From: Deltaproteobacteria bacterium
GTDB lineage: Bacteria; Bdellovibrionota; Bdellovibrionia; Bdellovibrionales; Bdellovibrionaceae
Assembly (NCBI GenBank): GCA_017302835.1
Contig: JAFLCC010000006.1
Location: forward strand, 124,001 to 188,000
Direction: 5' to 3'
DNA: 64,000 bases
Made by a program: the position numbers and the translations under genes. Shown one piece after another: positions 1 through 64,000 of this stretch. The notes beneath the pieces were generated by a model that was not told where the DNA came from, ran no database searches, and saw only the letters and a program-made list of their open reading frames with translations. Each line of letters starts with the position of its first letter. Positions within the stretch are counted from its first letter, which is position 1.

Positions 1-2
1 GC

Positions 3-1406
3 CGGTCCTCAAGAACCCTTTCCGGTGGCGAAGCTCAGAGAATCAGGCTTGCAACACAAGTAGGGTCTTCATTAATTGGCGTGCTCTATGTGATGGATGA
101 ACCAAGCATTGGGCTTCATCCAAGAGATCATCATCGATTATTGAATATCATTGCCGAATTGCGAGATCGGGGCAATACCATTATCCTTGTTGAACACGAT
201 GAAGATACCATATTATTTGCCGACCATGTGGTAGATCTAGGACCTCGAGCTGGCAAGCTGGGTGGTGAAATACTTGCTGAAGGCACCCCCCAGGAGGTGA
301 TGAAGAATAAAAATTCTCTTACTGGAAAATATTTAAATCGAGTATTACATATTCCTATTCCCAAGATCCGTCGTCAGGGAAATGGTAAGTTTATTGAGCT
401 CACAGGGGCGACAGGAAACAACTTAAAAAATGTAAATTTGAAAATTCCGTTAGGTTTATTTAATTGTGTCACTGGGGTGTCTGGCAGTGGAAAAAGTACT
501 TTGATTATTGATACTCTCTATAAACTCTTAGCCAAAGAGTTTTATAAATCCAGCGTGGTGCCTTCACCTTATCAAAAAATTTCAGGACTTGAGCACATAG
601 ATAAAGTTATTGAGATAGATCAAAAGCCCATCGGCAGAACCCCCAGATCTACTCCGGCTACCTATGTTGGACTTTTGCCAATGATCAGAGACCTGTACTC
701 GCAGATCCCCGATGCTAAGCTGCGAGGTTATACTCCTGGACGATTTAGCTTTAATGTCAAGGGGGGGCGGTGTGAATCTTGTCAGGGGCACGGGCAAATT
801 AAAATGGAAATGCATTTTCTAGCCGATGTTTTTGTTCCCTGCGATTCCTGCAATGGAAAACGTTATAATCGTGAAACCTTGGCTGTTACGTATAAAGAAA
901 AAAACATCGCTCAAATCCTTGAAATGTCCGTAGGGGAGGCCTTAGATTTTTTTAAGAATCATATGGCTATTTACAAAAAACTAGAGACCCTTTCCCGTGT
1001 GGGTCTTGATTACATGACCCTAGGGCAAAGCTCGACAACTTTGTCTGGAGGAGAAGCCCAACGAGTGAAGCTATCTAAAGAACTTTCTAAAAGAGGTACG
1101 GGAAAAACACTTTATATTTTAGATGAGCCCACCACGGGTTTACATTTCGAGGACATTCGAAAGTTAGTTGAATTATTACATGAGCTTACAGAGCAAGGAA
1201 ATACCTTGCTTGTCATTGAACACAATGTGGAAGTGATAAAAACCGCAGATCATCTTATTGATTTGGGTCCTGATGGTGGAAAAAATGGCGGTGAAATCGT
1301 GGCCTCGGGCACCCCAGAAATTGTGAGCCAAAACAAAAAAAGCGAGATAGCTGTATTTTTAAGAAAAGTTTTGCCTTCAGCTGCAAGTGACCTGATAGGG
1401 TCGTAG
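3..1406 (+). CDS. uvrA: UvrABC excinuclease subunit A, C-terminal half (5' end outside window)
   Basis: UvrA is the damage-recognition ATPase of nucleotide excision repair; it loads UvrB at lesions. The open frame runs in from the window edge, and the first visible residues form the ABC signature [14 protein letters not shown] followed by the Walker B stretch [12 protein letters not shown], so the gene is cut by the window rather than truncated. Then come the second ATPase domain with Walker A (GVSGSGKST, near base 480), the YTPGRFSFN stretch, the zinc-binding CxxC pairs (about 771-782 and 840-851), a second [15 protein letters not shown] signature and [12 protein letters not shown]. About 467 residues are visible, half of the usual 940 or so. 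It ends at TAG 1404-1406. Identification is secure. Confidence 0.97.
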
Positions 1407-1590
1407 TAGCCGCCTAAAATGAAACAGGTCTATTGCCTTTTTTGTATTCGATTGAGCTGCCAGAAAAATAATACAACCTGATTTCATACTAAACTTCATT
1501 CTGGGGCTTTCCCATTTCAAAATGAAGCACAATTTAATTTTTATTTTAACTTTTCAGACAAATTCGGTTATTCTCGAAAAAGGGGGACTA

Positions 1591-2820
1591 ATGAAACTTA
1601 GTAAATATGGTCGTGGCTTTCTACTTTTTGTTTTTGTGGCTGCTATCAGTCTAGGTTTTCAAAATTGCTCGCGATCTTTCTTATCTGAAGATCAACGTGT
1701 TGATCCCTCAATTGAAGGTCAGCTTTCGGAAGATCAATTTGTTGAAGGTATTTCGGAATTGACTGTTCAAAATTTGACTCAAAATTCTGAGGTCAAAGAC
1801 GGTTATCTTTATGTAGGTGAAAATTATAACGTTTCCTTTTTAAATCGTAAGCTTAGAAACGATGCTGAGTTAACAATTGAAATTCAAAGTACCTCAACAG
1901 CAATATGTTTGCTGAGGCGAGAAGCTACTTCAAAGCATGCTCATAAAGGGTCGTGTTCTGGGCCAGGTGTTTTAGATTTGAAAATTACTTTCTTAAATCC
2001 AGGTCAAGCAACGGCAGTTGAACAACGGAAGTTTTTTGTTATTCCACGAATTAGCACCCCGCCAGAAAACCAAGTTCCAGCTAGTCCACAAGTCCCAGCT
2101 AATCCAGGGTCAGCTTCTGCTGCTTTCTTAGAAAGTTTGGAGTTTGAAGTTTCAGGCACTAGTAGTAAAAATTTATTTGAGCAAAAGTTTTATACTTTGA
2201 GTTTTATTGAGAATTTTATTAATTTAGAGACATATAGTTCTTCAACTTACAAAATTACGAAAGCTTCGATGAGTTCTTCTAACTGTATATTTGGAACTAA
2301 AGTAAATTCATTTTCAAGTTTAATTACGAAAGCGAGCTACGCATTTATCTGCTATGGATCTGGAAAGCTTGTCCTTGAAATACAGCGTAATAATGAAAGC
2401 AGTCGACAGTTCGTCGAGTACAATGTGGTTAAACCCGAAAGTTCAGATAATTCATTTATTGGTCAGGGAATGTTTCTTTTTGCAGAAGTTCCTTTTGCTT
2501 CTACCACGATAAATAGAACTTACCCAATTGCTCAATCAAGTTTTATCGATCTGTTTAATGAAAGAACTGACTTCGCATACGGCGTCTATTTAGATCCACT
2601 AATGGATTCTGCCTTTGTGAGGTTCGAGGTTGTTACCGCAGTCAGCTCAGTAACAGGGAGTGCGTTCAATTGTGAATTTAGCAAAGATGTTAAGCCAACA
2701 TTAAAGCCAAATGCCATTGGTACCCTCAGTTGTGAAGGCCATGGGACCTTAACTATTAAGATAACATATGTTTTCGCTGATCGGGAAATTTCAAGAAACT
2801 TTAGTTATCAGGTATTCTAA
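1591..2820 (+). CDS. Secreted lipoprotein of unknown function
   Basis: No family recognised. The ATG at 1591 is preferred over an in-frame start at 1522 because it follows a strong AGGGGG ribosome site and begins a clean signal peptide (MKLSKYGRGFLLFVFV...) that ends in a lipobox-like LGFQNC, so the cysteine is probably lipidated. The mature 385 or so residues are rich in Ser, Thr, Asn and Phe, with repeated beta-rich segments. A Pro-rich linker (PENQVPASPQVPANP) near the middle separates two halves, each holding isolated cysteines (TAICLL, SNCIFG, SFICYG, FNCEFS, LSCEG). This suggests several Ig-like or similar beta-sandwich repeats stabilised by disulphides. It stands alone between uvrA and a barrel protein. 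The 'FQNCS' lipoprotein start recurs in the subtilase at 27535. Confidence 0.75.
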   Translation: MKLSKYGRGFLLFVFVAAISLGFQNCSRSFLSEDQRVDPSIEGQLSEDQFVEGISELTVQNLTQNSEVKDGYLYVGENYNVSFLNRKLRNDAELTIEIQSTSTAICLLRREATSKHAHKGSCSGPGVLDLKITFLNPGQATAVEQRKFFVIPRISTPPENQVPASPQVPANPGSASAAFLESLEFEVSGTSSKNLFEQKFYTLSFIENFINLETYSSSTYKITKASMSSSNCIFGTKVNSFSSLITKASYAFICYGSGKLVLEIQRNNESSRQFVEYNVVKPESSDNSFIGQGMFLFAEVPFASTTINRTYPIAQSSFIDLFNERTDFAYGVYLDPLMDSAFVRFEVVTAVSSVTGSAFNCEFSKDVKPTLKPNAIGTLSCEGHGTLTIKITYVFADREISRNFSYQVF

Positions 2821-3102
2821 GCGGTTTAATGTAACCACCCTTTAATCTGAATTACAGCAGAGCGTTGTATTTTCCTTATTCCAGTATTCCAATGGAATTG
2901 GTGAATTATTGTCTTTGAAAAATTCTTTTGTTACTTGAAGTAAATAGATACGTTGCAGTTCGCGAGCAAAAAAAGCCCACACTAAAGTTTCCAGAACTTA
3001 AGTCTACTTTTCCTAGTAAACCTATTCACAAAAAAGAAAAGTGAATATAATTATTATGACATTGGATTTGAGCAAATAAAATATACATGAATGGAGAAAA
3101 AT

Positions 3103-3690
3103 ATGAAAACACTACTTGTAATTTTGGCAGGTTTTTTATTTTCAGCAAGTGCCCGTGCCGGATTTATGGCAGAACCGTGGTTGGGATATGAATCGGGTAA
3201 GACGGATTGTACCAATGTTGTTGGAGGCGACTGTGGGGCTAAATCTACAGGAACAGGTTATGGGGCTCGATTAGGATGGATGTTTTCTGGTGGTTATTGG
3301 CTTGCGGGTGAGTACATGGGTGGATCGGGAACTATAAAGTACGACGATTCCAGTGTTGCTGATGATAATTTTGAGCATACGACTTTAGGGGCTACTTTGG
3401 GTTTTGATTTCCCAATGGGTTTTCGAGTTTTTGCTGGTTATGGTTTTAATAACAGCTTAAAAGATAAATCCGCTTCTGCGGAGGTCACTTTTAAAGGAAC
3501 TTCTTCTCGTGTTGGACTTGGTTATAAATTTCACAATAACATCAGTGTTAATCTGGAATATCACACAGATACTTATACCAAATTTGATGTGTCTTCATTT
3601 ACGGATTTAGATATTTCTACTTTGTTTTCAAAGTTTAATTCTACGAGAACGATGTTAACTTTGAGCTACGTTTTTAATAGTGGCAAATAA
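3103..3690 (+). CDS. Small outer-membrane beta-barrel protein
   Basis: 195 residues. The start at 3103 is chosen over ATG 3091 because GGAG (3093-3096) sits six bases before it and the signal peptide MKTLLVILAGFLFSASARA then begins at its first residue, with likely cleavage after ARA. The mature part alternates polar and aromatic or hydrophobic residues in about eight strands (EPWLGYESG, GYGARLGWMFSG, YWLAGEYMGGSG, TLGATLGFDF, FRVFAGYGFNNS, SSRVGLGYKFH, ISVNLEYHTD, RTMLTLSYVF). That fits an eight-stranded OmpA/OmpW-like barrel in size and in its aromatic penultimate strand. A short C-D disulphide loop (DCTNVVGGDCG) lies after strand one. No function can be assigned. About 280 bases separate it from the upstream gene; I see no clear promoter or terminator in them. 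Confidence 0.72.
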   Translation: MKTLLVILAGFLFSASARAGFMAEPWLGYESGKTDCTNVVGGDCGAKSTGTGYGARLGWMFSGGYWLAGEYMGGSGTIKYDDSSVADDNFEHTTLGATLGFDFPMGFRVFAGYGFNNSLKDKSASAEVTFKGTSSRVGLGYKFHNNISVNLEYHTDTYTKFDVSSFTDLDISTLFSKFNSTRTMLTLSYVFNSGK

Positions 3691-3730
3691 ACATTCTTTT
3701 TCAGATTATTGAACTTGATGGTTTTGAATT

Positions 3731-4663
3731 TCATAATGTTGAAGTTGCTGCTTGCCTTTTCCTATTTGATTTTTCTTTCTTCCTTCCTGGATGAATAGTG
3801 GCTTGGTAGGCGCAGTTTTTAGAGCAAGTGCCTTTTTTTAGGTCCAACTTCAGACAGTCATCACAGATCAGGGCCTCCACATCGCAGTGCTGGCAAATGA
3901 TTTTAGTCTCTGCAGGCTGACCGCAATGGGGGCAAAGCTTGAATTTTTCCGATGGGGATAGGTTTTGATTTACAGCCACCCGGTTATCAAAAACAAAGCA
4001 TTCCCCAATAAATTCTTCATTAGGTTTTTCTTTGAGATAGGATAAAATTCCGCCATCAAGCTGATAAACGTTATTATAGCCCTTATCTTGAAGCTCTAAG
4101 ATTCCTTTTTCACAACGAATACCACCAGTGCAAAAGATCATAATTTTTTTATCTTTGGGTATATTTTGAGACTCAAAATACTCTGGAAACTCGGTAAATT
4201 TTTCAATGTTCGGATTAAGGGCGCCCTTAAAAGTTCCAATTTTGTATTCATACCAATTTCGAGTGTCAATCATGACAAAATCTTTTTCATGCTTTAAGAT
4301 GTGATCCCATTGCTCGGGACTTAGATGAAAATTTTTATCCTCATCGGGGACTCTGCCAGGAATACCGGTAGTGACAATTTCGTCTCGGACTTTGACTGAA
4401 AATCGACGAAAGGGAGGCTTTGTTGAGGTAGAATCTTTAAAATTCGAAATGGAAATCCCAAAATATTTTTGGAGTTCATTTTTAAAAGTGACCATGGATT
4501 TAGGGGTCGAAGAGGCAATGGTAGAGTTGATTCCTTCGGGGCCAGTTACAATGAGGCCCAAAATTTCATTTTTTTTAGCAAGAGCCTTCAGATCTATTTT
4601 GACTTGTTCTAAGTTGGCAATTTTAAAAAAGTGATAGAATGTTGAAATAGTAAAAAAGCGCAT
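3731..4663 (-). CDS. trhO: tRNA uridine(34) hydroxylase TrhO (rhodanese family)
   Basis: TrhO (YceA) makes 5-hydroxyuridine at the wobble position of tRNAs, the precursor of the cmo5U/mo5U modifications. The 310-residue protein shows the N-terminal acylphosphatase-like domain (FYHFFKI...), the family stretch RFSVKVRDEIVTTG, a rhodanese domain (residues about 120-215) with catalytic loop CTGGIRCEKG (Cys178), and a C-terminal zinc-binding Cys cluster (CPHCGQ, CQHCDV, CDDC, CSKNC). Length and architecture match the family. AGGAGA lies seven bases before the ATG. It is transcribed away from prfC, with 171 bases between the starts. A small hairpin (4681-4699) sits just upstream of its ribosome site. 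Confidence 0.93.
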   Translation of the reverse strand: MRFFTISTFYHFFKIANLEQVKIDLKALAKKNEILGLIVTGPEGINSTIASSTPKSMVTFKNELQKYFGISISNFKDSTSTKPPFRRFSVKVRDEIVTTGIPGRVPDEDKNFHLSPEQWDHILKHEKDFVMIDTRNWYEYKIGTFKGALNPNIEKFTEFPEYFESQNIPKDKKIMIFCTGGIRCEKGILELQDKGYNNVYQLDGGILSYLKEKPNEEFIGECFVFDNRVAVNQNLSPSEKFKLCPHCGQPAETKIICQHCDVEALICDDCLKLDLKKGTCSKNCAYQATIHPGRKKEKSNRKRQAATSTL

Positions 4664-4680
4664 CTAAATCTCCTATTGAA

Positions 4681-4699
4681 TTTGGGCTTCAAACCCAAA
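4681..4699. promoter_or_regulatory. Small inverted repeat in the trhO 5' region
   Basis: TTTGGG and CCCAAA arms, 6 bp with a 7-base loop, lie 17 bases upstream of the trhO start codon and directly before its ribosome site. It could be a leader hairpin; no T-run follows on either strand, so it is not a convincing terminator. Confidence 0.3.
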
Positions 4700-4755
4700 A
4701 ATAAGTATTTATTTCGTTACGGACTAGGGCTTCACCTAAGCATCAGCTTAACTTC

Positions 4756-4794
4756 AGCTTGACTCGTAAGGTAATCTGAAAAAGGAGTCAAGCT
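4756..4794. promoter_or_regulatory. 10-bp inverted repeat in the prfC leader
   Basis: AGCTTGACTC (4756-4765) and GAGTCAAGCT (4785-4794) form a perfect 10-bp inverted repeat around a 19-base loop. The 3' arm overlaps the AAAGGAG (4781-4787) that could serve the short leader reading frame at 4795. The hairpin could therefore hide or expose that ribosome site. Confidence 0.5.
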
Positions 4795-4845
4795 TTGAGT
4801 TGCCCAAGACCTTGCAAAAATGTAAAAACGAAGGATGCTAATTGA
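4795..4845 (+). CDS. Possible 16-residue leader peptide overlapping prfC start
   Basis: A TTG start at 4795 lies seven bases after AAAGGAG and opens a 16-codon frame (MSCPRPCKNVKTKDAN) that stops at TGA 4843-4845, eleven bases inside prfC. prfC itself has a poor ribosome site (AAGG directly abutting its ATG). Translation of the leader could therefore bring terminating ribosomes onto the prfC start. The stop context UGAC is a weak one. There is no family evidence for this peptide; it is an inference from spacing and overlap. Confidence 0.3.
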   Translation: MSCPRPCKNVKTKDAN

Positions 4846-6436
4846 CACTATCTCTCAAAAAGAAATTCAAAGGCGGCGCACGTTTGCCATTATCTCTCAT
4901 CCCGATGCGGGAAAGACAACACTCACAGAAAAGCTACTCTATCATGGAGGAGTGATTCATGAAACGGGTGAAGTCAAAGGTAAATCAGGAACCAAGGCAG
5001 TGACTTCAGATTGGATGGAGTTGGAAAGACAAAAGGGAATATCCATTACTTCTTCGGTGATGACCTTTGAGTATGAAGGGCTAAAAGTTAATTTGCTAGA
5101 TACCCCTGGGCATAAAGATTTTTCTGAAGATACCTACCGTGTTTTGATGGCTGTGGATTCCGCCTGTATGTTGATAGATGTGGCTAAAGGAGTTGAGGAA
5201 CGAACTAAAAAACTTTACGAGGTTTGTCGTTACCGACAGGTGCCCATCTTTACCTTTGTTAACAAACTCGACAGAGAAGGGAAAGACCCTCTAACCTTAA
5301 TAGACGAGATCGAAAAGACATTGGGAATGCAATGTTATCCAGTGACCTGGCCTTTAGGAATTGGGCAAAGGTTTAAAGGGATTTATAATCGTATCACCCA
5401 GGAGCTTCAGTTTTATGATCAAAGGCGCGAAGGGGACGAGACCATTAAGTATGCGTTTAATGGCGTCTCTGATCCGAGGCTAGATGAGTTTTTAGATCGT
5501 GAAACAGCAGCCCAGGTTCGAGATGAGCTGGAACTTATCGAAAGTGCTTTACCCCCCTTTGATGTGGGCGCCTTTTTGAGCGGAGAGATCTCACCCGTCA
5601 CCTTTGGTTCAGCAAAACAAAATTTTGGAGTGGATACCTTTCTTCATTTTTTTTGTTCCTATGCTCCAGCTCCTCAGGCAAGGAAAAGAAAAACAGGGGA
5701 GGATATGGACCCTTTGGAAAATAATTTCACTGCCTTTGTTTTTAAAATTCAAGCCAATATGGATCGGAGGCACCGGGACCGTGTTGCTTTCTTGCGCGTC
5801 TGTTCTGGAAAATTTGAAAGAGGGATGAAGGTTCAGCACATGCGTTTGAAAAAAGAGTTGAGGTTGGCCTATTCGAACCAATTTGTGGCTGCAGAGCGAG
5901 AGACAGTGGACGTGGCCTATGCAGGTGATATCGTTGGTGTGAATGATACGGGAAATTTTGCTATTGGCGATTGTGTGGCTGTTCAGGGACAAATTCAATT
6001 TGAAGATATTCCTAAGTTTGCTCCCGAGCTTTTTACGAAACTAACTGTTGGTGATGCTTTGAAAAGGTCTAAATTACAAGAGGCTTTGAAGCACCTGGCG
6101 GAAGAAGGAGCGATTCAAATTTTTATCGATCCTTTAGTGGGGATGCAGGACCCACTTATCGGCGCTGTTGGAGAACTGCAGTTTGAAGTGCTTGCTCACC
6201 GACTTCAAGATGAGTACAATCTTGAAGTTCGATTGAATCGATTGCCCTACTCCGTGGCTCGTTGGCCAAAAACTAAGGACGGGAAATCAACGGACATCCT
6301 GAAAGGTGGGTTTCAAATTTTTCGAGATCTTAATGAAAATCCAGTTATTCTTTTAAAACAAGAATGGGATTTGAATTGGGCCCAGAGGGAAAATCCAGAA
6401 ATTGAATTTGCAAACTCCATCAGCAGAGCAAGGTAA
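4835..6436 (+). CDS. prfC: Peptide chain release factor 3
   Basis: RF3 is the GTPase that removes RF1 or RF2 from the ribosome after peptide release. The 533-residue protein has the P-loop SHPDAGKTT (residues about 21-29), the switch I region GTKAVTSDWMELERQKGISITSS, the G3 box LLDTPGHKDFSED, the G4 box FVNKLDREG, then the beta-barrel domain II and the RF3-specific C-terminal domain (DPLIGAVGELQFEVLAHRL). Length matches E. coli RF3 (529). The ATG at 4835 fits the family N-terminus (QRRRTFAIISHPDAGK) but has an unusual AAGGATG with no spacing; see the leader peptide entry. It is a single gene; 177 bases follow before the next start. Confidence 0.97.
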   Translation: MLIDTISQKEIQRRRTFAIISHPDAGKTTLTEKLLYHGGVIHETGEVKGKSGTKAVTSDWMELERQKGISITSSVMTFEYEGLKVNLLDTPGHKDFSEDTYRVLMAVDSACMLIDVAKGVEERTKKLYEVCRYRQVPIFTFVNKLDREGKDPLTLIDEIEKTLGMQCYPVTWPLGIGQRFKGIYNRITQELQFYDQRREGDETIKYAFNGVSDPRLDEFLDRETAAQVRDELELIESALPPFDVGAFLSGEISPVTFGSAKQNFGVDTFLHFFCSYAPAPQARKRKTGEDMDPLENNFTAFVFKIQANMDRRHRDRVAFLRVCSGKFERGMKVQHMRLKKELRLAYSNQFVAAERETVDVAYAGDIVGVNDTGNFAIGDCVAVQGQIQFEDIPKFAPELFTKLTVGDALKRSKLQEALKHLAEEGAIQIFIDPLVGMQDPLIGAVGELQFEVLAHRLQDEYNLEVRLNRLPYSVARWPKTKDGKSTDILKGGFQIFRDLNENPVILLKQEWDLNWAQRENPEIEFANSISRAR

Positions 6437-6616
6437 CCTCTGTAAAAACACGAGGTATTCAAAAAAAGGTCTCTTCTTTCTGCGTACTATTGTCTATCGA
6501 CGCAGCCTCGCCTTACAGGTGAAAAAGTCCAATTTCTACCTTTGAAAATTTTTTTAGAAATGTTATGGTCCAAGGAGATTATTGAAACAGAATAAAATTA
6601 ACCGTGGAGGTTCATG

Positions 6617-6994
6617 ATGTCAGCAAGTGTTTTATGGTTAGATACAGAACATGCGAAGGTATTTAAAATTTCAGCAGATGCTGTAGAGAAAAAAGAAGTC
6701 AAACTGCACGGAATGTCGCATTCAAATAACAAACAAGAGACCCATAAGGATAATTTAGAACAACACTTTTTCAAGGAAGTCTGTTCAACTATAGGTAAGG
6801 TTGAAGAGCTTTTAGTTTTTGGCCCTGGAATGGCAAAAACACATTTTAGAACTTTTCTTGAAAAAAACCACAAGCATGATTTATATAAAAATCTTGTTGG
6901 AGTTGAGCCTTTGGATAGCCTAACTGACAATCAAATTTTAGAGTCATCAAGAAAATTCTTTAAAAAAATTCACCAATTTACTCATCCGTTTTAG
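6617..6994 (+). CDS. Small eRF1-domain-like protein of unknown function
   Basis: 125 residues, soluble. The fold signs (VLWLDTEHAKVFKI; ...EELLVFGPGMAKTHFRTFL; LVGVEPLDSLTDNQI) recall the short bacterial proteins related to eRF1 domain 3 and often labelled 'translational machinery protein'. That is a family resemblance by eye, not a demonstrated match. Two adjacent ATGs exist (6614 and 6617); GGAGG at 6606-6610 is three bases from the first and six from the second, so I favour 6617. It lies between prfC and ffh, eight bases before ffh, so it is probably co-transcribed with ffh. A role in ribosome or stress biology would fit the neighbours but is inference. Confidence 0.65.
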   Translation: MSASVLWLDTEHAKVFKISADAVEKKEVKLHGMSHSNNKQETHKDNLEQHFFKEVCSTIGKVEELLVFGPGMAKTHFRTFLEKNHKHDLYKNLVGVEPLDSLTDNQILESSRKFFKKIHQFTHPF

Positions 6995-7002
6995 AGTTAA
7001 AA

Positions 7003-8343
7003 ATGTTTGAAAATTTATCAGATAAGATTCTTAATTCAGTTAAAAAACTAAAAGGTGGACAGCGAATTTCTGAGGCCAATATTGAAGAGGTTATCAAAGA
7101 TATTCGACTCAGTTTATTAGATGCAGATGTTAATTTTAAAGTTGTAAAAAAATTTATTGATGAGGTAAAACTCAAGGCCATTGGTGAAAAAGTAATTGAG
7201 AATGTCAACCCGGGACAAATGTTTATTAAAATTGTCCATGACGAGCTGGTAAAAACCTTGGGTGGTGGAACTGCAGAGTTAAATTTAGAAGTATCCTCAT
7301 CGGAACCAACCGTGTTGTTCTTAGTAGGTCTTCAAGGGGCAGGTAAGACAACCAGTGCCGCCAAATTAGCTTTGTTCCTAAGAAGTAAAAAGAATAAAAA
7401 AGTAGGATTGGTGCCGGCAGATGTTTATAGGCCAGCGGCCATTGAGCAATTGCAAACTTTGGGCAAACAAAACAATTTTCCCGTTTTTTCTTCTCAGCCA
7501 ACTCAAAAACCTCAAGAGATTTTAAAGCTGTCTAAAGAGTGGGCCAAAGATCATAAACTAGAGGTTGTCATTGTGGATACGGCAGGTCGGTTGACCATCG
7601 ATGAATCCTTGATGACAGAGCTTTCTGACTTAAAAAATATTTGGAAGCCTCAAGAAATATTATTGGTTGCAGATGCCATGTTGGGGCAGCAATCGGTTCA
7701 GGTAGCTGAAGGTTTTCATCAGCGTCTCTCTTTGACGGGACTTATTCTCACTAAAATTGATGGAGACGCCAGAGGGGGAGCCGCTTTAAGTATCCGCGAA
7801 GTTACGGGCATTCCAATTAAATTTCTAGGTGTGGGTGAAAAAGTTTCAGCTTTGGATATTTTTCATCCAGACCGTCTGGCGGGTCGAATTTTAGACATGG
7901 GAGATGTTCTTACCCTCGTCGAAAAAGCTCAAGAAGTGATGGACGATAAGCTAGCCCGTCAATCCACGGAAAAACTATTAAAAAATCAATTTTCTTTGGA
8001 GGATTTTTTAGCTCAAATTCAACAAATGAAAAAATTAGGTGGGATTGAGACTCTGATGAAATTTTTACCAGGAATGGGGGAGATTTCAAAACAACTCAAA
8101 AATATGACTCCTCCCGACCAAGAGATTAAAAAGATTGAAGCCATAATTCGTTCCATGACAAATGAAGAAAGAAGAAACCATAAGGTTTTAAATGGCTCAA
8201 GGCGTCTGAGGATTTCCAAGGGGAGTGGAACCCAGGTTACTGATGTCAATAAATTGATCAAGCAATTTGAAGAAGCGCAAAAAATGATGAGTCAGTTTAT
8301 GAAAATGGGTTTAGGAAAAGGACCTATGGGAAAAAGATTTTAA
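7003..8343 (+). CDS. ffh: Signal recognition particle GTPase Ffh
   Basis: Ffh binds 4.5S RNA and signal sequences and targets nascent membrane proteins to FtsY and SecYEG. The 446-residue protein has the helical N domain, the G domain with GLQGAGKTTSAAKLA (about residue 106), DTAGRL, TKIDGDARGGAAL and the closing GVGEK motif, and a methionine-rich M domain (residues about 300-446). The M domain carries the RNA-binding SRRLRISKGSGT and a Met-rich tail (KMMSQFMKMGLGKGPMGKRF). Size and order of domains are normal. It heads the ribosomal protein and RNA-processing cluster. No 4.5S RNA gene was seen nearby. Confidence 0.98.
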   Translation: MFENLSDKILNSVKKLKGGQRISEANIEEVIKDIRLSLLDADVNFKVVKKFIDEVKLKAIGEKVIENVNPGQMFIKIVHDELVKTLGGGTAELNLEVSSSEPTVLFLVGLQGAGKTTSAAKLALFLRSKKNKKVGLVPADVYRPAAIEQLQTLGKQNNFPVFSSQPTQKPQEILKLSKEWAKDHKLEVVIVDTAGRLTIDESLMTELSDLKNIWKPQEILLVADAMLGQQSVQVAEGFHQRLSLTGLILTKIDGDARGGAALSIREVTGIPIKFLGVGEKVSALDIFHPDRLAGRILDMGDVLTLVEKAQEVMDDKLARQSTEKLLKNQFSLEDFLAQIQQMKKLGGIETLMKFLPGMGEISKQLKNMTPPDQEIKKIEAIIRSMTNEERRNHKVLNGSRRLRISKGSGTQVTDVNKLIKQFEEAQKMMSQFMKMGLGKGPMGKRF

Positions 8344-8422
8344 CAAAAAACTCATTTAATACTTGATAGTTTTTCATTTATTAAATATTAAGACTAAGGT
8401 TTAATTCTAAAAAGGATGGAAA

Positions 8423-8671
8423 ATGGTAGTAATTCGACTAGCTAGATTAGGAAAAAAGCACGCTCCTAAATACAGGATCACCGTAGCTGACCAAAGAAAA
8501 TATGTAACAGGTAAATTTATTGAAGTTATTGGTTCGTATATTCCAACACCTAAAGGTAAGGATATTCAGGTCAAAATGGATATGGATAAATATGATTTTT
8601 GGTTAAAAAAAGGGGCTCAGCCGTCCCCTAGAGTTAAGCACGTAGTGAAGCTAGCCCAGGCCCAAAAATAA
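8423..8671 (+). CDS. rpsP: 30S ribosomal protein S16
   Basis: The 82-residue protein begins MVVIRLARLGKKHAPKYRITVAD, the conserved S16 N-terminus, and continues with FIEVIGSYIPTPK and a lysine-rich C-terminus. AAAAGGA precedes the ATG. Its place directly downstream of ffh and upstream of the KH protein, rimM and trmD is the common bacterial order. S16 is needed for 30S assembly. Confidence 0.97.
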   Translation: MVVIRLARLGKKHAPKYRITVADQRKYVTGKFIEVIGSYIPTPKGKDIQVKMDMDKYDFWLKKGAQPSPRVKHVVKLAQAQK

Positions 8672-8707
8672 TTGTTGTTTTTTTATATAGACTCAGTGTC
8701 TAATTAA

Positions 8708-8762
8708 AATAGTAGAGAAAAACTAGTAGAAAAAACTAGTAGCGTAATTCTAGTAGAGAAAT
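8708..8762. repeat. Imperfect tandem repeat with four TAGTAG units
   Basis: In the 157-base gap between rpsP and khpA the hexamer TAGTAG occurs at 8710, 8724, 8737 and 8751, at a steady 13-14 base spacing within degenerate units like ACTAGTAGAAAAA. The periodicity is direct observation. Its purpose, such as a protein-binding array, a leader structure or simple slippage, is unknown. Confidence 0.6.
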
Positions 8763-8828
8763 ATTTGGATTATTAAAACTGGTTTCGGTTTTTGTTAATT
8801 TAGATATTTTTTTCGATAGGGAGAATAG

Positions 8829-9068
8829 ATGGATAGCTTAAAAGTACTCGTTGAGCACATGGCTAAGTCCTTAGTTGATAAGCCTGATAATGTAGAAGTG
8901 GATGAGATTCCTGGACAACAAACAACTTTATTAGCTTTAAAAGTTGATAAAGAAGACTTAGGTAAAGTTATTGGGAAACAAGGAAAAACAGCGGCTGCAA
9001 TGAGAACAATCATTAGAGCTGCGGGAACCAAATTAAATAAAAGATACCATTTAGATATAGTTGAATAA
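8829..9068 (+). CDS. khpA: KH-domain RNA-binding protein KhpA
   Basis: The 79-residue protein is a single KH domain with the GxxG loop VIGKQGKTAAAMRTII (residues about 40-55). KhpA-type proteins bind RNA, often with KhpB/Jag, and commonly sit between rpsP and rimM as here. AGGGAG precedes the ATG at good distance. The C-terminus ends KRYHLDIVE, typical for the family. Confidence 0.9.
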   Translation: MDSLKVLVEHMAKSLVDKPDNVEVDEIPGQQTTLLALKVDKEDLGKVIGKQGKTAAAMRTIIRAAGTKLNKRYHLDIVE

Positions 9069-9191
9069 GGAACTGAAACAAGCTTAAGCAAATAGCTTTA
9101 TATATAATCTCATACGTCAAATCTTAAAGAATTTACAGATAATGAGGGATTCATATTCTTTTCTTGGTTTTTGTGAGAAGACAGTCGTTCT

Positions 9192-9743
9192 ATGCATTCA
9201 GAAGTACCGTCAAAAGTTAAAGTAGGAAAAATTAAAGATGCCCATGGCTTAAAGGGCGAACTTTATTTTTTTTCTTTTTCAAGAGAAACAGAATGGTTTG
9301 ATGATTTATCTGAAGTTTATTTAGAAACAATTAATAGGAATGAGGACGAACCTTCTTTTCAAAAGTACGAATTGGAAAATTATAAAATTTTTAAAGAGGG
9401 TGCCATTATTAAGCTAAAGGGGATTTCAGATCGCACCATGGCTGAAAAATTGAAAGGTCGAAATCTTTTTATTCCAGAGCAAGCACTTGTTGCGAAACCT
9501 GGAGAGACAATTTATCTAAGTGAAATTCTCAATTTTAAAATTACCAATGAACAAGGTCAAGATCTGGGCCTTGTCGTGAAGTTTTCATCAAATACGGCTC
9601 AAGATATTTTGGTGATTCAGAAAAATAATTTAATTTATGAGGTTCCTTTCGTTGATCATTTTATCTTGGATATTTGTTACGAAGATAAAGTGATTGTTAT
9701 GGATTTTCCTGAAAGTTTAATGACTGTTAACAGTGAGTCGTAA
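9192..9743 (+). CDS. rimM: 16S rRNA processing protein RimM
   Basis: RimM binds S19 and helps mature the 30S head. The 183-residue protein starts with KVKVGKIKDAHGLKGELYFFSF, the family N-terminal barrel. A PRC-barrel domain follows, visible in the stretch ETIYLSEILNFKITNEQGQDLG and the segment around residue 155 (EVPFVDHFI). Length fits (about 170-185). It is followed by trmD, whose start lies four bases after the rimM stop. Confidence 0.93.
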   Translation: MHSEVPSKVKVGKIKDAHGLKGELYFFSFSRETEWFDDLSEVYLETINRNEDEPSFQKYELENYKIFKEGAIIKLKGISDRTMAEKLKGRNLFIPEQALVAKPGETIYLSEILNFKITNEQGQDLGLVVKFSSNTAQDILVIQKNNLIYEVPFVDHFILDICYEDKVIVMDFPESLMTVNSES

Positions 9744-9747
9744 AGGA

Positions 9748-10572
9748 ATGAAGTTTAATTTTATCACGTTATTTCCTGAGCTGATTGAGGCTTCTCTCAA
9801 GGGAGGGGTCGTTGGGCAGGCTATTCATAAAAATATCATTTCCTGTGAGTTCTTCAATCCTAGATCTGTAGCCACAGATGTTCATCGTACTGTTGATTCA
9901 ATTTCTTACGGTGGAATTGATGGAATGGTTTTGAAACCTGAAATTATGCATAAAGCCCTAGAGAGCTTTAATAAAAGTAATCAATCTGACTCTAAAATAA
10001 TAAAGACATTGTATCTGTCCCCCCAGGGTAAAACATTCAATCAGCATCACGTTAAAAATTTATTAAATTATGATGAAATTACTTTTATTTGTGGCCGGTA
10101 CGCAGGCATTGATCAAAGATTTATCATCCATAATAAAATCGAAGAGATTTCCATAGGTGATTTTGTCTTGAGTGGAGGAGAATTACCAGCCTTGGTCATT
10201 ATGGATGCCATCAGTAGGCAAGTTCCAGGAGTTCTGGGAAATTCTCAATCATCTATTAAAGATTCATTTTATGACAATTTATTGGAAGCGCCCTGTTTTA
10301 CAAGACCACAAAAATGGGAAGAGCTGGAGGTTCCCGAAGTTTTATTGTCAGGTCACCATCAGAAAATTGAAGAGTGGAAAGAAAAAATATCCCTATTGAT
10401 AACTCTTAAGAAAAGACCTGACTTGCTTCAGGATTTCTTCACCAAAAAGCAAGTTCATTTTATTAACGGAAAAACTTTTGGTATTTCTGAATTGAAAATA
10501 TTTTACCAACAGATGAGTGAAAAAGAAAAGGTTGTCTGTGGAATTCAAGATATGATATTTGAAGCTCGATGA
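9748..10572 (+). CDS. trmD: tRNA (guanine-N1-)-methyltransferase
   Basis: TrmD makes m1G37 in tRNAs and prevents frameshifting. The ATG at 9748 starts MKFNFITLFPELIEASLKGGVVGQA, aligning with the family N-terminus; an in-frame GTG at 9733 would add five residues and overlap rimM. Recognised motifs are SISYGGIDGMVLKPE, the trefoil-knot cofactor loop FICGRYAGIDQRFI, EISIGDFVLSGGELPALVIMDAISR and the VLLSGHHQKIEEWK segment. The 274 residues include the usual helical tail. The ribosome site (AAAGGA) touches the start codon, so translation is probably coupled to rimM. Confidence 0.96.
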   Translation: MKFNFITLFPELIEASLKGGVVGQAIHKNIISCEFFNPRSVATDVHRTVDSISYGGIDGMVLKPEIMHKALESFNKSNQSDSKIIKTLYLSPQGKTFNQHHVKNLLNYDEITFICGRYAGIDQRFIIHNKIEEISIGDFVLSGGELPALVIMDAISRQVPGVLGNSQSSIKDSFYDNLLEAPCFTRPQKWEELEVPEVLLSGHHQKIEEWKEKISLLITLKKRPDLLQDFFTKKQVHFINGKTFGISELKIFYQQMSEKEKVVCGIQDMIFEAR

Positions 10573-11192
10573 ATAGAGATAATAATTTAAATGGAAATGG
10601 AGATAAGGATTTTATCCCGAGGATGGCGATTGGTCTTGTTCATTACCCTATTCTTGATCGTGAAAAAAAAATAGTGGCCACCAATATTACAAATTTTGAT
10701 ATTCATGACATAGCCAGAGCCGCTTCTGTATTTGGAGTTCATCACTATTATCTGATTCATCCAATGAAGGAACAGCTGATGTTTGTAGAAAGAATTTTAG
10801 ACCACTGGAGGGTCGGGCAAGGCTCAAAATTCAATCCCTATCGAAAGACGGCTTTGAATCCAGTGAGAACAGCCGAAGATTGTGAGAAGGCTGTTGCCGA
10901 TTGGAAGGAAAGATTGGGAACGGATGAGGACCCTATAATTATTGCAACCCATGCAAGAGCTGTTAGTGGAGCGAACCCTATCGCGTTTCAAGAAGCCAGA
11001 GAAATACTCTGGGAAAGCAAAAAACCAGTATTTCTTATTTTTGGAACAGGTTTTGGTTTGACAGATGAATTTATGAAAAACTGTCACTACGTGTTAGAGA
11101 GTATCAAAGGGGCTCCGCCCAGAGATTACCGTCATCTTTCTGTGAGGTCTGCAGTAAGTATCTGTCTTGACCGGCTTCTTGGATCATGGTAA
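10569..11192 (+). CDS. Predicted SAM-dependent RNA methyltransferase (RNA_Me_trans / TM1570 type)
   Basis: 207 residues. The stretch [10 protein letters not shown]-like [18 protein letters not shown], then [15 protein letters not shown], and the C-terminal [13 protein letters not shown]...[25 protein letters not shown], are characteristic of the SPOUT-fold family PF09936. These proteins sit next to trmD and rplS in Thermotoga, Aquifex and delta-type bacteria. The target nucleotide is, as far as I know, not established. The start ATG overlaps the trmD stop (ATGA), so the two are translationally coupled. Confidence 0.85.
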
Positions 11193-11220
11193 ACAACATA
11201 GTTTCAAAAAGGATAATTCA

Positions 11221-11667
11221 ATGACTAAACAAACTACTGTAAAAAAAACGGCAACAAAGAAAACTCTTGGAAATAAGACAGGTGCAGAATTAATCAGAAG
11301 ACTGACTCTAAAACCAGTCAATAAAAACATTCAAGAATTTAACCCTGGTGATACGGTGAATGTTCATGTCAAAGTAAAAGAGGGTGAGAAGGAAAGAACT
11401 CAAATTTTCAAGGGTGTTGTTGTAAAGATCCAAGGTTCAGGTTCTGCAAAATGTTTTACAGTGAGAAAAATTTCTTCAGGGGTTGGCGTTGAGCGAACTT
11501 TTCCATTTAGAAGTAGTAATTTAGAAAAAGTTGAAAAATTAGTTGCAGGTAAAGTGAGAAGAGCCAGACTTTATTATTTAAGAGGTCTACATGGTAAAGC
11601 AGCAAGAATTGAAGCTGATTTAACTGCAAGAACTAGTGACACTCCTGAAACCAATAAAGAAGCTTAA
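11221..11667 (+). CDS. rplS: 50S ribosomal protein L19
   Basis: The ATG at 11221 follows AAAGGA and gives a 148-residue protein. An in-frame upstream start at 11167 would overlap the preceding gene. The core [32 protein letters not shown] and [18 protein letters not shown] is classic L19. The N-terminus carries about 30 extra Lys/Thr-rich residues ([19 protein letters not shown]), and the C-terminus is also extended compared with the 115-residue E. coli protein. L19 sits at the subunit interface. Confidence 0.95.
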
Positions 11668-12295
11668 TCTTAGTCCAAAAGAAATTCAAAACTGGGACCA
11701 GCTTCCCTATGATCTGATCGTCGGCACAGATGAAGTTGGTCGTGGTTGTTTAGCTGGACCTGTTGTTTCCTGTGCTGTTAAATTTAATCACATTTCTGAA
11801 CTTGTCCAATTTAAAGATTCAAAATTAATTTCCGAAAAACGCAGAGAAGATTTATTCGATGAGTTCTCAAGCTCATTAACCTATGGTATGGGCGTTGCTT
11901 CCACTGAAGAAATTGATGAGATAAATATATTGCAAGCCTCTTTGTTATCAATGAAAAGAGCTGTTCAACAATTGGAAGATCATTTAAAGGGGAAAGTCTC
12001 TGGAAGAAAATTATTATTACTTGATGGGAATCAAATCATTCCTAATTTACTTGGCTATGATCAGGCCCCCGTTATTAAGGGAGATCTAAAAATTGCCTTA
12101 ATTTCAGCGGCATCTGTTTTAGCTAAAGTTTTTCGGGACCGGTTAATGAGATCCATTGGCGAAGAGTATCCTGAATACAAATTTGAAATTCATAAAGGCT
12201 ATGCAACCCAGCTGCACAGAGACCTTATCCAAAAAAATGGCCCAAGTAAATGGCATAGGCGTTCTTTTAAGGGAGTTAAGGAGTATGTTTTATGA
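11636..12295 (+). CDS. rnhB: Ribonuclease HII
   Basis: RNase HII nicks RNA-DNA hybrids and removes misincorporated ribonucleotides. The active-site stretch [19 protein letters not shown] (Asp and Glu of the DExGRG motif), the [11 protein letters not shown] segment, LLLDGNQ, and [13 protein letters not shown] with a final acidic cluster are all present. The only sensible start is GTG 11636, which overlaps rplS by 32 bases, so the genes are coupled. 219 residues is normal. Confidence 0.95.
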
Positions 12296-12632
12296 ACATA
12301 TTAAAGGTCAAAGGTGTGAAGAATTAGTTTGCTCTTGGTTGGAGCAAAATGGATGGAAAATCCTAGGTCGAAGAGTCAAAAGTCCCTATGCCGAAGTCGA
12401 TATTCTTACTTCAAAATTCGAAGGGCAAAACATAAATGAGACCATTAAAATGATTGAAGTCAAATCTGTTAGCAATAGAGACTATTTATTTTTAAGATTA
12501 TCAAATCGACAAAGGGTTCGGCTTCATCAAGCGTTGATATACTTCAGCTATAAATGGAAAAAAGATATTGAACTTCATATTGCTTTTGTCGATGCAAAAG
12601 GAAGTATTGAATTTTTTCAGTTAGAAGACTAA
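12285..12632 (+). CDS. YraN/UPF0102 family nuclease-like protein
   Basis: The 115-residue protein begins [45 protein letters not shown] and has IEVKSVSNRDY. This is the endonuclease-like fold of UPF0102 (YraN) with E-x-D...EVK. Start ATG 12285 follows AAGGAG and overlaps the rnhB stop (12293-12295); frames extending farther upstream would lie inside rnhB. The usual neighbour of YraN is rnhB, as here. No activity has been proven for most members. Confidence 0.88.
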   Translation: MFYEHIKGQRCEELVCSWLEQNGWKILGRRVKSPYAEVDILTSKFEGQNINETIKMIEVKSVSNRDYLFLRLSNRQRVRLHQALIYFSYKWKKDIELHIAFVDAKGSIEFFQLED

Positions 12633-12642
12633 AGTGGAAAAA

Positions 12643-13050
12643 ATGAATCATACCTTTTCAAGTAAATTAATTAAATTCAGAATGATAAGAATGTTTTTAG
12701 GCCTAACCCTTATTTTGAGCTATCAATCGGTAAAATCTCAGGAGCTAAAGAATTTTTTAAGTTCCTGTGGGTATGGAACCTTGGCGGGAGCGGGGCTTGG
12801 ATTAGCAAGTTTGGTTTTTGAAAAAAAACCAAACGAAAATTACAATAATATCGCCAGAGGAGCCTCCTTCGGATTGTACTTTGGAATTGGCTATGGGGTT
12901 TGGTTATCGACCCAAGAAAGTCATTCTATGGTCGATAGCTTTAGCTATTTTCCTAGCCCTAATATAAAACAAAAGAAAAAGAAATTCGATTATTTATTCA
13001 TGCCATCAGTTGACGGGGCTCAAGTTCTTTTTTTATATAAGTTTATTTAA
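12643..13050 (+). CDS. Hypothetical exported or membrane protein
   Basis: 135 residues from ATG 12643 (a GTG at 12634 is the alternative). It has a hydrophobic N-terminus (MIRMFLGLTLILSYQSVKSQ) that could be a signal peptide, then a glycine-rich hydrophobic stretch (YGTLAGAGLGLASLVF; GASFGLYFGIGYGVW) of the kind seen in glycine-zipper membrane proteins, and a Lys-rich tail. It is not assigned to a family. It is the last gene of the ffh-yraN run, nine or ten bases after yraN, and its end overlaps the convergent lptD end by eight bases. Confidence 0.6.
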   Translation: MNHTFSSKLIKFRMIRMFLGLTLILSYQSVKSQELKNFLSSCGYGTLAGAGLGLASLVFEKKPNENYNNIARGASFGLYFGIGYGVWLSTQESHSMVDSFSYFPSPNIKQKKKKFDYLFMPSVDGAQVLFLYKFI

Positions 13051-15478
13051 TAATTTCATTCATGGCATCGATGGTGAGGGGTGGTTTTGAATTTCCATCG
13101 AAAGTAAAATCAAACCTTAGTTTTAACTCTTGGGGACCAGTTGTTGGACGGTATTGAGCTAGAGTGATAAGCCAGCAATCTCCTGGAGGTTTGAATTGAG
13201 CGACGTAGGCCCATTTTTTGAGTCGATTATTAAATGAATTACTTAGGTTTTTCCCATCATAAACAAATTCTCCGATTATGTTTATATATTTTGAAATCAA
13301 TCCAGATCGGAAGAGATAATCTTCCGTTACATCTTGGCTTTTCACATCCTGTCCTGGCACAATCTGATTAGATTTAATTAAATTAATTTCATAAAAATTT
13401 CCGTACTTATTTGATAATTTAATACCCGAATTAATATCAGTAACTTTTTGATAAGGATAGTAGTTAAAGGAAGAAGCTGTTGAGAAATAATCAAAATTAA
13501 TATTTAAATAGGCGGACAAATTTGACCAGGGTTGTTTGTTAGGGGTATTGAGACCAGCCTGATAAACATCATAGGATTGGGATAAGGTGAGAGAAGCCAG
13601 TTGTTTGTAGGAGGCACCTGAAGGATTAGTTATTTTTTCAGTGAGCCTTTGGACAACGGAAATAGTTACAATTTCTCTATCTAAACTTCTATCTAAATAG
13701 TCAAACTGTAAACCATAGGGCGAATTCAGGTCCCCATCAGAGATGCCATTTTGACTCGTAAAAGGAATATCTAAAAGGGATTCATTTTCAAATCCCCAGA
13801 AGGGGTGGTTGCGTTTGTCAACCCAAGGAGTTTTGCTGTAGATAATTTGTGGAATAATCTCGTGACGGTATTTGGACGAGTTAAGATCTGAAGAATCAGA
13901 ATAAACTCGAGTAAATTGAGTTCTAGTGCCGAGCTCTGCCTTGAGATATCTACGGTAAACTTCAGAATTCTCATTTAACTGAAACTGATATTGAGTGTCT
14001 CTGAAGGTCATTTTTGGTAAAATATCAATGGTATCATTGAAATTTAAAGGGTAAGCGATTGTTGGTTTAAAATCAAATCTTTGGCCCGTTCTAAGGAGGT
14101 CTCGATTAGAATCAAATTTACCATCTTGTACTAATTTGCAATTAGGATCTCTATCAAAGTTAGGAGAATCACAAGAGTTTGTAGGGTATCTTAATTTATT
14201 CGTACTATCACTCAAAGTTTTTTCAGTGATATCATCATAGGCTTTTCCAGCTCGTGTTAAGTTGAGGTAACTAAATTCCCAATTATATATAAATCCTGAA
14301 TCAGAAATGAATTCGGGCATTTTAGAAACAATAATTTCAGGTGTTCGATGCACGCTTTCATCATTACCGGCCAAAGGATCACTTTTAAGAAGATTGATAT
14401 GATAACTTGTATCAATGTGGAAATGAGTATTTTCTGTATTTTTAGAAAGACTCATGCGGTTCTCAAGGGAAGGTTCATTTTGATTTTTTGTTTCTTTTGA
14501 AAAATCATTAGGATATTGCAGATCGCTGGCATTAAGCATTTGTAATCGATGAATATAGTCATTGGGTAATTCAAGGTAGTGATCATACTTAAGAAACCAA
14601 CGGTTAAATCCTTCACCCTGTTCAGTTTCACTCTTAAAGGAATTGATGCGGTCCTCATTTTGAAAGACTTTATCCCTGAGCCAGGCCGTATTGAATTCCC
14701 CATAGCTGTTTTCATTCAAAACAAAACGATAATTTAACAAGCTCTTGGGACCTCTGAGTTCATAATTTTTTAAAGTGTAAGTGAGATCCTGATTCCTTGA
14801 TATGACATAGAAGAAAGGTTGGGAAATGGTAAGACCTCCCGGCTGAGAATTCTCGAATTCAGGCGTCAATAAGCCCGTCTGTCGGTCACTTTTTAATGGG
14901 ATAACCAAGTAGGGAAGCCAGAAGACGGGAATGGTTCCCACTTTTAAAAAGGAGTTTTTGATATAGGCATAGCCACCGAGTTCGGCTCTGATTTGTGATC
15001 CTTGGAAACTCCAGGAAGCCGGGCAGTTGGAACAAGTTGTGTAATCAGCATTTTGCACAAAAAAATCATTTTCGCCAGTTTTGTTAATGAGTTCGCCTTC
15101 AAAGATTACAGACCCAGATTGGACAAATCCCTTTGAAATAAGACCCGTATTAGATTCATAATCAAACCAAACTTGATCTCCGCCAAGAGTGGACTTAGTA
15201 TGTGTCATTATGACTCTTCCTAACATGTGAATTCGCTTGGCTCTTAAGAAGATATAGGCTTGATCGCATTTTATATGATATTCCTTGTAGACAATTTGTA
15301 TATTTCCTTTGAGCTCTACAATTTCATTTTCTGTATCTCTATCCAATGAATCTGCTTGAATAAGAAGTCCTTGAATTTTTGCAGAAAATGAACTTTCTGC
15401 GGCTAAGGTAAAAGAAAAGTTGAAGTAAAAAAATATTAAAAAAAGAAGATAGGTGAAGGACTTAAGATTCGTAAGCAT
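13043..15478 (-). CDS. lptD: LPS-assembly outer-membrane protein LptD
   Basis: LptD is the outer-membrane barrel that inserts lipopolysaccharide, with LptE. The 811-residue protein has a signal peptide, an OstA/LptA-like jellyroll (residues about 30-140: LLIQADSLDRDTENEIVELKGNIQIVYKEYHIKCDQAYIF), then the barrel with the family stretch VPVFWLPYLVIPLKSDRQTGLLTPEF (first residues ... TIPVFWLPYL) and a C-terminal half in repeated aromatic strands. Cysteines (CDQ near 57, CSNC near 150, CDSPNFDRDPNC, CWL) could support the disulphide pattern of LptD. It is monocistronic, convergent with the preceding gene. It implies an LPS-bearing outer membrane. Confidence 0.9.
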   Translation of the reverse strand: MLTNLKSFTYLLFLIFFYFNFSFTLAAESSFSAKIQGLLIQADSLDRDTENEIVELKGNIQIVYKEYHIKCDQAYIFLRAKRIHMLGRVIMTHTKSTLGGDQVWFDYESNTGLISKGFVQSGSVIFEGELINKTGENDFFVQNADYTTCSNCPASWSFQGSQIRAELGGYAYIKNSFLKVGTIPVFWLPYLVIPLKSDRQTGLLTPEFENSQPGGLTISQPFFYVISRNQDLTYTLKNYELRGPKSLLNYRFVLNENSYGEFNTAWLRDKVFQNEDRINSFKSETEQGEGFNRWFLKYDHYLELPNDYIHRLQMLNASDLQYPNDFSKETKNQNEPSLENRMSLSKNTENTHFHIDTSYHINLLKSDPLAGNDESVHRTPEIIVSKMPEFISDSGFIYNWEFSYLNLTRAGKAYDDITEKTLSDSTNKLRYPTNSCDSPNFDRDPNCKLVQDGKFDSNRDLLRTGQRFDFKPTIAYPLNFNDTIDILPKMTFRDTQYQFQLNENSEVYRRYLKAELGTRTQFTRVYSDSSDLNSSKYRHEIIPQIIYSKTPWVDKRNHPFWGFENESLLDIPFTSQNGISDGDLNSPYGLQFDYLDRSLDREIVTISVVQRLTEKITNPSGASYKQLASLTLSQSYDVYQAGLNTPNKQPWSNLSAYLNINFDYFSTASSFNYYPYQKVTDINSGIKLSNKYGNFYEINLIKSNQIVPGQDVKSQDVTEDYLFRSGLISKYINIIGEFVYDGKNLSNSFNNRLKKWAYVAQFKPPGDCWLITLAQYRPTTGPQELKLRFDFTFDGNSKPPLTIDAMNEIIK

Positions 15479-15631
15479 TGGAAAAATAAAATCACTTTAG
15501 TCTGGTTTTGTCGAGGTTTTAATAGGTTTTAGTCTAAAAAAAACTAAAAATATCAATGAGGTATTTATTAATAAAGTTGTTTTGCCGAAAGAGGAACAGC
15601 GATGGATTGTAACTAACCTTATTGAGGGCGT

Positions 15632-15958
15632 ATGAAAACAGAAGTGATTCAATTAAGCGAAGGATATCAGATAAATTTAATTGGTAAATTGGATGTCTTA
15701 AAGACGAACTATTTAAAAGAAGTTTTAGCCAGAGACTTTAAAAATCAAAATTTGGTTTTTAATTTTTCTTCCATTAGTTTTGTAGGATCAAATGGAATAC
15801 TCCTGTTTTTCTCTGTTATGGATAACTTGTTCCATTCTCATCAAATCAGTTCGGCGGTGATTGGACTGAATGATGATTTCAAAAAGGTCATTTTTGTCGA
15901 TCGATATCCGAATCTAAAATTTGAATTTGTGAATCAACAAGCTAATTACTTTGCCTAG
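15632..15958 (+). CDS. STAS-domain protein (anti-sigma-factor antagonist like)
   Basis: The 108-residue protein is a single STAS domain. It shows YQINLIGKLDVLKTNYLKEVL, NLVFNFSSISFVGSNGILLFFSVMDNL (the helix with the usual phosphorylatable Ser-Ser/Asn-Gly site) and VDRYPNLKFEFV. Such proteins act in partner-switching signalling with a kinase and a target. No kinase or phosphatase lies beside it, so its partner is unknown. GAGGG precedes the ATG. Confidence 0.75.
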   Translation: MKTEVIQLSEGYQINLIGKLDVLKTNYLKEVLARDFKNQNLVFNFSSISFVGSNGILLFFSVMDNLFHSHQISSAVIGLNDDFKKVIFVDRYPNLKFEFVNQQANYFA

Positions 15959-16004
15959 TTCCAGCTAGTTTAAACCAGCTCTTTGGAGACCCAAGCCTTT
16001 TATC

Positions 16005-17027
16005 CTAAATGAGACAGTTGTTTTTGGAGGAAAGGTTTTTGCTTAATTCAATATTGATTTTTTCTAATGAATCCATGGCTTGTTTATATTTAATAAGCTC
16101 CGAATTTTTTTGATCCCATAGATATTTCAATGATTCCAGCTGTTTTTCAGTATTAAAAAGATCTTCCTTTGTTTTTGTATTTTCATCAAATAATTTTTTG
16201 GTTGTCAATTTTAGGTCTTTATTCTCTGTTTCATATTTATACTCAAGGCGTTGGAGGGCGGCAATTTTGTCATTAAGATCTTGAGTTGTTTTTTCATATT
16301 GGATCCTTTTTTCAGAAAAAAAGCGTTCCATTTCAATGAGTTTATTCTCGGTTTCTAAAAATTTTTGATGATAATGTTCGAGATCTTCAACTTTTGAATT
16401 AAGAAAATGGATGTTTTCTTTTTGCTTGGTTAAATCTTGATGATTTTGAGAAACGATTTCTTCATATCGGGAAATGACTTTTTCATTTCTTGTTTTTTCA
16501 GTTTCAATTTGAAAATTAAAATTATCAATCATATCAGATACTCTATTTTTAAGATCCTGTATCTGAACTTCTTTGCGTTCATTCACCTCTGAAATTTTTT
16601 GAATTTGCAACTCCAAATTTTTAGAATATTCTTTGAGCTCTTTGAAGTAAGGTTTTACTTGGGTATTTATTTTTTCTTGATATTTCCTTAATCGATGAGT
16701 TTCATTTCTTAAATCCACTTCCCTCGAAGTGATTAGGGAATGCTGAATTTTTAAAATCTCATTTTCATCTTGTAGCTGTTTTAATTGGGCATTTCTTGTT
16801 TTTTCTTTTTCGAAATTAATAAATTCCTGATCTTGAAGATTTTGGTTGTTAGCTTCCAACTCTTTTAATTTATTTTTTAAAATCTCAATTTCATTCTCAG
16901 CATAAGATAATCTTCGAATACTGACTTTTAGTTTTTCATTTGCTAATTCATTCATTTGAATCAGAGTTTCAAGAGATTTATTAGCTTTTGTTTCTTCTTT
17001 GCTTGGCAGTGAATTATAGGTGTCCAT
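16005..17027 (-). CDS. Long coiled-coil protein
   Basis: 340 residues with no signal peptide and no membrane segment. Almost the whole chain is heptad-like (LKNKLKELEANNQNLQDQEF..., rich in E, K, Q, N and L) and predicts one long parallel coiled coil with little else. This shape fits cytoskeletal or polar-scaffold proteins, but nothing identifies the role. It is divergent from the gene with the FliA-type promoter at 17133; the 105 bases between the two contain that promoter and a TAGGTCCTAAAT element. Confidence 0.6.
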   Translation of the reverse strand: MDTYNSLPSKEETKANKSLETLIQMNELANEKLKVSIRRLSYAENEIEILKNKLKELEANNQNLQDQEFINFEKEKTRNAQLKQLQDENEILKIQHSLITSREVDLRNETHRLRKYQEKINTQVKPYFKELKEYSKNLELQIQKISEVNERKEVQIQDLKNRVSDMIDNFNFQIETEKTRNEKVISRYEEIVSQNHQDLTKQKENIHFLNSKVEDLEHYHQKFLETENKLIEMERFFSEKRIQYEKTTQDLNDKIAALQRLEYKYETENKDLKLTTKKLFDENTKTKEDLFNTEKQLESLKYLWDQKNSELIKYKQAMDSLEKINIELSKNLSSKNNCLI

Positions 17028-17065
17028 TTCTAGATAATCTCAAAATGATCCATTTTCCACAACCC

Positions 17066-17077
17066 TAGGTCCTAAAT
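17066..17077. promoter_or_regulatory. TAGGTCCTAAAT element, imperfect palindrome
   Basis: This 12-mer occurs again exactly in the perfect palindrome at 46139-46157. Here the left arm has decayed (CCTAGG instead of ATTTAGG). It sits in the divergent gap between the coiled-coil gene and the FliA-type promoter. A shared operator is possible; coincidence is not excluded. Confidence 0.3.
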
Positions 17078-17083
17078 CTAGTC

Positions 17084-17110
17084 TTAAGTCAATCAGACAA
17101 AGGCCGATAG
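17084..17110 (+). promoter_or_regulatory. FliA (sigma-28) type promoter
   Basis: The layout is TTAAGTCA, 11 bases, GCCGATAG, against the enterobacterial sigma-28 consensus TAAAGTTT-N11-GCCGATAA. The -10 matches 7 of 8, the -35 5 of 8, and the spacer is exact. Transcription would start near 17117, which fits the ATG at 17133 with its GGTGAG ribosome site and disfavours ATG 17118. Confidence 0.6.
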
Positions 17111-17132
17111 AAAGTCTATGGGTGAGATTAAA

Positions 17133-17690
17133 ATGGAAGACGCAACGTCATCAAGTCCAATCAAAAAAGTTATTGATTTTGGCATTGATCCTGGGGATTA
17201 CGGTAAGTCAGACTCATTAAGATATTTGATTTTAAGCCAAGTCTCTGAAGAAAAATATGAAAAATCTATAGAGGATCTTAGAGCCTTTTATCGTAAGGAA
17301 AGTGAGTATCCTACCTTTAAAATTAAGATTGAACGTTTTGTAAATCATTCTATTGATCTTATTTTTGCAATTAAAGCTAAAAAAACATTTCCTGGAGTTA
17401 AGCAATTGACCAGAGCCAAACAGCAAGAATTAAGGGATCGGTTTAAAGAGCATTTTAAAGAGCTTGTTTACATGTTAAAAAAGATAGAAAAAATCGAAAG
17501 AGATCTTTCCATTGAAGATGCGAGAAGCACTATTTACGTGATCCGAGCACTTTGGGTCTCATTTATGGCCCTCATGACCACTTGGTTTATTATGGAAACC
17601 TTTCAAGGATTAGCAATGACGAGCTTTGTTGTCATTACTGATACAGCAGAAAAAATAATGGACTTCATTATTTCAAAAATAGGTTTATAA
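17133..17690 (+). CDS. Small protein with C-terminal membrane segment(s), probable motility regulon
   Basis: No family recognised. The protein has 185 residues from ATG 17133, chosen because the FliA-type promoter would start RNA near 17117 and GGTGAG (17120-17125) precedes it; ATG 17118 is the alternative. The first 130 residues are charged and helical (EEKYEKSIEDLRAFYRKESEY...; LKKIEKIERDLSIEDARST). A strongly hydrophobic hairpin follows (VIRALWVSFMALMTTWFIMETFQGLAMTSFVVI), then a short tail. It is likely an inner-membrane protein with its bulk in the cytoplasm. The promoter suggests expression with flagellar or attack-phase genes; that is inference. It is convergent with the VKOR-DsbA gene, overlapping by six bases. 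Confidence 0.6.
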   Translation: MEDATSSSPIKKVIDFGIDPGDYGKSDSLRYLILSQVSEEKYEKSIEDLRAFYRKESEYPTFKIKIERFVNHSIDLIFAIKAKKTFPGVKQLTRAKQQELRDRFKEHFKELVYMLKKIEKIERDLSIEDARSTIYVIRALWVSFMALMTTWFIMETFQGLAMTSFVVITDTAEKIMDFIISKIGL

Positions 17691-18878
17691 TCCAAGTTCT
17701 TTATACAGAGATTTTAGAACCATTAAATTTGAACCACCATCTAATTTAACCCCATTAACAAAAATGGTTGGCGTTCCCGCAACTTGAGCCTCTGCGCCTT
17801 CTTTACTGGCTGCTTTGACCCAGTTTTCTGTTTCTTCAAGGGCCATGCATCTTTTCAAATTTTCGCATTTTTCTGGTTGAAAACTGCATAACTTGGTATC
17901 TACTTCAGCAAGTGAGCCCATACCAATAAAGGATTCTTGATTCTCAAAAATAAAATAATGATAATCCCAACCTTGTTTAAACTCTTTTTCCGCGCAGTAG
18001 GCAGCATAAGAAAGTCGGCACCTAATACCATTTCCTTTGCTGTTTGAATCAAGTCCAGGATTGCAAGTTCCATCCAAAGGAAAAGGTTTGTAGATTAACT
18101 TCACATTTTGATGGGAGGCCATAAATGTTTTTAATGATGTCACTGCGTGTTTACAATGAGGGCACAAATAGTCGGCAAATTCAACGATGGTAAACTTAGC
18201 ATTTTCATCTCCAGCAATTAATCCTGTGGTGGGGTTAAATGAAAATTGATTTCGATTTTTCCACGACTGTAAACTTTCTTGAATAAATAAGTCGAGTCTT
18301 TCACCAGTGAATCTTTTTTGAACATCCCAATTTATAAAAAAGCCGAGAATAGGAATAGCCAACAGAAGGTAAAGGCTGGCTTTATTCTCTTTAAACAAAT
18401 GAGATATGTCAGTAAATATATTGAGTTCACTGTTTTTTGGAAAGGTAAAGTAAAGCGAAATGAGGCAAATCATCGAAAGGAAATAAGTTCCAATGCAAAA
18501 AGGGCAATAGCTTGATAAATAAAGACTTGAAATGGCAGCCATAACAATGGAAACGAAGAAAACAAAATTTGCGAGATAAAAGCTAAAACGAAAAGGGCGA
18601 TGGGATTCTTTAGAGCTCAGAAATCCGTTGAGAATAAAGATGGCTAAAACTAAATTGGTAAGAAGGCCTAGTAAGGCAATGGGCACATTGAAAATTTCAG
18701 CAAAGCTACTTGTTGAAGCGACATCGCAATTAAATTTTTCATTTATGTTACAAAAGCTACTGTTAGAAAAGCCATATTTAAGTCCATAAAACTTAATACT
18801 TAAGTAGGTATGTAAGCCAGCAGACAATAATGAAGAGCAAAGGGCAAGGGATATTAATTTTTTTCTTTTTGTTTCCAT
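17685..18878 (-). CDS. VKOR-DsbA fusion, thiol-disulphide oxidase
   Basis: The 397-residue fusion has two parts. Residues about 1-160 are a vitamin K epoxide reductase domain with four or five membrane segments, the loop-cysteine pair (FCNINEKFNCDV) and the active-site YCPFC. Residues about 205-397 are a DsbA-like thioredoxin fold with FADYLCPHCKHAV and the cis-Pro region VAGTPTIFVNG. Together they would make disulphides in the periplasm, with VKOR passing electrons to quinone in place of DsbB. A shared polypeptide for oxidase and re-oxidase is known in some bacteria. Several disulphide-bearing exported proteins in this window are plausible substrates. It stands as a single minus-strand gene. 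Confidence 0.88.
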   Translation of the reverse strand: METKRKKLISLALCSSLLSAGLHTYLSIKFYGLKYGFSNSSFCNINEKFNCDVASTSSFAEIFNVPIALLGLLTNLVLAIFILNGFLSSKESHRPFRFSFYLANFVFFVSIVMAAISSLYLSSYCPFCIGTYFLSMICLISLYFTFPKNSELNIFTDISHLFKENKASLYLLLAIPILGFFINWDVQKRFTGERLDLFIQESLQSWKNRNQFSFNPTTGLIAGDENAKFTIVEFADYLCPHCKHAVTSLKTFMASHQNVKLIYKPFPLDGTCNPGLDSNSKGNGIRCRLSYAAYCAEKEFKQGWDYHYFIFENQESFIGMGSLAEVDTKLCSFQPEKCENLKRCMALEETENWVKAASKEGAEAQVAGTPTIFVNGVKLDGGSNLMVLKSLYKELGL

Positions 18879-18946
18879 TTCCTAATGAGATCATAAATAG
18901 GTGATAAGGGGAAATAATTTTTAAGCTGTGAGCTTGGAGATGCAGG

Positions 18947-20539
18947 GTGGCACGATTAGTTGAATGGGTAAATATTAAAAAAGAATTATACCAGCATGTT
19001 TACCATCAAGTTCAACAACGATGGGGAAAACTTGGAAAACAAATTCTAGATTATCGAAGTAAGTATGATAGTGAAAGTCATCGAAAATGGATCATTTCAA
19101 ATAAAGAAGATCTATTTGAAAAAATGAATCAATCTCAAGTAATTATTTTGGGTGATTTTCATTCCCTTCATCAATCACAAAAATCACACCTACGACTGAT
19201 TAAGAATTTTAAAAATTTAGATTTTAAAATCGCTGTTGAGTGCATTTCTTTCCAGCACCAGAAATATTTAGATAAATATTTAATTGGTGAAATAAACGAT
19301 AAGGAGTTTTTAAAAAAAACAAATTGGAAAAAAAATTGGGGATTTCCCTGGGAGCATTACGAAGAGATTTTTAAATATGCAAAACAAAAAAAAATTAAAA
19401 TGATTGCTTTGAATAATCTTAAGTTGATGTCTTTTAAAGACTCTCTTTACAAAAGGGATAGGGTGGCCACCCGAATTATCTCGCAGGAGCTTAAAAAAAG
19501 TTCTGAAACGATTTTTGTTATATATGGTGAGTCTCATTTAACTTCTAAAAAATTTCTAAATTTTGGAGAAAGACAAAGTAAGATAAGCAAATTAAAGATT
19601 TTTCAAAATATTGACGAAATCTATTTTCAATTAATGGATCTAAATAGGGAAGATGATGTAGATCTTGTTAGATTTACTGAGAATGAATTTTGTTTATTGA
19701 ATGTTCCGCCATGGGTAAAATGGCAATCCTATTTGCTCTTTCTAGAAAAGAAATATGATTCTGAAATTGAATCAGAGAATCCTGATTTTACTGACTTTGT
19801 TGATCAATATATCAAAGTCATTTCAAAGGAGCTTAAAATACCTTGTGATTCTAAAAATTTGTCAGTTTATACTTCAAATGATTTTTCTTTTTTAAGAAAA
19901 ATCAAGATGTCAAAAAGTGAAAATGAATTAAAGTTCTATGAGATTTTGATTGAGGAGGAAAGGTCCTTCTATATTCCTGATTTAGGAATTGGCTATTTAG
20001 GGAGGTTGACAATCAATCATGCTGCGGCGTTGGCTATGCAGTATATTTATTTTGCGCTTATAAAAATTAAATCGGTTCCCCACAAGTTGCCAGAAGAATT
20101 TGTATGCTTGATTTGGATAGAAGCTGTTTGTTATTTTGGTTCAAAACTCATAAATCCTAAGAGGAAAACGGAAACTATTAAGGACATAAAACAGAAAGTG
20201 ATTCAATTTGGCTCTCAAGATTCAGATAAAGAGGCCTTAAAACTAGCTCTTTACCAAAAAACAAAAGAAGTTATGAGAATTTCAGGACGTTCGTTTGAGA
20301 AAAACAAAATGATAGTTCAGAAAAAAACAAGTTATATTCACTGTGCAAATTTATTGGGTTCTTTGATGGGGGAAAAATTATACAAGGGGTATAAGGCGGG
20401 TTTTATTTCCCTTGATCTATTGCATTCATTATTGAGAAAAAAAATGGAAGGTAAAACTTTTGAAAAGTTCTATTATGAATTTCTTGAAATAATAGATAAT
20501 TTACCAGAATCATTCAAAAGTAAAGCTGACAGGCTGTAG
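18947..20539 (+). CDS. ChaN-like domain protein with a large unknown C-terminal region
   Basis: 530 residues from a GTG start with GGAGA six bases before it. Residues about 60-210 match the ChaN (haem-binding, Tiki-like) fold: IILGDFHSLHQSQ, FKIAVECISFQHQKYLDKYLIGEINDKEF, W...WGFPWEHYEEIF, MIALNN and FVIYGESHLTSKKF. The catalytic-type residues E and H of this fold are present in ESH and GDFH. The rest (about 215-530) is helical, AT-rich in codons and not recognised. ChaN proteins bind haem or act in iron homeostasis, and related folds are metalloproteases, so the activity is open. No signal peptide, unlike lipoprotein ChaN of Campylobacter; it should be cytoplasmic. Confidence 0.7.
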   Translation: MARLVEWVNIKKELYQHVYHQVQQRWGKLGKQILDYRSKYDSESHRKWIISNKEDLFEKMNQSQVIILGDFHSLHQSQKSHLRLIKNFKNLDFKIAVECISFQHQKYLDKYLIGEINDKEFLKKTNWKKNWGFPWEHYEEIFKYAKQKKIKMIALNNLKLMSFKDSLYKRDRVATRIISQELKKSSETIFVIYGESHLTSKKFLNFGERQSKISKLKIFQNIDEIYFQLMDLNREDDVDLVRFTENEFCLLNVPPWVKWQSYLLFLEKKYDSEIESENPDFTDFVDQYIKVISKELKIPCDSKNLSVYTSNDFSFLRKIKMSKSENELKFYEILIEEERSFYIPDLGIGYLGRLTINHAAALAMQYIYFALIKIKSVPHKLPEEFVCLIWIEAVCYFGSKLINPKRKTETIKDIKQKVIQFGSQDSDKEALKLALYQKTKEVMRISGRSFEKNKMIVQKKTSYIHCANLLGSLMGEKLYKGYKAGFISLDLLHSLLRKKMEGKTFEKFYYEFLEIIDNLPESFKSKADRL

Positions 20540-20568
20540 GTCTAGATGTTTCAAAATGCCGTAGACCT
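20538..20568. terminator. Inverted repeat after the ChaN-like gene
   Basis: AGGTCTA (20538-20544) and TAGACCT (20562-20568), 7 bp with a 17-base loop, straddle the stop codon of the ChaN-like gene. No T-run follows directly, so a terminator role is only possible. Confidence 0.3.
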
Positions 20569-20596
20569 TCAACTTCAATGATTTTATGATAGTCGT

Positions 20597-21955
20597 ATGA
20601 AGATTCTTCTTGTCGATGATGAACCAGATGTTTTAGATTTGCTTCAATTGTTAATTTCGTTGGAGTTTCCTGATATCCAGATTTTTACCGCCTTAGACGG
20701 CCTAGGTGGTCTTAATATCTTTAATAAGAATTTAGATTTGGATTTGATTTTTTGCGATTACAATATGCCCAAAATGAATGGGGGCTCTTTCTTTTCGGAA
20801 GTGAGAAAAACCCATAAGGACTTAGATTTTGTACTTGTCAGCTCTGAAGACCCTAAAAAACATAAACAGTTTGAAAATGACAATCATTTTCATCATATAG
20901 ATAAACCATTTTCTGACAAAGCTATTTTTAATAAGATAAGACAAATTTCCAGTAAAAAACCATCACCTGCTATTTTGGAAGGTGAGCCCAAACAGCAAAA
21001 TTTTATTCCAGTTAATTTGGATATTTTATTGCATTTAAGAAAAGTAAATAGTTCCTTGTATCTGAAAATTTCCAAAGATAAGTTTATTAAAGTATCACAT
21101 AATGATATCGAATTTAAATTAGAAGATAAAGAAAGGTTCATTAAAAAAAATGTAGATTCACTCTATGTTCAAAAGAATGAATTTAATAGTTTCTTGAACG
21201 ATTTTAAAAAAATTGTGTTATCTAAAATGGCATGGGACAAGGCTCAGAGCCAAGAAAAAATAGATCTGTTATCTAATGATTTGTCATTGGTTCAGAGGGC
21301 CACCTCTGTTTTTGGGTGGACTCCTGAAATTATGAAATTTGCTCAGGAAAATATATCTGCAGTCATTAATATACTCAAAACAGAGCCCACGTTTAACAGA
21401 CTAAATGAATTGTTGAAAAACAAAAAAAACTTTAAATTGACATCACATTTAATTATTTTATCAATCATGCTGACCGATGTGATTAAGAGGTTAAAGTGGG
21501 AATCGGATAAAACAATTGAAAAATTAACTTTTGCAGCCTTGTTGCACGATTTTTTATTAGATGAAGATCTTTTTGCTGACAAGCAAACGTTATTGATGGC
21601 AAATGACTTTTCTTCACTTAAAATCACACCAGAAGGGAATAGGCTTTACAATCATCCCTTAGATGCTGCAAATTTGGTTTTGGACTGGCCTCTTTGCCCT
21701 CCTGATGTGGATGTGATTATAAGACAGCATCATGAAAAACCAGATGGGCAAGGTTTTCCTATGGAATTAACGGCACAGAAAATTGCTCCCTTATCTGCGG
21801 TGTTTATCATGTGCGAGGATTTAATTTATCAAAATATGATCAATCCAGATATCAATTTAAAGTCCTACTTTAATGGTAAAAAAAGTTTTTACGGACGAGA
21901 GCCCTTTAAGAATATCTATCCTAAGATTCAAGAAATGCTAGAGCAGATGAAGTAG
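20597..21955 (+). CDS. Response regulator with degenerate HD-GYP-like domain
   Basis: The 452-residue protein begins with a receiver domain: LLVDDEPD, phospho-acceptor Asp54 in FCDYNMPKMNGG, Ser83 and Lys in the DKPFSD motif. A middle helical region follows. From about residue 300 there is an HD domain with the LLHDFLLDEDL stretch, NHPLDAANLV, and HHEKPDGQGFPMEL. The last corresponds to the HHE..DGxGYP signature of HD-GYP phosphodiesterases with GYP changed to GFP. The first HD is followed by FLL instead of the usual IGK. It may hydrolyse cyclic di-GMP or only bind it; the changes argue for reduced or altered activity. No sensor kinase is adjacent. It is separated from the upstream gene by a short gap. 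Confidence 0.75.
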   Translation: MKILLVDDEPDVLDLLQLLISLEFPDIQIFTALDGLGGLNIFNKNLDLDLIFCDYNMPKMNGGSFFSEVRKTHKDLDFVLVSSEDPKKHKQFENDNHFHHIDKPFSDKAIFNKIRQISSKKPSPAILEGEPKQQNFIPVNLDILLHLRKVNSSLYLKISKDKFIKVSHNDIEFKLEDKERFIKKNVDSLYVQKNEFNSFLNDFKKIVLSKMAWDKAQSQEKIDLLSNDLSLVQRATSVFGWTPEIMKFAQENISAVINILKTEPTFNRLNELLKNKKNFKLTSHLIILSIMLTDVIKRLKWESDKTIEKLTFAALLHDFLLDEDLFADKQTLLMANDFSSLKITPEGNRLYNHPLDAANLVLDWPLCPPDVDVIIRQHHEKPDGQGFPMELTAQKIAPLSAVFIMCEDLIYQNMINPDINLKSYFNGKKSFYGREPFKNIYPKIQEMLEQMK

Positions 21956-21987
21956 TGTTTCAAAATGATACAATCGCACATGCACCT

Positions 21988-22013
21988 TAAAGTTTAAATA
22001 TATTTTCCGATAA
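21988..22013 (+). promoter_or_regulatory. FliA (sigma-28) type promoter
   Basis: A perfect TAAAGTTT -35 is followed by ten bases and TCCGATAA, seven of eight in the -10. The spacer is one short of the usual 11. The start would fall near 22020, almost on the ATG at 22020, so the mRNA may be leaderless or a later start (TTG 22032) used. Confidence 0.6.
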
Positions 22014-22019
22014 GTAGGT

Positions 22020-22700
22020 ATGCGTGTTCCATTGGGAATTTTCATTCAATTTTCTACCCTTTTATTCTTAGGTCTGAGTTGGAGTTTTCAGAAATTCGAT
22101 GTTTTTTTTGCTGAAAACTCTGGAGATAAAGAACAGATTAAGGTTTTAAAAAATCAGTTAGAAATTAAAGAGTTCGAGACTAAAATTTCTTCTTTGGAAA
22201 ATGAAAAGATGAATCAGCAGGTGCTCAGTTTATTAGATCAAGAGAGTCGATTGAAAAATAATTCTCTGGTAAAAGACCATATTAAATTGGGGTTAAGGAC
22301 TCCAGCGTCAGTACGCAAACTTGATTTCTCACTTCTGCGAATAGAAGAGTTGCGAAGTCTTTTTCGAGAAAAAAATTATAATAAAGTTATTGAATTAGGA
22401 GAACGTATTTTAGGTCAAGAAAAAACATTTATTGTTAAACCTGAAGTGTTGTTTTTCTTATCAGAGTCTTATTTCTTGAATAAGCAATATGAAAAATCCG
22501 TAGAGAAAATTAATCAACTTATCAATTTGTATCCTGAGCATATTATGACGGGCTATTCTCTGCTCCGCCTTGGGAATATTAGCGAGAAATCAGAACAGGT
22601 AAATGAAGCAGAGTCTATCTATAGAATTATCATAGCACAATTTCATGACAGTGCCTTAACCGGAGAGGCCAAAAAGCTTCTTTCAAACTTAAGTGAATAA
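22020..22700 (+). CDS. Exported or anchored coiled-coil/TPR protein (YbgF/CpoB-like layout)
   Basis: 226 residues: an N-terminal hydrophobic segment (VPLGIFIQFSTLLFLGLSW) as signal or anchor, a coiled coil from about 35 to 80 (KNQLEIKEFETKISSLENEKMNQQ), and from about 110 two to three TPR-like units (LFREKNYNKVIELGERIL..., FFLSESYFLNKQYEKSVEKINQLI..., LLRLGNISEKSEQVNEAESIYRII). This order is that of CpoB/YbgF, a periplasmic partner of Tol and PBP1B, but no tol genes lie here, so the resemblance is architectural. A sigma-28 type promoter stands directly upstream. The next gene starts two bases after its stop. Confidence 0.65.
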   Translation: MRVPLGIFIQFSTLLFLGLSWSFQKFDVFFAENSGDKEQIKVLKNQLEIKEFETKISSLENEKMNQQVLSLLDQESRLKNNSLVKDHIKLGLRTPASVRKLDFSLLRIEELRSLFREKNYNKVIELGERILGQEKTFIVKPEVLFFLSESYFLNKQYEKSVEKINQLINLYPEHIMTGYSLLRLGNISEKSEQVNEAESIYRIIIAQFHDSALTGEAKKLLSNLSE

Positions 22701-22701
22701 C

Positions 22702-23442
22702 ATGAATAGAATATGGAACTTTAGTTTATTTATTAGCTTCTTTTTCTTCAGTGCGATGGCCACTGTCGAATCGCCTCGGGGATGTTTTAAGTCGCATTTT
22801 GAAAAATGCTATTTGGGTACGGTAGGTAAGACGTCACGGGTTCATTGGGGTGAGAATGACTTTTTTCTTGGGAAGCAAACAATTCTTAAAATACAGAAAA
22901 ATAAAATTCATTTTCTTGAAGGCTCAATGGTTATCAAGAATCTTTCTGCCGTGGAGTTACAGATAGAAAATAATACAATTTTCTTGTTAAAAGGAGAGTA
23001 CTTGATTAGCCGAAATCCTGAGAACTATGTGATTAGGACCATGGAAGGTGTGGCTGAGATAGTCCTAAGGACTTCAGTCATCAATTCAGCTGGATATTCA
23101 AGTATGAAAATCACTGAAGGATTCGAGATCAATTTGGTGCCTGAGGGGTCCGATAACTTTAGTTTTAGCTCCTTGAGGCTTATCCCTCTAGAACCGCATT
23201 TATCAGCATATGCTAAAACCATGAACCAATCACCTTCTGAAATTTTAAAATACGCAAAGGAATTTCATAGAAAATACAAAAATTACACTCGTTGGTTCTC
23301 GGAACTGAATGATCAGTTAATTGCCTTAAAGAACGAGGAAGAGCTTCAGAAAGAAAGACAAAAGGCCAGCGACAAAGCAAAAAGAGATCTTGCCTCTCTA
23401 CGAACAAAGCAACAGTTCTATCATAAAGTATTTGAACGGTAG
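22702..23442 (+). CDS. Exported protein with a FecR-like beta region and C-terminal coiled coil
   Basis: The 246-residue protein has a signal peptide (MNRIWNFSLFISFFFFSAMA), cysteines at CFKSHFEKC, a beta-rich middle section (RVHWGENDFFLGKQTILKIQ, IENNTIFLLKGEYLISRNPENYVIRTMEGVAEIVLRTSVI) that looks like the FecR fold by eye, and a charged helical end (LQKERQKASDKAKRDLASLRTKQQF). It follows the TPR gene by a single base, and a GTG at 22693 in frame is the alternative start. It is probably in one transcript with the TPR gene. The function is unknown. Confidence 0.55.
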   Translation: MNRIWNFSLFISFFFFSAMATVESPRGCFKSHFEKCYLGTVGKTSRVHWGENDFFLGKQTILKIQKNKIHFLEGSMVIKNLSAVELQIENNTIFLLKGEYLISRNPENYVIRTMEGVAEIVLRTSVINSAGYSSMKITEGFEINLVPEGSDNFSFSSLRLIPLEPHLSAYAKTMNQSPSEILKYAKEFHRKYKNYTRWFSELNDQLIALKNEEELQKERQKASDKAKRDLASLRTKQQFYHKVFER

Positions 23443-23512
23443 GAGTCTAGTCCATATTTTCTCATATTTCATAGAAATTAAGACATAAATTATTAAAGTC
23501 TTATAAAATATA

Positions 23513-23543
23513 AGAGCGTGTTTGAACGTTTCAGGCACGCTCT
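23513..23543 (+). promoter_or_regulatory. Strong hairpin in the 5' region of the coiled-coil gene
   Basis: Arms AGAGCGTG and CACGCTCT (8 bp) continue through two potential U-G pairs and TGAA/TTCA to a three-base CGT loop, giving a 31-base near-perfect hairpin. It ends eight bases before the CCAGGAGGG ribosome site of the next gene. No U-run follows, so it may be an RNA-stability or attenuating structure rather than a terminator. Confidence 0.5.
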
Positions 23544-23563
23544 AAATATTCCAGGAGGGAATA

Positions 23564-25237
23564 ATGACAATTTCTCGAGCTGAAAGGGCTAGTGATACCA
23601 ATAAGTTGACGGATCTTCGTGAAGAATACGAAAGCCGAGAGGTTCAAAGTGAAAAAAGAAAAAACGCAGAAATAAAACGAAATCAAAAACTACACAATGA
23701 TGAATTAAAACAAGTTAAAGCTACCTATGAGAGTAAAATTGGTGATATCCAAAATAAATTTGGTGAACGCTTAACAGATCAAGAACAACAACATCAAAAA
23801 CAAATATCTGACGTCAGATCTGTTTATTTAAATCAGCTCAGAAATAAAATGGAGGCAGCTCAAAACGAAAGACAGGTGCTTTCTGAAAATTATCAGGCGG
23901 AATCAGATACCCAAAAAAAAATTGGTGAGAGTCAAAAAGATCTTTTGACAAAAAACTTTCAGGGAGAAATCAAAAAAAGGGATGAAATGGTATCAGAACT
24001 CCATCAAAAAAAACGCGAAGAGATGGAACAAGGGATTCATAAGAATGCAGAGAAATTGCAAAGTTCCTATGATAGGGAGCTTAAATCCCTTATCAAAGGA
24101 CGGCATGATGAAAAAGAAAATAATTATAAGGAACGAGGACAATTAAAGTCTTATTATGAAGATAAAATTTCTGAAATGGATAAAAATAAGGCTCGTGAAG
24201 GACAAAATTGGTCTCATAAATATTCTGATACGGTTTTGGCTCTGAATCAAAAATATTCTGATAGTTTGGATGAAAAGAATCAAATTTTAAAACATGCTAC
24301 AGAAAAAAACAAAGAAAAATTTGATGCCAAGTATGAAGAGTTACAGGATCATTTGACAGCATCCAACGAACAGTTTAAGGCGACAATTGATGAAAGATTA
24401 AATAACAAAGTGAAATCAAAAGAGTCAGAAATCTTTAGTTTAAAAAATAGAATTTATGCCGATCAACAAAGCAAAAATAAGCTCAATGAGGTTGAAAAAC
24501 AACATTTAGTAAGTGCTTATGAAGAAAAACAAAAATTACTAGAAAAAAACTTAATTGAACAACGAGAAGCTCTGAAATCTGTAAATGATCAAAGGATCGG
24601 AAAAATACTTAATGAGCAGAATGACTTTAATGCGCAAAACTTAAAAAGAGAAAAAATTGATAAAAACTTAAGCAATGAAAAGCACCGACAAGACCGGCAA
24701 GCAGTTCAAGAAATGCACAAGAATGAAGTGTTTAACGTGCAAAATGCTACAGACAAGAGAGTAAGCAGTATTCAAAAAACTGCCAATAATAAAGAAGAAA
24801 AAATAATCGCCTATTATGATGAATATTTAGACTTGATGAAAAATGGATATGTTGATAAAATCATCGAGCAAAGAGAGAAGAACGACAAAGATCTTTCACA
24901 GCTGAATGAGATTTATAATGAAAAATTTCGAAAGTTAAAGAGCATTTATGAACGAAAGCTAGATAAAACAGCAAATGACTATGAAGCTAAAATAGCAAAG
25001 ATGAATGATGAAAAAGATCGAGAAATAAAGAGTTTTAAAAATCAAATGAATATTAAAGTTTATGATAAAGATAAAGAATTAAAAATGAGTTTAAACTCAA
25101 TGGAAAAAAAATACGAAAATAAGATTCAAGGTATTCAAGAACAATACGAAGATGTTTTGAATAGAACAAATGAAAACCATCAAGAAGACTTAAAGAAGAT
25201 GTCTTTAAAAATGCAGAACTACACCAAGAAAGCCTAG
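23564..25237 (+). CDS. Long coiled-coil protein
   Basis: 557 residues without signal peptide or membrane segment, very rich in K, E, N, Q and D; nearly the whole chain is predicted coiled coil (EYESREVQSEKRKNAEIKR, EKNQILKHATEKNKEKFDAKYE and many more). There is no recognised domain. A strong AGGAGGG site and the hairpin at 23513-23543 precede the ATG. pyk starts two bases after its stop, so the pair is likely co-transcribed, an unusual partnership. A cytoskeletal filament or scaffold function is plausible but not shown; the composition is too repetitive for family assignment by eye. Confidence 0.6.
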   Translation: MTISRAERASDTNKLTDLREEYESREVQSEKRKNAEIKRNQKLHNDELKQVKATYESKIGDIQNKFGERLTDQEQQHQKQISDVRSVYLNQLRNKMEAAQNERQVLSENYQAESDTQKKIGESQKDLLTKNFQGEIKKRDEMVSELHQKKREEMEQGIHKNAEKLQSSYDRELKSLIKGRHDEKENNYKERGQLKSYYEDKISEMDKNKAREGQNWSHKYSDTVLALNQKYSDSLDEKNQILKHATEKNKEKFDAKYEELQDHLTASNEQFKATIDERLNNKVKSKESEIFSLKNRIYADQQSKNKLNEVEKQHLVSAYEEKQKLLEKNLIEQREALKSVNDQRIGKILNEQNDFNAQNLKREKIDKNLSNEKHRQDRQAVQEMHKNEVFNVQNATDKRVSSIQKTANNKEEKIIAYYDEYLDLMKNGYVDKIIEQREKNDKDLSQLNEIYNEKFRKLKSIYERKLDKTANDYEAKIAKMNDEKDREIKSFKNQMNIKVYDKDKELKMSLNSMEKKYENKIQGIQEQYEDVLNRTNENHQEDLKKMSLKMQNYTKKA

Positions 25238-25239
25238 AA

Positions 25240-26715
25240 ATGAAACTAAATGCGAGGAAAGTAAAGATTGTAGCCACTCTTGGCCCATCCACAAGCACTG
25301 AGGAATCCATAGAAAAAGCTATTTTAAGCGGCATGAATGTGGCTCGATTAAATTTTAGTCATGGAAGCCATGAACAGCACTTAAGTCATATTCAAATAAT
25401 TCGAAAAATTTCAAAAAAACTGAATGCCCCTATTGCTATATTACAGGATTTACAAGGGCCTAAAATTAGAGTGGGTCAATTTTTAGAAGGTCAAATCAAT
25501 CTTCAAGATGGCCAAATTGTCGAGGTGACAACAGAAAAAATTCTAGGAAACGATTCTTTGATACCCACTGATTTAGTATCTATGCCTGATATTGTAAAAC
25601 CAGGTTATAAAGTCATGTTTGATGACGGTTTAATAGAACTTCAAGTTATTGAAGTCAACAAACCGCGAGTGAAACTCAAAGTCATCTATGGTGGTATTTT
25701 AAAAAATAGGAAAGGTATCAATATTCCCGAAGCCCAGTTGCCAGTCAATTCATTAACAGAGAAAGATTTAAAAGACCTGGAGTTAGGTTTGTTAAATCAA
25801 GTCGATTATGTGGCTTTAAGTTTTGTACGTCATGGTAGAGATATTAGACAATTGCGAGAGTTGATTGAAAAACATCATAGTGAGGCAAAGATTGTTGCCA
25901 AAATTGAGATGCTGGAGGCATTAGATAATTTGGATGAAATCATTAGACTTTCTGATGCAGTTATGGTTGCCAGAGGTGATTTAGCTGTGGAAGTCGGTCA
26001 AAGTCGGTTAGCTGGGATTCAAAAGAAAATTATCAAACTCAGTAACGAATTAAATAAGCCCGTCATTACGGCTACACAAATGCTTGATTCTATGGTTGAA
26101 AATCCAAGACCGACAAGGGCAGAAATTACTGATGTTGCGAATGCTGTACTGGATGGATCGGATGCTCTGATGTTATCAGCAGAAAGTGCCAGTGGAAAAT
26201 ACCCGTTCAAAGCCATTCAAACCATGAATGAAATTATTTATGAAGTTGAAAAAAATGAAGAGAATTACAATCGAATATCTCTAGAAACAGAATTATTAAG
26301 CGTGCCAAGTAGTATTGGAGCCAGTGCTTGTTTGTCTGCATTGAAATTAAATGCAAAAGCTATCATCTGTTTGACGACGACAGGTAAAACCGCGCAAACC
26401 ATTTCTGGATTTCGTCCTCAAGCGCCAGTGTATGCCATGACTTCTCAATTAAATGTATTGAATAAGTTAGAACTTATTTGGGGATTGCAAACTTTACTGA
26501 TTTCAGATTATAAAAATTTTTCTGATATTATTAACCAACTGGATGCTATTGTTATCAAGTTCGGTATTGCGAATACTGGTGATAGAATTATTCTAACTTT
26601 AGGATTGCCCGTAGAGCAATCTGGACAGACCAATACACTGTTCGTTCATATGATTGGCGAGCAAACAGTTTCAAAATTAGAAAATAAAGAGCTACCACTA
26701 AGGTTTAGATCCTAG
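25240..26715 (+). CDS. pyk: Pyruvate kinase
   Basis: Pyruvate kinase converts phosphoenolpyruvate and ADP to pyruvate and ATP. The 491-residue protein shows KIVATLGPSTS, MNVARLNFSHGSHEQH, LQDLQGPKIRVG, SFVRHGRDI, the active-site IVAKIEMLEALDNLDEII, MVARGDLAVEVG, TATQMLDSM, PTRAEITDVANAVLDGSDALMLSAESASGKYP, then the C-terminal domain (about 350-470) that carries effector sites in other enzymes. Length is typical. It is directly downstream of a coiled-coil gene, with no separate promoter seen in the two-base gap. Confidence 0.97.
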   Translation: MKLNARKVKIVATLGPSTSTEESIEKAILSGMNVARLNFSHGSHEQHLSHIQIIRKISKKLNAPIAILQDLQGPKIRVGQFLEGQINLQDGQIVEVTTEKILGNDSLIPTDLVSMPDIVKPGYKVMFDDGLIELQVIEVNKPRVKLKVIYGGILKNRKGINIPEAQLPVNSLTEKDLKDLELGLLNQVDYVALSFVRHGRDIRQLRELIEKHHSEAKIVAKIEMLEALDNLDEIIRLSDAVMVARGDLAVEVGQSRLAGIQKKIIKLSNELNKPVITATQMLDSMVENPRPTRAEITDVANAVLDGSDALMLSAESASGKYPFKAIQTMNEIIYEVEKNEENYNRISLETELLSVPSSIGASACLSALKLNAKAIICLTTTGKTAQTISGFRPQAPVYAMTSQLNVLNKLELIWGLQTLLISDYKNFSDIINQLDAIVIKFGIANTGDRIILTLGLPVEQSGQTNTLFVHMIGEQTVSKLENKELPLRFRS

Positions 26716-26779
26716 TCTCAAAATGAGATGAGCCAATTTATTAATCCACAATCGTAAAGAAGTTGAATATAATTAAGGA

Positions 26780-27550
26780 ATGAGACCATGGGGCATTGGG
26801 TTGGCAACTCTCATTGTGAGTTTTATTTTGTATAGGTTATTTATTCATCCTTATTTTATCGCAGAACCTTTTACCTCAACCAGCAAATTTTCTTCAATTC
26901 AGGAAAACGAAAAGATAAAGGGTTCACTTCAGATAAAAGATGTAAACGATGTAAAAGCTGTCAAAAATAAGAATGATACAAAAAAGAAATCTCGATTGGA
27001 AAATAGTTTGAATCAAAAAATGGACTCATTGATTGAGGAAAAAACGAATCCTCTTCGTGTGGTGGCCAGTGAGGACAGCCGTCATGGTGCCAGCCGCAGA
27101 TTGAAGGAGGACGAATTTATTAAGACTTATCCACGGGTGAGATCTGATTTTTATCAAAAAGATCATTCAGAGGAATGGTTTGAGTTTCCAGGGACCTATG
27201 TCACATTTGAAAAAATTGAAAACCCATTGTTGCAAGTTTCCACCTTTCGAGTGACTACAAATGAGGATCAGGCTTTGCCGAATGCAAAATTAATTTACAA
27301 TGAAAATCAGAAAATTTTTGCTGTGCTCACTGGGAAAGTTATCCTTAAGATTTTTAGTTTATTAGAAAGTGATCAAATTGCTAAAGATTATCATTTTCAA
27401 TTGGAACGAGCGAGTCCAGAGATAAACACCTTTTACTTTACTGTTCGTGAAAGTTATCAATTATCCCACTTAAGCTCGAAGCTAGGAAGTGACTTTCGAG
27501 TTGAAAAATTTCATTTTGAAATAGTAAGAGATCAATGGCAAAGAAATTAA
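26780..27550 (+). CDS. Membrane-anchored protein overlapping a subtilase; possible separate propeptide/chaperone
   Basis: The 256-residue protein has one N-terminal membrane segment (residues about 5-22), a charged spacer to about 130, and a C-terminal domain (about 145-256) with the stretch FAVLTGKVILKIFSLLESDQIAKDYHFQLERAS and then a region of alternating strand and helix ending in LSSKLGSDFRVEKFHFEI. This last domain has the layout of subtilase propeptides (a V-x-L strand, a helix, the L..L..D.RV strand). The neighbouring subtilase lacks a propeptide, and the two genes overlap by 16 bases, so I infer that this protein is a separately encoded intramolecular-chaperone-like partner. No homology search was done; it could also be an unrelated cofactor. 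Confidence 0.55.
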   Translation: MRPWGIGLATLIVSFILYRLFIHPYFIAEPFTSTSKFSSIQENEKIKGSLQIKDVNDVKAVKNKNDTKKKSRLENSLNQKMDSLIEEKTNPLRVVASEDSRHGASRRLKEDEFIKTYPRVRSDFYQKDHSEEWFEFPGTYVTFEKIENPLLQVSTFRVTTNEDQALPNAKLIYNENQKIFAVLTGKVILKIFSLLESDQIAKDYHFQLERASPEINTFYFTVRESYQLSHLSSKLGSDFRVEKFHFEIVRDQWQRN

Positions 27551-29259
27551 TAATTTTATTTATACTGTCCTCCTTTATATCGGTTTTTTTTCAAAACTGC
27601 AGTCAGAATGGCTTTGGTGTTGTCTCTCCACCATCGGCAAATGAGGACGTTTCAGACCCGTTATTTATTTATGCCTGGCATTTGAAAAATACGGGTCAGA
27701 ATGTGTTCTCAGGAACAGCAGCAACGGTGGGTTATGATTTAGGTTTACAAAAAACATGGGGCAGTGGGATTTATGGACAAGGAATAAAAATTTTAATCAG
27801 TGATGACGGTATTGAGAAACTCCATGAAGACCTGGTTGATAATCTTTTTTCTGGAAAGGAATACCGAGATTATATAGTGTCAAATTGGTTAAGTGATTCA
27901 GCTGCTCCTTCAGATGTCGATTCCCACGGAACCAGTGTCGCAGGCCTTGTGGCCGCCGTAGGATGGAATGGAAAGGGGTCTCTGGGAGTGGCACCAAAGG
28001 CCAAGATAGTGGCCACTAACTTTATGTCTGAAAATGTGACAAGAACTTCTGCTGTGATTGCCGATCAAGCCAAGGGGAGTGTGGATGTTGTCAACATGAG
28101 TTGGGGTTACGCTCAAACAAATTATACGGAAATTGAACCTACTTTTAATGATCAATTAAAGTTTGGTACTGAAAATGGACGCTCTGGAAAAGGTGTCTTA
28201 TATGTTCGCTCTGCGGGAAATTCTCGATTAGAGTTAGTTGGTCGGAGTGTGAATGACTATCGACTCGGTTCTGCAAACTTTGATGGTAACAATATCACAC
28301 CCTATTCCATAAATGTCGGAGCTATTTTGGCAAATGGAAAAAATGCCTACTACAGTTCTCCTGGTTCCAATTTATGGATCAGCGCTCCTGGTGGAGATGA
28401 TGGGGTGACTTCTCCAGCTATGGTGACAACGGATAGGACGGGTTGTACTTTGGGATATTCAAATAAAAATTTGACCTCGCCACTTGCAGAGTTAGGGAGC
28501 GGATTTCTCAAGGGTTCAAATGGAAATGGAAGTTGTAACTACACGGTAACCTTTAATGGAACCTCCAGTGCGGCTCCCAATGTCACTGGCAGTATTGCTT
28601 TGTTGTTACAAGCCTTCCCTCTATTAACTTGGAGAGATGTTAAATATATTTTAGCTAAAACAGCGATTAAAGGTATTAGCGATGGACAACCTTTTGAAAA
28701 CTTTTTATATCAAAATAACTCCACTCGATTCGCAAATCATAAATCCCCTACGGGATATACTTGGGACGATGAATGGGTAGTTAATGATGCTGGTTTCAAT
28801 TATAATAATCTTTTTGGTTTTGGATTGATCAATGTGGATGCGGCAGTTGAATTTGCAAGGACCTACACGAGTTTATTTACGAGTTCATTGCAAAGAAAGG
28901 AATTTCCAATTTCAGGATTATCTTTGCCAGTTCCTGACTATGACAAAGATGGAGTTTCAAGCACTATCAGTGTTGCTGATAATTTAAGAATAGAAGCTAT
29001 CCAAGTAGAGGTGAGTGTCACCCATCCAAATGCGGGAGAGTTAGCCGTGGAGTTAGTCAATCCTAATAATAAAAGAAGTGTGTTGGTGAACATGAATAAC
29101 AGCTTGGATGGAACTCAGAATCTGACTTCTTTCACCTTCTTAACTAATAAATTTTATTTTGAGCCCTCAGTGGGGACCTGGAAACTGAGAGTCATTGATG
29201 GTCGCACAGGAAATCAAGGAACTTTAACTGGGTGGAAATTAGTAATTTATGGACAATAA
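27535..29259 (+). CDS. Lipoprotein subtilase (kexin-like) with P domain
   Basis: The 574-residue protein has a lipoprotein signal (MAKKLIILFILSSFISVFFQNC, lipid Cys22) then, after a short spacer, the kexin/subtilisin catalytic domain (about residues 41-400). It starts AWHLKNTGQ, has Asp90 in ISDDGIEKLHEDL, His131 in VDSHGTSVAGL, the RSAGNS oxyanion region and Ser344 in FNGTSSAAPNVTGS. A P-proprotein-convertase domain ends the chain (about 450-574: IEAIQVEVSVTHPNAGELAVELVNPNN, WKLRVIDGRTGNQGTLTGWKLVIYG). There is no room for a propeptide between lipid Cys and catalytic domain; the upstream overlapping gene may supply it. It is a surface or periplasmic protease. Confidence 0.88.
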   Translation: MAKKLIILFILSSFISVFFQNCSQNGFGVVSPPSANEDVSDPLFIYAWHLKNTGQNVFSGTAATVGYDLGLQKTWGSGIYGQGIKILISDDGIEKLHEDLVDNLFSGKEYRDYIVSNWLSDSAAPSDVDSHGTSVAGLVAAVGWNGKGSLGVAPKAKIVATNFMSENVTRTSAVIADQAKGSVDVVNMSWGYAQTNYTEIEPTFNDQLKFGTENGRSGKGVLYVRSAGNSRLELVGRSVNDYRLGSANFDGNNITPYSINVGAILANGKNAYYSSPGSNLWISAPGGDDGVTSPAMVTTDRTGCTLGYSNKNLTSPLAELGSGFLKGSNGNGSCNYTVTFNGTSSAAPNVTGSIALLLQAFPLLTWRDVKYILAKTAIKGISDGQPFENFLYQNNSTRFANHKSPTGYTWDDEWVVNDAGFNYNNLFGFGLINVDAAVEFARTYTSLFTSSLQRKEFPISGLSLPVPDYDKDGVSSTISVADNLRIEAIQVEVSVTHPNAGELAVELVNPNNKRSVLVNMNNSLDGTQNLTSFTFLTNKFYFEPSVGTWKLRVIDGRTGNQGTLTGWKLVIYGQ

Positions 29260-29279
29260 AGGGCTCTCAACGACAACGA

Positions 29280-30257
29280 CTATTTCAAGATTTTCTTAAA
29301 ATCCCAGATCATTTTCCAGAAGGTGGCTAAGCGCTCAATATCAGAAAGAATGATATTAACAAAAACACCGCCTTCTTCCATGATTTTTTCACTGACAATA
29401 TTTTTTTCAATAAGAGGGTTGAGGTCTTCTACCTTTAATAAAAATCCTAATTCTTTCATGGAATCATTTTGTAAATCATTAACATTGATTTTTCGAACGC
29501 CCTTAGCATTTGGCTCAATTTTTTTAGCATAGTTGATGATGCCATTAAAAGTTTTAATTTCTTCTGAAGAAAATGAAATCTTATCTTTTTCTGGTTTGTA
29601 TATCCACTCATTATGCCAATCTACGAATTCAAAAAGTAAATCGAGTTTGTATAAAACTATTTTTTGTCTTCCTTCACCGAGTTCTTCGACTTTTCCAAGA
29701 GCCATTTCTTCCAGCGCCGCTAAGAGACTTTGCATTTTGTTCGTGGCTTCTTGAAATATTTGAATTGTTGTGTTTCTTAATCGGTTTTGTGGAATGAGTA
29801 TACCCTCATCTTCTTTAGTTCCAAACCTATATCCAACAAAGCTAAGGATGGAAATTAATTTATTTATCGTATGGGGAGGAAATCTTTCCTCGTCTGGATT
29901 TGAAGACTCAAGCATTTTAATTCTTTTATTAGCTTCTCTGATATTATCATTTAAATTTCGGAGGATGGCTTTCACCCACACAGGAAGGCTTTCCAATTGT
30001 TGGTTGAGCGTTTCGTAAGGCAGGGCGATGACCTCTGAATCCTTCATGGCTTTGACATTGGCAGATCTGGGTTTTTTGTCGAAGATGGCCATCTCGCCAA
30101 CTAAATTTCCAGCTTTAATTTCAGCCAAGGTGATCTCTGAGTTACCTTTTGATTTGGTAATCGCAAACTGTCCTGACTTAACAATATACATATAATCCGG
30201 GGCATCTCCGTCACGAAATAAATAAGTGTCTTTAAGGATTTTTTTGGAATCGGCCAC
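29280..30257 (-). CDS. Cyclic-nucleotide-binding domain protein
   Basis: 325 residues. Residues about 1-115 form a CAP-type cyclic-nucleotide-binding domain, with the phosphate-binding cassette AGNLVGEMAIFDKKPRSANVKA (GE..A and R-S). The Arg-Ser there fits a cAMP- or cGMP-binding site. No DNA-binding helix-turn-helix of CRP type is visible behind it. The rest (about 120-325) is helical and of unknown family. It is therefore not a typical CRP regulator but a cNMP-responsive protein, perhaps with a protein partner. The gene is convergent with the subtilase and lies alone on the minus strand. Confidence 0.75.
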   Translation of the reverse strand: MADSKKILKDTYLFRDGDAPDYMYIVKSGQFAITKSKGNSEITLAEIKAGNLVGEMAIFDKKPRSANVKAMKDSEVIALPYETLNQQLESLPVWVKAILRNLNDNIREANKRIKMLESSNPDEERFPPHTINKLISILSFVGYRFGTKEDEGILIPQNRLRNTTIQIFQEATNKMQSLLAALEEMALGKVEELGEGRQKIVLYKLDLLFEFVDWHNEWIYKPEKDKISFSSEEIKTFNGIINYAKKIEPNAKGVRKINVNDLQNDSMKELGFLLKVEDLNPLIEKNIVSEKIMEEGGVFVNIILSDIERLATFWKMIWDFKKILK

Positions 30258-30301
30258 AATTAATTCTATTAGATGTCGTGATCATTAAACAACATATATT
30301 T

Positions 30302-31156
30302 CTAAAGCCTTTTCTCCTGATCTTGGTTTTTATTGGCCTCTAGACCTAGATCTTGTTCCTTTATTTCTTCCATTTTGTCGGCAAGATTAAACTGTTTACT
30401 GGTTTTTATTCTTCGTGCGCTCATTTTTAAATCTAAAACTATTTTTTGATATCGATCTTGGACATCTTTAAGGTATGAAAATTTCGTCATATATTTATTT
30501 CCAGGGAGTTTCATTTTTTCTAAAACAATACCATTGCCCATGTAAATCATAGAGGCGATAAGATCGGTGTTATTATCGATATCATCCGTTCCTAAAAATA
30601 AAATAAGATCACCGAATTTAATTTTTTCTTTTGTTAGCTCTCGGGTGTACTCAGAAATGATTCCTTGAAAATCAGAATTTGTAATGGAGACTTCTTTGTT
30701 TAGGACGCTTTTATTTAAATTCTGATTATTCTTCCACTCTAACCACTGAAGAGATAATCCTTTGTGGGAAGAATTGTATTTTACCTTATGTAAATCTATT
30801 TTGATTGTTGATGGTAGAAAAGTCTCTAGACTATAAGGTTTATTTTTTTGATAGGAAATATTTTGATCAGTTTTTAATTGATGGTACCAAAAATAAAATT
30901 CACCTTTTGAGTTTAAAGATAACCGAGTATTTACAGTGTAATTATCGCTTCCTAAAATCTTGGGATAGGTAAGTGCTCTTTTTGAATCCTTGAGAGACTT
31001 GTAGGTTTGAAATTCATATTTCTTTTTATAAGAAAGTTTTTCAAATGATGTTGTTTCTATATAAGCAGCCCACGAAGGGGAGCTAACTATAAATGCGATT
31101 GATGCCATAGATGCTATTTTTAAAACGGATAAAAAAACTGTTAAATTTGATCTCAT
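30302..31156 (-). CDS. Exported protein of unknown function
   Basis: 284 residues with a signal peptide (VLKIASMASIAFIVSSPSWA). AAGAGG precedes the ATG. The middle stretch FGDLILFLGTDD...LIASMIYMGNGIVLEKMKLPG looks like the H-box half of a C40-type peptidase but with Ser where His would be and without an obvious Cys, so if it is related it is inactive. The C-terminus is charged and helical (EIKEQDLGLEANKNQDQEKRL). It lies behind and in the same direction as the SH3-type exported protein at 31323-32690, with 166 bases between. Confidence 0.5.
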   Translation of the reverse strand: MRSNLTVFLSVLKIASMASIAFIVSSPSWAAYIETTSFEKLSYKKKYEFQTYKSLKDSKRALTYPKILGSDNYTVNTRLSLNSKGEFYFWYHQLKTDQNISYQKNKPYSLETFLPSTIKIDLHKVKYNSSHKGLSLQWLEWKNNQNLNKSVLNKEVSITNSDFQGIISEYTRELTKEKIKFGDLILFLGTDDIDNNTDLIASMIYMGNGIVLEKMKLPGNKYMTKFSYLKDVQDRYQKIVLDLKMSARRIKTSKQFNLADKMEEIKEQDLGLEANKNQDQEKRL

Positions 31157-31322
31157 ACATACCTCTTGAGATCATAACGCTGCAAGTCGTGCCAATGAAT
31201 CATCATGAGGCGAAAAAGAACCAAAGCGAAGGGATTGGTTTAAAATCGAATAATACTTAGACGAAAGCCCACAATTCTTCAGTATTGTCTTATTTATTCG
31301 CATGAACCTTTCAAATACGCTC

Positions 31323-32690
31323 TTACTTCAAAAGGGTCCACTGAGATGAATCCAGGGAGTGTCTCATTTTGATTTTTTTAAACCCAGTATCTAGCCAAAG
31401 ATCAATATCATTATTTTCTTTGGCTTCTAGTTTGAGTAATTTCATAAACTTGGGTGAAAGAGAATAGGTACTTTCCACCATTTGAGACAGGGTGTCCCAG
31501 CGGATATAGGGTTCAAAACTTTCTCCCTCATTCAGGCTTTTATAATTACCGACAATCCAAATTTTGTTTTTAGAAATAGTCACTGGCCAATTTTCATTTT
31601 TAAAAAAATCTATTTTTTTCCAATGATCACCATCTATTGTTTTGAAAACTCCCTCTGCCGAGATGAGTCCCTTGAGTTTAGTTTCAGGATAAAATGCCAT
31701 GGAGTATATTTTTCGTTTTATTAACTCATCTGTTTTTAATATTTGTTCTTTGTTGGTTCTTTCCAAATGGGGCATCGTTTTTTTCCACCAAACTTCTCCA
31801 TGCTCTGGCAACAAAGAGACGTGCCAATACTCACCGCTTAGATTTTTGATTTCCAGTCGTGATCTTATTTTAGGACCATTAATTTTATTTATTAAAGAAA
31901 AAGCTAAGTATTTATTTGTGATATAGGCTTTGAAATCTGAAATGGGATATTCTTTTTTGTTTGCATCAACCAGTTGAGTCCCTTTTCGATAACTAATGCT
32001 TAGCCAACCATCCTTTTGGTGCAGAGCTTGAGTGGCAAAGTCGGCTTTCATAAATACAAGCTCAGAATTTACATACCCTTTAAAATTCTGATATTGAATA
32101 AACAGCTTTTCGTTATCCCAAGAAATAATCTTAACTCTTTCTTTTTGCGGAATCGTGGTGATAAGCTTAGAGTTTTCTTTTCTTTGCTCTTTTAAAAATA
32201 ACGAGGTGATAGTGAAACCAACACCAATATCCTCAGAAAAAGATTCTAATAAATCTAGTGGTAGGTAACCTTTTCCATTACCTTTATACTTTTCAACAAG
32301 TGCCCATGAAGGTCCTAAACTGAGTATTTTAACCACCTCCTGATTAGAAACGCTTGTATTGTTTTTTTGTTTAAAGTTGGAATCTTGAAATAAAATCAGG
32401 CCCGTTCTGACAATGGCCTGATCTGCCACTTGGATCTCCTTAAGCAGTTCTTCTTGTTTGTATTGAAAAACTTTTCGATCCCATTGAACTTGAAAAGAAC
32501 TAGTCGTTTCAGATCGGATTCTTTTCGTCCACAGTTCTTCTTCTGATAACTGGCCTGAAGGAAAAAGGCTATCGGGCGTTTTATAAAATAAAGGAGCTTT
32601 TTTAGTGAAGATATCAGCCGTTGAAGAATCAATGAAAAATATGATAAAAAAAATTGAAAGATAAAGTAAAAATAATTTTTGCTGATTCAC
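31323..32690 (-). CDS. Exported protein with SH3-like and BNR-like segments
   Basis: 455 residues from GTG with a signal peptide (LFLLYLSIFFIIFFIDSSTA). Residues about 100-220 contain two SH3-like units (VVKILSLGPSWALVEKYKGNGKGYLPLDLL and RVKIISWDNEKLFIQYQNFKGYVNSELV). The C-terminal half contains VFKTIDGDHWKKIDFF, an Asp-box/BNR-like turn, and a matching IWIVGNYKSLNEGESFEPYI. This suggests a periplasmic or surface-bound wall- or glycan-binding protein with a partial propeller. It is a guess from segments; no enzyme motif is visible. Confidence 0.55.
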   Translation of the reverse strand: MNQQKLFLLYLSIFFIIFFIDSSTADIFTKKAPLFYKTPDSLFPSGQLSEEELWTKRIRSETTSSFQVQWDRKVFQYKQEELLKEIQVADQAIVRTGLILFQDSNFKQKNNTSVSNQEVVKILSLGPSWALVEKYKGNGKGYLPLDLLESFSEDIGVGFTITSLFLKEQRKENSKLITTIPQKERVKIISWDNEKLFIQYQNFKGYVNSELVFMKADFATQALHQKDGWLSISYRKGTQLVDANKKEYPISDFKAYITNKYLAFSLINKINGPKIRSRLEIKNLSGEYWHVSLLPEHGEVWWKKTMPHLERTNKEQILKTDELIKRKIYSMAFYPETKLKGLISAEGVFKTIDGDHWKKIDFFKNENWPVTISKNKIWIVGNYKSLNEGESFEPYIRWDTLSQMVESTYSLSPKFMKLLKLEAKENNDIDLWLDTGFKKIKMRHSLDSSQWTLLK

Positions 32691-32737
32691 TTCATCTTAT
32701 TATCTTATGATGCACCTTTACCTCACAAGACCTTTTG

Positions 32738-32758
32738 ACCTAAAACTTGCCTTTAGGT
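32738..32758. promoter_or_regulatory. Inverted repeat upstream of the hydroxyacyl-CoA dehydrogenase
   Basis: ACCTAAA and TTTAGGT arms, 7 bp with a 7-base spacer, lie 56 bases before the dehydrogenase start, in the divergent gap with the minus-strand exported protein. It has the size of an operator for a dimeric repressor. The half-site TTTAGG is also the arm of the palindrome at 46139. Confidence 0.35.
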
Positions 32759-32813
32759 TAGAGTCATAGCTTAAAAAGATATTAATTTCGCAGATAGTCG
32801 GAGGAAAATAGAG

Positions 32814-33668
32814 ATGGAAATGATAAAAAGAATTGGAGTGGTGGGTGCAGGGCAGATGGGAAATGGAATTTCCCAAGTGGCTGCAAGTTCTGGATTTAGT
32901 GTTGTCATGATGGATGTTTCTGAGAAATCGATTGAAAAAGGTCTGCAAACCATAACGGCCTCATTGGACAAGTTAATAAAAAAAAATCTACTGACTGAAC
33001 TTGACCGCGATCAAGCTCTTGGTCGTATTTCAACGGCCACCAACTACGAGGCTCTTAAAGACTGTGATGTTGTGATTGAGGCAGCAACCGAAAATATAGA
33101 GCTCAAATTAAAAATATTTTCCGAGTTAGATAAAGTTGTTAAAAAAACAGCCTACTTATTTTCAAATACCTCTTCGATATCCATAACCAAAATAGCCTCC
33201 TGCACTCAGCGCCCAGAAAAGATTGCAGGAATGCATTTTATGAATCCGGTACCCTTAATGAAATTGGTTGAAGCGATTAGAGGGTTGCAAACATCAGATG
33301 AAACTTTTGCTTTGGTTCAGCAGCTGACTGAAAAAATGGGAAAAGTTTTTGTTCCTTCGGTTAAAGATATGCCTGGTTTTATTGTAAATCGAATTTTAAT
33401 GCCCATGATAAATGAAGCTATTTATGTTTTACATGAAGGAATTTCCGGGGTTGAAAGTATCGACGCGGCAATGAAGCTGGGAACGAATCAACCGATGGGC
33501 CCTTTGGCATTAGCTGATTTTATCGGGCTTGATACCTGCCTTGCAATTATGAATGTATTGCACCAGGGACTTGGTGATAGCAAGTACCGTCCTTGTCCTC
33601 TGCTAACAAAATATGTAGAGGCTGGTTGGTTAGGTAAAAAAGTGGGAAAGGGATTCTACCAATATTGA
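32814..33668 (+). CDS. 3-hydroxyacyl-CoA (3-hydroxybutyryl-CoA) dehydrogenase
   Basis: The 284-residue enzyme interconverts 3-hydroxyacyl-CoA and acetoacetyl-type CoA with NAD(P)(H). It has the Rossmann motif GVVGAGQMGNGISQVAASSG, Asp of the second strand (MMDVSEKSIEKG), SSISITKIASCTQRPEKIAGMHFMNPVPLMKLVE (catalytic His in GMHFMNP), PGFIVNRILMPMINEAIY and the C-terminal helical domain GPLALADFIGLDTC. Length is that of single-domain Hbd/FadB2/PaaH enzymes. GGAGG precedes the ATG. It opens an acyl-CoA gene group also holding an enoyl-CoA hydratase and IcmF. Confidence 0.92.
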   Translation: MEMIKRIGVVGAGQMGNGISQVAASSGFSVVMMDVSEKSIEKGLQTITASLDKLIKKNLLTELDRDQALGRISTATNYEALKDCDVVIEAATENIELKLKIFSELDKVVKKTAYLFSNTSSISITKIASCTQRPEKIAGMHFMNPVPLMKLVEAIRGLQTSDETFALVQQLTEKMGKVFVPSVKDMPGFIVNRILMPMINEAIYVLHEGISGVESIDAAMKLGTNQPMGPLALADFIGLDTCLAIMNVLHQGLGDSKYRPCPLLTKYVEAGWLGKKVGKGFYQY

Positions 33669-33704
33669 GGTTTCACAATTCGTTTATCAAATTTAAGTAT
33701 GAAA

Positions 33705-33729
33705 TTTAAGTATCAAAATGATACTTAAA
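33705..33729. terminator. Perfect 11-bp hairpin downstream of the dehydrogenase
   Basis: TTTAAGTATCA and TGATACTTAAA are perfectly complementary around a three-base AAA loop, 37 bases after the dehydrogenase stop. The left part AAATTTAAGTAT is itself repeated just before (33689-33700). No U-run follows, and the stem is AT-rich, so it could be a bidirectional weak terminator or an operator for the next gene. Confidence 0.4.
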
Positions 33730-33869
33730 CGTAAATTTGAATCCAAAAGGTTGGAATGATGTGGCAATATATGTTACTTTGGTAGACAGCGAATTCTTTT
33801 TATTGAGTGTATCAGGATTAAGTGGGTCATGCGGATTTTTAGAATAGATAAAATGAGTGTAGGTGAAAA

Positions 33870-35954
33870 TTGAAAAGAATTATCAAACTTACAAGGTTGA
33901 TTTTTGTACCGTTTTTTTCCATCTGCCTGGTCTTCCTATTTTATACGAATTGCAGCGGATCTAGTAATAGTCAACCAGAGCCTGTTCCGTTAGATGAAAA
34001 TAATAATCAAGGGGATCCCAATCAAGTTGTTTTGAAAGTACATGATACGGAGAGCTCAAGTACGATCAGTCCCTTGTTATTTGGTGTGAATGTTGGATGG
34101 ACGGATCAAGGATCAAAAATCGTAGAGTATGGTGATTTGCTGAGAGATCGTTCTTTTCGTCAACAAAATGATGTAAAAAATAAGCAGTGGGTATTTAGTC
34201 CATCAACGGCTACCGGTGGAACTATTTCAGTTGGTACAGGAGTCGGTGATCCAAGTCCTTTAGGGGGGCATGCATCTAATGGATTTGTGACAATGGCTCA
34301 AACCTCAAATGGTTACACCTGTGTAGATCAAATTTTATTTGACGGGGTACAAAGTGGGAATCAATTTACTTTAAATTTTTCTTCATTGGGGGTGTCTGGA
34401 ACCACCGCTTTGGTGGCCTTTTTTGCTGATACCAAAGTGATGCCAATCTCGTCGGCCTCTGATTATATTGCTACTGTAAATGGGTCTTGGACGAGACATG
34501 CGCTGGCTCTCACGGCAACAGGATCTTCGAAGCCAGCCTATTTTAGACTTTGTTTGGCCACGGCGGGTACAATTCAAATTGATGAGGTCAGATTAAGTCG
34601 ATCGGGTTTTGAGCCTCAAGTAAAAAACCTGGTGAAGAATCGAATGCAAGAGTTAAAGGTGAAGTCATTGCGATTTGGTGGTTCCTCAGTTGATAGTTAT
34701 TTTTGGAAATCAGCAATAGGAACCAGGATCAGTCGTAGTGAAATGCTCAATGACTTGGGAATTTATGAAACACCCTCCTTTGGACTCCATGAGTTTCTTG
34801 ATCTTTGTGAAGAACTGAATGTGGAACCCTTGCTAGAGATCAATGTTTTAGATAGCCCAGCAAATGCTGCCGATTTGATAGAATATATCCTTGGCGGGGA
34901 TGCAACTACCATGGGAACCCTCAGAAAAAATAATGGGAGGGTCACTCCTTGGAACGTCAAATATTTTGAAATTGGCAATGAACCCGCTTTGTCCTATTTA
35001 AGTGGAAGTAATTATGTGAGTTTGACCAAATCCATAGCCTCTGCAGTTCGATCTAAGGCTTCGTATTTAGGAAAAACTGTCTTTTTAAGTGGAGTAGTGG
35101 AGGCCGGTTTCAACTTGGCCGATTGGATTGCAGCCGTTCCCTTTTTGCAGAATTGGAATGCTGACGTTTTTTCTGATTCCATTGGGCTCAAAAGCACTGT
35201 TGACTTCACGCATGGGCATTTTTATTCCTATAACGGTTACGATCCAGATGAAGCCACACGGTTTCGAAACGTTATGTCTGGTGGAGAAGTCCTGAGAAAA
35301 AATATTTTAGAGGTCGTCTCTAAAACAGGTGGGTTGCCTCTATGGCTTACTGAGTTTCACGTGAATATTGAAAAATCAGAGCCCAAAGAAATTCTCACCG
35401 ATTATCTTAAAGATTTTCAATCTGGTTTAGTGATTGGCCAAATTTATTTTCAACTTATCAATCAAAAGATTCCGGGGGCTCATATTTTTAATTTTTCAGA
35501 GGAAGTTGGGTATGGAATCACCCGTTCTTCCAATCAGTTTTCATTACGTCCGGCAGGTTTGGCGTTTTCATTTTTGAGTGGTGCAGCTGGGGACACTTTG
35601 ATCAGCTCCCAATTGACGGGAGCTTCATCAACTGTCATTACTGGTGGGGTTGGAATTATTCCCTCTAATACTAGCTATTCGAATCTGAGTTCCTTTGTAT
35701 CTAAAGATAGTACGGGTAGTTATCATGTTTTTATTTTGAATAGCGATTATGCTGTTGGATCCGCCGTAAAAATTCAATTTGACGGGTTCACACCCTCCGA
35801 AGGGCAATTGGTTTCCTATAGCCATGGATTGCTTTCAGATAACAACGAATCTAATCCAAATAATATCACTATTAAATCTAAATCCCTACCTGTTGGGTCC
35901 AAATTTGAAGTTGTCATTGAGCCCCATTCGATGATGCGCATCGATTTGCGCTAA
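33870..35954 (+). CDS. Lipoprotein with a GH51/GH39-like glycosidase fold
   Basis: 694 residues from TTG, with AGGTGA close upstream. The signal peptide ends in FYTNCSG with the lipid-acceptor Cys. An N-terminal carbohydrate-binding beta domain is suggested at about residues 55-255. The barrel domain (about 260-540) has the general acid position in FEIGNEPALSYL (Glu371) and a nucleophile-like LWLTEFHVN (Glu495), spaced as in alpha-L-arabinofuranosidases of family GH51. A C-terminal beta domain follows. Substrate cannot be told from sequence. It stands between two acyl-CoA genes without obvious connection to them. Confidence 0.7.
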   Translation: MKRIIKLTRLIFVPFFSICLVFLFYTNCSGSSNSQPEPVPLDENNNQGDPNQVVLKVHDTESSSTISPLLFGVNVGWTDQGSKIVEYGDLLRDRSFRQQNDVKNKQWVFSPSTATGGTISVGTGVGDPSPLGGHASNGFVTMAQTSNGYTCVDQILFDGVQSGNQFTLNFSSLGVSGTTALVAFFADTKVMPISSASDYIATVNGSWTRHALALTATGSSKPAYFRLCLATAGTIQIDEVRLSRSGFEPQVKNLVKNRMQELKVKSLRFGGSSVDSYFWKSAIGTRISRSEMLNDLGIYETPSFGLHEFLDLCEELNVEPLLEINVLDSPANAADLIEYILGGDATTMGTLRKNNGRVTPWNVKYFEIGNEPALSYLSGSNYVSLTKSIASAVRSKASYLGKTVFLSGVVEAGFNLADWIAAVPFLQNWNADVFSDSIGLKSTVDFTHGHFYSYNGYDPDEATRFRNVMSGGEVLRKNILEVVSKTGGLPLWLTEFHVNIEKSEPKEILTDYLKDFQSGLVIGQIYFQLINQKIPGAHIFNFSEEVGYGITRSSNQFSLRPAGLAFSFLSGAAGDTLISSQLTGASSTVITGGVGIIPSNTSYSNLSSFVSKDSTGSYHVFILNSDYAVGSAVKIQFDGFTPSEGQLVSYSHGLLSDNNESNPNNITIKSKSLPVGSKFEVVIEPHSMMRIDLR

Positions 35955-36024
35955 GACTTCTTGACTGTCGCTTTTAAAAATCTAACTTAGTCACTCATTC
36001 TTAATTCAATAGGAAAAAAGCAAT

Positions 36025-36822
36025 ATGGGTTTTAATTACGATTTTCTAAGGTGTGAACAAGAAGATGGGTTATGGATTTTGACAATTTCAAGGCCCCAGG
36101 CTTTAAATGCATTGAATACCAAAATCATTGATGAGCTTGGTGAGTTTTTGCGGCAACTTTCTGAAATGGAATTTGATCATGCCCGCGGTTTGATTATTAA
36201 AGGGGATGGAGAAAAAGCCTTTGTTGCAGGAGCTGACATCAAAGAATTGTCAGAGTTAAGTGAAACAGAAGCCATGCAATTTGCTATCAAAGGACATAGT
36301 GTTTTTCATGAGTTGAATTTATTAAAAATTCCGGTGATTGCCGCTGTTCATGGTTTTGCCCTTGGCGGTGGCTGTGAGTTGGCACTCGCCTGCGATTTTA
36401 TTGTAGCCACCAGAGCGGCCAAATTTGGTCTTCCTGAATGTACCTTGGGGCTGATCCCCGGATTTGGAGGTACTGTCAGACTCTCAAGGGCGATTGGAAT
36501 TCGTAAGGCTAGAGAGTTGATTTATACCGGTGAAATTTTTAGTGCCGAGGAAGCTTACCGTATGGGCTTGGTTAATCAGATCGTCGATAATCAAGAAGAA
36601 TTGATGAGTGTCGTTAAAAAGAAATTTGCATTGATTTTTCAGAGGGCCCCTAGTGCTATCGCCCAGGGTAAACTATCTATTAACAGATCCTGGGATATGG
36701 AAGTTGAGGAAGCTCAAAAATTTGAAGCCGAAAAATTTTCTCAGTTATTTCTTACCAATGATGTGAGAGAAGGAACAAAAGCCTTTATTGAAAAAAGAAA
36801 ACCAGATTTTAAAGGAAATTAA
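36025..36822 (+). CDS. Enoyl-CoA hydratase (crotonase family)
   Basis: The 265-residue protein has the crotonase signature. It opens with LWILTISRPQALNALN and has the oxyanion-hole FVAGADIKELSELSE. The loop AVHGFALGGGCELALACDFIVATRAAKFGLPECTLGLIPGFGGTVRL carries the two usual glutamates (GGCE and PE). With the dehydrogenase at 32814 it would carry out hydration and oxidation steps of beta-oxidation or the butyryl-CoA pathway. It lies ten bases upstream of IcmF. Confidence 0.92.
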   Translation: MGFNYDFLRCEQEDGLWILTISRPQALNALNTKIIDELGEFLRQLSEMEFDHARGLIIKGDGEKAFVAGADIKELSELSETEAMQFAIKGHSVFHELNLLKIPVIAAVHGFALGGGCELALACDFIVATRAAKFGLPECTLGLIPGFGGTVRLSRAIGIRKARELIYTGEIFSAEEAYRMGLVNQIVDNQEELMSVVKKKFALIFQRAPSAIAQGKLSINRSWDMEVEEAQKFEAEKFSQLFLTNDVREGTKAFIEKRKPDFKGN

Positions 36823-36830
36823 AGGAAATT
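36811..36830 (+). repeat. Tandem 10-bp duplication at the enoyl-CoA hydratase/IcmF junction
   Basis: AAAGGAAATT occurs twice in a row. The first copy holds the last hydratase codons, the second the stop codon region and the AAAGGA ribosome site of icmF. A small duplication that could have made a second ribosome site; seen directly, effect inferred. Confidence 0.5.
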
Positions 36831-36832
36831 AA

Positions 36833-39800
36833 ATGGTAACTCATAGGACTCCAAAAAATCCCATTCGTATTGTCACGGCAGCATCTTTATTTGATGGGCA
36901 TGATGCAACTATAAATATTATTCGCAGATTGCTTCAAGATCATGGTGCCGAGGTGATTCATCTGGGGCATAACCGCAGTGTTTTAGATGTGGCCAAAGCC
37001 ATACTTCAAGAGGGGGCCCAGGGTGTGTGCGTGAGTTCCTATCAGGGTGGTCACATGGAATACTTTAAATATTTAAAAGATATTTTAGCTGAATGTGGTT
37101 TGTCCTACGTGAAAATATTTGGCGGTGGAGGTGGGGTTATCGTTTGGGAAGAAAAGAAAGAGCTAGAAGCCTACGGGATCAATCAAATCTTTCACCCAGA
37201 AGATGGCCGAAAAATGGGACTAGAAGGCATGATTCAAATGATTATGGAGGCCTGCGATTTTGATCCTCGATCTCAAGTTCTAATGAAAATGGAATCAACT
37301 CTTCAAAAGACAAACTATTTTGCCTCAAGTTTAGGAAAAGACCCTATCCCCATGTTGGCTTTAGGCAGGGCTATCAATTCCATCGAATTAAATTCCGGAA
37401 ATTCAGAGCCAAATGGAAATTCTGGCAAAACAGAGACCTTCGATCTAGAAAAATTAGAATTAAGTTCCTTTGCTAATAAAAAAAAGAAGGCCCCCTTCGT
37501 TGTTGGAATTACGGGAACTGGGGGCGCAGGAAAATCTTCCTTGATCGACGAACTGGCGCTTCGATTTTTAAACCAATTTCCGCAAATGAAAATAGCCATT
37601 GCCTGTGTTGATCCTTCGAAAAGAAAAACGGGTGGGGCCTTATTGGGGGATCGTATTCGCATGAATTCTTTATCCAGATCCCATATTTTCATGAGGAGCT
37701 TGGCTACGCGTGGATCGGGGCAAGAGATTTCATTACCTCTTAAAAATATTTTGAATCTGTTCAAGGATTTAGATTTTGATTTAATTATTGCAGAAACCAG
37801 TGGGATAGGACAAGCCTCTTCGCAAATTACAGAAATTTGTGACCTTCCTATCTATGTCATGACGAGCGAGTATGGAGCTCCTTCGCAATTGGAAAAAATT
37901 GACATGCTTGATTTTGCTTCCATTGTAGCCATAAATAAGTCAGATCGAAGAGGAGCTTTGGACGCACTGAGGGCAGTGAGTAAGCAATATCGCCGGTCCA
38001 GAAAAATATTTGATGATGCGACTGTGGTGCCTGTTTTTTTAACCCAGGCGGCGCAATTTAATGACAGTGGTGTAAATCAATTATTTACCGAATTAGTGAA
38101 GCAGTTAGAGTTTAAAACTCAAAATAACGAAATGATAGCGGGAAAAGAAAGTGTGATCATTCCAGGAGCTAGAGTTCAATACTTACTTGAAATTACCAAC
38201 ACGATTAGGAATTATAAAAAAAGAGTTTGTGCCTTGATGCCGGAGTTATCTCGAGTCGGTTTTTACGAAAATATTAAAACTTTAGATTTAAAAAGAATTA
38301 TCAACGAAGTTGAATTTAAAAATTATGCAGACAAAGTTCTTTCTCAGTTAAGCCTTGAAGAGAAGAAAGAACTTTTGGGATGGGACGAGAAATATAATTT
38401 ATACGCCCAAGACGAAATGGTCTATCATGTTCGTGGAAAGGAATTTCGTAACTCCTTAGTGACACGAACACTTTCTGGAACAAAAATTAAAAAAGTTGTC
38501 GTTCCAGATAAATCAGATTGGGGAGATCGATTTAAATATTTAAAATTAGAAAATGTACCGGGGGAATTTCCTTTTACAGCTGGAGTTTTTCCAACAAAGC
38601 GCACAGATGAAGATCCTAAGCGGATGTTTGCAGGTGAGGGAACTCCAGAAAGAACCAATAAACGATTTCACTTTCTTTGCCAGGGTGAAAAGGCTCATCG
38701 TCTTTCAACGGCTTTTGATTCGGTGACCCTGTATGGACAAGATCCTGACCTGCGACCGGATATTTTTGGCAAGGTTGGGGAAAGTGGAGTCAGCATTTGC
38801 TGTCTTGAGGATATGAAAAAACTTTATGCAGGGTTTGATCTTTGTTCTCCAAACACCAGTGTCAGCATGACGATCAATGGACCCGCGCCAATTATTTTGG
38901 CTTATTTTTTTAATACGGCTTTGGATCAGCAAGTTGAAAAGAAAGAAAAAGAATTGGGTCGAAAATTGAGCGAAATTGAATTGAAAGAAGTTTCCGCCTG
39001 GACAGTGCAAAATGTTCGAGGTACCGTGCAAGCCGATATTCTAAAGGAAGATCAGGGGCAAAATACCTGCATTTTTTCGATCCAATTTGCATTAAAGATG
39101 ATGGGTGATATTCAAGAATATTTTGTCAATAACAAGATTAAAAATTTCTATTCAGTAAGTATTTCGGGATATCATATTGCCGAAGCCGGAGCGAATCCGA
39201 TCTCTCAGTTAGCCTTTACCTTGTCCAATGGGTTTACCTTTGTCGAATATTATCTTCAAAGGGGTTTGCCTATCGATGAATTTGCTCCTAATTTGAGTTT
39301 CTTTTTTTCCAATGGTTTGGATGCCGAGTACACGGTTCTGGGGCGCGTGGCTCGACGTATTTGGGCGATTGCCATGAAAGACCTTTACCGCGCCAATGAA
39401 CGCTCTCAGAAATTAAAATATCATATTCAAACTAGTGGTCGGTCTCTTCATGCTCAAGAGATGGCTTTTAATGATATCCGAACCACCTTGCAAGCGCTCA
39501 TGGCTTTAAATGATAATTGCAATAGCCTTCATACCAATGCCTATGACGAAGCGATAACCACCCCAACAGAGGAATCTGTACGTAGAGCCATGGCCATCCA
39601 AATGATTATCAATAGGGAATTGGGGCAAAGCAAAAATGAAAACTCACTTCAAGGTAGTTATTTTGTAGAAGAGCTGACCGATTTGGTTGAGGAAGCCGTT
39701 CTCGAAGAGTTTTTACGAATTAATGAACGCGGCGGAGTCCTCGGAGCGATGGAGACCCAGTACCAGCGGTCCAAAATTCAAGAAGAGTCTCTCTATTATG

Positions 39801-40126
39801 AAAAATTAAAACACGATGGAACCCTACCGATTGTGGGTGTGAACACCTTTGTCGATCCTAAAACCGCCGTGAAAGACTATGTACCTCCAAAAATTGAGAT
39901 GGCCAGAGCCAGTTATGAAGAAAAGAAATTCCAATTAGACAACATCGTTGAATTTAAAGAAAAAAACTGCAAACAGGCTTCAGATTGTTTGCAGGAATTA
40001 AAAACCGTGGCTTTAAAGGGGGATAATATTTTTGCGTCCTTAATGAAAGCAGCCAGGTACTGCAGTCTTTATCAGCTTTCACAAGCCCTGTATGAAGTCG
40101 GTGGGGAATACCGCAGAAACGTGTAG
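36833..40126 (+). CDS. icmF: Fused isobutyryl-CoA mutase with G-protein chaperone (IcmF)
   Basis: IcmF interconverts isobutyryl-CoA and n-butyryl-CoA (and related acyl-CoAs) with adenosylcobalamin. The 1097-residue protein has the B12-binding domain first (about 1-150: AASLFDGHDATINIIRRLL, with the His ligand; GVCVSSYQGGHMEY; FGGGGGVI). Next come the MeaB-type GTPase (about 215-430: GITGTGGAGKSSLIDEL, GALLGDRIRMNSLS, IAETSGIGQASSQI, NKSDRRGA) and the large mutase barrel (about 530-1097: PNTSVSMTINGPAPIILAYFF, SISGYHIAEAGANPISQLAFTLSNG). Order and length fit IcmF, not separate MCM. It needs adenosylcobalamin; no cobalamin genes lie here. Its extreme 3' end is copied at 44911. Confidence 0.95.
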   Translation: MVTHRTPKNPIRIVTAASLFDGHDATINIIRRLLQDHGAEVIHLGHNRSVLDVAKAILQEGAQGVCVSSYQGGHMEYFKYLKDILAECGLSYVKIFGGGGGVIVWEEKKELEAYGINQIFHPEDGRKMGLEGMIQMIMEACDFDPRSQVLMKMESTLQKTNYFASSLGKDPIPMLALGRAINSIELNSGNSEPNGNSGKTETFDLEKLELSSFANKKKKAPFVVGITGTGGAGKSSLIDELALRFLNQFPQMKIAIACVDPSKRKTGGALLGDRIRMNSLSRSHIFMRSLATRGSGQEISLPLKNILNLFKDLDFDLIIAETSGIGQASSQITEICDLPIYVMTSEYGAPSQLEKIDMLDFASIVAINKSDRRGALDALRAVSKQYRRSRKIFDDATVVPVFLTQAAQFNDSGVNQLFTELVKQLEFKTQNNEMIAGKESVIIPGARVQYLLEITNTIRNYKKRVCALMPELSRVGFYENIKTLDLKRIINEVEFKNYADKVLSQLSLEEKKELLGWDEKYNLYAQDEMVYHVRGKEFRNSLVTRTLSGTKIKKVVVPDKSDWGDRFKYLKLENVPGEFPFTAGVFPTKRTDEDPKRMFAGEGTPERTNKRFHFLCQGEKAHRLSTAFDSVTLYGQDPDLRPDIFGKVGESGVSICCLEDMKKLYAGFDLCSPNTSVSMTINGPAPIILAYFFNTALDQQVEKKEKELGRKLSEIELKEVSAWTVQNVRGTVQADILKEDQGQNTCIFSIQFALKMMGDIQEYFVNNKIKNFYSVSISGYHIAEAGANPISQLAFTLSNGFTFVEYYLQRGLPIDEFAPNLSFFFSNGLDAEYTVLGRVARRIWAIAMKDLYRANERSQKLKYHIQTSGRSLHAQEMAFNDIRTTLQALMALNDNCNSLHTNAYDEAITTPTEESVRRAMAIQMIINRELGQSKNENSLQGSYFVEELTDLVEEAVLEEFLRINERGGVLGAMETQYQRSKIQEESLYYEKLKHDGTLPIVGVNTFVDPKTAVKDYVPPKIEMARASYEEKKFQLDNIVEFKEKNCKQASDCLQELKTVALKGDNIFASLMKAARYCSLYQLSQALYEVGGEYRRNV

Positions 40127-40134
40127 TGGATTCT
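40106..40134 (+). repeat. Direct repeat, first copy (icmF 3' end)
   Basis: These 29 bases, covering the last codons of icmF, its stop codon and a few bases beyond, occur again identically at 44911-44939. Exact copies 4.8 kb apart in the same orientation bracket the Omp85/two-component operon. Confidence 0.85.
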
Positions 40135-40284
40135 CTTTGAAACTCAGGTTACAATTTATTCCTGCCATTGGCCCAAGATAAACCAGAAGTGGCAAGCTTG
40201 TATAAAATACAAGGTTATAATTTACTATTTAAATTCAAAGGAATATAAACTAGAGTGTACAGCTGTCTGTTTTTTTATACACCC

Positions 40285-40296
40285 TTAACTTGTTAA
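40285..40296. promoter_or_regulatory. Small palindrome upstream of the sigma-54 promoter
   Basis: TTAACTTGTTAA, symmetrical around TT, sits about 57-68 bases upstream of the -24 element, and an ACAGCTGT palindrome lies near 40259. Either could be an activator binding site; both are short and AT-rich. Confidence 0.25.
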
Positions 40297-40352
40297 CGTG
40301 GTATATTGCTTTTAATTTCAATAGGTTAGCATTTCTAAGTTGCCTCGGGTTT

Positions 40353-40368
40353 TGGTGGCCCTTTTGCT
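40353..40368 (+). promoter_or_regulatory. Sigma-54 (-24/-12) promoter candidate
   Basis: TGGTGGCCCTTTTGCT has the GG (40354-40355) and GC (40366-40367) with exactly ten bases between, TGG at -24 and TTTGCT at -12, against the consensus TGGCAC-N5-TTGCA. Transcription would start about 40379, leaving 28 bases and a GGGGA ribosome site before the ATG 40408. The middle of the -24 element deviates. Confidence 0.5.
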
Positions 40369-40407
40369 CTTTCTATTTGGTAACAATATAGAAAAGGGGA
40401 CTTCAAA

Positions 40408-41562
40408 ATGAAACTTGTATTTATTTTTTTACTTTCGCCATGGTTTTTGAAAGCACAGGATGTGCCGAATCCAAATGAATTCGTCATTGATAAAATTGTA
40501 TGCGAAGGAAATTCAAATACCAGCTGTGATTTAATTCAAAAAGAGATTTATTTAAATGTTGGCGACAAAGTTAATGAAGAAGAGCTATCAAATGCAAAAA
40601 TTCGTCTTCAATTAAAAAATCTTTTCAATTCTGTAAATATTTTTATGAAGAAGAGCTCGGAAAGAGGCCATGTAGATATAGTTATCGAGGTGATTGAAGG
40701 TAATCCATTTTTTATGGAGGTAGAATATGGTCTTGAGGGCAGTAAATACAGCAATTTTAATAGGCGAAATGTCAGCATAGGAAACCGAAATCTATTAGGG
40801 TTAGGAAAAATATTACGTTTTACCTATAGCCAAAATGAATTCTCTTGGCAGAACTCAAAATACTTTATCGGTACTTTGTCTTATGTAGATCCCAATTTAT
40901 TTGGATCTAAAAAACTATTCTTTAATTTTAATGCTTCCTTTGAACGACCATTAAATAGTCCAGACTCAGCAGATTTTGGTTTTTATGATAAGAATGACCA
41001 TTATTCAGCCTTGTTTGGAATTCGATTCTTTGATTTCTCTAATATTTCAATTTCACAAATGAAAAAAGAGGAAGTGTATCGCTTTCAAAACAGCAACGAT
41101 GCTTCGAAGCGCACTAGCATTGTTGATTCAATTACCTATGGATGGAATTCAGAAGATGATACCAATTTTTCAACCTCAGGAAGCCGCTTTGCCTTAAGTT
41201 ATTCTGAGGAACATCAACAGTCTTTAACTGATTCCTACATCAATAACGATAGATCGTATGAATACCTTTTTTTCAAAAAGAATTGGTCCTTAGCACCGAA
41301 AAACTACTTGAGTTTATCTTCAAATATTTATCGGTTTAATGATTTAATAGCACCAGAGGTCCAGAGTAATAGTTCCTTACTTTACAGTTATCAATTGAAA
41401 GATCGCTTAAACGGGTTAGGATCTCGTTCGCGATTATTCGTTGATGTGAATCCTATCGCTACTAAAGACTTTAGCACTGTGAACTTCCGTGCGGGTTATA
41501 TAACAGAATTTGCTGGATTTGGATTGTTAAAGCTCGGGCTTACTTATTGGGGGAACATGTAA
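40408..41562 (+). CDS. Short Omp85-type protein with one POTRA domain
   Basis: 384 residues with a signal peptide (MKLVFIFLLSPWFLKAQ). Residues about 22-105 form one POTRA-like domain (IDKIVCEGNSNTSCDLIQKEIYLNVGDKVNEEELSNAKIRLQLKNLFNSVNIFMK...VDIVIEVIEGN). Strand-rich sequence follows (about 106-384: NRNLLGLGKILRFTYSQNEF, YFIGTLSYVDPNLFGSKKLFFNF, AGYITEFAGFGLLKLGLTYWGNM). The barrel is about 280 residues, shorter than BamA or FhaC, and no VRGF-type motif was spotted. It may be a reduced outer-membrane sensor or assembly factor. First gene of a four-gene operon with a kinase and a sigma-54 activator. Confidence 0.7.
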   Translation: MKLVFIFLLSPWFLKAQDVPNPNEFVIDKIVCEGNSNTSCDLIQKEIYLNVGDKVNEEELSNAKIRLQLKNLFNSVNIFMKKSSERGHVDIVIEVIEGNPFFMEVEYGLEGSKYSNFNRRNVSIGNRNLLGLGKILRFTYSQNEFSWQNSKYFIGTLSYVDPNLFGSKKLFFNFNASFERPLNSPDSADFGFYDKNDHYSALFGIRFFDFSNISISQMKKEEVYRFQNSNDASKRTSIVDSITYGWNSEDDTNFSTSGSRFALSYSEEHQQSLTDSYINNDRSYEYLFFKKNWSLAPKNYLSLSSNIYRFNDLIAPEVQSNSSLLYSYQLKDRLNGLGSRSRLFVDVNPIATKDFSTVNFRAGYITEFAGFGLLKLGLTYWGNM

Positions 41563-42239
41563 TGCGCATCGCTTTCATTTTCCTAGTGTTTTATTTTGAA
41601 TGTTTTGCGGTTGAAGTTAAATCTATAAAAGAGGGTAGTCAGATTTCCTTTCTAGTAAGTGATATTTCTTTTCCTGAAAATTTTGAGAAGTCTCTTAAGA
41701 GTGGACTTTCTAATATTTATATATTGAAGCAAAGTGTTTGGAAAAATGGTCAATTGGTATTTGCTTCTGATATTGCTGTGAAGGTTATTTTTGACCTTTG
41801 GGACGAGTTGTACTTTGTTACTAAAGAAGTCGGTTCAAATAACTCTGTGGATAAATACAGTCATACATCCAACATTCTTGAAAAACTCAAGTCCTATAAA
41901 TTTTCTTCAACTTTGAAGGCTTCAGATTTCAAAAAATCAGATAATTACGAAGTCAAAGTTACTGTTATTTTGGATCCAATCACAAAAGAAAAGCAAAAGA
42001 AAATTAAAACATGGTTAGCAGAAAATCAAGTTAACTTACCAGGCATATCCAATCGGGCACCTACTTCTAAACAAACACCGTCAAATGACCAAGGGGCCTC
42101 GGCTTTTGATACGGTAAAAACTTCGGTTTTTAATAAAGTTCTTAATTCGGAATTAGATAGCGAGATCGTCGAAGGTGCTTGGATTTTTGAGTCAGACAGA
42201 ATAAAAGTCAGCGGAAAGGATTTTGAAAATGAGAAATAA
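41562..42239 (+). CDS. Periplasmic protein of unknown function in the Omp85/two-component operon
   Basis: The 225-residue protein starts at ATG 41562, sharing one base with the stop of the Omp85-type gene (TAATG), and has a signal peptide (MRIAFIFLVFYFECFA). It is alpha/beta with several strands around SQISFLVSDISFPENFEKSLKSGLSNIYIL and a possible DUF4390-like core (SDIAVKVIFDLWDELYFV; YEVKVTVILDPITKEKQKK). DUF4390 proteins commonly precede NtrY-like kinases, which makes this a fitting comparison, although only by eye. Its end overlaps the kinase start by eleven bases. Likely a periplasmic partner of the kinase. Confidence 0.55.
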   Translation: MRIAFIFLVFYFECFAVEVKSIKEGSQISFLVSDISFPENFEKSLKSGLSNIYILKQSVWKNGQLVFASDIAVKVIFDLWDELYFVTKEVGSNNSVDKYSHTSNILEKLKSYKFSSTLKASDFKKSDNYEVKVTVILDPITKEKQKKIKTWLAENQVNLPGISNRAPTSKQTPSNDQGASAFDTVKTSVFNKVLNSELDSEIVEGAWIFESDRIKVSGKDFENEK

Positions 42240-43332
42240 AGTACTCATCCTTTTAGTTGTCACACTTCTGATCATCGGAATTTTCCCTTTGATTTCCAAC
42301 TATTTCTTACTAAATGATATTTTAGAAACCCAAGAAAAAATATATTTAAACGCTGATTTGAATAGATCCTTGTTAGCTTATGAAGCCTCCCTTAAAAAAC
42401 TTTCGAAATTTGATCCAGTAAATGAAAATGAGTACAGAAATAAGTTTCAAGACCTTCAAAATTTAAAATTACTCTACGGCGAAGACACTTATTTTAGTAA
42501 AGCCGTCCGGTTGACTTCAATTAAATACTTTTTTCTTTTGTTTGGAATAATCATATTTATTTCGTTTTTTGCAGGAACGGCTCTCAGTTTTAAAGTAAAC
42601 CAAATGTATGTGAAATCACTTGATGAATTAATAAAAGCGAAAGAAAAATCTCTTTTTTTAAATGAAATTGCAAAATGGAAAGAGGTTGCCCAGAAAATCG
42701 CTCATGAAATGCGAAGACCGATTCAACCAATTCGTATTTGGGCATCTCAACTAAAAAAACAGTCTTCTGCAAATACAATTGAAGTCAAGGAAGCGGCGAT
42801 CGCTATCGAAGAGGAAATTTTGTTTCTGTCTAACATGGTGAATGAGTTTTCTGATTTTGCCAGTGTACCTAAACCTAAACTTGAAAAAGTAGATTTTGGC
42901 CAATTCATAAAAAACTTTGTCGTTCAGTATAAGGATATTTGGACCGAGGCAAAATTTAATTTCGTTAAAACAGCTGGTGAGTTTCCAGTTTTATTAGATG
43001 CTAAACTGTTTCGCACACTTTTAGCTAACTTAGTGGAAAATGCTATCGATGCTAATTTGAATAAAGAAGTTGATTTCACTTTGGATCTTTATTTATCCGA
43101 AGGCCAATTGCAATTCAGCATTTTTAATACGGGTATAGAGCTAAGTGCACCAGAACGAGAACGAATTTTCGATATGTATTACTCAACGAAAAATACCCAT
43201 ACGAATAAAGGGTTAGGATTAACGATTGTGAAAACAATAGTTCTTGAGCACAATGGTGAAATTCAATGTTTGGAAGCGATTGGCGGCGTAAAATTCCATG
43301 TAAGACTTCCACTATTTAAGAGGGAAATATGA
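42229..43332 (+). CDS. Membrane histidine kinase
   Basis: The 367-residue protein has two membrane segments (about 5-27 and 99-121) around a small periplasmic loop of roughly 70 residues. A HisKA helix follows with His159 in KIAHEMRRPIQPIRIW, then the ATPase domain with LVENAIDANL (N box), IFNTG and FDMYYSTKNTHTNKGLGLTIVKTIV (F and G2 boxes). The sequence around the phospho-His (H-E-M-R-R-P-I-Q-P) resembles NtrY-type kinases. It should phosphorylate the NtrC-type regulator encoded next, whose ATG overlaps its stop (ATGA). Signals could come from the periplasm via the two upstream proteins; that is inference. Confidence 0.9.
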   Translation: MRNKVLILLVVTLLIIGIFPLISNYFLLNDILETQEKIYLNADLNRSLLAYEASLKKLSKFDPVNENEYRNKFQDLQNLKLLYGEDTYFSKAVRLTSIKYFFLLFGIIIFISFFAGTALSFKVNQMYVKSLDELIKAKEKSLFLNEIAKWKEVAQKIAHEMRRPIQPIRIWASQLKKQSSANTIEVKEAAIAIEEEILFLSNMVNEFSDFASVPKPKLEKVDFGQFIKNFVVQYKDIWTEAKFNFVKTAGEFPVLLDAKLFRTLLANLVENAIDANLNKEVDFTLDLYLSEGQLQFSIFNTGIELSAPERERIFDMYYSTKNTHTNKGLGLTIVKTIVLEHNGEIQCLEAIGGVKFHVRLPLFKREI

Positions 43333-44684
43333 ATCAAAAACGTCTCTTCGTTGTCGATGACGATAAAAACATTAGAAAAAGTCTTCAAATCGCATTACAG
43401 AACGAAGGTTTTGTCGTTTCTGTTTTTGAAAATCCAGTCGCTGTGTTGATAGAACTAAAAAATGGGGAACCTGACATCATCGTTTGTGATATTTGCATGG
43501 ACGAGCTCACAGGCATCGATTTATTTCAGCGTTTGATCGCTGATGGCTATGAAATCCCAGTCATTTTTATTTCCGGTCAGGCCAGCTTGTCGGATGCCGT
43601 AAAAGGTGTCCAGTTGGGTGCCTATGATTTTTTAGAAAAGCCATTCGCTCCAGAAAAACTTGTTGTTACGATTGAAAAGTGTTTGCAACTGAAAAAAATT
43701 AAAAATGAAATGAATGATTTAAAGAGTCAGGTCGTTGAGACTGATTTTAAAGGCAAGTCCCCTTCTTTCCTTAATGTTGTCGCAGCTATCAGTAAAGTAG
43801 CTCCAACGACAGTTTCTGTTTTAATTTCTGGCGAAAGTGGAACGGGGAAAGAACTTATAGCTAAAGAGATCCACGCTCAAAGTCGTGTTGCTAGTGGTCC
43901 GTTTATTAAAGTAAACTGTTCATCTATTCCTGAAAATCTGATTGAGAGCGAGTTTTTTGGATATGTAAAAGGCGCCTACACTGGTGCAGATCGCAATAAA
44001 AAAGGATTCTTTGAATTAGCTCATGGTGGAACCATATTTCTGGATGAAATCGGAGAAATGAGTTTAGCGGCTCAGGCTAAAATTCTACGAGTGACTCAGC
44101 AAAAAGAAATTCAAAAATTAGGATCAGAGAGAGTCATTCCTGTCGATGTTAGAATCGTTGCTGCAACTAATCGTGATTTGTCTCGCGATGTCGCTGCCGG
44201 TCGGTTTCGAGAGGATTTATATTTTCGATTGAATGTATTTCCTATTCATTCACCAGCACTGTGCGAGCGCACCCAAGATATTCCACTTTTGGCAGAGCAT
44301 TTCCTTTCAGAGTATGTGCGCATCAACCGAATTCCTCAGAAATTTATTTCTCCAAAAGCAATGAAGCAATTAATGGAATACCATTGGCCTGGAAATATTC
44401 GGGAACTTAAAAATGTCATTGAGCGAATGTCTATTCTGGGTGGTCAAGTGCTTGATGTTCATTTACTATCATTTTTACCATCGACTGCCTCCTCCAAAAC
44501 TTCTTTTTCTGGAAATTCTCTAAAGGATTTTAAAAATCGTGTCGAGCGCGAATATATTCTAGATGTTCTAAAGCAGGCATCGGGTAACATTTCAGAAGCT
44601 GCAAATCGTTTAGAAATTGAAAGAACTTACTTGCACAAAAAAATTCAGGACTACGAAATACGTAAACGTGAGTACTTTACCTAG
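43329..44684 (+). CDS. NtrC-family sigma-54-dependent response regulator
   Basis: The 451-residue protein has a receiver domain (VVDDDKN, phospho-acceptor Asp54 in IIVCDICMDELTG, Lys in DFLEKPFAPEKL). The AAA+ sigma-54 activation domain (about 145-380) has Walker A GESGTGKE, the sigma-54-contacting loop GAYTGA (YVKGAYTGADRNKKG), FLDEIGEM, Sensor I and Arg fingers in the usual order. A Fis-type helix-turn-helix closes the chain (SGNISEAANRLEIERTYLHKKIQDYEI). It would activate sigma-54 promoters; two candidates flank the operon (40353 and 44984). The start is coupled to the kinase by ATGA. Confidence 0.95.
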   Translation: MNQKRLFVVDDDKNIRKSLQIALQNEGFVVSVFENPVAVLIELKNGEPDIIVCDICMDELTGIDLFQRLIADGYEIPVIFISGQASLSDAVKGVQLGAYDFLEKPFAPEKLVVTIEKCLQLKKIKNEMNDLKSQVVETDFKGKSPSFLNVVAAISKVAPTTVSVLISGESGTGKELIAKEIHAQSRVASGPFIKVNCSSIPENLIESEFFGYVKGAYTGADRNKKGFFELAHGGTIFLDEIGEMSLAAQAKILRVTQQKEIQKLGSERVIPVDVRIVAATNRDLSRDVAAGRFREDLYFRLNVFPIHSPALCERTQDIPLLAEHFLSEYVRINRIPQKFISPKAMKQLMEYHWPGNIRELKNVIERMSILGGQVLDVHLLSFLPSTASSKTSFSGNSLKDFKNRVEREYILDVLKQASGNISEAANRLEIERTYLHKKIQDYEIRKREYFT

Positions 44685-44737
44685 ATCAATCGAAATCGTA
44701 AGGGGGAAAAAAGGATTTTTCAAGAGCGGAAGTGGTT

Positions 44738-44788
44738 CTTTGTCTCGCTAACGAAAGTTCTCAGAAACTAAAATATCATATTCAAACT
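44738..44788 (+). pseudogene. Degenerate fragment of an icmF-like mutase gene
   Basis: These 51 bases align with icmF 39383-39433 with about nine differences and keep the frame (ANESSQKLKYHIQT versus ANERSQKLKYHIQT) before running into a stop. It is an internal piece of an adenosylcobalamin-dependent mutase gene, cut off on both sides. Together with the 29-bp icmF 3' end copy at 44911 it shows a decayed duplicate of the end of icmF. Between them lies unrelated sequence. Confidence 0.7.
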
Positions 44789-44979
44789 CAGACAGCGTTG
44801 TGAAGTTTAACCTCCGGAATCAATCTCACAGCTTCAACAAGCTTTAAAACGCGATCAATGGAAACCTTCTGCAGGCTTCCAAATAGTATACTTGTAACAA
44901 TGGTTAAATCGAATACCGCAGAAACGTGTAGTGGATTCTTTTGTATGGGGTATAGGAAGTTCATGTATTGCAAAAACAC
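44788..44979 (-). pseudogene. Possible fragment of an XRE-type antitoxin
   Basis: The minus strand encodes 63 residues ending in SLQKVSIDRVLKLVEAVRLIPEVKL. The end is reminiscent of the last helices of HTH_37/HigA-like antitoxins (sIDRLLkLLeaLG..V.v). The upstream part is antisense to the icmF scraps and not homologous to a gene, so only the last 30 codons may be real ancestry. No toxin gene is near. A weak call. Confidence 0.25.
44911..44939 (+). repeat. Direct repeat, second copy (icmF 3' end)
   Basis: Identical over 29 bases to 40106-40134, including the icmF TAG. Flanking sequence differs on both sides (upstream ATC instead of GTGG; downstream TTTTGTA instead of CTTTGAA). It marks a recombination or duplication junction 45 bases upstream of the sigma-54 promoter at 44984. 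Confidence 0.85.
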
Positions 44980-44983
44980 TTAG

Positions 44984-44999
44984 TGGCACCTGGTTTGCC
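44984..44999 (+). promoter_or_regulatory. Sigma-54 (-24/-12) promoter, near consensus
   Basis: TGGCACCTGGTTTGCC matches TGGCAC exactly and TTTGC at -12, with GG and GC separated by exactly ten bases. The start would be near 45010; the GTG at 45053 and its GGGGAG site (45041-45046) follow at proper distance. It is 300 bases downstream of the NtrC-type regulator gene. Confidence 0.75.
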
Positions 45000-45052
45000 A
45001 TTAAATATCACAATCGGTAATGTTGAATTTCAAATTAAATGGGGAGATTCTT

Positions 45053-45568
45053 GTGAAAAAAATGACAACTATTTTAGGTCTTGTGTTAATTTCGTTTACA
45101 ATTTGTACATCAGCTTCCTTTGCAGGCGAAGTTTTGAAGACTTGTACATTTAATAAAAAAATGCCTGGAGATAGTCGTGTTATTCCAACTACGATTCAAA
45201 TTATAAAAAACGGAAATAAGTTCATTGCTAAAACGATTCAATTGGTAAATGGCACTATGAACGAATTACCCGAGGAATCAGCAACTATTTCAGAATTTTT
45301 TGTTGGTCCGGGATTAACGTCAACGACACCTAACATGAACCAAGCAGAGATTCTTATCCAGGGAACAGAAGAGTACTTGAATTCGCCAGATTTTGGCAAT
45401 TTTTTTAATGTTGGATTAGATCTTAAATCCATCAGGCGCGCCTGGTTATTCAAAATCGGTAAGTTTACGCATAAGGGTAGCACAGTTATAATTGAAGCCA
45501 AAGATAAGTATAAAAATGAGATGGGTTCATTTGTTAATACCGGATTTATGCCATTTGCCTGTGAATAA
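45053..45568 (+). CDS. Small exported protein behind a sigma-54 promoter
   Basis: 171 residues from GTG 45053 (GGGGAG six bases before). It has a signal peptide (MKKMTTILGLVLISFTICTSASFA) and a mature chain of about 147 residues with two cysteines (LKTCTFN and the last residues FACE), which could form one disulphide joining the ends. Mostly beta (TTIQIIKNGNKFIAKTIQLVNG; GSTVIIEAKDKY). No family recognised. It is the likely output gene of the neighbouring kinase/regulator pair; that role is inferred from the promoter and location. A reading frame extends upstream to 45020 but would bury the signal peptide. Confidence 0.65.
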   Translation: MKKMTTILGLVLISFTICTSASFAGEVLKTCTFNKKMPGDSRVIPTTIQIIKNGNKFIAKTIQLVNGTMNELPEESATISEFFVGPGLTSTTPNMNQAEILIQGTEEYLNSPDFGNFFNVGLDLKSIRRAWLFKIGKFTHKGSTVIIEAKDKYKNEMGSFVNTGFMPFACE

Positions 45569-45635
45569 TGGCACTTAAAATTATTTGTTGCCTTTTCAAA
45601 TGTTAAAACTGTCGAATTTAAGAACTTAATTTCAG

Positions 45636-46049
45636 TTAAGGTGTCCAGGTGCCGCCATGGGTGGTGGAGCAATCGATCTGTGCAGTGCTGGCGTTGAAAT
45701 AGGTATCATAGTATCTAATGATGCCATCCGTTCGTGTACAGCTGCCCACACTTGTATCGGACGAAGCTGTTGAACATGTATTTGAGTTTCCTGAAAGCCA
45801 ATTTATCCCATTTATACCAGCGCTAGCGCTGTAGCGATTAAACTCTGCGGTACATGTTGTACTATCTGTATTAGAATCGGATCCGCTATTGAAATCGATA
45901 CAAAGGTAGCCAGAATTTACTTTAGTTAAACGGCATCTGCCGCCTTGAATATTAGTTGCTTGATCAATATCACTTCGAGTCTTTTGACATGAGAGTAAAA
46001 ATGAGATGGAAAGAAAAAATACAACGAATATTAATTCTATAGTTTTCAT
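45636..46049 (-). CDS. Small lipoprotein
   Basis: 137 residues. The signal peptide MKTIELIFVVFFLSISFLLSC ends in a good lipobox (LLSC, Cys21). The mature part is rich in Ser, Thr, Asn and Gly and has about eight cysteines (GGRCRL, YLCIDF, TTCTAEF, NTCSTA, GSCTRT, IDCST), so it is probably a disulphide-rich surface domain. It is divergent from the trypsin-like protease at 46215; the gap between them carries a perfect 19-bp palindrome. No function assigned. Confidence 0.65.
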   Translation of the reverse strand: MKTIELIFVVFFLSISFLLSCQKTRSDIDQATNIQGGRCRLTKVNSGYLCIDFNSGSDSNTDSTTCTAEFNRYSASAGINGINWLSGNSNTCSTASSDTSVGSCTRTDGIIRYYDTYFNASTAQIDCSTTHGGTWTP

Positions 46050-46138
46050 TTTTAAAGTCTTACGTACTGTGATTTTTTTGTCAACACTATCGTCAGGTCG
46101 ATTTGGTTAAGAAAAAAATACAAAACAAGCAAAGACTC

Positions 46139-46157
46139 GCATTTAGGTCCTAAATGC
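46139..46157. promoter_or_regulatory. Perfect palindrome GCATTTAGGTCCTAAATGC
   Basis: Nine-base arms around a single T, in the divergent gap between the small lipoprotein and the trypsin-like protease, about 60 bases before the protease start. The central TAGGTCCTAAAT recurs at 17066-17077 in another divergent gap. It looks like an operator for a dimeric regulator that could act on both genes. Confidence 0.5.
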
Positions 46158-46214
46158 CCTTGCCATCAAAGGAGACGAAAAGATATAACTTTTTTCTTAG
46201 AATAGGGTGTGGGT

Positions 46215-47042
46215 ATGATGACATCATTTTTATTTTTTCTTAGAATTGGTCTTTTAATTGGAGTGTTAACAATTTTTCCCAATTCGATAGCTCAAACATT
46301 TTCGAATCAATTCAATTCAAGCTCCCAAAATAAATTAGTTATTAATAGAATTATTGTTGGTTCTGATAATTTTAGAACGGTTAAGGCCAATGGATCTAAT
46401 ATTCCCTATAAATTTCTTCCAGTTCTTGAAGCTGTTGGTTTGATGACTGTGGGTTGCACAGCTACACACTTAGGGCAAGGGCTTGTGATTTCAGCTGGTC
46501 ATTGTTTTAATGCCGAAAAGGTAAAGTACAAACAAGGTTGTGAAGGGATTCAAGTACTTTGGGGGGTTCGTGAAGGGAAAAATCCAACTTCAACAAGTAA
46601 TTGTCGTCAGGTTTTAGTTTTAGAAGATACCAAGATAAGAGACTACGCTTTATTTAAAGTTGATAACCCGCCGAGGGCCGAGCTACCTATTAAACTCGAC
46701 GGTTCTGTTCCATTATCAACTAGAGTTACCATATTTTCACATCCTTTTACCTTACCCTTGGTTTGGTCAGGAATATGTGAGATTCGAAAAGTTTTCAGAC
46801 CGGATATCCCATTGGGTTTGATACATCACCAATGTGATACCAATCCTGGTAGCAGTGGAGCCGCGATTATAGATGTAAATACGTTGGAAGTTGTTGGAAT
46901 TCATAATGGGGGAATTTCAGATGGAGTTTCTGGTATGAATTATGGTACTTATATCACAGCAACCTATATTCCTACAATCTTATCCAGAGCGGGCTATCTT
47001 CCCCTATCAAGAAGAAATGCCACCTCACAGAATCAAAGATAA
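46215..47042 (+). CDS. Exported trypsin-like serine protease
   Basis: 275 residues from ATG 46215 (GTG 46209 and ATG 46218 are alternatives), with a signal peptide (FLFFLRIGLLIGVLTIFPNSIA). The chymotrypsin-fold triad is visible: His96 in ISAGHCF, Asp143 in IRDYALFKV, Ser214 in NPGSSGAAI, then VVGIHNGG. Cysteines at GCTATHL/AGHCF and others fit the fold's disulphides. It has the layout of V8/glutamyl-endopeptidase or trypsin-like bacterial S1 proteases, secreted or periplasmic. Divergent from the small lipoprotein. Confidence 0.85.
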   Translation: MMTSFLFFLRIGLLIGVLTIFPNSIAQTFSNQFNSSSQNKLVINRIIVGSDNFRTVKANGSNIPYKFLPVLEAVGLMTVGCTATHLGQGLVISAGHCFNAEKVKYKQGCEGIQVLWGVREGKNPTSTSNCRQVLVLEDTKIRDYALFKVDNPPRAELPIKLDGSVPLSTRVTIFSHPFTLPLVWSGICEIRKVFRPDIPLGLIHHQCDTNPGSSGAAIIDVNTLEVVGIHNGGISDGVSGMNYGTYITATYIPTILSRAGYLPLSRRNATSQNQR

Positions 47043-47190
47043 GGACTAGAAAAAAGCGATTTATAAAGAATCCCGTCGCTAGTGACTTGTTTCGCGCGAG
47101 AATGCGAATTTGATCTAATTTCAATAGCTGTTCTTTATGTATTTCCAAAAATGATTTTATACTTAAGTTTTTGGCATTCAAAGTAAACAT
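46972..47190 (-). other. Short minus-strand reading frame, doubtful gene
   Basis: Seventy-two codons with AAAGGA seven bases before an ATG at 47190 (MFTLNAKNLSIKSFLEIHKEQLLKLDQIRILARNKS). The first half looks protein-like and could be a relic; the second half is antisense to the protease end. The remaining bases up to 47323 hold no feature I can support. Confidence 0.2.
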
Positions 47191-47323
47191 GAGTATTTCC
47201 TTTAAAGTTTAAATTTTCTACTACTGCAACCCTTTTTGGATTCTTGGTCAATTAGAAAACATAGCAAAGTCCTTCCGCTCTTTTTAAAATCAAAAAATGC
47301 AATGAACTAAAAATCTTTGAAGG

Positions 47324-48859
47324 TTATTTAAATTTTTCGTAAATTTTATCGGCGACTCTAACACCATCACAAGCCGCGGAGGTAATTCCACCAGCATAAC
47401 CGGCCCCTTCGCCAGTAGGAAATAAGTTTTGATGGGAAACACTTTCAAGACTGATTTCGTCTCGAGTAATTCTTAGGGGGCAGCTGGTTCTTGATTCGAT
47501 GGCATAAAACTGAGCTTCAGGCGAAATAAATCCCTTCATTTTTGTCTGAAAATTTTCAATACCTCGAACAAGAAACTGGGAGATTTCATCGGGAAGAAGA
47601 TCTCTTAAATTAATAGGGATATTTCCTGAAGGGGATGAGCCTTTGAGGTGATCTCCTACTTTATTTTTCAAAAAATCGGTGAGTTTTTGAGAAGGCAATT
47701 GTTTGGTGCCGCCTTGTTTTTGGACCATTTGAAAGGCCCTTTCCTCGAGTTGTTTGCGGAAATTCATTCCACCCCAAACATTTTTCCCAAACCATTTTCC
47801 ATGATCTATGGAAACGACAATGGCACTGTTGGCCCAATAAGAATTGCGGTTAAAGTTACTCATTCCATTACAGACAAGACCTCCGGGCTCAGTACCGCTG
47901 GAAAGGACAAAGCCTCCGGGACACATGCAGAAACTATAGACACCAGTATTTGTTTTTTCATCATGATAAGTCAGTTTGTAATTGGCACTGCCCAGAGCGG
48001 TGTGACCGGAAAAATCACGAAACTGAATTTGGTTAATCAACTTTTGCGGGTGTTCAATCCGAACTCCCAGAGCGAAGGATTTTCCTTCCATAACTACATT
48101 TTTATTTTTAAGAGTAAGTAAAATGTCTTGTGCAGAATGTCCTGTGGCTAAGACAATATTGGATGAGTAATACTTTTGATTTTTTTCCGTGATCACACCT
48201 GTAATCGATTTATCATCTGAAATAAAGTCTACAACTTGATTTTCGAAATGAATTTCGCAGTGATGAGAAAGCAAGTAATTTCTTATTTTTGGAATGATTC
48301 GGCGTATTTTATCTGAACCAACATGGGGATTGGAAAGAAATTCTATTTCTTTAGGGGCGCCGAATTGAACCAAGCGATTCATGACATAGGGAATATGATC
48401 GGATTTAATTCGTGTGATCAACTTTCCATCACTGTAGAGCCCTGCGCCTCCTTCCCCAAAACAAACATTATTTCGTGGATCTAAATTTCCATATCGCCAG
48501 AAACGATTAATTCCGAGAATTCTTTTTTCCGCAGGAGAGCCCCTTTCAAAGATTATTGAAGGAATGCCGTGTTCTAGTAAACGTATGGCTGCGAACAAAC
48601 CAGCAGGCCCAGTGCCAACAATAATGGGCTTGTCCTTAGGTGGAGTTTTTAAAGTTTCAATTTCAAAACTAAGCGAAGAGAGTTTTTCATTCGGCCCTGC
48701 AATTTCCAAAGTATAAACAAAATGGGGATGATGTCGTTGCCGGGCATCTACGCTTTGTTTCAGAATGCGATAGTCACTGTAGTCAGGAACCAGGTACTGA
48801 AGTTTTTCTTTAAGATCTTCATTGATTCCTACATTGATATTTTTGAAAACTTTAGACAT
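47324..48859 (-). CDS. FAD-dependent dehydrogenase (COG2509 type)
   Basis: 511 residues from ATG 48859 (GTG 48880 would add seven). It has an N-terminal extension, a Rossmann motif at about residue 90 (IIVGTGPAGLFAAIRLLEHGIPSIIFERG), the family stretch NVCFGEGGAGLYSDGKLITRIKSD, IVLATGHSAQDIL, and the C-terminal FAD loop FPTGEGAGYAGGITSAACDGVRVADKI. It is related to the geranylgeranyl-reductase/HI0933-like group annotated as uncharacterised FAD-dependent dehydrogenases; reaction unknown. Cytoplasmic. It stands alone. Confidence 0.85.
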   Translation of the reverse strand: MSKVFKNINVGINEDLKEKLQYLVPDYSDYRILKQSVDARQRHHPHFVYTLEIAGPNEKLSSLSFEIETLKTPPKDKPIIVGTGPAGLFAAIRLLEHGIPSIIFERGSPAEKRILGINRFWRYGNLDPRNNVCFGEGGAGLYSDGKLITRIKSDHIPYVMNRLVQFGAPKEIEFLSNPHVGSDKIRRIIPKIRNYLLSHHCEIHFENQVVDFISDDKSITGVITEKNQKYYSSNIVLATGHSAQDILLTLKNKNVVMEGKSFALGVRIEHPQKLINQIQFRDFSGHTALGSANYKLTYHDEKTNTGVYSFCMCPGGFVLSSGTEPGGLVCNGMSNFNRNSYWANSAIVVSIDHGKWFGKNVWGGMNFRKQLEERAFQMVQKQGGTKQLPSQKLTDFLKNKVGDHLKGSSPSGNIPINLRDLLPDEISQFLVRGIENFQTKMKGFISPEAQFYAIESRTSCPLRITRDEISLESVSHQNLFPTGEGAGYAGGITSAACDGVRVADKIYEKFK

Positions 48860-48995
48860 ATAACCCGGTGATGGTATCACAGTTTCCTAAATTAGGTTAC
48901 TTAATTTTTGATGAGAAAGGTTTATTGTTTCTTCGGCGAACGACTCCAATACCTTTGATTAAAAAGGTACTCAACGGTTGTGTAAGGTGAAAAAG

Positions 48996-49054
48996 TTATG
49001 AGGCCGTTCGAAGTGACGAAAATTGCCAAAATGTCCAAATCTCTACAGGTGAAA
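48996..49054 (-). mobile_element. Relic of an insertion-sequence end (copy A)
   Basis: Fifty-nine bases from TTATGAGGCCGTTCG to ACAGGTGAAA match 51389-51449 with a handful of differences. In the latter place the same sequence abuts the N-terminal coding region of a dead transposase, so this is a solitary IS end. It ends 42 bases before the coiled-coil gene at 49097 and probably supplies part of its leader. Confidence 0.6.
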
Positions 49055-49096
49055 TTACCAATATAGTGTTCTATCTTGATTGGCATGGAGATATTT

Positions 49097-50689
49097 ATGA
49101 GAAAGTATAGAAGTGGAAATTTACTGCTTATTTATTTGATTCTTGTTGTTATTTATAGTTCAAACTTATCTGCTGGTTCTGCGATAAAATCCAATTCTAG
49201 TTGTATTGCTATCTATCAAATTAAATCAAATTTTAAAGCGATTTCGCTAATTGATCAAGTAATCAATAATCTGAATATTCATAAAAATAATTTTCCTTTA
49301 TTAGTAGTAACGGATTCGTTAAAATCTTATTTAGAACCAGTTCTAAAAAAATATGCCCTCATCACTGACAAAATCGAAGAAAAGTCGAGACTTAATAATC
49401 TTCAACTAGCAGTGACCACCACTGAAAAAACATTGCAGACCTTTTACGATTTATTGAAACATATCAATAATGAACTCGAGAAGTCCAAAAGAAATGAAGA
49501 AAAAATTAAATCTTTGTCTGTACAAATGAAATCTTGTTTAAGAAATATTTCTACTTGTCAGTTAAATATTCGTGATGCTTTACAAGAGTCCAATAGTGAT
49601 ATGAATGATGCAAAGGAATATTTAGAAGAACTCAAGGGAAAAGTTTCTGAGCTAAAAGAGTTTAAACTGCATCTAGAAAACTCGAGAGAGTTAAGTGACT
49701 CTATAAATGAAAACATGAGACTAAGTCTCTTAGATCTAATAGCGACGCAAATTCAAATGGTAGAAATAACCCTTCCTCAGATTGTAAATGCTCACTTGAC
49801 AGCTCAGTCATCACTGATGACCATTGCTGAATTGCAAATGCCCAGTTTATTAAAAACAAAAGTTCAAGCTGCCGAAGCTGAGGCCAGAGGTGCTTATGGC
49901 ATAGGAGCTCTTCAAATTTACAAAAATCAAGATGATTCTTTTTCTCTTAAAGATCGACCAAAAGAAGATCGACTTACTAAACATCAAGGACTGGTTATAA
50001 AAACACACGAACTTCCAACAAGTGAATTATCTCAAAAATTTAGGCATATGATTGACCAAAGTGAGCTTTCCCAGCTTGGCACAAAGCTACTTAAGTCCCT
50101 TGAAACCAAGAGCTTTAAAGATGTTTTTTGGGAAACGCTAGATCTGCGAAAAAAATCTCTAAAAACAGGTCCAACATTTCAAGTAGACTCCCTGACCCCA
50201 AAGGATATAGAACAGATAATTTTATCTGTTCTATATAATCACCCTGAATCTTTTTTTTCTAGGCTCAGAACAATAAGTTATGGGGAATCTCGATATAATA
50301 CTTGGGTAGACTTTCCGACGGACTTGTACGATATGAAATTTATTCCCCAAATCTACGGTCTTTTTCTGAAAGGAATTACAACTGAAAAATTTCAGGCATA
50401 TGAATCCTGGCTTAAAGATATAATTCAAACTTATCGCAATGAAAAAGAGCTCGAATTAAAACGTTATGGTCTAAGTCGATTTTTTCCTTTAGCAGAAAAA
50501 AGAAATGAGATTTTACTTTTAAAAAAGCAAATATCAACTGCTAAAAAGATATTAAGATTTTTAAAATATCCTATTGCTTTAGAACAACTATTCCACGACG
50601 CTAAAAATCACAATGAACCTTTTTGGCTTTATTTTAAATACTCCTACTGGTCCAATGAAAAAGCATTTATTCTCGATATTGAAATATAG
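49097..50689 (+). CDS. Exported coiled-coil protein, tandem paralogue 1
   Basis: 530 residues from ATG 49097, with GGAG six bases before; a TTG at 49076 would add seven residues. Signal peptide (YRSGNLLLIYLILVVIYSSNLSAG), mature N-terminus with a cysteine (SSCIAIYQ). Residues about 55-240 are helical coiled coil with a CxxxxSxCQ pair (SCLRNISTCQLNI). A hydrophobic LTAQSSLMTIAELQMPSLLKTK stretch follows, then a globular helical C-terminal half. Paralogous to the protein at 52593: both share SKRNEEKIKSLSVQMKSCL / TRRNEEKIKDLSDQMKKCL and MPSLLKTK / IPSLLKTK. Function unknown; possibly envelope-associated. Confidence 0.6.
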   Translation: MRKYRSGNLLLIYLILVVIYSSNLSAGSAIKSNSSCIAIYQIKSNFKAISLIDQVINNLNIHKNNFPLLVVTDSLKSYLEPVLKKYALITDKIEEKSRLNNLQLAVTTTEKTLQTFYDLLKHINNELEKSKRNEEKIKSLSVQMKSCLRNISTCQLNIRDALQESNSDMNDAKEYLEELKGKVSELKEFKLHLENSRELSDSINENMRLSLLDLIATQIQMVEITLPQIVNAHLTAQSSLMTIAELQMPSLLKTKVQAAEAEARGAYGIGALQIYKNQDDSFSLKDRPKEDRLTKHQGLVIKTHELPTSELSQKFRHMIDQSELSQLGTKLLKSLETKSFKDVFWETLDLRKKSLKTGPTFQVDSLTPKDIEQIILSVLYNHPESFFSRLRTISYGESRYNTWVDFPTDLYDMKFIPQIYGLFLKGITTEKFQAYESWLKDIIQTYRNEKELELKRYGLSRFFPLAEKRNEILLLKKQISTAKKILRFLKYPIALEQLFHDAKNHNEPFWLYFKYSYWSNEKAFILDIEI

Positions 50690-50806
50690 ACCGCTCTGGC
50701 TAGTACCGTGGGAATATAAGTAGCCGCGATATAGGTATCCTAATTCATTTCAAGGTGTGATTGGCTTGGAATACTTTCTCTTATGCTTAGATCTAACTCT
50801 TGTTTT
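50690..50806. other. Gap between paralogue 1 and the dead transposase
   Basis: These 117 bases hold no gene and no terminator I can recognise. I looked for the second end of the insertion sequence here and did not find a copy of the 48996/51389 end sequence. Confidence 0.4.
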
Positions 50807-51423
50807 TTAGGTTAACTTGATTTGGGGCACATGACTAACGTGAATATAATTTTTTTGTTCTACATAGCACTGATCATTCTTTTGATTAGGACCGCCTCTC
50901 TGGATCTTGATGGTATTTTTTCCGCGAATTTCTTCGCTTCCAAAATTATCTATTAAAACGTTGTTCAAAAACTCATTTCCATTATCAACACTTGCCGTGA
51001 GAACTTTAAAGGGAATTTTCAACTCCACACAAATATCCCACTCATCGAGTACCCACAGTGGGCTACCGTGTCCATGAACTCATTTTTAGAATTTCTTTTG
51101 ATACGAGTTCACTAAAATCTACTGCTTTGTAATGAGGAATCCATTCCGGTAGAGCCGCCTTCATTTTCTTTGACCCCATCTGACCCATGGCCTGCCATAG
51201 GCGGCTTAAATGATAAAAAGCCTCCTTACTGTAGATCTTTTTACGCCCACGCTAACCATACCTTATAAACCTGAGTTTATTCATCAATCTAATGGCTAAT
51301 GGCATGCTTTCGATGTAATTCCAGATTTATGCAGATCTCGGACAAAATTTGACTTCTCATTTTGCGCGTTGAATTTTGGTAACGTTTTTTATGAGGCCGT
51401 TCGAAAGTGACGATAATTGCCAT
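50807..51423 (-). pseudogene. Dead transposase with integrase catalytic core (DDE) fragments
   Basis: Read on the minus strand, from MAIIVTFERPHKKRYQNS (from 51423) through ILSEICINLELHRKHAI, RGRKKIYSKEAFYHLSRLWQ (about 51250), MKAALPEWIPHYK, DTVAHCGYSMSGIFVW (about 51060) to VDNGNEFLNNVL and KKNDQCYVEQKNYIHV (about 50870). These pieces appear in family order for integrase-core transposases that carry the 'DTVAHCG' and 'KKND..VEQKN' blocks. Stops, frameshifts and a deletion of the middle (the region before DTVAHCG, and between FVWS and VELKI) leave it inactive. No intact element remains. The remaining 142 bases to 51565 hold the IS end and a short untranslated leader for the next gene. Confidence 0.8.
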
Positions 51424-51449
51424 AATGTCCAAATCTCTACAGGTGAAAA
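51374..51449 (-). mobile_element. Insertion-sequence end next to the dead transposase (copy B)
   Basis: Holds both the outer part shared with copy A and the inner part (TTGGTAACGTTTTTTATGAG..., 28 bases) shared with copy C. It overlaps the transposase N-terminal codons. Because the element points left, its outer tip would be near CCTGTAGAGATTTGGACAT on the minus strand (51449 side). Confidence 0.65.
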
Positions 51450-51565
51450 GCTTAAAGTTTTACTTTATATTACGATCTAATTTAAACCGTCGAGGAGGAG
51501 TTGTGCGAAATTAATCCCAATCCTTTTGCTTTACAACGGTATCAATAACTAACAAAGGATATTTT

Positions 51566-52513
51566 ATGTTTAAATTTGGGTTTTTACTAATCGGATTAAG
51601 TTTTTTTTCATTTGAATTATTCGGAGTTCAATGTATTAACTTTTATGGAAATGGTTATAGCCTTAAACAATTTAAACAAGATTTAATGACTCTAGAATTA
51701 AAATCTGGAAGTACTTATTTTTCTGGTGAAGAAAAAAATGAAGCAATAAAAACAGTTTTGACTAATAATTTGGATAAAATGACTTCGGAAGATTTTACTG
51801 AGATTGCATTGCGTATTATTTGGAGAGAAACAAATTATCTTGTTTATGTAAGTTATTCTGCTGGTGCGCCATTGTATATTTCTAGAGGTGATGTACTTGA
51901 TGCATTTAGCATGATTCAAAAGTTTTCAAAAAATTTCAATTTAACAGAGAAGCAGGCTTATAAGATTCGAAGTGCAATGATAAGGCGACCGGGAAGCTTT
52001 GTTGAACAGATTTTGACTGGAATAAATGCTGGATGGTCTAAAACAGATGATCCGAAAAAAGTTTTAATGTTTGATCAGCTGAGTTTTGGAAAAAATGATA
52101 TAGTTCATCCCTCAGATAAAGGATACACATTGGGTATGTTTGTTTCCAAAATTAATTTTATGGTATCTAAGTTTCTTAAAGATGATAAAAGAATAATTGA
52201 GTTCACTAGACATGATATAAATATAGTTATGGGTGAGATGTTATCTAGGTATGCCGTGCATTTGTCTCCTGGAGAATTTACTAGAGTTAGTATATGGTTA
52301 ATTAATACCCACCTGGATTATAAAGAGTATTATTGGGATTTTTCAAGTGGTCCAGATCGCCGTTCTCTTGGAGAAGCGTATAAAGAAATTATTAAAGCCA
52401 GTCATAAAGTTGATTTAAATAAAGAACAAAAAGATTTGATAAAATCCGAAATGCAAAAAGGACTTAGACTTTATAAAGATGAAACTTTATTAGATTTCGG
52501 AATCCAAATATGA
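51566..52513 (+). CDS. Exported protein of unknown function
   Basis: 315 residues with a signal peptide (FKFGFLLIGLSFFSFELFG) and AAAGGA before the ATG. The mature N-terminus VQCINFYGNGYSLKQF resembles the starts of the paralogues on either side (SSCIAIYQIKSN, SSCLSSYGANNY) in having C-x3-Y near the cleavage site. The rest is helical, with a W/Y-rich middle (IIWRETNYLVYVSYSAG; WLINTHLDYKEYYWDF). No family recognised. It lies downstream of the dead transposase, so an IS end also precedes it. Could be a partner of the paralogues. Confidence 0.55.
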   Translation: MFKFGFLLIGLSFFSFELFGVQCINFYGNGYSLKQFKQDLMTLELKSGSTYFSGEEKNEAIKTVLTNNLDKMTSEDFTEIALRIIWRETNYLVYVSYSAGAPLYISRGDVLDAFSMIQKFSKNFNLTEKQAYKIRSAMIRRPGSFVEQILTGINAGWSKTDDPKKVLMFDQLSFGKNDIVHPSDKGYTLGMFVSKINFMVSKFLKDDKRIIEFTRHDINIVMGEMLSRYAVHLSPGEFTRVSIWLINTHLDYKEYYWDFSSGPDRRSLGEAYKEIIKASHKVDLNKEQKDLIKSEMQKGLRLYKDETLLDFGIQI

Positions 52514-52544
52514 TTAAATCTTTAGAATTAAGTTTTTAACTTCC

Positions 52545-52572
52545 TTGGTAACGTTTTTTATGAGGCCGTTCG
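52545..52572 (-). mobile_element. Relic of an insertion-sequence end (copy C)
   Basis: Twenty-eight bases from TTGGTAACG to CCGTTCG identical to 51375-51402. The outer part is missing. It lies 20 bases upstream of the second paralogue and one stop codon after the preceding gene's 3' end (31 bases on). Confidence 0.6.
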
Positions 52573-52592
52573 GGTAGTCAAAGAGGTGAAGT

Positions 52593-54173
52593 ATGTATTT
52601 ACAAAAGTTTCAAAAGATTAATTTAAGAACTTATATAAAATATATTCTTTTTGCTTCAATGATGACAGTGAACGCATCCCATTCTTTGGCCAGTTCTTGT
52701 TTGTCCTCCTATGGCGCTAATAATTACGAAAGTAATTATGCCAATAAAACAGAAGAACCCATTTCTCTTTTGAATCAGGTCATTCAGAATTTGTCTTCAA
52801 ATTCAAATGGATTTCCAATTCTGATTGTCTCTGAAACCATAGAATCATTTCTGAAAACTATTTTCGAAAAGTATAATGAAATGACGGATAAAATTTCAGA
52901 AAAAAAAGAGTTGAATGGGATAAGTTTTTCGGTGAGTAAGGCTGAATTAACAATAAATACATTTTATAATTTACATCGTAATTTGGAAACAGAACTCGCT
53001 AAAACAAGAAGAAATGAAGAAAAAATAAAAGATCTTTCAGATCAAATGAAAAAATGTTTAGCAAATATCAGTATTTGTCAGTCAAACATCAAAGATTCAA
53101 TGATCGAAACGAAAAAAGATATTCTTGAAACAAATGAATTTATACAGAATTTGCAGCTTAAAGCGAATGAGTTAAAAGACTTAAAAAATTGGCTGCCTGA
53201 GAGTATTCGTTTAGACGAGTTGGTTATGACTCCATTGTTGGAATTAATTGATACTTATATTCAAAATATTGAGAATATTTTTCCTCATATTTTGGAAAGC
53301 CATCTGAAAGCGCAATCGACCTTAATGGCTATGGCTGAATCTCAAATTCCCTCACTATTAAAAACAAAATCCATGGCTGCAGGCCTTGAAGCTGAGTGGC
53401 TCGTCGAGCTTGGAGCTCTTAGATTGAAACGTGACTCTACAAATGACAACGAAACATCAGGAAAAAAATCAACACTAATTGAAATGAAAAGTGAGCTAGC
53501 CCAACGGTTTGAACGTCAGATTAAGGAAAGCGAGCTCTCACCTTTTGGAAGACAAATTATTTCAGACTTAAACAATAAAAGGTTAGTCGATGTTTTTATC
53601 GATGCTGTAAACAGAAGACAATCGGATCAGAATACTTTTGATCGGAGTGAAAGTGTGTATTTGACAGCAAAGGATTTGGAACAAATAACATTCCGAATGC
53701 TTTACCAGAAGGGACCAGGCCGCCTTTTTGAAAGAGAAAATTTTCTATTGTTTAAGAGGACTAATGGACACTGGGTGAGTGATTTAGTTCCCTACGTGGA
53801 TATTGGCACGAAAAGGTTTTCATTGGATTTCTATTTGCTATTTCTTCTTTCGAGAAATTTAAATAAGTTTAACTTTGATTCAATGAACGCTTGGTTTAAA
53901 GAAATTATGGAAAAATATTTATATGACAGAGAATCAGAAATTAAAAAATATGGAATAAAAACGTTTTTTTCTGGCTTAGCAATAGGCGCTGAAGCAAAAA
54001 ATATCAATCAAATAAAGACTGCAATTAGAGATTCCAAAATAATTCTTGAAATATTATCAAAACCTATACATAGTACTGTACTAAATGAGTTAAAAGGAGA
54101 AGCATTAATTTTAACTGGATGGGATACTAGAAAATTGACACCTACTGAGTTTTTCATACACTCCCCAAGATAA
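52593..54173 (+). CDS. Exported coiled-coil protein, tandem paralogue 2
   Basis: 526 residues, with GAGGTGA six bases before the ATG. Signal peptide region up to about residue 34 (YILFASMMTVNASHSLA), then SSCLSSYGANNYESNY. The sequence follows paralogue 1 throughout: LLNQVIQNLSSNSNGFPILIVSETIESFLKTIFEKY, TRRNEEKIKDLSDQMKKCLANISICQSNI, AQSTLMAMAESQIPSLLKTKSMA, SELAQRFERQIKESELSPFGRQI, and YLTAKDLEQITFRMLY. The coiled coil is about 55-235. Divergence between the two is large (roughly 30-40 per cent identity by eye), so the duplication is old and predates the IS relics now between them. Confidence 0.6.
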   Translation: MYLQKFQKINLRTYIKYILFASMMTVNASHSLASSCLSSYGANNYESNYANKTEEPISLLNQVIQNLSSNSNGFPILIVSETIESFLKTIFEKYNEMTDKISEKKELNGISFSVSKAELTINTFYNLHRNLETELAKTRRNEEKIKDLSDQMKKCLANISICQSNIKDSMIETKKDILETNEFIQNLQLKANELKDLKNWLPESIRLDELVMTPLLELIDTYIQNIENIFPHILESHLKAQSTLMAMAESQIPSLLKTKSMAAGLEAEWLVELGALRLKRDSTNDNETSGKKSTLIEMKSELAQRFERQIKESELSPFGRQIISDLNNKRLVDVFIDAVNRRQSDQNTFDRSESVYLTAKDLEQITFRMLYQKGPGRLFERENFLLFKRTNGHWVSDLVPYVDIGTKRFSLDFYLLFLLSRNLNKFNFDSMNAWFKEIMEKYLYDRESEIKKYGIKTFFSGLAIGAEAKNINQIKTAIRDSKIILEILSKPIHSTVLNELKGEALILTGWDTRKLTPTEFFIHSPR

Positions 54174-54241
54174 TAGGTATTTTAAAAAGGACTCACTGTT
54201 TATCTTGCCTTAATTAAGTTGAAATTATACAGTGGTCCGCT

Positions 54242-55060
54242 ATGTGGATTATAAAGTTTTTACCAAGAAAAAAAATAAGTAAATGGATTGGGAGATTGGC
54301 ATTCAAAAAATTTCCGAAGTCCATTCAAAATAAGATAAATCTCACCTACGCTCAGTTTTTTGGCATTAATTTGAATGAAACTGAATTCCCCTACTACGAC
54401 TATAATTCGTTAGGTGATTTTTTTATTCGAAGGCTTAAAGTAGGGGCAAGGCCTATAGGAAACAGTCCTTTAATTCATCCTTGTGATTCTCGAATTACTG
54501 AAAAAGGGAAAATTACAAAGGCCCAATTGATCCAAGCCAAGGGGATCCAATATAGTTTGGAAAATTTTACTCAAATTGAGGATTGTCGAGAGAAATATGA
54601 TCAAGGGTATTTCCTAACCTATTATTTGTCACCTAAAGATTATCATCGTGTTCATTCCCCTGTCGATGGGATGATCACGCAAATTAAGTATTGTACAGGG
54701 GATCTTTGGCCCGTTAATGACTGGTCAATTCAAAATATTCCCCAGGTGTATGAACAAAATGAGCGCATTTATGTAGAGCTAGCCACGGAGTATGGTCCTG
54801 TGGGAGTCATTTTTGTGGGGGCAACAAATGTGGGTTCTATTGCCTTAAAATTTGAAAGAAAATTATATACCAATTGGAAGATCCCTTCAAAATCTATTGT
54901 TTACTCTCCACCACTTGAAATAAAAAAAGGTGAGGAATTGGGAATGTTTAGAATGGGAAGCACGGTGGTGGTTCTGTATGGGCCAGAGTGGTTAGATAAA
55001 TTCAAATTGGGAATAGACACAAACTCCCAGGTTCGAGTCGGCCAGAACTTGTATGAATAA
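54242..55060 (+). CDS. psd: Phosphatidylserine decarboxylase proenzyme
   Basis: Psd converts phosphatidylserine to phosphatidylethanolamine in the inner membrane. The 272-residue protein has FFIRRLKVGARPI, HPCDSRI, LSPKDYHRVHSPVDGMI, VGATNVGSI and the self-cleavage GST motif (MGSTVVVLYGPE). Cleavage would be at Gly239-Ser240 to make the pyruvoyl group. His of PxDYHRxH and Asp of PCDSR are the maturation and catalytic residues in the family. Length fits the bacterial group I/II enzymes. No transferase (pssA) is in the window. Confidence 0.93.
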   Translation: MWIIKFLPRKKISKWIGRLAFKKFPKSIQNKINLTYAQFFGINLNETEFPYYDYNSLGDFFIRRLKVGARPIGNSPLIHPCDSRITEKGKITKAQLIQAKGIQYSLENFTQIEDCREKYDQGYFLTYYLSPKDYHRVHSPVDGMITQIKYCTGDLWPVNDWSIQNIPQVYEQNERIYVELATEYGPVGVIFVGATNVGSIALKFERKLYTNWKIPSKSIVYSPPLEIKKGEELGMFRMGSTVVVLYGPEWLDKFKLGIDTNSQVRVGQNLYE

Positions 55061-55072
55061 TCTTTAAAGTTT

Positions 55073-55465
55073 TCATCTAGACACAGGATAACAGCATTCC
55101 GTTGTCGTCGTTTCTTTGATGCTGACTTGAAAAAGTATGGGAATTTGTTTTTTTGTTTTCTTATAGAGCCAAATACAAAGAAGTTCTGTGGTAGGGTTTT
55201 CCAATCCTTTGATATTATTTAAAAATTGGTGATCAATTTGATTAAGTATTGGTTGTGCCTTTGTGGCTAATACATGATAATCCTCAAGCCATCCAACACT
55301 TGAGTTGAGCCTTCCTCGGTAAGTGAAGGTGATTTTGAAGCTGTGTCCATGAATTTGCGAGCAGGGGTGACGTTGAGGGAGTTGAGGTAGTTTTCGTGCC
55401 GCCTCGATATAAAATTCCTGTTTTAACTCGATGTATTCCCCTGATTTTCTTGCTTTCTTGGTCAT
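55073..55465 (-). CDS. QueD/6-pyruvoyl-tetrahydropterin synthase family protein, copy 1
   Basis: 130 residues. LKQEFYIEAARKLPQLPQRHPCSQIHGHSFKITF, with the catalytic Cys (HPC), the zinc His of HGHS, GWLEDYHVL, LNQIDHQFLNNIKGLENPTTELLCIWLY and the closing SIKETTTTECCY, is the complete set of QueD motifs. QueD turns dihydroneopterin triphosphate into 6-carboxy-tetrahydropterin in queuosine synthesis. The gene starts 21 bases from a second QueD-like gene on the other strand. Which of the two is QueD proper is judged below: this one keeps the Cys-rich NPT-E motifs of QueD. Confidence 0.85.
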   Translation of the reverse strand: MTKKARKSGEYIELKQEFYIEAARKLPQLPQRHPCSQIHGHSFKITFTYRGRLNSSVGWLEDYHVLATKAQPILNQIDHQFLNNIKGLENPTTELLCIWLYKKTKKQIPILFQVSIKETTTTECCYPVSR

Positions 55466-55486
55466 CTTTGCCTATTCCTATTTTCT

Positions 55487-55993
55487 ATGAAGACTACAAC
55501 ACTTCTTTTGCAAAAACAAAATTTTAAATTTTCGGCAGCTCATTTTTTAATCTTCGATCAACACCGAGCCGAACGACTTCATGGTCATAACTATCAGGTA
55601 AAAGTGGATATCACGGTGCCTCCAGGATCTGAGGTTATGAATCAGGGATATTTCATCGATTTTAATGAGTTTAAAAAAATAATAAAAACCCGATTGGATG
55701 AATGGGATGAAATGGTTTTATTGCCAAAAGATCAACCAGAAATGAATTTTAAAGAAAACGGCCCTTCTCTAGAGGTTAGATTTCGAGATCGATTTTATGT
55801 CTTCCCAAAGAATGAGGTCTTATTATTACCCATAACGAATACCTCGGTGGAGCAATTTTCAAGACTGTTAGCTGCGGATTTTCTTAGGTTGTTCAAAAAA
55901 TTTGGAGTGTTAAAGGTCCGTTTATCAGTTGAAGAGACTCGCGGCCAGGGAGCAACAACAGTTGTTGGTGATGATCAACACGCTCTCAGTTAA
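55487..55993 (+). CDS. QueD/6-pyruvoyl-tetrahydropterin synthase family protein, copy 2
   Basis: 168 residues. FKFSAAHFLIFDQHRAERLHGHNYQVKVDI carries the zinc-binding His cluster (AAH, HGHN) and VEETRGQGATTVV the closing E. Where QueD has the catalytic Cys in the C..LHGHNY stretch this one has AERLHGHNY, without Cys, and the middle includes a long insertion (PKDQPEMNFKENGPSLEVRFRDRFYVFPKNEVLLLP). This looks like the PTPS-III/other PTPS subfamilies; its reaction is unsure. No ribosome site is visible before the ATG at 55487. Confidence 0.75.
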   Translation: MKTTTLLLQKQNFKFSAAHFLIFDQHRAERLHGHNYQVKVDITVPPGSEVMNQGYFIDFNEFKKIIKTRLDEWDEMVLLPKDQPEMNFKENGPSLEVRFRDRFYVFPKNEVLLLPITNTSVEQFSRLLAADFLRLFKKFGVLKVRLSVEETRGQGATTVVGDDQHALS

Positions 55994-56041
55994 TTTTCAT
56001 TAATACGGATTAAACAAGTTATTCTAGGATTTTTAATATAA

Positions 56042-56320
56042 GTGCTTATAAAATTCTACAAAAAGAGGACGAGACCCTTGAATCAAGAAAAGAAATTAAA
56101 ACTCGATCAATTAAAGCCAAATATTTTTTATACTATTAAAAAAATTAGCCTTAATGAAGATGTTAATATTCATCAACGACTTTTGGATTTTGGTTTTTAC
56201 GAAGGTATGCAAATTAAGATCATGAGACGATTACCGTTTGGTGGACCATGGATTATCCAAGCCGACAGTCTTTATATGGCTTTGCGGGACGAGGAATTTA
56301 AGATTTTGGAGTTAGAATGA
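56042..56320 (+). CDS. feoA: FeoA-like ferrous iron transport protein
   Basis: The 92-residue frame from GTG 56042 (TTG 56078, behind AGAGGACGAG, is an equally good start) is a FeoA SH3-like domain: LKPNIFYTIKKISLNEDVNIHQRLLDFGFYEGMQIKIMRRLPFGGPWIIQADSLYMALRDEEFKILELE. FeoA stimulates FeoB in Fe(II) uptake. It overlaps feoB by four bases (ATGA), so the two are translationally coupled. Confidence 0.85.
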   Translation: MLIKFYKKRTRPLNQEKKLKLDQLKPNIFYTIKKISLNEDVNIHQRLLDFGFYEGMQIKIMRRLPFGGPWIIQADSLYMALRDEEFKILELE

Positions 56321-58158
56321 AAAGCTATGTTTTAGTTGGTTCACCCAACTCGGGTAAGACAACTTTTTATAATTGGATCACGGGTTCTCATTTTAAAACT
56401 GTTAACTATCCTGGTTCGACGGTGGAGTATTCGGTTGGTTCTATAGCTTCAAATTTAGGTAAAGATATTTCTTTTATCGATACTCCTGGAACCTATAGTT
56501 TGAATCCTAAAAGCCCCGATGAAGAGGTCACCTCTTCGGTTCTCTATGACCTAAACAAGGATGATAAAAATAAAAATGTTATTTTGGTAATGGACGGGCT
56601 ACATATTGACCGGAGCTTGATAATGGCTCTTCAATTGAAGAAGGCTGGATTTCCGTTCTCTGTTATTGTCACCATGGATGATCTTCTAAAAAAATATAAT
56701 AAAGATCTTGATTTTGTCAAATTAGCGGAACTATTAGGAGTCGATGTCTTTCCATTTAACGGTCAAACTGGAGAGGGTTTAAAAGAGATAGTTTCTGGAT
56801 TGAAAACTAAAAATGAGTTTGAAATTAAAAAATTAAATTGGACTTATTTGGATTATCAAAAAGCTAAAATGGAATTAAATCTTATTTTAAATCAGGTTAA
56901 ATTGAATCAGGATCAGAGTAATTTTCTGAGTTTGACACAAAAAATGGACAAATATGCTCTTGGAAAATTTGGTTTTATTATATTTTTCTTTTTAATGACT
57001 TTACTCTTTGCCTCTCTTTTTTGGTTTTCGACTCCTTTTTCAGATGCCATTAAGTGGATGTTTGCGACTCTCTCTGAGAGTTTAGATAAGGGGATGCCAG
57101 AGTCTCTTTTTCGCGATTTTCTTTCAAAAGGAATTTTGTCTAGCTTTTCGGCCATTCTCGTTTTTGTGCCGCAAATATTTTTGCTTTTTTTAGGCTTAGG
57201 TATTTTGGAATCATCAGGTTATCTTCCAAGGGCAGCTGCTATCATTGATCACCCTTTGCGAAAATTGGGTTTGGGAGGAAGATCTTTTGTGCCTCTTTTA
57301 TCTGGATTTGCTTGTGCCGTTCCAGCCCTGATGGCAGCAAGAAATATTTCATCAAGAAAAGAGAGGATGATTTCTTTATTTATCATTCCCTTGATGAGTT
57401 GTTCAGCCAGAATTCCCGTTTATGCTTTATTAATTTCTTTTTTTATCGTCGACAATCCATTTATCGCCGGAATGGTTATGGCCGCATTGTACTTAATGTC
57501 ATTGACTGTAGGATCCATTGCGGCATTAGTTTTAAGTCGCTTTATTCCAGCAGGGAAAGATCAATTCTTTTTGATGGAACTCCCACTTTACCGGGCACCT
57601 AAGTGGAGGATTTTAATTAACCAGGCCCTGCAAAAAACTAGGTCCTATGTGGTTAAGGCAGGGCCAATTATTTTTATTTTCGCTGTTATCCTTTGGGCCT
57701 CTACAGAGTTTCCAAGGGTTGATTCCAAAGCACCCCATTTGAGTGAAAGTTATGCAGCACAATTGGGGCAAGTTATGGAGCCGATTTTTAGACCCATGGG
57801 GGTGGATTGGCGAGTGGGGGTTGGATTGATTTCAGCTTTTGCAGCAAGGGAAGTTTTTGTTTCTTCCTTAGCTGTTACCTTTAAGGTGACGGAAGACAGT
57901 GAAAAACAAGCTCAGGAATTAAGTGAAGTGATGAAAAATGCAAGCTTTCCCAACGGAGAAAAGATTTTTACCTTTGGGAGTGTTTTTGGTTTAATTGTGT
58001 TTTTTATGATTGCTCTGCAATGCATGTCAACCGTGGCTGTTCAGATTAAAGAATCAGGATCATTTAAATTTGCGATGATTCAATTAGTATCCTTAAACTT
58101 AATAGGATACATTTTAGCCGTCATGATTAATCAAACCTATTCTTTTCTTTTAAAGTAA
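56317..58158 (+). CDS. feoB: Ferrous iron transporter FeoB
   Basis: The 613-residue protein has an N-terminal GTPase domain (GSPNSGKTTFYNWITG; DTPGTYSL; G4 replaced by TMDD where NxxD is usual). About eight membrane segments follow with the gate signatures FVPQIFLLFLGLGILESSGYLPRAAAIID, FVPLLSGFACAVPALMAARNI (Cys of GxGCxVP) and IIPLMSCSARIPVYALL, and the second Gate motif FAAREVFVSSLAVTF. It is shorter than E. coli FeoB (773) because the C-terminal part and linker are small. Its end overlaps the end of the convergent glycosyltransferase by 22 bases. Confidence 0.94.
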   Translation: MKSYVLVGSPNSGKTTFYNWITGSHFKTVNYPGSTVEYSVGSIASNLGKDISFIDTPGTYSLNPKSPDEEVTSSVLYDLNKDDKNKNVILVMDGLHIDRSLIMALQLKKAGFPFSVIVTMDDLLKKYNKDLDFVKLAELLGVDVFPFNGQTGEGLKEIVSGLKTKNEFEIKKLNWTYLDYQKAKMELNLILNQVKLNQDQSNFLSLTQKMDKYALGKFGFIIFFFLMTLLFASLFWFSTPFSDAIKWMFATLSESLDKGMPESLFRDFLSKGILSSFSAILVFVPQIFLLFLGLGILESSGYLPRAAAIIDHPLRKLGLGGRSFVPLLSGFACAVPALMAARNISSRKERMISLFIIPLMSCSARIPVYALLISFFIVDNPFIAGMVMAALYLMSLTVGSIAALVLSRFIPAGKDQFFLMELPLYRAPKWRILINQALQKTRSYVVKAGPIIFIFAVILWASTEFPRVDSKAPHLSESYAAQLGQVMEPIFRPMGVDWRVGVGLISAFAAREVFVSSLAVTFKVTEDSEKQAQELSEVMKNASFPNGEKIFTFGSVFGLIVFFMIALQCMSTVAVQIKESGSFKFAMIQLVSLNLIGYILAVMINQTYSFLLK

Positions 58159-59984
58159 TAATAACGACGGTACCATGATTTGGTTTTTCTTTTTAAACTA
58201 GAAACAGTGTCTGTTGGAAAGATAGACACTCTGAAAAGGCTGTAAGGATCTTCTTCATGATGAAATCCACCGGTCGTTGTATTCACGGCATATTGATATC
58301 CTGCCTTTAGACAGAATTCAGAAGCCATCGGATGTCGTACACCATAGGTATAGGCATAGGAATAAATGGTTTTTTGAAATTCTTTTTCAAGTTGGATTTT
58401 GGAATCACAGATTTCATGGTAAGCTTCTTTATCTGTCATTTCTGATAACTTTTTATGATCAAATCCATGACTTCCCACTTCCATAAACTCAGAAATAATT
58501 TGCCGTTGTTCGCGGGACATCAAAGGTAAGCTTGGGGCTCCTGAGTTTTTATCCCAATAATTTGTTGTATGCGGATGCGCTAATAAATAAATGACGGATT
58601 TAAAGTTATATTTTTTTAACAAAGGAAGGGCCAGTGTGAGATTGTTTTCATACCCATCATCAAAGGTTAAAATAATTGGTTTTTTAGGAAACTCAGACCA
58701 AGGAAGAATCCCTGTCTTGTACCTATAAAGGTCAGCGAATGTGAGAGAGGTAAACTGACTTTCCTTTAAAAACAATAAATGCTTTTCAAACTGAGCCGCC
58801 GTTATAAAAATTTTATGTGGAGAAGAAATCTCTTTTTCAACAACTTGATGGTACATTAATATAGGAATAGGGTGAGAATATCTTTTCTTAAACGAAGCGG
58901 AATGATAGGTGGCTATGATTTGATCCAGGACCTGGGTCTCTTCATAGGATTCACAGAGCTGAGTGAGAATTTGAGGTTCGTCATTTTCTATCTCTAATTC
59001 AAGGTCTTGGTAAAATTGGTTCCAGTTAATTTCAACAGAATTCGTTTCAAGAATATCGCCGAAATTTGAAGATTTATTTTTTTCAAGGGATGAAGCGGTC
59101 ACTAAACCTTCGTAAGACTGCTCGCCTAAGGACAAAACTTTCTTTCCTGCAAGTAAAGATTCAATGGCAATCCGGCCAGCGCCAACTACCAAATAACTTT
59201 TTTGAATTAAGCCCTGCAAGTTATCTAGAGGTCCATGGAATTGAAACCGGTTCGGATAATTTGTTTTTAATGAATTTATAAAATCTTGAGTTTTTAAATT
59301 CAACGAAGTTTCTAGGCCGCCGGCGAAATGAATTTCAATAAGCGGGTATTTTTTAAGAAGCATTTCGCAAAAATTCTGAAGGATAAACTCCCAATTTTGA
59401 CCTTTAGGACCCGTCGTTCTTCCCAAAAATGAAATGACCCGTGGAGCTGTTGAATTATTTGTTGGTTTAACTGTTGAATTGGGTGAATTGGGTGAATTGG
59501 GAACCAATTCTTTGAATCGATAGAAATTTCTAATAACCTGGATTTGAGTTTCTCTTAGGTTAAAATCAAGAATCATTTGCTTTTTAATATTTTCACAAAC
59601 AGCTATTATTTTTTCACCGTAGTGATTGAATAATTTTTTAGAAAGGGAATAGTGCTGCCGACCATGAAGGGTGGTCACCAAGGCACAGTCGAGTCCCCTG
59701 GTAGCCCAGTACCCCATTTTTGCTGAGGCTCGAGAATGGGCATGGATGATTTCAATTTTATTTTTACGGATAAATTGTCGAAGTTTGAAAATACTTTGAA
59801 GTCGTTTAATAAAGGTTGTTCGATGTATGGCTAAGGGAAAAAAAGGAATCGATGTTTTTGAATGAAGTTGATCGCTTATAATAAATATCTGGTGGCCTTT
59901 TTTCTCAAGGGCTTCGGCAAGACTGACGGCGTGGGCCTCGGCACCTGTTAATTCAATTTGAGAAAGGAGCTGGACAACTTTCAT
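58137..59984 (-). CDS. Glycosyltransferase (GT4-like) fused to a polysaccharide deacetylase
   Basis: 615 residues. Residues about 1-360 are a GT4-type glycosyltransferase: LSQIELTGAEAHAVSLAEALEKKGHQIFIISD, IIHAHSRASAKMGYW, VISFLGRTTGPKGQNWEF, VVGAGRIAIESLLAGKKVLSLG (the EX7E-like region). A linker with three NSP units (9-base DNA repeat at 59476) lies inside. Residues about 375-615 are a NodB/polysaccharide deacetylase: PIPILMYHQV, ILTFDDGYENNLTLALPLLKKYNFKSVIYLL (metal Asp), MEVGSHGFDHKKLSEM (metal His pair). It likely adds a sugar to a lipid or polymer and removes an acetyl group. It is the last gene of a four-gene operon. Confidence 0.85.
   Translation of the reverse strand: MKVVQLLSQIELTGAEAHAVSLAEALEKKGHQIFIISDQLHSKTSIPFFPLAIHRTTFIKRLQSIFKLRQFIRKNKIEIIHAHSRASAKMGYWATRGLDCALVTTLHGRQHYSLSKKLFNHYGEKIIAVCENIKKQMILDFNLRETQIQVIRNFYRFKELVPNSPNSPNSTVKPTNNSTAPRVISFLGRTTGPKGQNWEFILQNFCEMLLKKYPLIEIHFAGGLETSLNLKTQDFINSLKTNYPNRFQFHGPLDNLQGLIQKSYLVVGAGRIAIESLLAGKKVLSLGEQSYEGLVTASSLEKNKSSNFGDILETNSVEINWNQFYQDLELEIENDEPQILTQLCESYEETQVLDQIIATYHSASFKKRYSHPIPILMYHQVVEKEISSPHKIFITAAQFEKHLLFLKESQFTSLTFADLYRYKTGILPWSEFPKKPIILTFDDGYENNLTLALPLLKKYNFKSVIYLLAHPHTTNYWDKNSGAPSLPLMSREQRQIISEFMEVGSHGFDHKKLSEMTDKEAYHEICDSKIQLEKEFQKTIYSYAYTYGVRHPMASEFCLKAGYQYAVNTTTGGFHHEEDPYSLFRVSIFPTDTVSSLKRKTKSWYRRYYYFKRKE
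59476..59502. repeat. Three 9-bp units in the glycosyltransferase
   Basis: GAATTGGGT repeated three times (third unit ends in GGA), in frame, encoding NSPNSPNS on the minus strand. Slippage would change the protein by whole NSP units without breaking the frame. Confidence 0.7.
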
Positions 59985-59990
59985 TGAGGT

Positions 59991-60731
59991 TCATTCATTT
60001 CTTCTAATTGTAGTTCCAAAAATTCGATCCCATATATTAAAATAGAGAGAATAGTTTCCATGAAAAAATTGGTGATGTCTATTATGAAAAGTGAATGTCG
60101 CAATCCAATTAAGTCCTTTAAATTTAGCCAAGCTCAAATATTTATACTCAAAACCAGAATGACCTAGAAAATTAATTATTGAAGTTAGAAAGATATAATA
60201 CATCAAGACAAATAAGGGAATAGGTAGAAAAAAAAGAACTAAAGGGTAAAAACAGAGTTCAATAAAGAGCTCTAACCAGTGATGACTAAAAGAAGTCCAC
60301 GGGGTTGGATTTGTAGACTGATGATGCACTGAATGAAGTTTCTTGTAAAGGATACCTTGATGAAATAACCAATGGGTCAAGAAAAAATAAAAATCTTGAA
60401 GCAAAAACAATAAGAATATGAATCCAAGTGAGCCCAACAAGGACCCCCATGTGAAACTGAAATTCAAATTTAATTTCGAGTAGGAATAAAAAAACTGCAG
60501 ATAGAGAACTAAGACGATCGCCAAATCTACAATGATTGACGAGTAGCTTCGCTTTATATCTTGATCTATAGTTCTGGCCAGAGGTTCTTTTGGTTGAATT
60601 TTAGCTTCCCTCCATTTTGCTTTATGAGTGACATAAAGATATTGATAGAGCCAATAGGGGCCCCACCAGTGGCGAAAAAGGATAAGACAAAGAATAGTTA
60701 AAATTAAAATAAATTCATTCATTTTTGGCAT
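59991..60731 (-). CDS. Fatty-acid hydroxylase / sterol-desaturase-like membrane protein
   Basis: 246 residues with four to five membrane segments and the eight-histidine di-iron set: LTHWLFHQG, KLHSVHHQS, WTSFSHHWLE (extra) and FHNRHHQFFHGNY. This is the family of integral-membrane C-5 sterol desaturases and lipid hydroxylases. Substrate unknown. It starts at ATG 60731 (a second ATG at 60722 is possible) and overlaps the upstream acyltransferase gene by 17 bases; the glycosyltransferase-deacetylase starts six bases after its stop. That packing supports one operon. Confidence 0.85.
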   Translation of the reverse strand: MPKMNEFILILTILCLILFRHWWGPYWLYQYLYVTHKAKWREAKIQPKEPLARTIDQDIKRSYSSIIVDLAIVLVLYLQFFYSYSKLNLNFSFTWGSLLGSLGFIFLLFLLQDFYFFLTHWLFHQGILYKKLHSVHHQSTNPTPWTSFSHHWLELFIELCFYPLVLFFLPIPLFVLMYYIFLTSIINFLGHSGFEYKYLSLAKFKGLNWIATFTFHNRHHQFFHGNYSLYFNIWDRIFGTTIRRNE

Positions 60732-61638
60732 TTCCTAAAAGTTCCCAGGCATCCAATAATTGTAAATCTTGATAGGCCTTATTATTAAATAACCAACTCG
60801 TTAAAGTGTTACTTGGTCCCACATTTATAAACGAGCGTATCCCTTTTTGGTGGTAGAGATGCTCTAAAGTTTCACACCATAAAACAGGTTCAACAGCTCC
60901 AGCAAGAGCTTCATTGACAATATCTTCAGCCGTTATTAAGTCCCTTAGCCAGACACTCGAAAAAGTGGAAACTTTCGGATTTTCAACAGGCCATAGCGAA
61001 GAAGTCGCTCTGAGTAATTCAAAAACGGGCTTCAGCGTCGAGCTATGGACTGGAAACGGAAGCATCTCTTTGATCTTTAAATTTTGATTTTTGGATTCAG
61101 CCTGAATGGATTTTAAAGTTTCAAGGTCCGTACCTATGGTGCCATGTTCAGTGGACCATTGGCTGATGGGAGCGGCAAAACTAGAGAGCCAATTTTTTTG
61201 CTCTGCTGTTAATGGGGAGCCGTCTTGAGTTCGAACCGTACACGTCATCCCTTCGGGGAGCATTTTTCTTAAACTTGAAAAATTCCACATGATATGAATC
61301 GCTTTTTCTAAGTCAATAGAGTTGCATAAAACAGACCTGGCGATATCGCCATGGCTGCATCCTTGAATCAAATTCCAAGAAAAATTTCGGTTAGCTAACT
61401 CTTGAGCCACAGCCACTTGGAGGGTGGTAAGGGCAATGAGAGTGCGATCTAAATCAACTAAATGGGGTCGGTGGGTGGTAATTAAAAAAGTCTCTAAATC
61501 TTCATTCTGTCCGGTTAACTCGGAAAGAACTTGGGAAGAGCGTTGAAACGATTTTTTGATATAATCATAAGGTAGCCAGCGCTTCATTTTGGAAGTTACA
61601 AAGAGGGCATCTAATCCTGGAAAAAGAAGTGCCTGCAT
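60715..61638 (-). CDS. FabD-like acyltransferase
   Basis: 307 residues if the ATG at 61638 is used; it gives MQALLFPGLDALF, the usual FabD N-terminus, and leaves seven bases after the di-iron gene (the frame runs up to 61728 but would overlap it). The acyl-enzyme Ser is in GCSHGDIARS (Ser95; GxSxG) and the catalytic-type His in PFPVHSSTLKPV (His198). It ends INVGPSNTLTSWLF like the FabD GPxxxLT stretch. It is a possible acyl-CoA:ACP transacylase that loads an unusual acyl chain. A dedicated ACP was not found in the window. Confidence 0.75.
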   Translation of the reverse strand: MQALLFPGLDALFVTSKMKRWLPYDYIKKSFQRSSQVLSELTGQNEDLETFLITTHRPHLVDLDRTLIALTTLQVAVAQELANRNFSWNLIQGCSHGDIARSVLCNSIDLEKAIHIMWNFSSLRKMLPEGMTCTVRTQDGSPLTAEQKNWLSSFAAPISQWSTEHGTIGTDLETLKSIQAESKNQNLKIKEMLPFPVHSSTLKPVFELLRATSSLWPVENPKVSTFSSVWLRDLITAEDIVNEALAGAVEPVLWCETLEHLYHQKGIRSFINVGPSNTLTSWLFNNKAYQDLQLLDAWELLGNAKNE

Positions 61639-61645
61639 CGGATAA

Positions 61646-62398
61646 TTATCCCAAAATTTCTTTATAGGCTTCGTTAAGCTTAGAACTCCATTCAGAGGCA
61701 AGTCGCTTTTCCATGAGAATAATCTCATCTTGAGATGAGTCCGCGAAGTCCAAACCTTCAGGTAACTTTCCCGTGACCAAGGTCAAATGGTTGCGTTCGT
61801 CATGAATAATGGACTTAGCTAAATCTTGAACTTCTTGTAGAGGGGAAAATTTAGCAAAACAGGGGTAGATTTTCATGATACGACGTTCAATCAAAAATGC
61901 AAGAAGGGCATAGGAAGAAATTGCAAACTGACTGTCACAGGTTCTTTGGTGAAAGGTTAATCGAAAAACCCGCTTGGCCAAACTTTGAAGGTAGATCTCT
62001 GTTTCTTTGACAAAAACACGGTTTAATTTGGCTTCTTTTAGAATATCGTTATCTTCAAGAGTCCAGCGCAAATTGCGAGCACAATCTTGAATCAGTTTTG
62101 TGTGGCGAACTTCATCATAGGCGTGTTCATGGGTTTCATGGCTCCAATTTTGGTAGGTCAGAGCCATCATCCAGCTTACCCCTATTAATTCAAAAAGAGA
62201 AACTCCATCGAGTAGGGAGATACAAGAAATCTTGTTAGAAAATATATCTATCTTTAAATCACCTTCAGCAAGGTGCTCAGCAAGGCTAGAATTTTTCGCA
62301 GAAAAATTTCCTGACAAGTTGGTTTGGTTATTATTATCTATGTCCATAGAATCACTATCCATTTGTTTTTCTATTTGTCCTTCTAAATTTACCATCAT
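61646..62398 (-). CDS. Ferritin-like di-iron protein
   Basis: 250 residues from ATG 62398 (TGGGGA before it; a TTG at 62434 would extend it by 12). A four-helix bundle pattern is visible: helix A with FELIGVSW, helix B HETHEHAYDEVRHTKL (E..H), helix C LIERRIMKIYP (E), helix D SIIHDERNHLTL (E..H). This supplies the six ligands of a carboxylate-bridged di-iron site as in ferritin-like oxygenases, including AurF-type N-oxygenases. The reaction cannot be assigned from sequence. It is the first gene of an operon with an acyltransferase and a lipid hydroxylase. Confidence 0.7.
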   Translation of the reverse strand: MMVNLEGQIEKQMDSDSMDIDNNNQTNLSGNFSAKNSSLAEHLAEGDLKIDIFSNKISCISLLDGVSLFELIGVSWMMALTYQNWSHETHEHAYDEVRHTKLIQDCARNLRWTLEDNDILKEAKLNRVFVKETEIYLQSLAKRVFRLTFHQRTCDSQFAISSYALLAFLIERRIMKIYPCFAKFSPLQEVQDLAKSIIHDERNHLTLVTGKLPEGLDFADSSQDEIILMEKRLASEWSSKLNEAYKEILG

Positions 62399-62550
62399 TA
62401 ATCCCCACAAAGAGTACGGGTTAATATAGTTCAATCCAACTAATTTTCTACTGTAGAATCTTAAACATATAATTATTTCAACCAGATCATGGTCTAGAAT
62501 GATTATTTTTTACTCAACTTTATGGATGATGCTAAATAAAATCATTTGGA

Positions 62551-63966
62551 ATGAGATGTTTCGTAAAAATTATCATGGTGAGCTTGATCGTATATTCTTT
62601 TAAATCAGAGGGGGCTGAGGGGAAGCCATCGCTCTTGATAAATGATCTTGAACGAATCACCTGTGAGGAGTCCTACGATGTTGGAATGGACTATCTGATT
62701 GCTGCCCTTGGTACGGAGTCGCATCTGCATCAAATGGAATTTGATGATTTTAAGCTGGGTTTAAAATTTAAAGATTTAGAGGCTCAGAATCTATTTTACA
62801 CCCTGTATTCGGATTTTTATAAAGCTTTGTTAAAGCTAAGTCTTGAGGAAGATAATGAAAATATTCTTGAACTGGCAACGCAAATTAAAGTGGAGGATGC
62901 GAGTTCTGAGTTCAGAAAAAGAATGATCAGCGAAATTCAAGAAAAAATCAAAATTATTAGTTCCAAGTTAAAATCAAAAGGCATGGAATGCCCTCCTGCA
63001 GCGACATCTAAAGTTACTGAAAAAAACACAGCCATAAAAATCCAGGGTTTGAAAAAACAAAACCCCGTAAAGTCCTTTATTAAAAGAATCATGGAAAAAG
63101 TGCTGGCCGTGACTTATCAAAGTTGTGACGTATTAAAGTTAAAGCCATTGACGGCTAATGTTCCTAATGTGGAAGGTATCCAGGAGAAATGTTGTCATGG
63201 TAAGGGGATGATGCGAACGATTTCAAATTTAAGTTCACTACTAAAAACAAATTACTATCTGCAATCTCCGTTGACGGGTCCTCAGTGTTTTTCAATAAAG
63301 GAAAATCCCCTAATCTATGATTATGGAGGAAGACCTAATTTTACCCGTGGCCTGGAAGGTAAATTGGATTTCTTTTCCAACTTGGGTGGCACCAATGTCT
63401 TAGGTTATGATTGCTCGGCATTGGTCTATTCCGTTCTATTAGGAGGGGGGCTGAGGTTAAAATCAAATAAGCCCTTTGTCGCGAGTGATGTCGTAGCGGC
63501 ACAGTCGAAGCAATTTATAAGTCCCGAAGTCAGTGGCTGGGATTGTTTAAAGAGGATCACTTTGAAGCCAAATCAAAGCATTGAAGTGGGAGATATTGTT
63601 TCCCTTAATGGACATGTGGTGATGATCTATTCAACGGGTGAAGACCCCTTTGGAATAAGAAATTTAAAAAGTTGCAATGATGTCAAGGTACAGTCATTTG
63701 ATTTCAACGTATTTCAATCCTCTCCCTCAAAGGAGGGTATTGGAATTAATGTCTACGAAGCTAAAGATTACCTTGAAGAAAGTGAGCAAATGTCTGAAAT
63801 ATTTTTAGATTATGCTCGGAGTGCCTGCTTGAGCCAAAAACAAAATAAGAATATTTTTTTGAAACGAAAGGCCTATTCCATTATTCGTCACACCCAGACT
63901 CCTGAGTGTCAAACCGAGCCTGTCAGTTTTGAAAATGAGTCTTGCGTTGTTGGGACTTGCATTTGA
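62551..63966 (+). CDS. Exported NlpC/P60-type protein
   Basis: 471 residues with a signal peptide (MRCFVKIIMVSLIVYSFKSEGA). A helical N-terminal region (about 25-150) is followed by a Lys-rich spacer and a C-terminal papain-like domain: GYDCSALVYSVLLGGGLRL (nucleophile Cys288), IEVGDIVSLNGHVVMIYS (His355). Those are the C-H residues of C40 peptidases that cut peptidoglycan stems. Extra cysteines (CCHGKG, CFSI, CLKRIT and three near the end, TPECQTEPVSFENESCVVGTCI) are compatible with disulphides. It may act on the cell wall, whether its own or a prey's cannot be told. ATG 62575 is the alternative start. Confidence 0.75.
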   Translation: MRCFVKIIMVSLIVYSFKSEGAEGKPSLLINDLERITCEESYDVGMDYLIAALGTESHLHQMEFDDFKLGLKFKDLEAQNLFYTLYSDFYKALLKLSLEEDNENILELATQIKVEDASSEFRKRMISEIQEKIKIISSKLKSKGMECPPAATSKVTEKNTAIKIQGLKKQNPVKSFIKRIMEKVLAVTYQSCDVLKLKPLTANVPNVEGIQEKCCHGKGMMRTISNLSSLLKTNYYLQSPLTGPQCFSIKENPLIYDYGGRPNFTRGLEGKLDFFSNLGGTNVLGYDCSALVYSVLLGGGLRLKSNKPFVASDVVAAQSKQFISPEVSGWDCLKRITLKPNQSIEVGDIVSLNGHVVMIYSTGEDPFGIRNLKSCNDVKVQSFDFNVFQSSPSKEGIGINVYEAKDYLEESEQMSEIFLDYARSACLSQKQNKNIFLKRKAYSIIRHTQTPECQTEPVSFENESCVVGTCI

Positions 63967-63991
63967 TAGGGATTCTTCCTAGGATGATTTT

Positions 63992-64000
63992 ATGTCTATG
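63992..64000 (+). other. Possible start of the next gene
   Basis: An ATG at 63992 with AGGA seven bases before it may open the next reading frame, which is cut by the window end. Only three codons are visible, so nothing can be said of the product. Confidence 0.25.

Follow-up and report, generated by a model that had tools for sequence, protein, structure and literature searches.

In the window, by which we mean the whole 64-kb stretch of DNA analysed here, the site at position 44984 is, in the reading that we regard as fairly probable, a working sigma-54 promoter for a secreted and probably disulphide-linked protein that would answer to an activator encoded elsewhere. The regulator encoded next to it would mainly switch on its own operon, and the two units would have become neighbours by rearrangement. 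What the DNA itself displays is an exact promoter match, conservation of that promoter in the nearest homologue, a consistent arrangement of repeat and promoter ahead of the regulator's operon, a gene relic between the two units, and the absence of their linkage in other genomes.

From these features we infer a mechanism in which the sigma-54 promoter at 44984 drives a small secreted protein and is switched on by some enhancer-binding activator other than the one encoded next to it. That neighbouring response regulator, together with its histidine kinase, would mainly activate the operon that encodes both; the regulator would bind an 18-bp repeat located 88–93 nt upstream of a sigma-54 promoter preceding the gene for a short BamA-like protein (mini-BamA), and binding would raise mini-BamA, a 230-aa protein, the kinase and the regulator itself. 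A DNA rearrangement beside a mutase gene would have joined both units and left a broken copy of the end of that gene between them. The features involved are collected in Table 1.

Table 1. Features of the two units and of the DNA between them (window positions).
Feature	Positions	Strand	Basis or remark
18-bp inverted repeat, candidate activator binding site	40264..40281	.	comparison of operon genomes
Sigma-54-like site TGGTGGCCCTTTTGC before operon	40353..40367	+	7 of 10 fixed positions
Mini-BamA: one POTRA stretch and BamA-like barrel	40408..41562	+	POTRA match, BamA similarity
Operon protein, 230 aa, no Pfam family	41547..42239	+	Pfam search
Histidine kinase	42223..43332	+	HATPase_c above its cut-off, HisKA slightly below; judged by eye to be membrane-bound
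NtrC-type response regulator (receiver, sigma-54 AAA+, Fis-type HTH)	43329..44684	+	Pfam
Relic of 3' end of methylmalonyl-CoA-mutase-like gene	44738..44942	+	similarity to intact gene 36833-40126
23-bp inverted repeat, candidate activator site of small gene	44859..44881	.	125 nt upstream of promoter
Probable sigma-54 promoter TGGCAC-N5-TTGC, TGGCACCTGGTTTGC	44984..44998	+	exact match; GG/GC kept in nearest homologue
Ribosome-binding site GGGGAG	45041..45046	+	sequence; 6 nt before GTG 45053
Exported two-cysteine protein, 171 aa, GTG start	45053..45568	+	13 complete family members, both Cys invariant

The small exported protein and its promoter

A preliminary description of this DNA had proposed a near-perfect sigma-54 promoter with exact GG–GC spacing, followed at good distances by a ribosome-binding site and a start codon. 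The match is in fact complete: TGGCACCTGGTTTGC has no mismatch to TGGCAC-N5-TTGC, its GG and GC lie at the exact sigma-54 spacing, and it is the sole exact copy in the window. The distances hold as well, with the GTG start 69 nt downstream and GGGGAG placed 6 nt before it. Going by the usual geometry of sigma-54 promoters, we take transcription to start at about position 45010, which would give a leader RNA of ~43 nt. An ATG at 45020 was considered as a start codon and is unlikely, being too near the predicted transcription start. A simple sigma-70 scan of positions 44650–45700 returned no forward-strand site preceding the small gene. Judged from sequence, the site at 44984 is probably a sigma-54 promoter.

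Exact copies of the pattern number four in the 3.63-Mb genome against three for the reversed pattern, and the exact match on its own is therefore not significant genome-wide. With up to one mismatch the counts in the same genome are 149 against 79, so that sites of the sigma-54 type are enriched; exact copies summed over six genomes of the genus come to 36, against 20 reversed. Support for the small-gene promoter thus comes from its position and its nearest homologue, not from the exact match alone. The other three exact copies in the window's genome (G000) are found before fliL, fliM, fliN and fliP, inside a subtilase gene, and at position 299443 of contig C1, 215 nt ahead of a series of genes for exported-looking proteins; the two of these that were searched matched no family in Pfam. 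A copy in G003 with the same 15 letters as the fliL site has no frame of more than 100 codons starting within 150 nt and was for that reason not used as a control. All six genus genomes encode rpoN. The window's genome contains 21 matches to Sigma54_activat, 14 of them strong (E below 1e-50); the seven weak ones may be other AAA+ proteins, since the family also matches in all 14 control genomes. With 14 strong sigma-54 activator domains there is no shortage of other candidate activators for the small gene.

Comparison of homologues supports the promoter for one branch of the protein family. A three-member profile searched against 368 genomes of the phylum found the family in 14, and a member in G335, a fragment at a contig start with internal stops, was left out, leaving 13 complete members. 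The nearest homologue (G136) is 46% identical to the window protein and its sister in the tree (FastTree support 1.000). It carries TGGCACGCCTCTCGC 62 nt before its own GTG, a site that matches nine of the ten fixed positions with GG and GC intact. With the window and 21 loci as background (716,624 positions, both strands), a 9-of-10 site that includes GG/GC would fall by chance within a 60-nt band with a probability of 0.0018 before a single homologue and of 0.02 before at least one of 12; the G136 genome is 78% complete with 6% contamination. The remaining 11 complete homologues have no sigma-54 site at that promoter distance: G025 has a 9-of-10 site, but 123 nt before its ATG, in G147 a 7-of-10 site lies over 200 nt upstream, and nine have no site of at least 7 of 10 in the upstream stretch scanned. 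Conservation of the GG/GC positions before homologues, on which the preliminary description had made its promoter depend, is thus found in the nearest relative but not in the other 11, and sigma-54 control is therefore supported for one family branch but not for the family as a whole. No match to the family came from the five other genus genomes. In genome_contigs, a profile predating G136 matched the G021 member alone (L003, 1393–1926), which sits between genes that we read as hypE and hypD; the G136 gene lies behind a sodium/proton exchanger gene.

The product behind the promoter had been described as a signal-peptide protein with two cysteines, and this description holds. The 171-aa protein has a hydrophobic leader with both cysteines outside it, and a cut after residue 24, placed by eye, leaves 147 residues that include Cys31 and Cys170. 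Both cysteines are invariant in 13/13 members. It had also been said to belong to no recognised family, in agreement with our searches: Pfam gave no match to the window protein and only single weak ones across the 13 members (best E 0.02), and NCBIfam, searched with three of the 13, gave none over its cut-off and one weak match at 12.5 bits against a cut-off of 1750. A profile search of the PDB returned three matches (E 0.36–0.94), which we took as chance; no relatives were detected in viral_contigs, or in PHROGs with the window protein as sole query. Among the literature entries listed, none dealt with the two-cysteine family or the mini-BamA operon, which does not establish absence.

A weak structure model built from two sequences (pLDDT 64.6) predicts a single helix following the leader and otherwise mainly strands; Cys31 falls in the first of these strands and Cys170 beside the last. 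With this model Foldseek returned no match at 0.001, and the structural matches considered for a calycin-like barrel (lipocalin, avidin) are weak, with a best Z of 6.6, the level of common arrangements. We expect a secreted, beta-rich protein closed by one disulphide, which could perhaps bind a ligand.

The mini-BamA operon and its enhancer

The activator is the last gene of a four-gene operon, behind the genes for mini-BamA, the 230-aa protein and the histidine kinase. Its receiver, sigma-54 AAA+ and HTH_8 domains all score above their Pfam cut-offs, which places it among the NtrC-type regulators. Against the BamA equivalog TIGR03303, mini-BamA scores 50.7 bits, below the cut-off of 297.15. 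A profile of four kinases, applied to 140 genomes of the order at a threshold of 1e-60, identified the operon kinase in six; the four-gene order is kept in all six, with the first gene split between two frames in G021.

Upstream of the operon the six genomes share a common arrangement. A GG-N10-GC site lies 29–61 nt before the first ATG in every one of them, matching 7, 7, 7, 7, 8 and 9 of the ten fixed positions, and an inverted repeat, TGT-N12-ACA with its central part rich in T, starts 88, 88, 89, 93, 93 and 93 nt upstream of that site. The repeat was picked by eye from four genomes before a matrix was built. G111 and G130, which came to light later, were held out from the matrix, and in 500 shuffles the scores of their two repeats were never equalled. 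G111 and G008 have further GG-N10-GC sites (8 and 7 of 10, respectively) farther upstream of the operon, and the G002 operon repeat also has a 7-of-10 site at 105 nt in the opposite direction.

Over the six operon genomes the exact repeat pattern occurs at 10 places, against 4 for the reversed pattern. Four of the 10 are outside the operons. At one of these, in G002, an 8-of-10 site stands at 76 nt, ahead of a frame of 88 codons, and we took it as chance. In the window's own genome the pattern is at background, with one exact copy against two for the control and 41 against 40 with up to one mismatch. When these 41 places were checked, the operon's repeat alone had a sigma-54 site (at least 7 of 10) 70–114 nt away. 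Enhancers often lie ~70–150 bp upstream of sigma-54 promoters, according to an excerpted account (PMC3844500).

Because the repeat and the sigma-54 site precede the operon in 6/6 genomes, the activator most likely controls its own operon. The simplest reading is that the operon is positively autoregulated, with binding at the repeat, and that the activator has few or no other targets. This enhancer–promoter pair is a stronger finding than the promoter of the small gene. We are evenly divided on a wider proposal, in which the operon would be a closed envelope-sensing circuit, made up of the short BamA-like protein, an exported partner, the kinase and the sigma-54 activator, that acts on itself as sole target through one conserved enhancer per genome, while the small proteins would form an undescribed secreted family under sigma-54 control in one branch.

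Linkage between the activator and the small gene

The small gene had been placed directly behind the activator gene. It does stand behind it, in the same orientation, but its promoter starts 300 nt past the activator stop codon, beyond the broken end of a mutase gene. Within this relic, 44738–44788 matches 39383–39433 of the intact gene region at 84%, and 44911–44942 matches 40106–40137 at 97%. In the five other genus genomes a protein of 197–233 residues comes next after the mutase gene, and behind it one that resembles, by eye, the trypsin-like protein encoded at 46209; two of the 197–233-residue proteins were searched, and only one gave a match, to an outer-membrane barrel family. In the window, the operon and the relic lie between the mutase and trypsin-like genes, together with the small gene and a reverse-strand frame of 137 aa. 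It is likely that the operon was inserted here and duplicated the mutase end, an order of events that we reconstruct from the present arrangement. Farther along the window, 49076–50689 and 52593–54173 encode two long exported-looking proteins that are alike by eye, the first with only weak Pfam matches.

The preliminary description regarded the small protein as the natural target of the adjacent NtrC-type activator, and this link is not supported by the sequence comparisons. The activator's conserved repeat is absent at 88–93 nt before the small-gene promoter, and the activator's operon has such a site of its own. The small gene is seen behind the activator in none of the five other genomes that have the operon. 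In one of these, G002, only 140 nt of contig follow the activator, but that genome has no small-gene homologue; G021 and G111 have both units, on different contigs, and their small-gene homologues lack an upstream sigma-54 site of at least 7 of 10. G136 keeps the promoter before its small gene and does not figure among the six genomes with the operon kinase at 1e-60; in the window the mutase relic lies between activator and small gene. That the adjacent two-component system, in addition to its own operon, would activate the small gene by way of another enhancer or a degenerate one is accordingly unlikely in our judgement. Adjacency and shared orientation favour it, as do a weak repeat-like match at 44777–44794 and the 23-bp inverted repeat, which lies as far from the promoter as an enhancer might. 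The former, although the best upstream of the small gene (score 10.0), is only the 13th best in the window, and its score is reached by 34 of 500 shuffles. The latter occurs as a single exact copy genome-wide; with up to two mismatches it is found at 13 places, every one of them counted on both strands, compared with 5 when the pattern is reversed. Because of that single exact copy, and since it has no counterpart in G136, we treat the 23-bp repeat as a lead only. An enhancer common to the small genes of the window's genome and G136 was sought and not found. Some small probability attaches to weak control by the adjacent activator, because enhancers can work from other distances or with other sequences.

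We judge it quite unlikely that TGGCACCTGGTTTGC is a chance match and that read-through or an ordinary promoter accounts for transcription of the small gene. The background count of exact copies, the copy inside a coding gene and the 11 of 12 homologues without a site at that distance would all fit such an explanation. Against it, the strand, the distance and the ribosome site are all as expected for a promoter of this gene, the sigma-70 scan offered no forward site in its place, and G136 keeps the site. Taken together, a sigma-54 promoter serving the small gene under an activator from elsewhere, next to an operon that would mainly activate itself, is the reading that we prefer.

Relation to known systems

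The analysis separates a guess based on neighbouring genes from a comparative result: the regulator probably acts on its own mini-BamA operon, at a precise and testable site, and the small exported protein is probably part of another sigma-54 circuit. The small protein family also gains a first set of members and of invariant residues.

The receiver, sigma-54 AAA+ and Fis-type HTH architecture of the window activator is that of NtrC-family regulators such as AtoC, NtrX and ZraR. Among the matches listed (25 of the 127 NCBIfam families matched), the activator falls under the curated cut-off of every one. The 88–93 nt between repeat and promoter in the operon fits the enhancer distances of ~70–150 bp upstream given for sigma-54 promoters with enhancer-binding proteins in Salmonella (PMC3844500). 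According to the same excerpt, such enhancers share no common consensus. Control of a BamA relative by a two-component system has a likeness in Klebsiella pneumoniae, where, in the excerpted account (PMC13059784), BaeSR controls bamK, a BamA paralog. Unlike bamK as described in that excerpt, the BamA relative in the window is short, has one POTRA stretch and is encoded in a single operon together with the kinase and a sigma-54-type regulator.
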